The translations under genes were made by a program, and so were the position numbers. Positions 1-24,715 of a stretch of 24,715 bases of DNA are shown one piece after another (within the stretch, counting starts at the first letter, position 1; every line of letters begins with the position of its first letter). The notes below the pieces were generated by a model, which ran no database searches, had not been told where the DNA came from, and saw nothing but the letters and a program-made list of their open reading frames with translations. The stretch is from positions 1 to 24,715 of the IMG/VR virus record IMGVR_UViG_3300021478_000106. One strand, 5' to 3'. The DNA is from a virus.

Positions 1-103
1 TTTCTAATAATTCTTTTAAGGTTAAGATTTTATTATCGGATTTTATCCATTTTGATAATAATTTTTCTAATCTTGCTTTGTTAGCTTGGGTTAATGATTT
101 CAT
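1..103 (-). CDS. Partial hypothetical protein, leftward, C-terminus outside window
   Basis: A leftward reading frame is open from an ATG at 103 to the window edge. It encodes 34 charged residues beginning MKSLTQANKARLEKLLSKW, likely helical. The start is uncertain: two ATGs in the same frame at 151 and 154 would add 16 or 17 residues. The ATG at 103 has a weak purine-rich stretch (GAAGAG) upstream, while the earlier ATGs have no clear ribosome site. Function not recognised. It is divergent from the gene at 260. Confidence 0.45.
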   Translation of the reverse strand, partial: MKSLTQANKARLEKLLSKWIKSDNKILTLKELLE

Positions 104-259
104 CTGCTTTTTCTCTTCGTTAATGTTGTTTTGATATAAGCATGATAACATCATGATATTATCAATGCAATACTTTTTTTTAATTATTTTTAAATATTTT
201 TTAATATTGTGCATTTATTGATTAAATGATACGATGTTTCAATAATTTAAGGATGATTT
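104..259. other. AT-rich divergent intergenic gap
   Basis: This gap separates the leftward partial gene from the first rightward gene and is extremely AT-rich with long T runs. It contains an inverted repeat TGATAA (143-148) / TTATCA (159-164) around a central TCATGA, which could be an operator for one or both divergent genes. No convincing -35/-10 pair with sensible spacing to the gene at 260 was found. A Shine-Dalgarno AAGGA lies just before that ATG. Confidence 0.35.
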
Positions 260-601
260 ATGGCTAAAGTACGATGTAATACATGTGTTGGTTCAGGTCG
301 AATCATGGGCGGTGGAATGATGCAGCAAGATTGTGATGATTGCGACGGACGCGGTAAAATCTATATTGATGAGCCAAAAGAATTTAAAATAGATAAAAAT
401 AGTAATCACTATAAAAAAGCTATTAAACGTATTAAAGCGCTTAATAAAGATTTAAGCGATAAAGAAGCTGAAGAAATATTCGATACTGAATTAAAAGAAA
501 TTAACGTCAAGGACGGCGATAATGGAAAAACAAGCGATTCGACGAGTAATAGGCAGAAACAAGATTCTGGATTTTCTCATTGCGACGTTTTGCCTACTTA
601 A
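260..601 (+). CDS. Small protein with DnaJ-type double CxxCxGxG zinc motif
   Basis: A 113-residue protein with two CxxCxGxG-type modules near the N-terminus: C6/C9 followed by GSG, and C25/C28 followed by GRG. This is the four-cysteine arrangement of the DnaJ/Hsp40 zinc-finger domain, which binds one zinc ion. The J domain and client-binding domains are absent, so it is not a full co-chaperone. The rest is a charged, probably helical tail. Start supported by AAGGA six bases upstream. It lies just before the terminase genes, and its 3' end overlaps a 58-residue membrane protein. A second protein here (7557-8072) carries the same motif at its C-terminus. Specific role unknown. Confidence 0.8.
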   Translation: MAKVRCNTCVGSGRIMGGGMMQQDCDDCDGRGKIYIDEPKEFKIDKNSNHYKKAIKRIKALNKDLSDKEAEEIFDTELKEINVKDGDNGKTSDSTSNRQKQDSGFSHCDVLPT

Positions 602-698
602 TTTTATCCTGTGCGGACTTATATTAATTCAAGTAAATAAATCATCTACTGATATACTTATTTGTCCTGCAAATGCTGTGGAGTGTATTTATGACTAA
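522..698 (+). CDS. 58-residue single-pass membrane protein
   Basis: This short frame overlaps the 3' end of the zinc-motif gene in another frame and the first bases of the small terminase gene. It starts MEKQAIRRVIGRNK, a positively charged N-terminus, followed by one hydrophobic stretch of about 22 residues (roughly 16-38) rich in Leu, Ile and Phe, then a short polar tail. By the positive-inside rule the N-terminus would be cytoplasmic. Purines (GGACGGCG) upstream may serve as a weak ribosome site. Size and topology fit a small holin- or spanin-like lysis protein, but there is no diagnostic motif and no lysis neighbour, so this is only a possibility. Confidence 0.55.
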   Translation: MEKQAIRRVIGRNKILDFLIATFCLLNFILCGLILIQVNKSSTDILICPANAVECIYD

Positions 699-1161
699 TC
701 CCATAGGGGCTCCCACTTTATACAATAATGATCTTGCTAATGAGATTTGCGATGCTATTGCGGATACCTTTAAAAGTATCAAGACTCTTTGTAAGGAAAA
801 TCCTAAATGGCCTAAACCAAGGACAATTCGAACTTGGATACGAGAAAACAAAGAGTTCCAGCACATGTACGCACTTGCTAAAGATGATCAAGCTGATCTT
901 TTTGTTGAAGAAATGTTAGAAATTGCAGACGATACGAGCAATGATACGTTAATTAAATATTCAAAAGATGGCGAACCATACGAAGTTTGTAACAGTGAAT
1001 GGATAAATCGTTCTAGGTTACGAGTTGATACTAGAAAATGGGTAGCATCTAAATATAAACCTAAAAAATATGGTGATATTAAAAATGCGGACGAAAAAGA
1101 ATCTAATAACGAAGAAATAGATAAAGACCGTGAGTTACTTCACAAATGCAAAACGGAATAA
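691..1161 (+). CDS. terS: Terminase small subunit (Sf6 gp1-like)
   Basis: This 156-residue protein is the DNA-recognition subunit of the packaging motor. It recognises phage DNA and hands it to the large subunit. Residues about 20-60 form a helix-turn-helix-like region with the pattern KPRTIRTWIRENKEF; a middle EEMLEIADD helix follows. Residues about 109-130 (RLRVDTRKW...PKKYGD) match the well-conserved block RLRVDTRKW...PRKYGD of the Sf6/P22-type small terminase. The ATG at 691 is preferred over the in-frame ATG at 673 because GGAG lies seven bases before 691. The acidic C-terminal tail overlaps the start of the large subunit gene by 16 bases, implying coupled translation. Confidence 0.9.
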   Translation: MTNPIGAPTLYNNDLANEICDAIADTFKSIKTLCKENPKWPKPRTIRTWIRENKEFQHMYALAKDDQADLFVEEMLEIADDTSNDTLIKYSKDGEPYEVCNSEWINRSRLRVDTRKWVASKYKPKKYGDIKNADEKESNNEEIDKDRELLHKCKTE

Positions 1162-2690
1162 ATTTTGACAGTGAATTGCGGCGTGAGCTCCTTAGTGATT
1201 TGTTTACTTTTCATCGATTCATGTTTGAGAAGCGAACTGGACGCGAATTTATGCTATCACGTCCAGATGGTAATGAATCACATTTTAAGACGGTGTGCAG
1301 AGCTCTTGAGGATGCATTTTACTTGCGTTCTACAAGATTAGTGATCAATTTACCACCAGGATGGGCAAAAAGTGAACTATGTAAATCTTTTATTGCTTGG
1401 TGTTTTGCTCATTATCCCGATTGCAAATTTTTATACATTTCGCACTCTTTTGAACTCGCAACTCTTCACACGGCTAGCATTAAACAAACTATGTCTATGC
1501 CTATTTATCGTAATTTGTTTGGAATTGATATTCGCCGAGATAGTTCTGCAAAAGATTTCTTCATGACGATACAAAACGGTGCTGTTGCTGCATTTGGTTC
1601 AGGTTCAGGTATTACCGGACATGATGCGGGATTACCTGGCTTGCCACGATTTAGTGGTGCGGTTGTGATAGATGATATTCATAAACCAGAAGAAATTCAT
1701 AGCGACACTATTCGTGAGCGTGTTAAGCGGAATTACTTTGAAACGATTGAGCGTCGATTACGTGCGCCTAATGTTCCAGTATTATTGATTGGCCAACGTC
1801 TTCATGAAGATGATTTGATAGCTCATTTATTAGATGATGCGGACGGTCAAGAATGGCATAAAGTCATTATCAAAGCGCTGGATGATGCAGGTAATGCGAG
1901 ATATCCTGAAGTTAATCCCAAATCTCAATTATTAATGATGCAGAAGAAACAACCTTATGTATTTGCATCTCAATACCAACAAGATCCAATGCCAGCAGGA
2001 GGCGGATTATTTCAAGAATCATGGTTTCCATTACTTGATGAAACGCCTGAGATTATTGCAACCTTCGCAACGGGTGATAGTGCTGAAACGATTAAGGAAT
2101 ATAATGATGCGACTGTCTTTTCTTTTTGGGGTATCTATAACATTTCTTTCAATGGGAGTATTGTTGATGACATGTTCGGATTGCATTGGATCGATTGCCG
2201 TGAAATGCGGATTGAACCCAAAGATTTGGAAAGTGAGTTTTTGGATTTTTGGACTAGTTGTATGCGGTATCCTATTAAGCCAAAATTTGCGGCTATTGAA
2301 AAAAAATCGACGGGAGTGACGCTTGTATCTGTCCTTAAGAATATACCAGGTTTAAGGATAATTGACGTAGAACGTGCGGGAACGGTTAATAGTAAGACCA
2401 ATCGATTTATTGAGATGCAGCCATTTATCGCGAATGGGCAAATATCGCTCCCTGCGCAGGGGAAACATACGAATATGGTCATCAATCACATGAAGAAGAT
2501 AACTGCCAATGATGTACATAAATTCGACGATATTGCGGACACATGTTATGATGCGGTTAAAATAGCACTGATAGACAAATTTAAGATAAGTAAGACGCTT
2601 ACGGGATTAGATTATAACAAAGTCGCTAAAAACTTAATGAGCGGTTACAATCAAGCGGATAGGTTGAGGTCAAAAGCGTATGGAAGATGA
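1146..2690 (+). CDS. terL: Terminase large subunit, ATPase and nuclease
   Basis: This 514-residue protein is the packaging motor that cuts concatemeric DNA and drives it into the prohead. The N-terminal ATPase has a Walker A-type loop LPPGWAKSE (residues 69-77) and a Walker B segment AVVIDD (172-177). The C-terminal RNase H-like nuclease has the expected acids: GDS at 310-312, AIEKKSTG with E385, and FDDIADT at 460-466. The Walker A is of the 'PPG-x-x-KSE' phage type with Trp at 73 instead of the more common basic or small residue. Full length and intact. It follows the small subunit with a 16-base overlap, and the next gene overlaps its end by 11 bases. Confidence 0.96.
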   Translation: MQNGINFDSELRRELLSDLFTFHRFMFEKRTGREFMLSRPDGNESHFKTVCRALEDAFYLRSTRLVINLPPGWAKSELCKSFIAWCFAHYPDCKFLYISHSFELATLHTASIKQTMSMPIYRNLFGIDIRRDSSAKDFFMTIQNGAVAAFGSGSGITGHDAGLPGLPRFSGAVVIDDIHKPEEIHSDTIRERVKRNYFETIERRLRAPNVPVLLIGQRLHEDDLIAHLLDDADGQEWHKVIIKALDDAGNARYPEVNPKSQLLMMQKKQPYVFASQYQQDPMPAGGGLFQESWFPLLDETPEIIATFATGDSAETIKEYNDATVFSFWGIYNISFNGSIVDDMFGLHWIDCREMRIEPKDLESEFLDFWTSCMRYPIKPKFAAIEKKSTGVTLVSVLKNIPGLRIIDVERAGTVNSKTNRFIEMQPFIANGQISLPAQGKHTNMVINHMKKITANDVHKFDDIADTCYDAVKIALIDKFKISKTLTGLDYNKVAKNLMSGYNQADRLRSKAYGR

Positions 2691-2937
2691 TTTAAAAGAT
2701 GTTCCATTTGAGGATGATCATCCAATTAGGGAAAGATTAAATCAGATTAGACAAATTAAAAATGATATTTATGAGACAAAAGACAAAATATTTAAACGTA
2801 TGGATGAAATAGAAAAACTAATAAATTCCCATGCTATTGGTGTGCAGAATGTTTATGAAGGATTTAAATCTTTAAAAGATATTGTTAATAAAAATATTAT
2901 TGATATAGAGCACATAAAAATTACTTTTCAGGAATGA
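2680..2937 (+). CDS. Small coiled-coil protein between terminase and portal
   Basis: An 85-residue, strongly charged, helix-favouring protein. Residues about 15-50 show regular hydrophobic spacing typical of a coiled coil (RLNQIRQIKNDIYETKDKIF). It has no cysteines, signal or membrane segment. The start overlaps the end of terL by 11 bases, and a GAGG-like site sits about ten bases upstream. The position between terL and portal suggests a packaging or portal-assembly accessory, but the family is not recognised. Confidence 0.75.
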   Translation: MEDDLKDVPFEDDHPIRERLNQIRQIKNDIYETKDKIFKRMDEIEKLINSHAIGVQNVYEGFKSLKDIVNKNIIDIEHIKITFQE

Positions 2938-2960
2938 CCTTTTAACAAAAGGAAAGTCTC

Positions 2961-5129
2961 ATGGATGAGGCGAAACGTGACAAAAATGATTTAGAGCGTA
3001 TTAAAACCAATGTTCGTCGTTCATATGATTACTTCAAGCCTAATTATGATCGTTTTAACGATTTCAGAAGGTTTGTATTTGAGTCTTCACTTACTAGTGA
3101 TGAAATCACATTATTATCAACTATTGGTAAGCCACAACTAGAATTTAATATTCTTGAGGCTTACATATCACGTCTATTAGGCGAATTCAGCAAGCAAGAA
3201 CCTGATATTGAAGTTAACGCTGATAATCCCGACAAAGCCGATCCTTTGATGATCCGCATCATTGAAATGCATCTTCGTCATACATTAAGCGATAGCAATA
3301 ATCAACATACACGTTATGAAGTCTACAAGGACGTGCTATCCGGTGGATTTAGTACGCTTAAAGTAGAAGTAGACTATCCAACACCTAAAGCAATGCATCA
3401 AGTTATTAGTATTGTAAGAGCATTTGATCCGACACTATGTGGATTTGATCAGTTAGCACGTGATTCCCATAAAGGTGATGGACGATTTTGCTTTGAGCTT
3501 TATCCTATGGCAAAAGAAGATTTTGAGTCCACTTATCCAGACATCCCAATAGAAAATTTAAACTTTAGACGTGATTTTGCAGGATTCAATTGGTCTTATC
3601 TTAACGATGCTACACCTATTATTATTGTTGCTGATTATTATGAAAAGAAAAAACGTGAAGTCGAATTAGTGCTTTTAGGGGATGGTGCCGTACTGGAGTA
3701 TAAAGATTACAAAAAAATGGTTAAGGAATGGGAAGATTTCACGCAACCTCCTGCAATTGTCGGAAAGCCAAGAAAAACGATGATTGAAGATATTTGGCGA
3801 TATCGCCTCATTGAAAATGCTATTATTGAAGAAAAAGAAACCGATTTTGAAATGTTGCCTTTGATCTATGTCGATGGCTCAAGTGTCATGATTAAGACAC
3901 CTAAGAACGGAAATGTAAGGCAATACACTCGTCCGTATGTTTATCATGCGAGAGGCGCGCAACGATTAAAGAACTATGCCGGTATTGCATGGGCAAATGA
4001 GATAGAAAATACTATTCAGCATAAATTCATGGTGGCAAAAGAAGCGTTGCCAAAAGAAGAAGAATTTATGCAAGCTTATAAAGATGTACAAAAGGCTAGT
4101 GTCGTTGTTTTTAATTCAGTACACGAATCAGACCCCACGATGCCTATTTCAAATCCTATTCGTGAAATACAACGTAATCCAATGCCGCCTGAAATATCCG
4201 GCGCATTTACGGGGGCTGATGCTCTTATTCAAAACGTATTAGGAAGTTATGATGCAAGTCTTGGAATTAATGATAATCAGTTATCAGGTGTTGCAATTGT
4301 TGAAGCGGCTTCACAGTCGAACGCTACGGCTATGCCATACATTGTCGGCTTCTTGCAAGGCTACCAACGCGCAGCTCAAGTCTATCTTAACCTTATGCCT
4401 AAATACTATGTCACGCCTAGAACGCTTCCTATTGTTGATCATGAGGGTCGTAAGGGTTATGTCAAGATAAACCAGGAGGAAGGATTAGACCTTGATTATG
4501 ACGCTAACGAATTTAATGTAACACTAAAAGCCGGTGCATCATTCCAGGTTCAGAAATCCCGAACCTTACAAATGGTTAAAGAAATATGCTCGATGTCGCC
4601 TCTGATGGCGCAGTTTATGGCTGAAAAGGGTCTTAACTTCATATTGGATAACATGGAAGGTCGTGGTATTGAACAGCTCAAACAATTGGTTGAGGGCTGG
4701 ATGAAGGAAATGCAGCAACAAAAACAAATGGCAATGCAAGCTCAACAAGCCGAAATACAAAATAATCCTGCGATGATTAAAGCGAAAACTGATGCGCAAA
4801 AAGTTCAGTTACAGGCTGCTAAACAAGAACAAGAATTTACAACAGACATGGCTAAAATGCAGCAAGATCAACAGAAACTTATTGCTGATGTGAAAATGTC
4901 TCAGGATGAAAGCCAAGTAAGATTGATAGAAGCTGAAACTGAACGTTTCTCTAAATCAATTGAATTAGCCATAGCGCATGAAGATATGTTACATAGACAC
5001 AAACATGCTGGTATTGATGCTGCATTGGAACACAAAGATATGAAACATCGTCATGGAAAAGAAATAGCAGAATTTCACCACATGAAGACAGAAGCGAATA
5101 AACCAAAACCGCAGGGAGCGCAAGCATGA
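2961..5129 (+). CDS. Portal protein (P22 gp1-like)
   Basis: This 722-residue protein is expected to form the dodecameric ring at one capsid vertex through which DNA enters and leaves. Length and architecture fit the long P22-type portal: an N-terminal helical region (DLERIKTNVRRSYDYFKPNY), a wing/stem core, and from about residue 580 a long Gln/Ala/Lys-rich helical C-terminus (MQQQKQMAMQAQQAE and onward) like the P22 portal barrel. It ends with His-rich helical segments. AAAGG lies nine bases before the ATG. It is directly downstream of the terminase genes, and the next small gene overlaps its stop as ATGA. No truncation seen. Confidence 0.92.
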   Translation: MDEAKRDKNDLERIKTNVRRSYDYFKPNYDRFNDFRRFVFESSLTSDEITLLSTIGKPQLEFNILEAYISRLLGEFSKQEPDIEVNADNPDKADPLMIRIIEMHLRHTLSDSNNQHTRYEVYKDVLSGGFSTLKVEVDYPTPKAMHQVISIVRAFDPTLCGFDQLARDSHKGDGRFCFELYPMAKEDFESTYPDIPIENLNFRRDFAGFNWSYLNDATPIIIVADYYEKKKREVELVLLGDGAVLEYKDYKKMVKEWEDFTQPPAIVGKPRKTMIEDIWRYRLIENAIIEEKETDFEMLPLIYVDGSSVMIKTPKNGNVRQYTRPYVYHARGAQRLKNYAGIAWANEIENTIQHKFMVAKEALPKEEEFMQAYKDVQKASVVVFNSVHESDPTMPISNPIREIQRNPMPPEISGAFTGADALIQNVLGSYDASLGINDNQLSGVAIVEAASQSNATAMPYIVGFLQGYQRAAQVYLNLMPKYYVTPRTLPIVDHEGRKGYVKINQEEGLDLDYDANEFNVTLKAGASFQVQKSRTLQMVKEICSMSPLMAQFMAEKGLNFILDNMEGRGIEQLKQLVEGWMKEMQQQKQMAMQAQQAEIQNNPAMIKAKTDAQKVQLQAAKQEQEFTTDMAKMQQDQQKLIADVKMSQDESQVRLIEAETERFSKSIELAIAHEDMLHRHKHAGIDAALEHKDMKHRHGKEIAEFHHMKTEANKPKPQGAQA

Positions 5130-5302
5130 GTCAAAAGGATATAACATGGCGTGATATTCATGATGGTACTTTACCAGAATTGAAGAAGTCGTATAAGATG
5201 AATGATAGGCAAGTAGAGCAATCATTGAGAAAGCATTTAGACGGCGCTAATGCTCAAGATAAAAGAAATTTATATGAAAAACTTTATGGAAAAAGGAAAT
5301 AA
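5126..5302 (+). CDS. 58-residue basic hypothetical protein
   Basis: The ATG overlaps the portal stop (ATGA) and a GGGAG site lies nine bases upstream, so the gene is translationally coupled to portal. The product starts MSQKDITWRDIHDGTLPELK and is soluble, helical and Lys/Arg-rich towards the C-terminus. A hydrophobic pattern at residues 15-37 (LPELKKSYKMNDRQVEQSL) could be a small helix-turn-helix, but this is weak. Function unknown. Confidence 0.7.
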   Translation: MSQKDITWRDIHDGTLPELKKSYKMNDRQVEQSLRKHLDGANAQDKRNLYEKLYGKRK

Positions 5303-5304
5303 AA

Positions 5305-5508
5305 ATGTTATCAAATATTCAATATTCTATGCCTAGTATTCCAGCGGCACAGACAACAGATTGTAATGGAAGATTCTCAAGAAATGAAAAAGAAGATATG
5401 CAAAAAGCTATTGAATATTTATATGATTTTAAGAGAAAGTTAGATGAATTGCACCCTAACTGTCTATCCTTGATAGAAGGAATGCTTCAACGAGTACGTC
5501 ATTATTAA
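5305..5508 (+). CDS. 67-residue hypothetical protein
   Basis: It starts two bases after the previous stop with a good AAGGA ribosome site. The N-terminus (MLSNIQYSMPSIPAAQTTD) looks unstructured. Residues 25-60 form one or two amphipathic helices (KEDMQKAIEYLYDFKRKLDE). There are two cysteines, and no membrane segment or recognised motif. It belongs to the chain of small genes after portal. Function unknown. Confidence 0.7.
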   Translation: MLSNIQYSMPSIPAAQTTDCNGRFSRNEKEDMQKAIEYLYDFKRKLDELHPNCLSLIEGMLQRVRHY

Positions 5509-5520
5509 AAGGAAATAATC

Positions 5521-5661
5521 ATGCCTCTTAAAAAGTCATCGAGCAAGAAAGCATTTGTCTCAAACCTGAAAGAAGAATTGAAAATGAAACCTAGGAAGCA
5601 AGCTTTAGCTATAGCCTATTCAGAAAAACGCAGGGCAAAAAAGGAAGATAAAAAGAAATGA
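5521..5661 (+). CDS. 46-residue Lys-rich small phage protein (KQAxAIAYS type)
   Basis: The product begins MPLKKSSSKKAFVSNLKEEL and continues with KPRKQALAIAYSEKRRAKK. From memory, the pattern of a Lys/Ser N-terminus, a short helix and the block KP-KQA-AIAYS-KR recurs in tiny proteins near head genes in many tailed phages, but I know no experimentally assigned role. The high positive charge suggests binding to DNA or to an acidic partner. An AAGGA site lies nine bases upstream. Its stop overlaps the next ATG. Confidence 0.78.
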   Translation: MPLKKSSSKKAFVSNLKEELKMKPRKQALAIAYSEKRRAKKEDKKK

Positions 5662-5870
5662 TAGATAAAAAAGAAAAAAAAGATTTAAAAAATGGACTTC
5701 AACATTTATCTGAAGCTTCGGGATTCTTCTTTGGAATGAAATCTGATGTAGGGCGCGCTTGTGCATTTATGGCCGATAATTTACTTAAGTATGGTCAAGC
5801 TTATTTACATGATGCTGATCCATTTGATGAAGAAGAAAATTATTTACCTAAATATAAGGAAAAAAGATGA
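5658..5870 (+). CDS. 70-residue hypothetical protein
   Basis: It overlaps the previous stop as ATGA, with AAGGA in the upstream coding sequence. The N-terminus is Lys-rich (MIDKKEKKDLKNGLQHLSEA). The middle (ASGFFFGMKSDVGRACAFMADNLL) is amphipathic rather than clearly transmembrane. The C-terminus alternates acidic and Pro/Tyr residues. Function unknown. The next gene starts inside its stop codon, so three genes in a row are coupled. Confidence 0.7.
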   Translation: MIDKKEKKDLKNGLQHLSEASGFFFGMKSDVGRACAFMADNLLKYGQAYLHDADPFDEEENYLPKYKEKR

Positions 5871-6049
5871 CATTTCGGTGGCAGCAAATTTATAGCCATG
5901 ATGGTTTTGGATGTGGCGATGTTTATAGAGCAAAAGTATTTGGTGGATGGCTCGTAAAATCGTTTGAAGTAAATGCGGATAATACAGAAACTACATCTGA
6001 ATCCATGATATTTGTTCCTGATCCTGAGTATAAATGGAAAATAACATAA
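5867..6049 (+). CDS. 60-residue small beta-rich protein (YRAKVFGGWLV)
   Basis: ATGA overlap with the previous gene. The protein starts MTFRWQQIYSHDGFGCGDVY, has a central YRAKVFGGWLVKSFEV and ends FVPDPEYKWKI. The pattern tryptophan, short loop, YRA-V-GGWLV, then 'M-FVPDPEH/Y-W' resembles small single-sheet proteins found in phage and bacterial genomes. I recall the pattern but no assigned function. The fold is likely a small beta sheet. Confidence 0.72.
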   Translation: MTFRWQQIYSHDGFGCGDVYRAKVFGGWLVKSFEVNADNTETTSESMIFVPDPEYKWKIT

Positions 6050-6214
6050 ATGAGCCAGAATGGAAAAATAGGTTGTGGATGGCATGAAGATGTTGTTGGT
6101 GATGAAACGGATGAATTTCATTTGCTAGCCACAAATTTATTGAAAGACAAATTAACAGAAGTTTTTGACATAATTAAGGAGAAACACAATGAAAGAGAAA
6201 AAACATCATCATGA
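6050..6214 (+). CDS. 54-residue hypothetical protein
   Basis: The ATG follows the previous stop (TAA) without a gap. The product begins MSQNGKIGCGWHEDVVGDET and has a probable helix at residues 24-46 (HLLATNLLKDKLTEVFDIIK). It is acidic in its first half and basic at the end. It overlaps the next gene by 26 bases. Its own ribosome site is weak, so translation probably depends on coupling. Function unknown. Confidence 0.55.
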   Translation: MSQNGKIGCGWHEDVVGDETDEFHLLATNLLKDKLTEVFDIIKEKHNEREKTSS

Positions 6215-6326
6215 AAAATCAAAAAAACATATGAAAATGGAAAAACATGAAAAGAAAGAAAAGAAATTAATAAAAAAAGAAAAAGGTACGGTCAAAAAGC
6301 TCGAAAAAATACATAAGAATTATTAA
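6189..6326 (+). CDS. 45-residue extremely basic Lys/His peptide
   Basis: A strong AAGGAG site seven bases upstream sets the ATG at 6189, inside the preceding gene. The peptide begins MKEKKHHHEKSKKHMKMEKH and is about half lysine, with a His triplet and scattered Glu. No hydrophobic core is apparent, so it is likely disordered or a lone helix. The composition suggests a nucleic-acid-binding or charge-neutralising peptide. The clear ribosome site argues it is real despite low complexity. Confidence 0.6.
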   Translation: MKEKKHHHEKSKKHMKMEKHEKKEKKLIKKEKGTVKKLEKIHKNY

Positions 6327-6360
6327 TTTATATAAAATCATAAATATAAGGATATATTTA

Positions 6361-6603
6361 ATGAACGATGTAAAAGGATGTCGTGCGCTTATTGCTGCTG
6401 TATTAGATCAAGCTTTTTCTGATGCATTAATGAAAAGTGAATGTCATGAAAGACGTTCGGCAAGATTGTTTATTAATAAAGAAAATAAATTATTTAGAAT
6501 GTACTGTGAGCTTTTAGATTTGGAACCTGAATATGTCGAATCAAAAATGAATTTGCACATTATGAAGGGAAAATCAAAACCTATGCAAGAATTTAGAGAA
6601 TAA
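6361..6603 (+). CDS. 80-residue small phage protein with CELLDLEPEYV block
   Basis: AAGGA precedes the ATG. The protein begins MNDVKGCRALIAAVLDQAFS, continues RRSARLFINKENKLFRMYCELLDLEPEYVESKM and ends with a Lys-rich tail. The central pattern (R-AR-FL, short gap, F-YCELA/LDL-P-YV) recurs in small phage proteins whose role is not established, to my knowledge. It looks helical, with a possible helix-turn-helix around residues 47-64. Confidence 0.78.
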   Translation: MNDVKGCRALIAAVLDQAFSDALMKSECHERRSARLFINKENKLFRMYCELLDLEPEYVESKMNLHIMKGKSKPMQEFRE

Positions 6604-6608
6604 TTTTT

Positions 6609-6677
6609 ATGTTAATCATCATATTTGCTGCATTAGTTATTTATTCGATGATGGCGGTAACAGGGACATTACTATGA
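6609..6677 (+). CDS. Possible 22-residue hydrophobic membrane peptide
   Basis: A very short frame (MLIIIFAALVIYSMMAVTG and three further residues) that is almost entirely one membrane helix. It begins five bases after the previous stop, and its stop overlaps the next ATG (ATGA). There is no good ribosome site, so expression would rely on reinitiation. It could be a toxin-like or lysis-modulating micropeptide, or simply spacer. Confidence 0.3.
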   Translation: MLIIIFAALVIYSMMAVTGTLL

Positions 6678-6805
6678 CTGAACATTTCTTGAAATATTAT
6701 TCTATAACTTTTAACCCTATTAATTTCTATTTTATTAGGACAGAAAAAACATATAAATATCTGATAATGAGCGTTACAGAATATCGAAAGAGGTGGAATT
6801 TATGA
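6674..6805 (+). CDS. Possible 43-residue Tyr/Phe-rich peptide
   Basis: An open frame coupled at both ends by ATGA overlaps (6674 and 6802). It begins MTEHFLKYYSITFNPINFYF and is aromatic and basic, with a Lys/Arg-rich end. No ribosome site of its own is visible. The double coupling supports it, but the composition could also be an accident of AT-rich DNA. Confidence 0.35.
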   Translation: MTEHFLKYYSITFNPINFYFIRTEKTYKYLIMSVTEYRKRWNL

Positions 6806-7050
6806 CGATCCTACAGCTTTGTCCAACTATCCCTCTAGAAACTCCTCTAGGGCCTGGACAAGCCATTATGGTTATCGATTATTCCAGCGAACATCATTTG
6901 GTATGGACAGTTATTATTGATTCTACGGGTGAAATATGGAGTTTCCCTAATCCGAAAGTTCGTGGTCAAAAAAACATTACGATGGGACGAATGATTAATA
7001 AGGAAGATATTTCCATTAAAGAATTTCGTCCCATAAAATGTAATATGTAA
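6802..7050 (+). CDS. 82-residue small phage protein (IDYSSEHHLVW type)
   Basis: The ATG at 6802 is chosen over a GTG at 6793 because an AGAGGTGG ribosome site lies seven bases upstream of it. The protein starts MTILQLCPTIPLETPLGPGQ; the block AIMVIDYSSEHHLVWTVIID is followed by GEIWSFPNPKVRGQKNITMGR. This 'ETP-G-G-A..IDYG-EHHL-WVV..GE.W-F-NP..R-Q-NITMGR' pattern occurs in small proteins of several proteobacterial phages, by memory. It is predicted all-beta. Function not established. Confidence 0.8.
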   Translation: MTILQLCPTIPLETPLGPGQAIMVIDYSSEHHLVWTVIIDSTGEIWSFPNPKVRGQKNITMGRMINKEDISIKEFRPIKCNM

Positions 7051-7152
7051 TATTATGAAATAAATGTTCAATTATGAGCGACAAATAAACTACGATTCAC
7101 TACCCATAACCGCAAATTATCGATAGTTATGGTATTTACACAGGAAATTTAA
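7051..7152 (+). other. 102-bp gap, no gene seen
   Basis: No coding frame is supported here. A short dyad near 7105-7135 (CCATAAC at 7105-7111 and GTTATGG at 7126-7132) could form a 7-bp hairpin around a 14-base loop, just before the AGGA site of the next micro-gene. It might be an attenuator or mRNA-processing element. Confidence 0.35.
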
Positions 7153-7224
7153 ATGCTATATTGCCCCCATTGTCCGCATGGCACAGGTTTTTCGTGTCCT
7201 ATTTGTAAAAGAGGTAGAAAATGA
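7153..7224 (+). CDS. 23-residue zinc-ribbon micropeptide with two CxxC pairs
   Basis: A tiny frame with cysteines at residues 4, 7, 15 and 18, giving CPHC and CPIC. This is a complete four-cysteine ligand set for one zinc ion. AGGAAA lies upstream at reasonable distance, and the stop overlaps the next gene's start (ATGA at 7221), indicating coupling. The regular CxxC spacing in so short a frame is unlikely by chance. Function unknown; isolated zinc knuckles usually bind nucleic acid or a protein partner. Confidence 0.6.
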   Translation: MLYCPHCPHGTGFSCPICKRGRK

Positions 7225-7556
7225 TTGAAGAAAAGATATTGATTAATGAAGAATTGTTAGTGACTGGATTAGTAGAAAAAAAGTATATTACTTTTAATAT
7301 GAGTATCATAAACCATAAACCTTTGGATAGTGATGATAAAAAAATTATAGGTTTTGAATTTAATTTATTAGAAGAAGTATTAGAAAATAATGAAGTAATA
7401 ACATGGGGAAGCAAAGGAAATCATTTTTCTATAGATGTTAATTTAAAAGATGAGGAAGATATTTATAGCTTAACTAATGCACTTTATTGCGGAATTAGCA
7501 ATGCATTAAATAAGATATTTAGTAAAAAATCTGAAAAAGAGAGCGGAAACAATTAA
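7221..7556 (+). CDS. 111-residue hypothetical protein
   Basis: An acidic soluble protein starting MIEEKILINEELLVTGLVEK, with an apparent beta-rich N-terminal half and a helical C-terminal half ending in a Lys/Glu-rich tail. GAGG lies ten bases upstream. It has one cysteine and no recognised motif. It follows the zinc micropeptide by overlap and precedes the next gene with no gap (TAA then ATG), so the three genes form a tight unit. Confidence 0.72.
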   Translation: MIEEKILINEELLVTGLVEKKYITFNMSIINHKPLDSDDKKIIGFEFNLLEEVLENNEVITWGSKGNHFSIDVNLKDEEDIYSLTNALYCGISNALNKIFSKKSEKESGNN

Positions 7557-8072
7557 ATGACTGAACAAAATGAATTCAAAAAAGATACAAAACAATTAAT
7601 CATAGAATTTGTTGATAATTGCAAAGAAAGTTTTCAAAGATTAGAAAAATTGATTCGTCTTAATGAAGATGGCTTGATGAAATGTTTCGAATGGTCTGAA
7701 AATTTCGAAAAAGAAATGACTACTATGAGATATATGCAACAAAATCTAAGAGATGCCTGTAAAAGAATAGAAGAATTAGAAGATAGAATTACGGCATGCG
7801 ATACATGGATAAAAGGAATTCTTACTGATATAGACATGATAAAGATAGAAGATATAGAAAGATTAGAAAAATATAATATGGAAGAATACTCAAATATTCT
7901 TGAAATAGAAAGAATTTTAGAAAAACATAAAAAATGGCTTTTCAGATTAGAAAAAAAGGATAAGAAACCAAATAAATGCCCAATTTGTAATGGACTAGGT
8001 GGAACAAAAATAAATGGTACTATTGATGAAGAATGTAATTCATGCAAAGGAACAGGCATTGTGTGGAGTTAA
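7557..8072 (+). CDS. Coiled-coil protein with C-terminal DnaJ-type zinc motif
   Basis: 171 residues. Residues 1-135 are highly charged and heptad-like (for example CKESFQRLEKLIRLNEDG and RIEELEDRITACDTW), consistent with a long coiled coil. Residues 141-167 carry CPICNGLG and CNSCKGTG, a pair of CxxCxGxG modules as in the DnaJ zinc finger (C141/C144 and C160/C163). The N-terminal coil could mediate oligomerisation, with the zinc module binding a partner. The same module occurs at the N-terminus of the protein encoded at 260-601. GAGAG/CGGAAA upstream acts as a ribosome site. Role unknown. Confidence 0.8.
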   Translation: MTEQNEFKKDTKQLIIEFVDNCKESFQRLEKLIRLNEDGLMKCFEWSENFEKEMTTMRYMQQNLRDACKRIEELEDRITACDTWIKGILTDIDMIKIEDIERLEKYNMEEYSNILEIERILEKHKKWLFRLEKKDKKPNKCPICNGLGGTKINGTIDEECNSCKGTGIVWS

Positions 8073-8075
8073 TCT

Positions 8076-8252
8076 ATGAGCATGACAGTCAAAAAACTAA
8101 TCTCTGAGCTTGAGAAGATAGAAAATAAATATTTGGAGGTGGAAATAATGTCGCCTTCTTACAATCCTTATCCTCTTGAACGGATTGTGAATTCTACTAA
8201 TAATAAAAAGGTTTTTTTATTCAGTCCTAATTATAGTAAGAATAAGGAATGA
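8076..8252 (+). CDS. 58-residue small phage protein (TVKKLISELEKI type)
   Basis: It starts three bases after the previous stop, with GGAG eight bases upstream. The sequence opens MSMTVKKLISELEKIENKYL, followed by EVEI and a C-terminal half with NNKKVFLFSP. The opening resembles a widespread small phage/plasmid family (M-TVKELI-EL-K..-D-EV) of unknown function. The fold is probably a helix followed by a few strands. Confidence 0.7.
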   Translation: MSMTVKKLISELEKIENKYLEVEIMSPSYNPYPLERIVNSTNNKKVFLFSPNYSKNKE

Positions 8253-8308
8253 TATTTGTAAATATCTTATTCATAAAGTATGATAATCCTATTCACGGAG
8301 GAATCAAA

Positions 8309-8479
8309 ATGATAGACAATCGAAAAGTTAAGGACAATCACCAAGAGGGTATAGCCAGAAAAAAACAAAGGCCTGGTGAAATGGGGCGCATGGGCGAGCC
8401 TGGAAAGATGTCTGGTAAGCCAAAGGAAAAGGCTAATTGGAAACGCGAAGGCGGATCAATGACCCCTCGCAAAGCATAA
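8309..8479 (+). CDS. 56-residue disordered Lys/Gly-rich protein
   Basis: The ATG at 8309 is chosen because GGAGG lies six bases upstream. An in-frame ATG at 8249 overlapping the previous stop lacks proper spacing. The peptide begins MIDNRKVKDNHQEGIARKKQ and contains GEMGRMGEPGKMSGKP, a Gly/Met/Lys repeat-like stretch. It is very basic, with no hydrophobic core. It lies immediately before the virion protein gene and could be a minor capsid or DNA-binding peptide. Confidence 0.65.
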   Translation: MIDNRKVKDNHQEGIARKKQRPGEMGRMGEPGKMSGKPKEKANWKREGGSMTPRKA

Positions 8480-8522
8480 AATCTATTTAATATTATCAAT
8501 TTTGATAAAAGGATTTATCATT

Positions 8523-9332
8523 ATGTCTATTCTTCAAATACCTACACCTCTTCCTTCTCAAGTAGGCATTCTTCCTCAAATAAAGAGAATGATTACTACC
8601 GATAATTTAGCGACAGTTACAGCGGCTGGATATCTTAATTCGGTTGATTTGCAAAGCTATCCTATTAATTCATCGGATGTATTGGATGTATTATATTCCT
8701 ACAATCAACAAACCAATTCAGGAACATTTGGTATTTTCACCGTAAGTATATCTAATGGTGTAATTACACTTGTTCAATGGGCTAATCCAGGCGATGTATT
8801 ATTGCCTGTGGTAAGTGGTGATTTTGCTACATTTAACGGAATAACCGGTCAAATTAAAGATGCTGGATTTTTACCATCGGATGCTACAAAAACAAATGTA
8901 GTTATGGCAAGTGGCGCAATTACATTGAATCATGTAGCGCAATTTGCTGATACAGCCGGAACTATTAAAGATGGCGGTGTACTAGGAACTGCCTCTGCAA
9001 AGGCTGCATCTGATAATACAAAGGCATCTTTAGCTTCTGTAAGTGGAGCAACTGTCTTAGGCAATTTAGCAAAATTTGCTGATACCGCTGGAACAGTTAT
9101 CGATCAAGGCGTTGCGTTTAAATCCGTAGCACAAGCTGCTGTTGCGGGTGGTGCGGCTGCACAAACTGTGACAGATGCATTTTGTACGACTGGAAGTATG
9201 GTGACAGCTAGTTGGAATGATACGACTAATGCCGTATCTATACAAAAAGTTGCTGCCGGAAATGGAAGTTTTGTTGTTACTTCCAGCGGTGATCCAGGTG
9301 CAAGCCATTTAAATTATATTATTACGAAATAG
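8523..9332 (+). CDS. Repeat-bearing virion protein (head fibre/decoration or tail-fibre-like)
   Basis: 269 residues from the ATG at 8523, which has AAAAGG ten bases upstream; an in-frame TTG at 8502 is rejected. The N-terminus (MSILQIPTPLPSQVG) leads to a beta-rich domain. About residues 100-195 hold three imperfect copies of a short unit: TFNGITGQIKDAG, QFADTAGTIKDGG and KFADTAGTVIDQG. The C-terminus resembles the closing strands of fibre or decoration proteins. I recall this 'FAD-AGTIKD' repeat from phage surface proteins in other genomes. A virion surface role is likely; whether head or tail cannot be told. Confidence 0.72.
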   Translation: MSILQIPTPLPSQVGILPQIKRMITTDNLATVTAAGYLNSVDLQSYPINSSDVLDVLYSYNQQTNSGTFGIFTVSISNGVITLVQWANPGDVLLPVVSGDFATFNGITGQIKDAGFLPSDATKTNVVMASGAITLNHVAQFADTAGTIKDGGVLGTASAKAASDNTKASLASVSGATVLGNLAKFADTAGTVIDQGVAFKSVAQAAVAGGAAAQTVTDAFCTTGSMVTASWNDTTNAVSIQKVAAGNGSFVVTSSGDPGASHLNYIITK

Positions 9333-9342
9333 TAATTTTATC

Positions 9343-9504
9343 CTAATCAACAAAAGGAAATAGAATCCCTTGATTATCTAATATGTTAAGGGCATTTCTG
9401 ATAATGTCGTTTGCCGTATATTTATATTTATCCACATTTGTTTGTGTTTCTGCTAGATATTTCGCCCATTTTTTCCTATAATCGCTCACACTTACGAGTT
9501 CCAT
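9343..9504 (-). CDS. 53-residue leftward hypothetical protein
   Basis: A complete leftward frame with a strong ribosome site (GGAG six bases before ATG) encodes a protein starting MELVSVSDYRKKWAKYLAET and ending PFVD. It is charged and mostly helical, with no membrane segment. Its start is only 20 bases from the start of the rightward gene at 9525, so its promoter would lie inside that gene. It ends 10 bases from the stop of the virion gene. The strong ribosome site and typical composition argue for a real gene. A rightward frame through this stretch would only extend the next gene implausibly. Confidence 0.6.
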   Translation of the reverse strand: MELVSVSDYRKKWAKYLAETQTNVDKYKYTANDIIRNALNILDNQGILFPFVD

Positions 9505-9524
9505 ATTTTTCTCCAAGGATATTT

Positions 9525-9830
9525 ATGCAAATTAAGTTAGCCGAAGCATTGTTAAGACGCAAGGAATTACAGCAAAAATTACAAGTTTTAACCCAATTTA
9601 AACAAAATCAAATTGTTTATGAAATTCGTGGTCAACGCTTAAAAATAAGCGATAGTTTCGATGAATTTACAGGTACATTACCAAAATTAGAATTAAATCA
9701 AGTTACGGCAGAATACGATCATTGCGCGCGTCAATTACGTTTAATTGATGGAGCGATTCAACATATTAATTGGACTGCTGAAGTATCCATAGATAGTATG
9801 GTGATGGAAGATTTTAAAGATAGAAAATAG
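9525..9830 (+). CDS. Small helical protein, DIP1984/DUF6847-like
   Basis: 101 residues from the ATG at 9525, with AAGGAT as ribosome site. It begins MQIKLAEALLRRKELQQKLQ, and the second half has YDHCARQLRLIDGAIQHINW. The layout of a KLAEAL-R-LQ-L helix followed later by a helix with 'L..ID-AIQ-IN' resembles the DIP1984 (septicolysin-named) family of two-helix proteins, whose biochemical role is unclear. The link is by pattern only. An upstream extension to 9411 is rejected because it runs over the leftward gene and lacks a ribosome site. Confidence 0.6.
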   Translation: MQIKLAEALLRRKELQQKLQVLTQFKQNQIVYEIRGQRLKISDSFDEFTGTLPKLELNQVTAEYDHCARQLRLIDGAIQHINWTAEVSIDSMVMEDFKDRK

Positions 9831-9932
9831 TTTAGTAAACTAATTCAGGGCGAACGGCAGAGGCCGCTAGGAGCCTTAATCCTTAGTACATTGCAATGTA
9901 CGTAGCCAGACCATCACTGTAAAGGTGGAATT
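9831..9932 (+). other. Non-coding stretch upstream of tRNA with palindromes
   Basis: No protein frame is supported. TAGTTTAGTAAACTA (9828-9842) is a palindrome over the stop codon of the preceding gene. GTACATTGCAATGTAC (9886-9901) is a perfect 16-bp palindrome. CCATC (9911-9915) pairs with GGTGG (9924-9928). AGGC/GCCT near 9861-9876 can form a small stem. These could be the folded leader of the tRNA transcript or DNA-binding sites. Confidence 0.4.
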
Positions 9933-10008
9933 AATCGTGTAGCTCAATTGGTAGAGCATCAGTTATTGATACTGAGTGTCATCGGTTCGAGTCCGATCAC
10001 AATTGCCA
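9933..10008 (+). tRNA. tRNA-Gln (anticodon UUG) with encoded CCA
   Basis: A full cloverleaf fits. Acceptor AATCGTG (9933-9939) pairs with CACAATT (9998-10004) except for C4-A69. The D arm is GCTC AATTGGTA GAGC. The anticodon stem TCAGT/ACTGA has loop TATTGAT (9964-9970), giving anticodon UUG. A 5-base variable loop and T arm ATCGG TTCGAGT CCGAT follow, then discriminator G and CCA. Standard tRNA-Gln(UUG) has loop TTTTGAT; here universal U33 is A. It would decode CAA, which is abundant in the Gln-rich structural genes of this window. Structure is certain; activity is not, because of A33 and the acceptor mismatch. Confidence 0.88.
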
Positions 10009-10032
10009 AGTTAGGCAGACAAGCAACGAACT

Positions 10033-10113
10033 CCGATTATTAGAACATTGAATGTTGAATATCCCATTGCCCGATGATAAGAACATTAGAAGCCCGATTA
10101 TGATAAGTCCGAA
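10033..10113. repeat. Three degenerate CCGATTAT/GAACATT repeats
   Basis: After the tRNA come related units: CCGATTATTAGAACATTGAA (10033-10052), CCGATGATAAGAACATTAGA (10071-10090, plus one A) and CCGATTATGATAAGTCCGAA (10094-10113). The first two share the GAACATT core and the flanking CCGAT; the third keeps only the CCGAT and GATAAG parts. They are non-coding. They could be protein-binding iterons, an attachment-like site next to a tRNA, or part of a folded RNA. Confidence 0.45.
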
Positions 10114-10126
10114 TAACCGAGCCGTT

Positions 10127-10155
10127 GACTGAATTAGTCTTTTAGTTTTTTCTTT
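10127..10155 (+). terminator. Weak rightward terminator candidate after tRNA
   Basis: GACT (10127-10130), loop GAATT and AGTC (10136-10139) form a short stem followed by a T-rich tract (TTTTAGTTTTTTCTTTC). It would end the tRNA transcript and reduce collision with the leftward cassette, whose last stop codon lies in it. The stem is only 4 bp, so strength is doubtful. Confidence 0.3.
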
Positions 10156-10358
10156 CTCTTTGGTTTTTTATTTAGCCTATACACAATTGCGCAAATGATA
10201 CTAACAAATCCGTAGACCATCATTGTCACAATAAATACAATAGCTATTAAGGGTAATTTATCAGTTGATATTACCCATGGTAAAACTAGTCCTGATAGGA
10301 TTAAAAATAAATTTACTCCTACCAGTCCTATAAAACATAATTTCATTGTGTCGCTCAT
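10134..10358 (-). CDS. Two-pass small membrane protein
   Basis: 74 residues with two clear hydrophobic helices (about 8-30 and 36-61) joined by a short loop, then a strongly basic tail (RLNKKPKRKKK). By the positive-inside rule the tail is cytoplasmic, giving an N-in/C-in hairpin. It overlaps the SPFH gene stop by one base (TAATG), so it is made with that protein and is a likely partner. The topology also fits class II holins, but gene context favours a membrane partner of the SPFH protein. Confidence 0.75.
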   Translation of the reverse strand: MSDTMKLCFIGLVGVNLFLILSGLVLPWVISTDKLPLIAIVFIVTMMVYGFVSIICAIVYRLNKKPKRKKKLKD

Positions 10359-11194
10359 TACTTACCTTGTACATTAACAAAAGGAATTGCATTACTGCCT
10401 GTAAATTTTGGAAGTTCGCCATTCCATTTTAGTATAGCTTGATATTGAACGAACTCAGGCGTCAAGCTTTCAGCAAGAATTTTATTTGCTTGTGCTTGTG
10501 ATTGAGCGTTAATAAGAACTTGTTGTCCGTGTGCTTGTGCTTCAACAATCGTTTTCTGTGCTTCAGCTCTAGCGGTAGCAACTTCATTTTCAACTTTCAT
10601 GGCATTTTGTGAAGCTTGGATTTTTGCGTTGATGGAATTAACAACTGAAGAAGGTAGATCAAAGGAACCAACAAGATATATCTTTTCAACTTCAATGCCA
10701 GTATTTGAAGCTTCAACTTTAACAATTTTATTAACATGTTCAATAAAAGATTCTTTTTGTGCACCATATATTTGTTCCACGGTCATGGTGCTTGCTACTT
10801 CATTCATAGCATCACGTACCATGTTATGTAAGAAAGTATTTGTTATTTCATCTATTCCAAGTCGGTACTTTTGAAATACTTTAACAACGTTGTCAGGCTG
10901 AATAGAGTAGGTGATTCCTGCCTCAGTTTTAATTGAGAGCCCTTCACTAGTTTGCATGGTAATACTTTGTTCGTCTTTCCATGAGTAGTTTTGCAAGAAG
11001 GTTGGAAACAAGTATAGTTCACTGTTCCATCCAGTATAGTAACGACCAACTCCAACGGATTGTTCTGCGACACCTTTATCACTCCCATATAGATTTACTA
11101 TAACACCGCGATAACCAGCGGGTACTTTGCTGCATGATGTTACATTCAAGCATATAGCTGTTAAAGCAAATCCTGTTACTAATATTTTCTTCAT
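10358..11194 (-). CDS. SPFH/prohibitin (band 7)-like lipoprotein
   Basis: 278 residues. The N-terminus MKKILVTGFALTAICLNVTS-C is a lipoprotein signal with lipobox V18-T19-S20-C21. Ser at +2 predicts outer-membrane sorting in Gram-negative hosts. Residues about 25-200 match the SPFH fold: VPAGYRGVIVNLYG, then VGVGRYYTGWN, then the long VRDAMNEVASTMTVEQIYG and IEVEKIYLVG segments. Residues about 205-245 form the Ala/Glu/Gln-rich helix typical of prohibitins and HflC/HflK (ENEVATARAEAQKTIVEAQA). SPFH proteins form ring- or cage-like membrane assemblies and can modulate FtsH-type proteases. The gene overlaps both neighbours, giving one leftward operon. A host-membrane or superinfection role is inferred. 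Confidence 0.88.
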   Translation of the reverse strand: MKKILVTGFALTAICLNVTSCSKVPAGYRGVIVNLYGSDKGVAEQSVGVGRYYTGWNSELYLFPTFLQNYSWKDEQSITMQTSEGLSIKTEAGITYSIQPDNVVKVFQKYRLGIDEITNTFLHNMVRDAMNEVASTMTVEQIYGAQKESFIEHVNKIVKVEASNTGIEVEKIYLVGSFDLPSSVVNSINAKIQASQNAMKVENEVATARAEAQKTIVEAQAHGQQVLINAQSQAQANKILAESLTPEFVQYQAILKWNGELPKFTGSNAIPFVNVQGK

Positions 11195-11391
11195 TCAGAT
11201 TCCTTCATATTATTTTTAAACCATTCGTCTGTTTTTAACAAATCATAGTAAACACGCGCTGATCCTTGAATTTTAATAAACCGAGGTTCTTGATGATGAT
11301 GTTGGCGTGCTTTGAACCACGAAACTGATAAACCATATCGTCTCGATGCTTCTTTTCTTGTTATGTAATCCTTTCCTAGAATATTAGGCAT
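11191..11391 (-). CDS. AlpA/excisionase-like winged helix DNA-binding protein
   Basis: 66 residues. Residues 9-45 read YITRKEASRRYGLSVSWFKA, then RFIKI and ARVYYDLLKTDEWF. This is the pattern of excisionase/AlpA-type helix-turn-helix proteins, with 'T-KEA' helix, turn, recognition helix and a wing carrying a Tyr/Arg pair before the 'D-WF' end. It is the first gene of the leftward cassette and overlaps the SPFH gene by ATGA, so it probably autoregulates. A palindrome covers its ribosome site (11393-11411). Confidence 0.8.
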   Translation of the reverse strand: MPNILGKDYITRKEASRRYGLSVSWFKARQHHHQEPRFIKIQGSARVYYDLLKTDEWFKNNMKESE

Positions 11392-11392
11392 T

Positions 11393-11411
11393 TCATCAAT
11401 TCCTTTGATGA
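11393..11411 (-). promoter_or_regulatory. Perfect 7-bp inverted repeat enclosing the ribosome site of the cassette
   Basis: On the leftward strand the sequence is TCATCAA-AGGAA-TTGATGA, ending two bases before the ATG at 11391. The AGGAA loop is the Shine-Dalgarno sequence. As RNA it would be a hairpin presenting the ribosome site in its loop; as DNA it is a 19-bp operator palindrome. A TATAAC (-10-like) at 11418-11413 suggests a start point near or within the repeat, which favours an operator. Confidence 0.6.
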
Positions 11412-11526
11412 GGTTATAAAAGTTTCATTGAGTTACAACAGGCTAACGAAGTCTATTGTAGTTTGCAATAGGTTACAGCGGGCGATAAATTGGAAACGTG
11501 GAGATTTACATGATGTAACGAACCAC
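11412..11526. other. Non-coding spacer with direct repeat and hairpin
   Basis: No gene seen. GTTACAACAGGC (11432-11443) and GTTACAGCGGGC (11472-11483) match at 10 of 12 bases and start 40 bp apart. Between them CTATTG (11453-11458) and CAATAG (11466-11471) form a 6-bp stem. Weak rightward promoter-like pairs occur (TTGCAA at 11463-11468, TAAATT at 11486-11491, 17-bp spacing), but none is strong. This is probably the control region between the leftward cassette and the rightward scaffold/coat operon. Confidence 0.4.
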
Positions 11527-11656
11527 CGAGACCTGTGCGTTATTCAGGGCATAACCGTCGTGGGGTATATAGCGAGTGATGCGGACACTTAAAAACACGC
11601 ACGAGACCTGTTCGATAGGCAGGGTATAACCGTTGCGGGGTTAATAGCTAAGGATA
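11527..11656 (+). repeat. Imperfect 55-nt tandem element, period 75 nt, candidate structured RNA
   Basis: Two copies (about 11527-11581 and 11602-11656) agree at about 42 of 55 bases by hand count. Both keep CGAGACCTGT, CAGGG-ATAACCGT, GGGGT and TAGC. Each can form CCTG...CAGG and CCG-N3-CGG/TGG stems; a C-to-U change in the second keeps pairing as G-U. Copy 2 also has TAACC...GGTTA. There is no open reading frame through both. The second copy ends just before the ribosome site of the scaffold gene. Confidence 0.55.
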
Positions 11657-11660
11657 GCAA

Positions 11661-12425
11661 ATGGAAACGGCTAATGGACAAGCCCAAGGTCAAGATACGT
11701 CTTTGACTGGTTTAACTTCGTCAGCGCCACCGGCGCAATCACAAACTGCGCCTGTACAATCGTCTGATGAAAGGGTTTTTAGGCAATCAGAAGTAAATGA
11801 AATCGTCAAGAAAGCGAAATATGGGGCTGTTGAGGACTACAAACGCGTAGCCACTGAACAACCCGACTATGCATCGAGAAAGTATGGTGAAAGTGGTATA
11901 TCCCCACAACAACATACCCAACCGCAAAGCATGGCGCCGGATGAGGGAACTTATCGAAAGATTGCTGCTCAAGAGGCACAACGCTTACGTGATGAATGGG
12001 TGCAGGAAGCACGTACCAAAGCCGAAGCGGACAGTGCGCGAGGGATCGTGCAGACCTTTTGGAACAAACTCGCTCCAGGACGGGAAAAGTATCAGGATTT
12101 TGACAAGGTAACGAGCGACATTGAATATGCTCAGTTTCCTAATGTGGTACAGCTACTCGCGCAGCATGCAGACAACGCGCATGACATATTGTACGCATTT
12201 GGGAATGATCGTCTGAAGATGTCTCAACTCGAATATCTTGCCTCAAAGTCACCAAGGGATGCGATTGTGCAGGTGCAGAGGTTATCTCAATCAATAAAAG
12301 ATAATGAAGCTACTAGCAAAATCAGAGTTCCAAATGAACCGTTGTCAAAACTGCGTCCTTCCAACCTTGGTACGGACAACGGTGTTATGACGGTAAAGGA
12401 CTATCGCGCAAGATACAGAGTCTAA
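11661..12425 (+). CDS. Scaffolding protein (P22 gp8 analogue)
   Basis: 254 residues, Gln/Ala/Ser-rich and partly disordered at the N-terminus (METANGQAQGQDTSLTGLTS), helical in the middle (EAQRLRDEWVQEARTKAEAD), with a compact C-terminus containing PLSKLRPSNLGTDNG and DYRARYRV. The position directly before coat, the composition and the basic C-terminal end are those of podoviral scaffold proteins, which bind coat through a short basic C-terminal helix-turn-helix. AAGGA is five bases upstream. Sequence evidence for the family is moderate; context is strong. Confidence 0.8.
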   Translation: METANGQAQGQDTSLTGLTSSAPPAQSQTAPVQSSDERVFRQSEVNEIVKKAKYGAVEDYKRVATEQPDYASRKYGESGISPQQHTQPQSMAPDEGTYRKIAAQEAQRLRDEWVQEARTKAEADSARGIVQTFWNKLAPGREKYQDFDKVTSDIEYAQFPNVVQLLAQHADNAHDILYAFGNDRLKMSQLEYLASKSPRDAIVQVQRLSQSIKDNEATSKIRVPNEPLSKLRPSNLGTDNGVMTVKDYRARYRV

Positions 12426-12445
12426 CGGCAAACACAGCACGTCCG

Positions 12446-12462
12446 AACAATTATTAATTGTT
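12446..12462 (+). promoter_or_regulatory. Palindrome immediately before coat gene ribosome site
   Basis: AACAATTA-T-TAATTGTT is an 8-bp inverted repeat around one base, ending next to the AGGAG of the coat gene. In mRNA it can form a small AU hairpin next to the Shine-Dalgarno, which could keep it accessible or act as a processing or translational control site. It is also a possible DNA operator. Confidence 0.4.
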
Positions 12463-12475
12463 AGGAGCTATCACA

Positions 12476-13792
12476 ATGGCTGTATTCCCGAATAATATTT
12501 TGCAACAAGTACAAACGTATCAAAGATCGTCCCTGGCTTTGTTGTTAAACTTGTGTTGCCATTTATCCACGGCTAACACCAAATTCAAAGATTTTGACAA
12601 AATTCAGGCAAATTTAGGGTCAACAGTGACCTTCGATTTACCCCCTCGTTTTACCACTACTGCCGGCTTAGTTGCGTCTTTTGAGCCAGCTGTTCAACGT
12701 GTATTGCAATTAGTAGCAGATCAAGCGAACAACACCTCATTCGCTGTTACCTCACAACAACGCATCTTCAACTTGGAAAAAGGTGAAGAAGATTATATGC
12801 GTGTGTTCGGTAAATCCGCTATTGCTGAACTCGCTAACTTAGTTGAAGGCAATGTTGCACTCAATTGGGATTCTGGCGTAGTGAGTCAATTAGATGGGAC
12901 GACCAATACTTATTCAGGCCCGTATCGATTTTTCGGTGACGGAAGCACAAGTATCAGTTCATATCAACAATTAGCTCAGGCCGTCATGTTCTTCAAGAAC
13001 TATGGCGCTGTGGCTGAAGGAATGAAGATTTACTTACCTGATTCGATCATCCCTGCGATTGTTGGTAATGGATTGAATCAATTTGTTCCAAATCGTAACG
13101 ACGATATAGCAATGTCGTGGGAAGTGGGCGATTTTGGTACACCTCTAGTCAAATACTATCAGTCAAACTTGATGCCAATCCATGTGTCTGGTAATAGCGG
13201 TGTTGCTGGTAATACTTTTACAGTAGTTAGTACTAATGATCCAACAGGTCAAAATGTTACTCAAATTACTGTAACCACCAATGGGACATCAACTGATGCT
13301 AATGCAGTATTTGCAGGTGATTTGTTCCAATTTAAAGATGGTGTCTCAGGTCAACCGAATATGCGTTATTTGACCTTCATCGGACATTTCCCATCCGCAA
13401 ATCCGGTTCAATTCAGAGCAATCGCAAATGCAGGCTCTACCAGTGGCACTATTACCTTAAGTATTACTCCAGCTCTCAATTGGGCAGGTGGGGCAAACCA
13501 AAACCTCAATAATGCTATTGCGGCTGGTATGCAAATACTTACTTTCCCATCTCACCGTTGTGGAGGTATTTTAGGTGGGGAAGCTTTATTCCTTGCAATG
13601 CCTCAATTGCCAGAACAAAGCCCATATGACACAGCAAATGAATATGATCCAGAAACAGCGGCATCATTACGTTTGACCTATGGTTCTTTATTCGGACAAA
13701 ACCAAACAGGCATGATTTACGATGAAGTTCACGGCTCAGTCATTGTGCCTGAATATTCCATGCGTATGTTAATACCATTGTCTCAAGGCTAA
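12476..13792 (+). CDS. Major capsid (coat) protein, P22 gp5-like
   Basis: 438 residues from the ATG at 12476, with GGAG nine bases upstream; the in-frame codon at 12458 is rejected as it precedes the ribosome site. The N-terminus (MAVFPNNILQQVQTYQRSS) is followed by a long helix. The middle (about residues 185-310) holds a beta-rich insertion with GNTFTVVSTND and TITLSITPAL, comparable to the P22 I-domain region. The C-terminus has GGEALFLAMPQLPEQSPYDT and RLTYGSLFGQNQTG. Order after scaffold and length agree with an HK97-fold coat protein. Assignment rests mostly on position, size and overall pattern. Confidence 0.85.
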   Translation: MAVFPNNILQQVQTYQRSSLALLLNLCCHLSTANTKFKDFDKIQANLGSTVTFDLPPRFTTTAGLVASFEPAVQRVLQLVADQANNTSFAVTSQQRIFNLEKGEEDYMRVFGKSAIAELANLVEGNVALNWDSGVVSQLDGTTNTYSGPYRFFGDGSTSISSYQQLAQAVMFFKNYGAVAEGMKIYLPDSIIPAIVGNGLNQFVPNRNDDIAMSWEVGDFGTPLVKYYQSNLMPIHVSGNSGVAGNTFTVVSTNDPTGQNVTQITVTTNGTSTDANAVFAGDLFQFKDGVSGQPNMRYLTFIGHFPSANPVQFRAIANAGSTSGTITLSITPALNWAGGANQNLNNAIAAGMQILTFPSHRCGGILGGEALFLAMPQLPEQSPYDTANEYDPETAASLRLTYGSLFGQNQTGMIYDEVHGSVIVPEYSMRMLIPLSQG

Positions 13793-13799
13793 AAGAACA

Positions 13800-13815
13800 G
13801 GGGGAGAAATCCCCC
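13800..13815 (+). other. GNRA-capped hairpin after coat gene
   Basis: GGGGGA-GAAA-TCCCCC is a perfect 6-bp stem with a GAAA tetraloop, eight bases after the coat stop codon. No T-run follows, so it is not a standard terminator. It more likely protects the 3' end of the coat message or lowers read-through downstream. Its GC content stands out in AT-rich DNA. Confidence 0.65.
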
Positions 13816-13846
13816 ACTTCATTCAAGGATTAAGAGGATATTAAAT

Positions 13847-14695
13847 ATGGCTACTCCACAAATTCAAAATGACCCCATTTATCTTTTGCCCTACTTATAT
13901 ATCAGTGGCTTAAATATTTCGGTGGCATCAACAACTGTTTTGGCTATTGCGCCAGGACAAGCGCGCGATTCCAGCGATAATATTGATATGCCTGTAGGAT
14001 TTCCCAATTTACAAGGCAATGTAGTACCTGCTACCCAATTTCAAAATTATATGCCGCCTTTATTTATTAATAGTGCAGTTAATGGAGCAAATGGGTTAGA
14101 TCAAGGTTCTTTAATAGCAACCATGGATTATGCGATTTACCTTATTGGTGACTCTCGCGGTTATAATCCGGTAGCTGCTATTTTAAGCTTAACTAGTAAT
14201 GCATTTCCTTTATTGCCATTGGGCTATGATTCTTACCGTTTGCTTGGATTTATTCAAACAGATGGTTCAGCGCATTTTGTTGCGTCGTCTACCAATCCAT
14301 TAAATGCGAGAAATTTACGCGCTTACTATGTAAGTCCTGCATCATCTGTATTGTCTGGCGGAAATGCAACCTCATTTACTGCTATTGATATGTCTACCCC
14401 GATTCCAACCACTACAGCAAGAGATGTCATTGCATTATTGCAAGTGACCTTTATCCCGTTAGCTGCTGGTGACACAGTTCAGTTTAGACCAACAGCAGAA
14501 GGCACACCTCAAACAGCAGGGCTTGTGACAATTACAGGAGCGGCCGCTGGTATCGCCCAAACACAATATGTTCAAGTGATAAGCGGTGTAGGAAGCAGCA
14601 AACCTGAAATTGATTACAAAGTAAGTGTGAGCGGTGATTCAGTGAGCGTATCTGTTGTTGGATATGCTTATATCCCAACGAGTTATGTTCCTTAA
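13847..14695 (+). CDS. Accessory virion protein after coat
   Basis: 282 residues, beta-rich and low in charge, starting MATPQIQNDPIYLLPYLYIS. It contains a 'YLYISGLNISVASTTVLAIA-G-ARDSSD-ID' opening found in phage surface proteins whose N-terminal domain anchors to the virion, and a C-terminal all-beta domain (FIPLAAGDTVQFRPTAEGTP). Likely a head decoration or fibre-type protein, by composition and place between coat and adaptor. AGAGGA ribosome site. Confidence 0.7.
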   Translation: MATPQIQNDPIYLLPYLYISGLNISVASTTVLAIAPGQARDSSDNIDMPVGFPNLQGNVVPATQFQNYMPPLFINSAVNGANGLDQGSLIATMDYAIYLIGDSRGYNPVAAILSLTSNAFPLLPLGYDSYRLLGFIQTDGSAHFVASSTNPLNARNLRAYYVSPASSVLSGGNATSFTAIDMSTPIPTTTARDVIALLQVTFIPLAAGDTVQFRPTAEGTPQTAGLVTITGAAAGIAQTQYVQVISGVGSSKPEIDYKVSVSGDSVSVSVVGYAYIPTSYVP

Positions 14696-14713
14696 TCAAA
14701 TAAGGAGTGTTGT

Positions 14714-15469
14714 ATGGCATATACTGCCCAACAACTCATCTCGCGCGCTTGGTTCTTATCAGGCATTGTCGCCCGTAATCTTCAAGTGGATACGGGCGGT
14801 CAAAGCTCAGATGGATTATATCTTTTAAACGCACTACTTGATTTTAAACAAATTGAAACCGATCTGATTCCCTACTGGCAATATATCGAATTGCCGCTTG
14901 TCGCAGGCCAGGAATTTTATTTTCTGCCGTATGTCGCAGTCCTCGAATCAGTGACGTTTAATATCAATGTTGTGCGTTATCCAATGGATATGGTCACTCG
15001 TCGTAATTACTATGGTTCAGCGCGTGTTGATGACATTACAAGTTTGCCTTTTAGTTATAATTACAATCGTGCATTGGGTGGTGGAAACCTTGCGCTCTAT
15101 TTTAAGCCTGATACTGGTTATATTATGAAGGCAATGGTTAAGATATTTTTAACTGATGTTAATCTTAATACTGATCTTACCAATATAAGCGAAGTCACTC
15201 CTTATACTTTCATTAATAGCTCAAATCAGGGCTATGACACGGGCTATATTGAATATTTAAGATACAGTCTAGCTGAGTACATGACGTCGGAATACGGCAT
15301 CATCTTTAATCCACAATCCGCAAAAATACTTACTTCTATGAAGCGAAAGTTGATGTATATATCGCCGCCGGATTTATCGATGATTAAGACTACGATATTG
15401 ACAGCGGATGGGAGTCCGGGATGGAACTGGGGGGACGTGAACCTGGGCAGGGGTTGGCGCCCAAGTTAA
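14714..15469 (+). CDS. Head-completion adaptor, gp4-like
   Basis: 251 residues. The N-terminus (MAYTAQQLISRAWFLSGIVA) and the stretch DGLYLLNALLDFKQIETDLI form the helical bundle typical of connector proteins that dock under the portal. A beta domain and a C-terminal helix (YIEYLRYSLAEYMTSEYGI) follow. In P22 the equivalent gp4 plugs the portal after packaging. This protein is longer than P22 gp4 (about 166 residues) because of the central beta insertion. AAGGAG ribosome site. The place between coat and gp10-like genes supports the call. Confidence 0.78.
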   Translation: MAYTAQQLISRAWFLSGIVARNLQVDTGGQSSDGLYLLNALLDFKQIETDLIPYWQYIELPLVAGQEFYFLPYVAVLESVTFNINVVRYPMDMVTRRNYYGSARVDDITSLPFSYNYNRALGGGNLALYFKPDTGYIMKAMVKIFLTDVNLNTDLTNISEVTPYTFINSSNQGYDTGYIEYLRYSLAEYMTSEYGIIFNPQSAKILTSMKRKLMYISPPDLSMIKTTILTADGSPGWNWGDVNLGRGWRPS

Positions 15470-15495
15470 TGATTTTATTGAAGTTTTTATGTTAT

Positions 15496-15524
15496 TTGAC
15501 ATACAATAAGATTACATATAAAAT
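15496..15524 (+). promoter_or_regulatory. Sigma70-type promoter for the RHH cassette
   Basis: A perfect TTGACA (15496-15501), a 17-bp spacer and TAAAAT (15519-15524, 5 of 6 to TATAAT). The start point would be near 15531, giving a 24-base leader with TAGGAG before the ATG at 15555. This is the best promoter in the window. It marks the regulator/membrane/DUF551 cassette as independently transcribed, so expressible outside the late phase. Confidence 0.75.
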
Positions 15525-15554
15525 ATGCTTTCTTATTAATTAGGAGATATAAAA

Positions 15555-15809
15555 ATGTCAAATAAAGAGACAGATGCAATAGTAACAACAGTAAGAATGA
15601 GACAACATACTATTGATCAAATAGAAAAATTAAAAAATTATGTCCATGCAGCGAGTTTTTCTGAAATGATTAGAAGATCAGTTGATATCAGTGACTCAAT
15701 AATAGGCGCGATAAAAAATGGAGAGAGAGTTCTTATTGAAGATAAAAAAGGGAATCAACGGCAAATTCTGATTACCGGAATCAATGGAGTATCTCATGCA
15801 TCAAGATAA
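15555..15809 (+). CDS. Ribbon-helix-helix DNA-binding regulator
   Basis: 84 residues with the RHH layout: a short strand (VTTVRMR, about residues 10-16), helix A (HTIDQIEKLKNYV), a turn and helix B (SFSEMIRRSVDISDSIIGAI), then a small strand pair (ERVLIEDKKGNQRQILI). RHH proteins dimerise and bind operator repeats with the N-terminal strand, and many are antitoxins or autorepressors. It has its own promoter and overlaps the next, membrane-protein gene. It is probably the regulator of this cassette. Confidence 0.85.
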   Translation: MSNKETDAIVTTVRMRQHTIDQIEKLKNYVHAASFSEMIRRSVDISDSIIGAIKNGERVLIEDKKGNQRQILITGINGVSHASR

Positions 15810-16032
15810 AGATATTCTAGAATATGTATTTTCATTAACAGAAGAAAAAGTAACCCCTAAAGATTTACTTAAATTCGCTCAATATATATTACTATTTATT
15901 TTTATATTATTTATATTTAGCGCTATTCTGCAAACGATTATACCAACTAGTCCTGTATTTGATGCCTGTAAATTAGTGTTACCTGAAATAGCAACATTAA
16001 TAATAGGATTTTATTTCGGGAAAATAAAATAA
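15796..16032 (+). CDS. Two-pass membrane protein of the RHH cassette
   Basis: 78 residues from the ATG at 15796, with GGAG six bases upstream. An earlier in-frame ATG at 15784 would add four residues and has poor spacing. It overlaps the RHH gene by 14 bases. A cytoplasmic-looking charged N-terminus (MHQDKDILEYVFSLTEEKVT) is followed by a long hydrophobic helix (YILLFIFILFIFSAILQTII) and a second one (LPEIATLIIGFYFG) with a basic end. Candidate small membrane effector or holin-like protein; no diagnostic motif. Confidence 0.78.
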   Translation: MHQDKDILEYVFSLTEEKVTPKDLLKFAQYILLFIFILFIFSAILQTIIPTSPVFDACKLVLPEIATLIIGFYFGKIK

Positions 16033-16040
16033 ATTAATTA

Positions 16041-16067
16041 AAACCAAGGATGGTTTAACCTTGGAGG
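16041..16067 (+). promoter_or_regulatory. Alternative hairpins overlapping the ribosome site of the DUF551 gene
   Basis: AAACC (16041-16045) pairs with GGTTT (16052-16056). CCAAGG (16044-16049) pairs with CCTTGG (16059-16064), and the last GG of that stem is the first GG of the GGAGG ribosome site (16063-16067). The two stems exclude each other. The 6-bp stem hides part of the ribosome site while the 5-bp stem frees it, a switch-like arrangement. Confidence 0.5.
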
Positions 16068-16073
16068 AAGAAA

Positions 16074-16409
16074 ATGAGTTGGAAAACAGAAAATGGTGAA
16101 GTAGAAGATTTAAAATCTTATGAGATAGGATTTAAATCAGCATTATCGAATGAATGGATAAGTGTTAAGGATAGATTGCCTAATAATAATGTGAGAATTT
16201 TAAGTTTTGATGGTAAAGGATCAATATATGATACTTTATATATTAATAAAAAATTTTTTATTTTTAATTTTTCAGCAAAGCCTATTTATATAAATGATAA
16301 TTTACAATTTACAGGAGTGGCTAACACAGAAGAAGATTTAAATTTTGAATATGGCTTTAGATTAAAAAAAATAACCCATTGGATGCCATTACCCGAACCA
16401 CCTAAATAA
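16074..16409 (+). CDS. DUF551 domain protein
   Basis: 111 residues. The conserved start WISVKDRLPNNNVRILSFDG (from about residue 28) and end HWMPLPEPPK are the signature of DUF551, a small beta-rich family common in phages and prophages with no known biochemical role. The middle carries an AT-rich insert (KKFFIFNFSAKPIYINDN). GGAGG is a strong ribosome site. It is the last gene of the RHH cassette and is followed closely by the gp10-like gene. Confidence 0.9.
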   Translation: MSWKTENGEVEDLKSYEIGFKSALSNEWISVKDRLPNNNVRILSFDGKGSIYDTLYINKKFFIFNFSAKPIYINDNLQFTGVANTEEDLNFEYGFRLKKITHWMPLPEPPK

Positions 16410-16434
16410 TGATTCATTTACCAAGGAAGGCATT

Positions 16435-18105
16435 ATGATACAAAGAGGACCTACTTCAAAGCCAATGCCGCTTAATATTTGTGGTTCAAGTGTATTTGGA
16501 AGATATCCCAAGATCAGTATTGAAAAAACATATAACATGTTTATCAGTGATCAGTGGTTAGTCCCCTATCCTGGATATCAAATTGCAATTCCAAATTTAG
16601 GAAAAGAAGGAAGAGGCGCATATACTAGTACTAAATCTGGAAGAATTTTCGCAGTATTTGATAATAATGTTTATTTGATTAATTTATTCTTTGATCAAAG
16701 TCTTGCAAAATCATTCGATACGTCTGCAATAAAAATAGGTAAATTACTTACTAATACCGGTATTGTTTATATTACTGAAAATAATAAGCCACAAATATTG
16801 ATTTCAGATAATTTAGCGCTTTATATTTATGATCCGACTTTATCACCTGCATTTCAGCAAGTGCCCAATTTAGATTTTGTGCCAGGTTATGTTTCATTTC
16901 ATGATACTTATTTTTTATGTGCTGCGACACAAGATAATTTTTATAGTCCGGCAGCTACTAACACATGGCGTTTGTCGGGTCAAAATGATGGTCTTACGTG
17001 GGCTGATGATGCGGCAAGTATTGGTCTATTGCAAACGAAAGCAGATAAAACAGCAGCTATTACACGATTTCCATCACAGGGAAATGTGATACTTGTTTTA
17101 GGACAAACTGTTACAGAGTTTTGGTATGACACTGGAGCACAATTATTTCCTTATCAACGTAACAATCAAATGTCTATTGACTATGGTTGTCTAAGCCCCG
17201 CAACCGTTGTTGAAATGGATGAAATAGTTATATGGCTAGCTGCGAATGAAAAATCAGGTCCTATAATTATGTATTCTACGGGAGGTAAACCTGAGAAGAT
17301 TACCACAGATGGGATTGATTATTTATTTTCTCAATTAACTAATCCTTCTGATTCGCGTGCTTTTATCATAAGACAAGATGGACATTTGATTTATCATATA
17401 AATTTTTATACGGATAATTTGTCCTTATTTTATGATTTTAATACTCAAAAATTCTTTCATGCATGTGATGAAAACTTAAATTATTTTATTGCAAGCCAAG
17501 TAGTATTTTTCAATAACCAATATTATTTTGTGAGTAAAAATAATGGTAATTTATATGCGTTTGATACGATATATACAACCTATGATGGCGCAGAAATTCC
17601 TCGCATAAGAACATGTAAGAATATTAGATTACCTTCTCAAGAATATTTTATTTTGAATGATATTGGATTTACTATTGAGTCTGGCGAAACAAATTGGCAG
17701 CAACAAAGTACAGGGCCGATTAATCTTATTACGCAAGATGGTAAGAAATTAATTACAGAAGGAAAAGGTTCTATTTACATGAAAACACAAGATGATAATT
17801 TTATTTTGTTTCAAAATGGAAATAATTTTATTACTCAACAATCTGATCCGAGCAATTTTGATTATCTTATTTCTGAACAAAATGGAATTCTTAATTCAAC
17901 ACCGAGAGTAGACTTTTCTATTTCGATTGATGGTGGCTCATCATTTGGTAATGAATGGGGATATGATTTACCGCCTATTGGGCAGCGTAAAAATAAATTA
18001 ATGTGGTGGCAATGCGGCGCTGCAAATGATCTAGTTCCTCAATTTAAGTTTTGGGGTATGGGAAGATTTGTTGCGACTGATGGTATAGCGAATATACGCC
18101 AATGA
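16435..18105 (+). CDS. Packaged-DNA stabilisation / tail needle platform protein, gp10-like
   Basis: 556 residues, longer than P22 gp10 (about 470). Early on it has a 'MPLNICGSSVFGRYPKISIE' and 'NMFISDQWLVPYPG' pattern, then a propeller-like run of beta repeats (for example SGRIFAVFDNNVYLINLFFD and the central WADDAASIGLLQTKAD, VILVLGQTVTEFWYDTGAQL). The residues 'DGLTWADDAASIG' to 'TVTEFWYDTGA' match the corresponding part of gp10-type proteins (DRYSAQYRAES to GSSTIEYFSLTGA) in order and spacing. It closes the portal channel beneath gp4. About residues 430-480 hold a repetitive stretch (LITQDGKKLITEGKGSIYM) not present in P22. The next gene overlaps by ATGA. Confidence 0.85.
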   Translation: MIQRGPTSKPMPLNICGSSVFGRYPKISIEKTYNMFISDQWLVPYPGYQIAIPNLGKEGRGAYTSTKSGRIFAVFDNNVYLINLFFDQSLAKSFDTSAIKIGKLLTNTGIVYITENNKPQILISDNLALYIYDPTLSPAFQQVPNLDFVPGYVSFHDTYFLCAATQDNFYSPAATNTWRLSGQNDGLTWADDAASIGLLQTKADKTAAITRFPSQGNVILVLGQTVTEFWYDTGAQLFPYQRNNQMSIDYGCLSPATVVEMDEIVIWLAANEKSGPIIMYSTGGKPEKITTDGIDYLFSQLTNPSDSRAFIIRQDGHLIYHINFYTDNLSLFYDFNTQKFFHACDENLNYFIASQVVFFNNQYYFVSKNNGNLYAFDTIYTTYDGAEIPRIRTCKNIRLPSQEYFILNDIGFTIESGETNWQQQSTGPINLITQDGKKLITEGKGSIYMKTQDDNFILFQNGNNFITQQSDPSNFDYLISEQNGILNSTPRVDFSISIDGGSSFGNEWGYDLPPIGQRKNKLMWWQCGAANDLVPQFKFWGMGRFVATDGIANIRQ

Positions 18106-18470
18106 CAACACAAACTAAAAAACCATCATCTATATTTCCTGATTATCCTAGAGAACAACCTATTATCAAAAAAGATGGAAGTTTAACTTCTACATGGGAC
18201 TTGTCATTAAATTCTCTTTATCAGGCATTGCAATCTAATTTTAGCAATGAAGGTATTCTATTTCCTCAATTAGATGCAAATGATATATCGACAATTCAAT
18301 CAATATATAATCCTTCATTGATTGGTTCTCCATTGCCTCAAAATATACCAGATATCAGTGGGAAAACTGTATTTGATTCTACCAATAGGGTACCTAAACA
18401 GTTTATAATAACATACGATGGTTCAGGCAATATATTAACGGCAGCCTGGAAAACATTCATATTAACTTAA
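18102..18470 (+). CDS. Small virion-associated protein
   Basis: 122 residues, starting MTTQTKKPSSIFPDYPREQP and containing IIKKDGSLTSTWDLSLNSLY and NFSNEGILFPQLDANDI. This 'FPDYPREQP' to 'NFSNEGI-FP-L' pattern recurs in small genes between gp10-like and ejection-protein genes of podoviruses from other hosts, by memory. The acidic-polar N-terminus and beta C-terminus may plug or staple the tail. It begins inside the stop of the gp10-like gene (ATGA). Confidence 0.7.
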   Translation: MTTQTKKPSSIFPDYPREQPIIKKDGSLTSTWDLSLNSLYQALQSNFSNEGILFPQLDANDISTIQSIYNPSLIGSPLPQNIPDISGKTVFDSTNRVPKQFIITYDGSGNILTAAWKTFILT

Positions 18471-18483
18471 AAGGATTTAAGTT

Positions 18484-19032
18484 ATGGCCTCACCACAAAG
18501 TTATTTACAGCAAATTCCTGGCCAATTAACGCCTTATTATCAGCCCTATATGGATGCGGGCACTGGCGCTATGACTAGTCTACAAGGCCAATATAATGAT
18601 CTTATTAATGATCCAGGTGGAAAATATAACCAAATAGGTCAAAGTTTTCATCAATCGCCTGGTTTTGATTTTGCTATGCAACAAGCCTTACAAGGTTCAG
18701 GACATGCTGCCGCGGCAGGTGGAATGGCAGGATCGCCTGAACATGAGCAACAAAATCAACAATTAGCCACTAATTTAGCTAATCAGGACTATTATAATTA
18801 TATGTCTGGGGCTACTGGTATGTATAATCAAGGACTGCATGGTCAACAAGATATGATGCATCAAGGCTATCAAGCAACACAGTCATTGACCGATCAAATA
18901 GCTCAAGAATTATCTCAACAAGCAAGATTACAGTATGCACAAGATGCTTCAAAAAAAGCAGCTCAATCGAGTATATGGGGTGATCTTGCTCAAGGTGCTG
19001 CTACAGGTGCAGGATACGCATTGATGCTTTAA
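18484..19032 (+). CDS. DNA ejection protein (small, gp7-like)
   Basis: 182 residues, Gln/Ala/Gly/Met/Tyr-rich: MASPQSYLQQIPGQLTPYYQ, GQSFHQSPGFDFAMQQALQG, HAAAAGGMAGSPEHEQQNQQ. P22-type ejection proteins (gp7, gp16, gp20) are Ala/Gln-rich helical proteins that leave the capsid with the DNA and enter the host envelope. The segment QDYYNYMSGATGMYNQGLHG and the amphipathic C-terminus agree. Place and size fit the first ejection protein. AAAGGA ribosome site. Confidence 0.72.
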   Translation: MASPQSYLQQIPGQLTPYYQPYMDAGTGAMTSLQGQYNDLINDPGGKYNQIGQSFHQSPGFDFAMQQALQGSGHAAAAGGMAGSPEHEQQNQQLATNLANQDYYNYMSGATGMYNQGLHGQQDMMHQGYQATQSLTDQIAQELSQQARLQYAQDASKKAAQSSIWGDLAQGAATGAGYALML

Positions 19033-19043
19033 GGAAAATAATT

Positions 19044-20294
19044 ATGCCATTTACAGCGCTAGATTATCCGATATTGACACCTGAACAGACTAGTCCTATG
19101 GCTGGCGTCATTAGTGGTTTGTTAAAAGGCGCACAACAAGCACCTGCAATGTATAAAAGTGCTCAAGAAGCAAAATATGCGCCTCAAACAATTCAAGCTG
19201 ATATTTTCGGAAAAGAATTTGCCCCATTAGCGGCTATTGCTTCGAGTCCTTTGGCGCAAGCTATGTTGCCTGAGCAGAAAGATCAAATGTTACAAATGAT
19301 AGCCCAATTATTAAAACAAAATTCCAATTTTGGTGGACAGACTGGACAAATGGGTTCTCAATCTTCTTCTAGCCAGGGCGGTTCATATAATCCTATTGTG
19401 AATGGAGCCGTATCAAATGCCATGGCAGGAAATGGACAACAACAAACTAATGGCTCAACAAATCCTTCTTTGCCTCAAAATGGTGGTAGCACGGGTTCGG
19501 GATTGGCAGCACATACTATAGCCCCTGCCACTGAACAAATACATCCTGCAAGCACAGTATTTTTTGATCCAACAACAGGTAAACAATACACACAACCTTC
19601 TTCAGGACTTATTGAAACATCTCAAAAAGGCCTTACTGCTATTAGGACAGCGCTCCCTCAACTACAAGATATTGCAAAAAAATCAAAAGAATTTCTAAGC
19701 CCAGGAAGCAATTTATCAACTGGAGCATCCCAAGTAGGTGGATGGTTATCAAAAGTTGATCCTACAGCATTATTAGGAATGGGAGAAGGTGGAAAAGGAT
19801 TGGTAAGAGGTGCTGAAAAATCAGCAGGAATAGACCCTGAAAAAATTAGTCGTTATACTGATTGGCAAAATCAAATGGATTCTACAGCCGAAAGATTAAT
19901 AGCGGCATATCCAACATTAGGAATGTCCGATCAAACAACTAATTTAATTCGTTCTGCGGTTCATCCAAATCCTGGTGAAACAACCGAAGGATTTGAAAAA
20001 AGAATGTATTCGCAAATTGACAGAGCAGTTCAATTAGCTGATTCAACCCAACAAAATATGCAAGCTATTCCTATAACAGACAAAATCCAAGCGCCCAATC
20101 AATCTCAGTCTCAAAAAGTTAATCCTGAATCAATTTCGAATCAATTAAAAAATAATAATGTTGATTTAACTTATTCAGAAGGAAAAGAACCTCCTCCTGG
20201 ATATATTTGGATGAGAAAAGGTAAAAAAACATTGGCGGTTCACGAAAGCAAAATTTCTGAAGCAAAAAAAAGAGAATATAAAGAGGTAGAATAA
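19044..20294 (+). CDS. DNA ejection protein (second)
   Basis: 416 residues. It opens MPFTALDYPILTPEQTSPMA and has an Ala/Gln-rich helical N-terminal part (IASSPLAQAMLPEQKDQMLQ), a long Gln/Ser/Gly-rich disordered linker (about residues 95-160) and a helical C-terminal half ending in a Lys/Glu-rich tail. There is no enzyme motif. The composition and the position between two other ejection-type genes support the call. The Pro-rich 'EGKEPPPGYIWMRKGKK' near the end may be a docking segment. Confidence 0.65.
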   Translation: MPFTALDYPILTPEQTSPMAGVISGLLKGAQQAPAMYKSAQEAKYAPQTIQADIFGKEFAPLAAIASSPLAQAMLPEQKDQMLQMIAQLLKQNSNFGGQTGQMGSQSSSSQGGSYNPIVNGAVSNAMAGNGQQQTNGSTNPSLPQNGGSTGSGLAAHTIAPATEQIHPASTVFFDPTTGKQYTQPSSGLIETSQKGLTAIRTALPQLQDIAKKSKEFLSPGSNLSTGASQVGGWLSKVDPTALLGMGEGGKGLVRGAEKSAGIDPEKISRYTDWQNQMDSTAERLIAAYPTLGMSDQTTNLIRSAVHPNPGETTEGFEKRMYSQIDRAVQLADSTQQNMQAIPITDKIQAPNQSQSQKVNPESISNQLKNNNVDLTYSEGKEPPPGYIWMRKGKKTLAVHESKISEAKKREYKEVE

Positions 20295-20295
20295 T

Positions 20296-22170
20296 ATGGC
20301 GGCAACTAATACTGATTCGGATTTATCTATTGCTGCGCCAAGTTATAATGCAGACTCTGATTTATCTATTGCTGCAAATGACAATTCTATAATTAAACCT
20401 CAAAACAATAGGCTTAGCTCAAATAATTTTTCAAAAGGGTCTGATATTTTAAGAGATATGATTTATGGTTTTGGAAAAAGTAGCGCAAATATTGCAAAAC
20501 TAATCTATAAAAATGCGCCGGATATGCCCGATATTCGTTCTAAAAATTCTAATTCTTTAGCAGTTGGATTAGGACAATATGCACCTTTTGCTATAGGAGG
20601 AGGAGCATCTTTACTAGGATCAACAGTAGGTGCAGGAACATTTGGCGCAACACAATATGAACCAGGACAAAAAGGATTTATAGATACTAAACTAGGAATT
20701 CCCACTAATAGAACAACTAATTCAATAGAAGATGCTGTAATTAATGCTATAACTCATGGATTATTACCTTTTGGAAAAAATAAACCAGTAAATGTTCCGG
20801 TAGAACAAAATTCAATGAATATTAATTTTAAACCAAATGAAGCAGCTCCATTTAAACAACAAGCTTCATTTCCTTCGATAGAATCTGAATTTAGTAAGGT
20901 ACCCATTAAACTTCCTGAATTTTTAAAAGAACAGCCTCCAACCCCATTATCTGAAAATATTTCTAAAGAACTTCATGAAAATATAACAGGCGGAAAGGAT
21001 TTTGAACAAGCTGGGAAAGAATTATCTCAAGATATTAAAAATTCTTACGAAAATGAAGTCTATAAACATCAAGAAAGATATAAAAATATTTTTGAATTTC
21101 CTACTGAAAATGAAAGTATTGCTACAGGAGAACCTTTAAAAGTAAAAGAAATACCAATGTATGGCAAAGATTATTTAGAAAATTATCGTGATTATGAATT
21201 TCCTGATAAAGATGTTCAAAAACTTCATGATAAATATTTAGATAATCCAAATATAGAAAATGCGCATAAATTACAGAGTGAATTAGGTTCTGAAATTGGC
21301 TATATGAAAAAACAAAATAGCAATGGAACTCTTGATCAATCAGGGAAAAATAAATTAAAGGATTATGTTATTGCACAAAAAAGTCTAAAAAATAGCATGA
21401 ATTCAACCTTAAATGATATAAACCCAGAAATAGCAAAAGAATATAAAAATGTCACAGAAAGTTGGAAAAATAATGTGATACCATTTCATTCAGATAAAGA
21501 TTTAAAATCGATTGCTGAAGGAAAAACAAAAAATCCTACTACTGCGCAAATTATATCTATATTCAAAAATCCAGAAGAAAATATAAGTTCAGTAATATCC
21601 AAATTACCAGAAGAAGCAAAAGATAAAATTGTACATATAGGAATGGGAAAAGATATTTATCAAAATGCGCCTAAAGATTTACTAGCAGCAGAGAAATCTC
21701 TTAGAACAAAAGGATTGTCTTCTTATGTTGCTCCTCAACATGAACAAATGTTTAGAAATTTAAGAAATAATGTTGAAGTGGAAAAAAATTCTCAAGCACA
21801 ATTTGAAAGAAATCAAAAAATGTCTGAAAGTCTTCAAAAAGCACAACAAGAAGCGCAACAAAAAAGTTTGGCTTATAATAAACAAAGTCAAAAAACTCAA
21901 GAAAGCGCAAGATCAGAATCTAATAAAATGGCAGAAGAAAAAATAAGAGAATTAGAAAAACAACATAATGATAAAATAAAAGAATTAAAGCAGAAAGAAA
22001 CGGATTTAATAAAAGAAAAACAAGAAACAAGAAAAAAACGCATTGCAGCCATTAAATATGCTATTGGTGGTAGTGCTGCTTATGGTGCATTGCATGCTAT
22101 GGGTTTGAGTCCAGAGCAATTGATTGCTTTTTATTTGGGGAAAAATTTAAATAAAAATTCCAAGAAATAG
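20296..22170 (+). CDS. DNA ejection protein (large, gp16-like) with membrane-active ends
   Basis: 624 residues. The first 30 residues carry a tandem DSDLSIAA unit. Residues about 95-120 form a Gly/Ala-rich hydrophobic stretch (YAPFAIGGGASLLGSTVGAG), and the C-terminal 50 hold another (AIKYAIGGSAAYGALHAMGL). Between them are mostly charged Lys/Glu helices, including a coiled coil near residues 490-580 (EKNSQAQFERNQKMSESLQK onward). This fits the largest internal podoviral protein that inserts into the inner membrane to form the DNA conduit. The DNA is unusually A-rich. GAGGT ribosome site. Confidence 0.68.
   Translation: MAATNTDSDLSIAAPSYNADSDLSIAANDNSIIKPQNNRLSSNNFSKGSDILRDMIYGFGKSSANIAKLIYKNAPDMPDIRSKNSNSLAVGLGQYAPFAIGGGASLLGSTVGAGTFGATQYEPGQKGFIDTKLGIPTNRTTNSIEDAVINAITHGLLPFGKNKPVNVPVEQNSMNINFKPNEAAPFKQQASFPSIESEFSKVPIKLPEFLKEQPPTPLSENISKELHENITGGKDFEQAGKELSQDIKNSYENEVYKHQERYKNIFEFPTENESIATGEPLKVKEIPMYGKDYLENYRDYEFPDKDVQKLHDKYLDNPNIENAHKLQSELGSEIGYMKKQNSNGTLDQSGKNKLKDYVIAQKSLKNSMNSTLNDINPEIAKEYKNVTESWKNNVIPFHSDKDLKSIAEGKTKNPTTAQIISIFKNPEENISSVISKLPEEAKDKIVHIGMGKDIYQNAPKDLLAAEKSLRTKGLSSYVAPQHEQMFRNLRNNVEVEKNSQAQFERNQKMSESLQKAQQEAQQKSLAYNKQSQKTQESARSESNKMAEEKIRELEKQHNDKIKELKQKETDLIKEKQETRKKRIAAIKYAIGGSAAYGALHAMGLSPEQLIAFYLGKNLNKNSKK
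20320..20375 (+). repeat. 17-bp exact direct repeat, 39-bp period, at start of gp16-like gene
   Basis: GATTTATCTATTGCTGC occurs at 20320-20336 and again at 20359-20375, within coding DNA and in frame. It encodes DLSIAA twice, 13 residues apart, each preceded by DS. Identity at DNA level suggests a recent duplication or a kept linear motif. Confidence 0.85.
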
Positions 22171-22214
22171 TTTATAATCGCAACAATGGAAAGAAAAATA
22201 TACAAGGAATGTAT

Positions 22215-24158
22215 ATGGCTATTGATCCATCTTTACTTATTGCCGCCCCAATTCTTCAAGATTATTTCGTTGACAAAACAACGGGAGCTCCTCTATCTGG
22301 CGGAATTGTGACCATGTACCAAGATAATAGCCGTACAACGTTAAAGAATTGGTATTATCAATCTGGTTCGCCTGGTGCTTACACCTATATTCCTTTGCCT
22401 AATCCTCTTACATTGAGCGATGTGGGCACGATCGAAGATGCTAATGGCAATGATGTCATTCCTTTCTTTTATCCTTATAGTGAGTTAGATAATACGACTA
22501 AACAACCTTATTATGTGACAGTTTATAGTTCTGATGGAATCTTGCAATTTACTCGACAAAATTTCCCATTTAATCCTGGTACACAGACAGGAAATGTGAA
22601 TGCTACTAATGAAAACTTAATTGCCAATAATGAATTTTGGAGAAATATTGGTTCATTAAATGCGATAACTTTGACTAACTCATTTACTCTAAATGGCGGA
22701 ACTCTTTACTATTCTACAATCGCGCCTAGTCAACATGATGGCTTTACTGATCAATCAGATATTCAATTTATTAAAGATGTGAATGGCGCAACCGATACAC
22801 TTACCTTTAATAAATTTGTCGGTAATTTCTCTGATCAAGTCATTCCTGATGATATTACTCCAGAATATTATTTAAATATCAATTGTTCTGGAGCAGGTTC
22901 TGAAACAGTTAAATATATACAAGCTCCAATACAACTACATGTTGATTCCTTAAGCGGTGTTTTAAATTGTACAGCGGTTATTGATGCTATGGCTGTAACA
23001 GGAAATCCATCTATTACATTAAAACTTTTTCAATTTCTAGGAACAGGCGTAACCTCTTCCGCAGCAGCGACATTAGAAACAATAGTATTGTCCAATGATT
23101 GGGCTAAATATACAGTTACTTTTACTATGCCAACTGCGCAAGGATTAACATTAGGTAATGGTGGTGACGATGCTTTGTATCTTCAAATAGGACTTCCTGT
23201 TGCTTCGACTTTTAATATCAATATTGCAAAACCTGCCGTATATCTTGCTGATCAAGCGCCAACTAATGATTGGCAAACGTATGATGAAATCAATTCAATC
23301 ATTTCTTCACCTCGCACGGGGGATATTAGAACATCTTTAAACACATTCTATCCCTATGGCTGGGTTGCTATGAATGGCGGCACTATAGGCGATGCTTCAT
23401 CTAATGCCACAGCACGCGCTAATGTTGATACTTGGCCTTTATTTGAATTGCTTTGGAATGCTTTTCATGCTTATACAAGTGGTTCAACGAATTTATTGGC
23501 ACAAATGGTTACAAGTGCAGGTTCTAATGTGGCTTATGGTGGAACTGCTATTGCAGACTTTACAGCAAATAATGCAATCACTCTCACTAAATCTATGGGT
23601 CAAGTAATATTAGGAACAGTTCCTGTTTCTGCTCTTTTAACAAATTATTCAACCACAGTTGTTCCTTCTAATTTTGGAGGAGGATTAGCATTAACGCCTG
23701 CTTTTGCTGCTAACGCATTTAATGGTATGCCTTTCTATGTATCAAATACAGGAGGAGCATTACCAACAGGATTATCCGCAAATACAATTTATTATGTGGC
23801 TAATTTTAATGGATCAGCATTTAATATTTCGACTTCTTTTACTAATGCAATGGCAGGAACTATTATTGCATATACTAATTCAGGAAGTGGTACAACAAGT
23901 TACATTTCTGCTTTAGCTGGTACTTTTGAAGGGGAATATGCGCACACTCAATTAATTAAAGAACTTGCAGCTCATAATCATCCAGGTTCTGTCATGCCAT
24001 TTCAATCATTTAATGCTGGAGGAGGGGCTACAGCAGTAGTTGAAACTCCAGGTGGAGTTAGTGGAAATTATCCTCTTTCTATTGCTACTCAAGGTTCTAG
24101 TGCGCCATTTAATGTAACGCAACCTGGAACGTTTTATAATATTTTCATGAAATTATAG
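22215..24158 (+). CDS. Tail fibre / collar-domain receptor protein
   Basis: 647 residues from the ATG at 22215, where AAGGA has proper spacing; the ATG at 22209 is too close to it. Residues 1-120 (MAIDPSLLIAAPILQDYFVD, GAPLSGGIVTMYQDNSRTTL) resemble head-binding domains of podoviral fibres. Residues about 125-360 form a jelly-roll-like beta domain (NEFWRNIGSLNAITLTNSFT). From about 382 a phage tail collar pattern starts (RTGDIRTSLNTFYPYGWVAM, LFELLWNAF) and resumes at the end with HTQLIKELAAHNHPGS and FYNIFMKL. A beta insertion of about 130 residues separates the two halves and is a good candidate for host-specific binding. The stop lies five bases from a convergent HNH gene. Confidence 0.85.
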   Translation: MAIDPSLLIAAPILQDYFVDKTTGAPLSGGIVTMYQDNSRTTLKNWYYQSGSPGAYTYIPLPNPLTLSDVGTIEDANGNDVIPFFYPYSELDNTTKQPYYVTVYSSDGILQFTRQNFPFNPGTQTGNVNATNENLIANNEFWRNIGSLNAITLTNSFTLNGGTLYYSTIAPSQHDGFTDQSDIQFIKDVNGATDTLTFNKFVGNFSDQVIPDDITPEYYLNINCSGAGSETVKYIQAPIQLHVDSLSGVLNCTAVIDAMAVTGNPSITLKLFQFLGTGVTSSAAATLETIVLSNDWAKYTVTFTMPTAQGLTLGNGGDDALYLQIGLPVASTFNINIAKPAVYLADQAPTNDWQTYDEINSIISSPRTGDIRTSLNTFYPYGWVAMNGGTIGDASSNATARANVDTWPLFELLWNAFHAYTSGSTNLLAQMVTSAGSNVAYGGTAIADFTANNAITLTKSMGQVILGTVPVSALLTNYSTTVVPSNFGGGLALTPAFAANAFNGMPFYVSNTGGALPTGLSANTIYYVANFNGSAFNISTSFTNAMAGTIIAYTNSGSGTTSYISALAGTFEGEYAHTQLIKELAAHNHPGSVMPFQSFNAGGGATAVVETPGGVSGNYPLSIATQGSSAPFNVTQPGTFYNIFMKL

Positions 24159-24163
24159 ATTTT

Positions 24164-24715
24164 TTAAACAATTATATGTTTCCAATTTTGATTATTTTTT
24201 ATGTATAAAATTTGTCTTTTCCCTATATTAAACATTTTTGCTAAATCAGATACTTTTTCTGTTTTTAAAAGATTTTTTATCTTTGTTACATCTTCTTCTG
24301 TCAATTTAGCTTTAGGAGAACTTGAACCTTTGACTGGATTTTTTCTTCCTTTTTTAATCATATCTTTAACATTATCATGATTAGTTCCAAGGAATAAATG
24401 ATCGGGATTAACGCAATTTCTTATGTCACATTTATGACAAACAAACATATTTTTTGGGATTTCGCCATAATTTAATTGCCAAGAATATCTGTGAGCAAGA
24501 ATAATTTTCCCATTAACATTTAATGCTCCGTATCCTTTTTCTCCAATGGCTTTTATCCATAACCAACACCCATTTATTTTTTGTTCTTTTTCTATTGAGT
24601 TAAAAAATCTTTCTTCTTTTTTCCCATATCTACATTCCCAAGAACAATATTTTCCAAAACCTTTTTTTATAAGATATGGTTTAACTTTAAATTCATATTT
24701 ACCACTCTTTGTGTG
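24164..24715 (-). CDS. HNH endonuclease with C-terminal HTH, partial
   Basis: A leftward frame is open from the window edge to the stop at 24164: 183 residues with the start outside. An N-terminal cysteine pair lies in YCSWECRYGKKEE. The HNH core reads GCWLWIKAIGEKGYGALNVN, AHRYSWQLNYGEIPKN and CHKCDIRNCVNPDHLFLGT: the HR-Y-L-GEIP helix, the CDxxxCVNPDHL metal site and the following DNVKDM-KKGR motif. A C-terminal helix-turn-helix (KLTEEDVTKIKNLLKTEKVS, LAKMFNIG) may give site preference. This is a free-standing homing-type nuclease next to the fibre gene; no intron boundaries are visible. The internal ATG at 24448 would remove part of the HNH fold and is not the real start. Confidence 0.93.
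   Translation of the reverse strand, partial: HTKSGKYEFKVKPYLIKKGFGKYCSWECRYGKKEERFFNSIEKEQKINGCWLWIKAIGEKGYGALNVNGKIILAHRYSWQLNYGEIPKNMFVCHKCDIRNCVNPDHLFLGTNHDNVKDMIKKGRKNPVKGSSSPKAKLTEEDVTKIKNLLKTEKVSDLAKMFNIGKRQILYIKNNQNWKHIIV

Follow-up and report, generated by a model that had tools for sequence, protein, structure and literature searches.

An SPFH lipoprotein and two-helix membrane protein gene pair lodged behind a resident HTH gene in a phage head-gene region

Introduction

Hundreds of phage genomes carry an SPFH gene, under varying annotations ('lipoprotein', 'prohibitin', 'transposase', 'serine protease'). Our literature search found such annotation but no paper testing the function of a phage SPFH protein. 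One of these genes lies in the virus record IMGVR_UViG_3300021478_000106, as the middle one of three overlapping genes that run against the late genes. A preliminary description, made from the DNA letters, took the three for one cassette, in which an excisionase-like HTH protein would regulate a prohibitin-like SPFH lipoprotein and a small two-pass membrane protein. This raises the question of whether the three genes form a unit, and what the lipoprotein and its neighbor might do for the phage.

The whole stretch of DNA analysed here (24,715 nucleotides, the 24.7-kb virus record), called the window, is apparently a fragment of its phage and has a G+C content of 35.5%. From IMG/VR we took sequences related to the SPFH, scaffold and coat proteins, and mapped all window proteins onto them. 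Individual relatives are given by their L numbers.

Results

Layout of the locus

The window follows a P22-like plan, with terminase, portal, scaffold, coat, gp4-like and gp10-like genes, several of these names being our own reading of the sequence and gene order. Three leftward ORFs, encoding the HTH protein, the SPFH protein and a small membrane protein (TM2), lie between tRNA-Gln and the scaffold gene on the strand opposite to the late genes, exactly where the preliminary description had put them. The HTH and SPFH genes overlap by 4 nt, and the SPFH and TM2 genes by 1 nt. Because homologues exist for all three, these ORFs are not due to chance. The features of the locus are as follows.

9933-10008: tRNA-Gln.
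10134..10358, minus strand: TM2, gene of a two-helix membrane protein of 74 aa (adjacency to SPFH in IMG/VR and in named phages; helical hairpin model).
10251..10280, minus strand: TM2 loop motif from P27 to P36 (PWVISTDKLP; residue conservation in homologues).
10358..11194, minus strand: gene of the SPFH/Band 7 lipoprotein, 278 aa (Band_7; PHROG 200; AF2 model and Foldseek).
10466..10651, minus strand: long C-terminal helix of SPFH, residues 182-243 (secondary structure of the AF2 model).
11132..11194, minus strand: SPFH signal peptide and lipobox cysteine C21 (sequence; conservation in homologues).
11140..11183, minus strand: mosaic junction between the HTH gene and the SPFH/TM2 module (limits of blastn homology).
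11191..11391, minus strand: gene of the HTH_17-type DNA-binding protein, 66 aa (ORF; homologues in the same position in relatives; HTH_17 in homologues).
11527..11655, plus strand: two tandem putative pseudoknot RNA units of the scaffold leader, outside the cassette (direct repeat; covariation; no Rfam match).
11661-12425: scaffold gene (phrog_8865, E 1e-5).

Left of the tRNA, a gene at 9525-9830 matched DUF6847 (E 4e-8). Its only homologue among the relatives is in L045 (63%), so variability extends to this part of the window as well. An HNH homing-endonuclease-like gene (24164-24448, minus strand; phrog_59, E 7.5e-21) follows a tail gene at the record's right end.

The HTH gene and its cargo

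The HTH protein of the window gave a weak match to phrog_66, 'excisionase and transcriptional regulator' (E 8.5e-5), and no match in Pfam. Its family is HTH_17, which was found in 22 of 28 aligned homologues, and DUF1233 was matched weakly in 10 of the 28. The phrog_66 and HTH_17 matches identify an excisionase/AlpA-type HTH fold, so the earlier assignment holds as far as the type of HTH is concerned. Relatives of the HTH protein came from tblastn around the coat relatives; querying viral contigs with the window's HTH sequence alone had given none.

The soil-phage lineage usually keeps this small HTH gene beside its capsid genes. The coat/scaffold relatives gave 43 distinct copies of an HTH homologue that points leftward and lies immediately before the scaffold gene; some relatives lack it. 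None of the 43 copies has an SPFH gene beside it. About half of the HTH-bearing relatives have no leftward gene behind the HTH gene, and the remainder carry differing cargo: endonuclease VII (L101, L120), YopX (L045), an HNH-type protein (L068), a sigma70_r4-like protein (L038, a weak match) and several unknown proteins. Like SPFH in the window, several of these alternative cargo genes have a 4-nt overlap with the HTH stop codon. Our analysis showed that the HTH gene heads an accessory slot with exchanged cargo.

Some relatives (L074, L087, L093, L100, L110, L111, and L116) have an extra leftward gene of about 160-190 aa before the HTH gene, whose product contains ...SxWRxxxIGxxFxQxP...; the L111 copy had no PHROG match. 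Upstream of the HTH gene in the window there is a 21-nt imperfect direct repeat (71%; 11423-11443 and 11463-11483, 40 nt apart), a possible operator of the HTH protein. A promoter and terminator scan revealed no clear leftward transcript, the signals being near the level of shuffled sequences.

Mosaic junction

By blastn, the DNA of L006 aligned to 10225-11139 of the window (76%), that is, to TM2 and SPFH. The DNA of L038, a relative of the lineage itself, aligned over 11183-11370 (68%, HTH), over 8274-9331 (73%) and from 11527 onward (81%), and that of L078 was 87% identical over 11187-11225. The source of homology therefore switches at 11140-11183, inside the SPFH signal peptide and beside the HTH stop codon. 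The switch is direct evidence for a mosaic cassette made of two unrelated pieces, a resident HTH gene and an imported SPFH/TM2 module. The nearest SPFH relatives (63-88% identical) occur in other phages with varied neighbors, and an HTH gene of the window type adjoins SPFH in none of the 36 IMG/VR loci of SPFH relatives. Co-occurrence of the three genes elsewhere was a test proposed in the preliminary description; the trio fails it, but SPFH and TM2 pass it strongly. What looked like a three-gene cassette is thus a clear example of a conserved regulator gene behind which cargo is exchanged.

The SPFH protein

Assignment of the SPFH protein was unambiguous, with matches to Pfam Band_7 (E 4e-28) and, over its full length (residues 1-276), to PHROG 200 'lipoprotein' (E 1e-73). 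The lipobox cysteine C21 is nearly invariant among 30 SPFH homologues, a few of which have an uncleaved hydrophobic anchor instead. Structure models of SPFH and TM2 were built from alignments of the window and IMG/VR sequences. The AF2 model of SPFH was of moderate confidence (pLDDT 77, pTM 0.54), and its closest structures upon Foldseek search were HflK/C, prohibitin, erlin, stomatin and QmcA-YbbJ (8z5g). HflKC-FtsH structures (7wi3, 9cz2) were among the best matches, but all of these proteins matched equally well, at 14-19% identity. The prohibitin-like lipoprotein of the preliminary description is thereby confirmed by domain, family, lipobox and an HflK/C-prohibitin-type fold. The long helix of residues 182-243 is expected to be an oligomerisation coiled coil.

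In KT870145.1, LN610578.1, MN166823.1, and FO818745.1 the SPFH gene is named 'transposase', 'transposase fusion protein' or 'serine protease', names to which the Band 7 domain gives no support. An SPFH-type gene of DLP5 has been annotated as a moron (PMC5834331). Our own idea that the SPFH protein is plp of P1 was rejected, since P1 plp is a protein of 125 aa and not SPFH. In reference P1, plp, upl and tciABC are located before ban and were non-essential by CRISPRi (PMC10695390). In a P1-like record the SPFH/TM2 pair is located before a dnaB-type gene, and its TM2 gene carries no annotation.

TM2 and the gene pair

TM2 alone had no convincing family match in Pfam or PHROG, although some of its homologues belong to PHROG 1130 'membrane protein'. 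It was modelled as a helical hairpin with helices at residues 3-31 and 37-63, in agreement with the small two-pass membrane protein described before, and the conserved motif lies in the loop. The loop motif is P-x-x-(I/V)-S with an invariant proline: P27 is invariant in 31 homologues, and G23, I30 and P36 are nearly invariant in 24. Identity to the window copy is only about 20-44% within the IMG/VR group, but G-x-x-x-P-x-x-I-S is retained. TM2 was also considered as an NfeD protein, and this was rejected: it has two helices only, no NfeD match and no NfeD/OB domain.

A two-helix ORF, mostly of 60-90 aa, lies directly downstream of SPFH in 35 of the 36 IMG/VR loci (29 identified by ORF calling and 6 from reading frames), usually overlapping or touching it; L016 is the sole locus without TM2. 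As a control, we looked at 195 other genes of 150 codons or more on the same contigs, and a small two-helix ORF followed just 4 of them (2%).

Among named phages, a TM2 with the motif, as scored by eye, adjoins SPFH in 15 of 19 sampled regions, and there it lies upstream of SPFH. These are PAN70, DSS3P8, Paxi, CKB-S1, ProddE, Maja, the P1-like phage, KB57, 4MG, PHB09, Spe5P4, Jura, Kae01, OLIVR5, and ZRK32. Meara has a weak version of TM2 beside SPFH, and TM2 is absent beside SPFH in U47, vEam_PM_27 and a Kayvirus. The pair of Jura has been annotated as homologous to N4 gp19-gp20. In KB57 and 4MG (Vequintavirinae; L139, L140) a gene for a 54-aa protein, perhaps of the ribbon-helix-helix type, lies at 732-896 between TM2 and SPFH. 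Next to the pair, other phages have DNA-metabolism genes, e.g. those of a polymerase or a helicase.

Our analysis showed that SPFH and TM2 form a mobile two-gene module that stays together across many unrelated phages and, as far as we searched, has had no name. Since both gene orders occur, the two proteins are probably kept together by function and not by simple linkage.

Integrase and phage lifestyle

Few relatives had a tyrosine integrase (1 of 23 long coat relatives, 2 of 19 long SPFH relatives), though many of these records may be fragments, and none was found in the window, itself a fragment of its phage. When the coat was searched for in 84,980 species genomes of bacteria and archaea (GTDB), only four contigs matched, all in MAGs; they look like co-binned phage contigs. 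The SPFH/TM2 pair is common in N4-like phages and Vequintavirinae, and these are generally regarded as virulent. The rarity of integrase and the finding of the coat on only four MAG contigs disfavor both an excisionase role and a general control of lysis and lysogeny. The HTH protein is therefore unlikely to be an excisionase, integrase being nearly absent from the relatives. The proposed lysis/lysogeny control through FtsH is likewise weakened.

A candidate leader RNA of the scaffold gene

Two 54-nt direct repeats (11527-11580 and 11602-11655) lie between the HTH and scaffold genes. Nearly all relatives have the 54-nt unit before their scaffold gene, and upon pattern search 43 of 58 loci with any unit had two. 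The structure drawn from 68 aligned units consists of a 4-bp hairpin and, after it, an H-type pseudoknot; a 2-bp stem of the pseudoknot pairs columns 40-41 with 48-49, and the loop of this stem pairs over 3 bp (columns 44-46 with 61-63). Of the cells in these 68 units 95.1% can pair, against 73.9% in shuffles and at most 56% in slid versions, 156 cells are changed on both sides, and the covariation score is 0.681, against 0.280 in shuffles (0 of 500 as high); the structure was drawn from the same sequences and part of the units were found with a core-based pattern, so that these controls lean in its favor. The C-G to G-C swaps of stem 2 and the stem 3 series AGC/GCT, GAT/ATC, GAC/GTC and GGC/GCC are nevertheless hard to explain otherwise.

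The only Rfam match in the window, at E up to 1, was the tRNA. Exact-pattern scans of IMG/VR gave matches only at loci with this scaffold and coat, and our literature search turned up no work on a leader RNA of a scaffold gene. In the second unit, the 3' strand directly adjoins the Shine-Dalgarno-like AAGGA of the scaffold gene, which makes translational control of this gene the natural hypothesis and the leader RNA a candidate control element. The scaffold protein of P22 autoregulates. This leader RNA is probably the most novel feature of the window.

Discussion

We consider, with a probability of about 0.6, that the locus is a regulator-headed accessory slot, in which an imported membrane-cage module sits behind a resident regulator and serves a non-essential fitness function. 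The phage-borne accessory membrane cassette that had been suggested is, in this general sense, supported by the SPFH type, the lipid anchor and the two-pass partner. The overlapping stop and start codons suggest that the cargo would be expressed from the leftward HTH transcript and so come under whatever control acts on the HTH gene. With its lipid anchor, the SPFH protein would sit at the inner membrane facing the periplasm. Rings and domes are known assemblies of SPFH proteins, that of QmcA having 26 copies (PMC12624060), and the lipidated phage protein may oligomerise there into a ring or dome like that of HflK/C. As the positive-inside rule would put the lysine-rich tail of TM2 in the cytoplasm, its proline loop would face the SPFH side, and TM2 might lie in or under the ring as a transmembrane partner, in a role like that of the NfeD protein YbbJ for QmcA. 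During infection such a cage could change the turnover of inner-membrane proteins by fencing them off or shielding them; this would be neither a structural nor a lysogeny function. Inner-membrane shielding or fencing is accordingly our first choice for what the cage may do, followed by phage exclusion and then by FtsH control. Whether the lipoprotein and TM2 make up a phage-wide minimal SPFH-partner cage for control of the infected host's inner membrane, in which the TM2 proline loop is the conserved contact, is a tentative proposal, to which we give somewhat less than even odds.

Superinfection exclusion, by an inner-membrane SPFH/TM2 complex that blocks the DNA entry or establishment of later phages, would suit the predicted membrane location of both proteins and the accessory, exchangeable position of a pair that has spread among phages by exchange. 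In other systems, small membrane proteins and lipoproteins of phages act in this way. Cor is a phage lipoprotein known to exclude phages (reviewed in PMC4936722). However, no known exclusion protein proved related in sequence, and phages usually held to be virulent, in which the pair occurs, have less need of exclusion than lysogens, so this explanation is unlikely. A decoy for FtsH/HflKC is a more doubtful one still. Here the phage SPFH protein would join or compete with host HflK/C and change FtsH proteolysis of phage or host proteins, and its fold, its probable periplasmic side and the HflKC-FtsH structures among its top matches agree with this, as does the modulation of FtsH and lambda CII turnover by HflKC (PMC4936722). 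But the structure search did not single out HflKC, which moreover has no counterpart of TM2, and where carriers lack integrase, control of lysogeny is unlikely.

That the three genes are a co-evolved cassette, with the HTH protein as dedicated regulator of SPFH and TM2, is very improbable. The genes do overlap in the window, and SPFH adjoins an AlpA-type HTH gene in the satellite AH14b (PMC4936722), a case which may mean that HTH-SPFH adjacency arose more than once. Nevertheless, the HTH gene is resident in relatives without SPFH and the pair lives elsewhere without this HTH, and these disjoint distributions (43 copies and 36 loci, respectively), together with a breakpoint at the gene border, largely refute such a partnership and the claim that SPFH has its own regulator here. 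We give the least credence to a role of TM2 in lysis timing, of the holin or antiholin type and modulated by SPFH. TM2 resembles small holins in size and two-helix topology, but no endolysin gene was seen beside it, and the pair adjoins polymerase and helicase genes in other phages. A conserved loop proline is, to our knowledge, not a feature of holins.

The constant TM2 partner provides a concrete two-gene unit for expression, deletion and pull-down in tractable hosts, such as E. coli with its N4-like or P1-like phages.

Compared with known systems, the HTH protein shares its HTH match with the HTH_17/excisionase-type regulators of phrog_66, but its carriers in the window lineage mostly have no integrase and keep it in a fixed position beside the scaffold gene. 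With HflK/HflC the SPFH protein shares the fold and probably the periplasmic side of the inner membrane, at an identity of 14-19%. HflK/HflC, however, are two paired SPFH genes with uncleaved TM anchors, whereas the window has one SPFH gene with a lipid anchor and a TM2 partner, whose product is not known to contact FtsH. QmcA-YbbJ, an SPFH-NfeD pair and a fold match (8z5g), likewise combines SPFH with a small membrane protein from the adjacent gene, but that partner has the NfeD domain that TM2 lacks. The phage SPFH 'lipoprotein' family of PHROG 200, such as gp20 of the N4-like phage Jura, shares the full-length match, the lipobox, the Band 7 domain and the adjacent two-helix gene. Unlike loci of the Jura type, the pair of the window lies in the head-gene region against the late genes, with TM2 downstream of SPFH instead of upstream and a resident HTH gene standing first.

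Follow-up and report, generated by a model that had tools for sequence, protein, structure and literature searches.

A direct repeat in the leader of the predicted scaffold–coat mRNA of an uncultivated phage is read here as a tandem cis-regulatory RNA, a translational operator whose ligand is most likely a head-assembly protein; we put the probability of this reading at roughly 60%. That the repeat is a structured RNA is strongly supported. The evidence for the RNA and for where it lies is good, whereas its ligand is a matter of inference. The element probably controls the amount of scaffold and coat protein made, and with it a large group of uncultivated phages gains a well-supported family of RNAs for which Rfam 15 has no entry.

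The repeat and its surroundings

The repeat lies near the middle of the window, by which is meant the whole stretch of viral DNA analysed (24,715 nucleotides). Its two members, at positions 11527–11580 and 11602–11655, are 54 nt long, 78% identical and spaced at 75 nt, which confirms the duplication reported in an earlier sequence-only reading; all five of the sequence blocks quoted there are present. The location given in that reading also stands, but not its exact bounds, as the modelled element starts 2 nt further 5'. A covariance model (CM) built from relatives matches the 24.7 kb window at these two places only, scoring 62.0 and 60.8 bits (E about 1e-16), and a degenerate consensus of the element occurs once in the window, where shuffled sequences are expected to give none. 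The features discussed below are as follows (PK1, P1, S1 and S2 are helices described in the next section).

11463–11491, + strand: sigma-70-like promoter, TTGCAA-17-TAAATT, probable start of the scaffold–coat transcript
11525–11578, + strand: copy 1 (CM 60.8 bits); PK1 11527–11528/11538–11539, P1 11532–11535/11545–11548
Copy 1, PK2 part, + strand: S1 11555–11556/11563–11564, S2 11559–11561/11572–11574 (pairs counted on alignment A2)
11600–11653, + strand: copy 2 (CM 62.0 bits); PK1 11602–11603/11613–11614, P1 11607–11611/11619–11623
Copy 2, PK2 part, + strand: S1 11630–11631/11638–11639, S2 11635–11636/11647–11648 (pairs counted on A2; the third S2 pair is U-U)
11650–11654, + strand: Shine-Dalgarno sequence AAGGA, directly 3' of the last S2 strand of copy 2, identified from the sequence
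11661–12425, + strand: scaffolding protein gene with a predicted P22-like fold (phrog_8865 and structural matches)
12482–13792, + strand: major coat protein gene, next in the operon (profile matches)

The two copies occupy the non-coding gap between a small divergent gene (11191–11391, − strand) and the scaffold gene (11661–12425). No open reading frame of at least 60 aa spans both copies, the longest overlapping one being a 54-codon frame starting with TTG, and the region is non-coding, as had been proposed. A broken protein-coding gene is disfavoured: beyond the lack of such a frame, the lengths of the indels that separate relatives are not divisible by three (the copies are spaced at 47–126 nt).

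The assignment of the downstream gene to a P22-like scaffold rests on two kinds of comparison. The family phrog_8865, annotated as "head scaffolding protein", was matched by 22 of 32 homologues of the downstream protein (best E 7.5e-12), and the four best structural matches of the predicted model (mean pLDDT 71) were all P22 scaffold chains (Z 8.0, 6.7, 6.1 and 6.0, the next match having a Z of 4.8). Support for this prediction is nevertheless only moderate, because the Foldseek E value is 0.6. The profile of the coat protein gives a weak match to the P22 gene 5 protein (E 0.02–0.03), and 5 of 16 coat homologues match the phrog_283 major head protein (best E 1.1e-10). The predicted model of the coat protein was unusable (mean pLDDT 28.8).

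Fold of each unit and covariation among relatives

Each copy consists of two consecutive H-type pseudoknots, PK1 followed by PK2, a fold that was read off sequence variants and then tested on alignments not fitted to it. In PK1, the loop of a 4–5 bp hairpin (P1) pairs with the nucleotides immediately 5' of the hairpin, whereas PK2 is a compact 2+3 bp pseudoknot (S1 and S2). The small stems suggested for the repeat by the sequence-only reading prove to be a pair of pseudoknots in each copy. Minimum-energy folding of the window copies gave z values between −0.74 and 0.80, none of them significant, a result explained by pseudoknots making up most of the structure.

Alignment A2 contains 76 distinct copies aligned with MAFFT on sequence alone, with no structure input. 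Its helix columns form 12 pairs (PK1 3–4/14–15, P1 8–12/22–26, S1 39–40/47–48, S2 43–45/60–62), at which 93.5% of cells hold standard pairs, as opposed to 73.6 ± 0.8% after shuffling, with a covariation score of 0.606 versus 0.229; pairing falls to 36–47% if the partner is shifted by 1–3 columns. Double-sided changes are common: one P1 pair changes from CG to UA in 30 sequences, S1 from CG to GC in 22, S2 pairs in 17–29, and PK1 in 12, from CG to either GC or AU. At the two ends of P1, the outermost pair (8–26) displays no covariation and the innermost (12–22) is often unpaired. PK1 extends to three or four pairs in some copies (e.g. CAGU/ACUG in L051, CUGU/ACAG in L052 and AUGU/ACAU in L088).

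An all-against-all covariation analysis of 1,431 column pairs was performed with a G-test and APC, against a null in which substitutions were re-scattered on a FastTree tree (60 sets); this is our own R-scape-style implementation, with its own null model, and not R-scape itself. Nine proposed pairs took ranks 1–9, seven of them with E<0.05 and the other two with E values of 0.33 and 0.75. RNAalifold, which cannot represent pseudoknots, independently recovered S1 in full and three pairs of P1. A second, more distant set (A5; 35 distinct rows) was not used to define the structure and was aligned with a model containing P1 and S1 but neither PK1 nor S2; 95.4% of its cells were paired, with 98.5% for PK1 and 96.2% for S2, although this set still shares ancestry with the first. 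Covariation in homologous leaders, which had been named beforehand as the evidence that would support a structured RNA, is therefore present and strong.

The unpaired positions are also conserved. A7 (5' of P1), and A38, U42 and G49 in PK2 (alignment numbering), are unpaired and invariant in the 76 copies, in which several further unpaired bases are nearly invariant. The pairing bears directly on the possibility that the repeat is a DNA-level element, a packaging site or a set of origin repeats that only seems to be structured. Direct repeats in a non-coding gap would suit such an element, and packaging sites can be found among head genes, but the pseudoknot pairs covary, which is not required of a duplex DNA site, and the single orientation and fixed spacing of the element relative to the scaffold gene and its start codon (see below) also argue against it. 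This explanation is disfavoured and hardly credible.

Some copies depart from the common form. In one clade, the upstream copies have an extra hairpin between P1 and PK2 (L182:4973–5049, L187:3962–4034, L191:3772–3845, L185:1801–1979), the sequence of which differs with the pairing kept. In L153 (529–566) and the upstream copy of L195, a variant PK2 (ACGGAGCUAUCCGG / ACCGAGCUAUCGGG) is found, in which a longer plain stem replaces the two-pair S1.

Association with the scaffold gene and its start codon

A coat-protein scan of IMG/VR provided 80 loci; for most of these in which leader sequence was available, an HMM made from the two window copies alone gave matches just 5' of the scaffold gene. 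Iteration of this HMM yielded 258 matches (146 distinct), and no fewer than a hundred distinct uncultivated phages share the shape of the element but not its letters. Genomic context was assessed with two degenerate patterns, making no reference to genes, that were run over 2.9 million viral contigs; a first, looser degenerate pattern, in which true relatives were mixed with apparent chance matches, was dropped. The first pattern scan returned 67 stretches. Checks were made on those that the coat search had not supplied, and a scaffold homologue lay downstream in all but one, in which the sequence ends 37 nt past the element. The second returned 44 stretches, and all 13 newly fetched loci had a scaffold homologue downstream. 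In the loci checked from both scans, the end-clipped locus excepted, the element was found only 5' of scaffold genes, and its orientation relative to them is the same throughout. The upstream neighbour of the leader varies in identity and strand; given the constant presence of a scaffold homologue downstream, the element therefore travels with the scaffold gene. The tandem arrangement also occurs in phages with a coat protein about 67–73% identical to that of the clade of the window. No host could be assigned: an INPHARED search with the MCP and scaffold found no relative, and all that the genome collection yielded was four MAG contigs whose host labels disagreed.

Two copies are the rule. At the threshold used, 87 of 101 distinct leaders had two copies, 12 had one and two had three, some of the one- and three-copy leaders reflecting degenerate or split matches; these counts were not taken from the hairpin descriptor, which missed many second copies. 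The spacing between copies is variable (47–126 nt), but the distance from the end of the last S2 strand to the start codon is not: it is 10–18 nt in 96 leaders (median 12, interquartile range 11.75–13), and a Shine-Dalgarno 5-mer begins 0–4 nt past the last S2 in 90 of these. The nearest in-frame ATG within 30 nt was taken as the start codon where possible, a choice that limits the upper tail of the distribution but cannot create so narrow a peak. Such a tightly fixed distance points to translation initiation. A packaging RNA, one of the roles considered earlier for the repeat, is not supported, because of the tie between the element and the scaffold start codon; a leader RNA or paired protein-binding sites controlling scaffold and coat levels agree both with where the element lies and with its fixed distance from the ribosome site, in the absence of any binding data.

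Pairing is better within copies than across them, with 340/340 versus 230/340 for S1 and 491/510 versus 377/510 for S2; because the parser selected whichever reading paired best, it gave the within-copy figures for both helices some advantage. S1 is GC/GC in copy 1 and CC/GG in copy 2 in 46 of 85 phages; by inference, different S1 letters in the two copies would prevent mispairing between them.

A promoter is usually found shortly upstream of the leader. The regions 5' of copy 1 in 87 relatives have a promoter score about 7 SE above that of Markov shuffles, with a median of 43 nt separating the end of the −10 element from copy 1. TTGCAA-17-TAAATT, the sequence found in the window, is also present in L043, L049, L072, L090 and L137, although the match is only moderate and a stricter consensus promoter scan of the window did not list positions 11463–11491. 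A small inverted repeat lies between the −10 element and copy 1 in L181–L190 (e.g. CCGAUCUAUCGG in L182), with paired changes among relatives (CCCAUCUAUGGG, CCGAUCUAUCGG, CCCAUCAAUGGG). The divergent gene at 11191–11391 (− strand) in the window encodes a 66-aa protein with an excisionase-like HTH (phrog_66, E 8.5e-05), and a similar small HTH protein with a GxSxxW motif is encoded divergently, 5' of the leader, in many relatives (motif in 32 of 87). This protein could control the scaffold promoter.

The combination of structure, a length of about 50 nt and a promoter-proximal position at the start of a late operon is also what might be expected of an RNA antiterminator similar to HK022 put, in which the nascent leader would modify RNA polymerase, leading to read-through of the late operon. 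Put, too, is a structured, promoter-proximal RNA with two related sites, but the transcripts in which it acts on RNA polymerase are early ones, and its two copies are on different transcripts. The put RNAs, which work near promoters, consist of two stem-loops in about 70 nt, with no pseudoknot mentioned (PMC9378689), whereas the hairpin here lies within two pseudoknots. Antitermination would not need a fixed distance to the start codon, and no terminator-like site was found on the + strand between the leader and the coat gene; we regard this explanation as very improbable.

Possible function and comparison with known systems

Nothing beyond the RNA itself has been demonstrated, and each step of the translational operator model is inferred. 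The leader would act at translation initiation. A PK2 of 2+3 pairs is unlikely to be stable alone, yet its unpaired bases are invariant, which suggests that the fold is completed by a ligand; PK2 would be stabilised by this ligand on A7, A38, U42 and G49, and the presence of two units would permit cooperative binding. In the downstream copy, the 3' strand of PK2 runs up to the Shine-Dalgarno sequence, such that the stabilised structure might collide with the 30S subunit and block it. The ligand may most plausibly be free scaffold, or coat, resulting in feedback by which scaffold synthesis would be limited to the rate of procapsid consumption. Feedback by one of these proteins is the leading idea because the element was found with no gene other than that for scaffold, and because the P22 scaffold gene is known to be autoregulated. 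A more specific version, in which scaffold (or coat) not yet assembled occupies both units, stopping scaffold–coat translation until growing procapsids release the block by consuming it, remains tentative, its chances falling a little short of even; such an assembly-state sensor, if real, would establish a new class of RNA operator in phages. In any case, the element offers a concrete RNA for testing how phages match scaffold and coat production to head assembly.

Several points weigh against an operator. There are no transcript, binding or reporter data, and nothing computed shows scaffold or coat to bind RNA. A positive role, in mRNA stability or enhanced translation, would fit the same position: the pseudoknots might guard the 5' end of an abundant late mRNA from decay or keep the ribosome site open, with no dedicated regulator. 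Late expression of scaffold and coat is high, and the promoter-proximal location and fixed distance to the Shine-Dalgarno sequence and start codon are as such a leader would require. A plain hairpin would suffice for this purpose, however; the near-invariant unpaired bases and two similar copies suggest specific recognition, and the PK2 stems seem, by inference, too short for unaided stability. A purely positive leader is thus unlikely, though it is the alternative to be taken most seriously.

P22 provides both an analogy and a difficulty. Autoregulation of its scaffold gene, known here from the title of Wyckoff and Casjens (1985) as cited in PMC5744158, concerns a target that, as here, encodes a P22-like scaffold and is followed by a coat gene. 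P22 gene 8, by contrast, starts 13 nt after the portal gene, and a search of P22 positions 3500–4200 with the element model gave a best score of only 3.6 bits (E 0.76), so the element is absent at gene 8. The phage in which scaffold autoregulation is documented thus lacks the element, which counts against an operator and makes the analogy one of function, not of descent.

The closest structural parallel concerns phage T4, the gp32 of which represses its own translation through an upstream pseudoknot, a single structure lying some 67 nt upstream, where binding along a stretch rich in A and U is nucleated (PMC3014915). In both cases an H-type pseudoknot lies 5' of the ribosome site in a phage mRNA leader, a likeness resting here on the covariation of PK1 and PK2 and on position. 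The leader described here differs in having two pseudoknots per unit and two units, ending at the Shine-Dalgarno sequence, and in its target, a scaffold gene with a ligand that is only inferred rather than the gene for a single-stranded DNA-binding protein. A phage mRNA pseudoknot at the ribosome site is a rare case, the T4 gene 32 pseudoknot having been described in a 2010 review as possibly the only viral example in translational autoregulation (PMC3014915).

Outside phages, S15 recognises a pseudoknot at the ribosome site of the E. coli rpsO mRNA and controls its own synthesis (PMC4684408). This precedent, together with the compact pseudoknots, conserved loops and tandem arrangement at the ribosome site, would be compatible with an operator or riboswitch for a ligand unrelated to the head, such as a small molecule or a different protein, either from the host (e.g. 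a ribosomal one) or from the phage itself. The rpsO element belongs to a bacterial gene and is a single pseudoknot of different sequence, and the exclusive association with the scaffold gene, despite the changing upstream neighbour, favours a ligand tied to head assembly; a non-head ligand therefore appears distinctly improbable. No Rfam 15 family matched the element at its gathering score, a tRNA being the sole match in the whole window, and the leaders of the window and of two divergent relatives, L100 and L182, gave only weak, unrelated matches at a relaxed E-value. No description of the element was found in the open-access literature, although an existing one cannot be excluded.

Three other features of the window were observed. 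A tRNA-Gln gene (anticodon TTG; 9933–10008, + strand) lies between the portal region and the head genes. A Band 7/SPFH-domain lipoprotein (PF01145, E 4.1e-28; phrog_200) is encoded on the opposite strand within the head-gene region (10358–11194, − strand), and an open frame at the end of the window (24164–24715, − strand) resembles an HNH homing endonuclease (CHKCDIRNCVNPDHLFLGTNHDN), by eye only.
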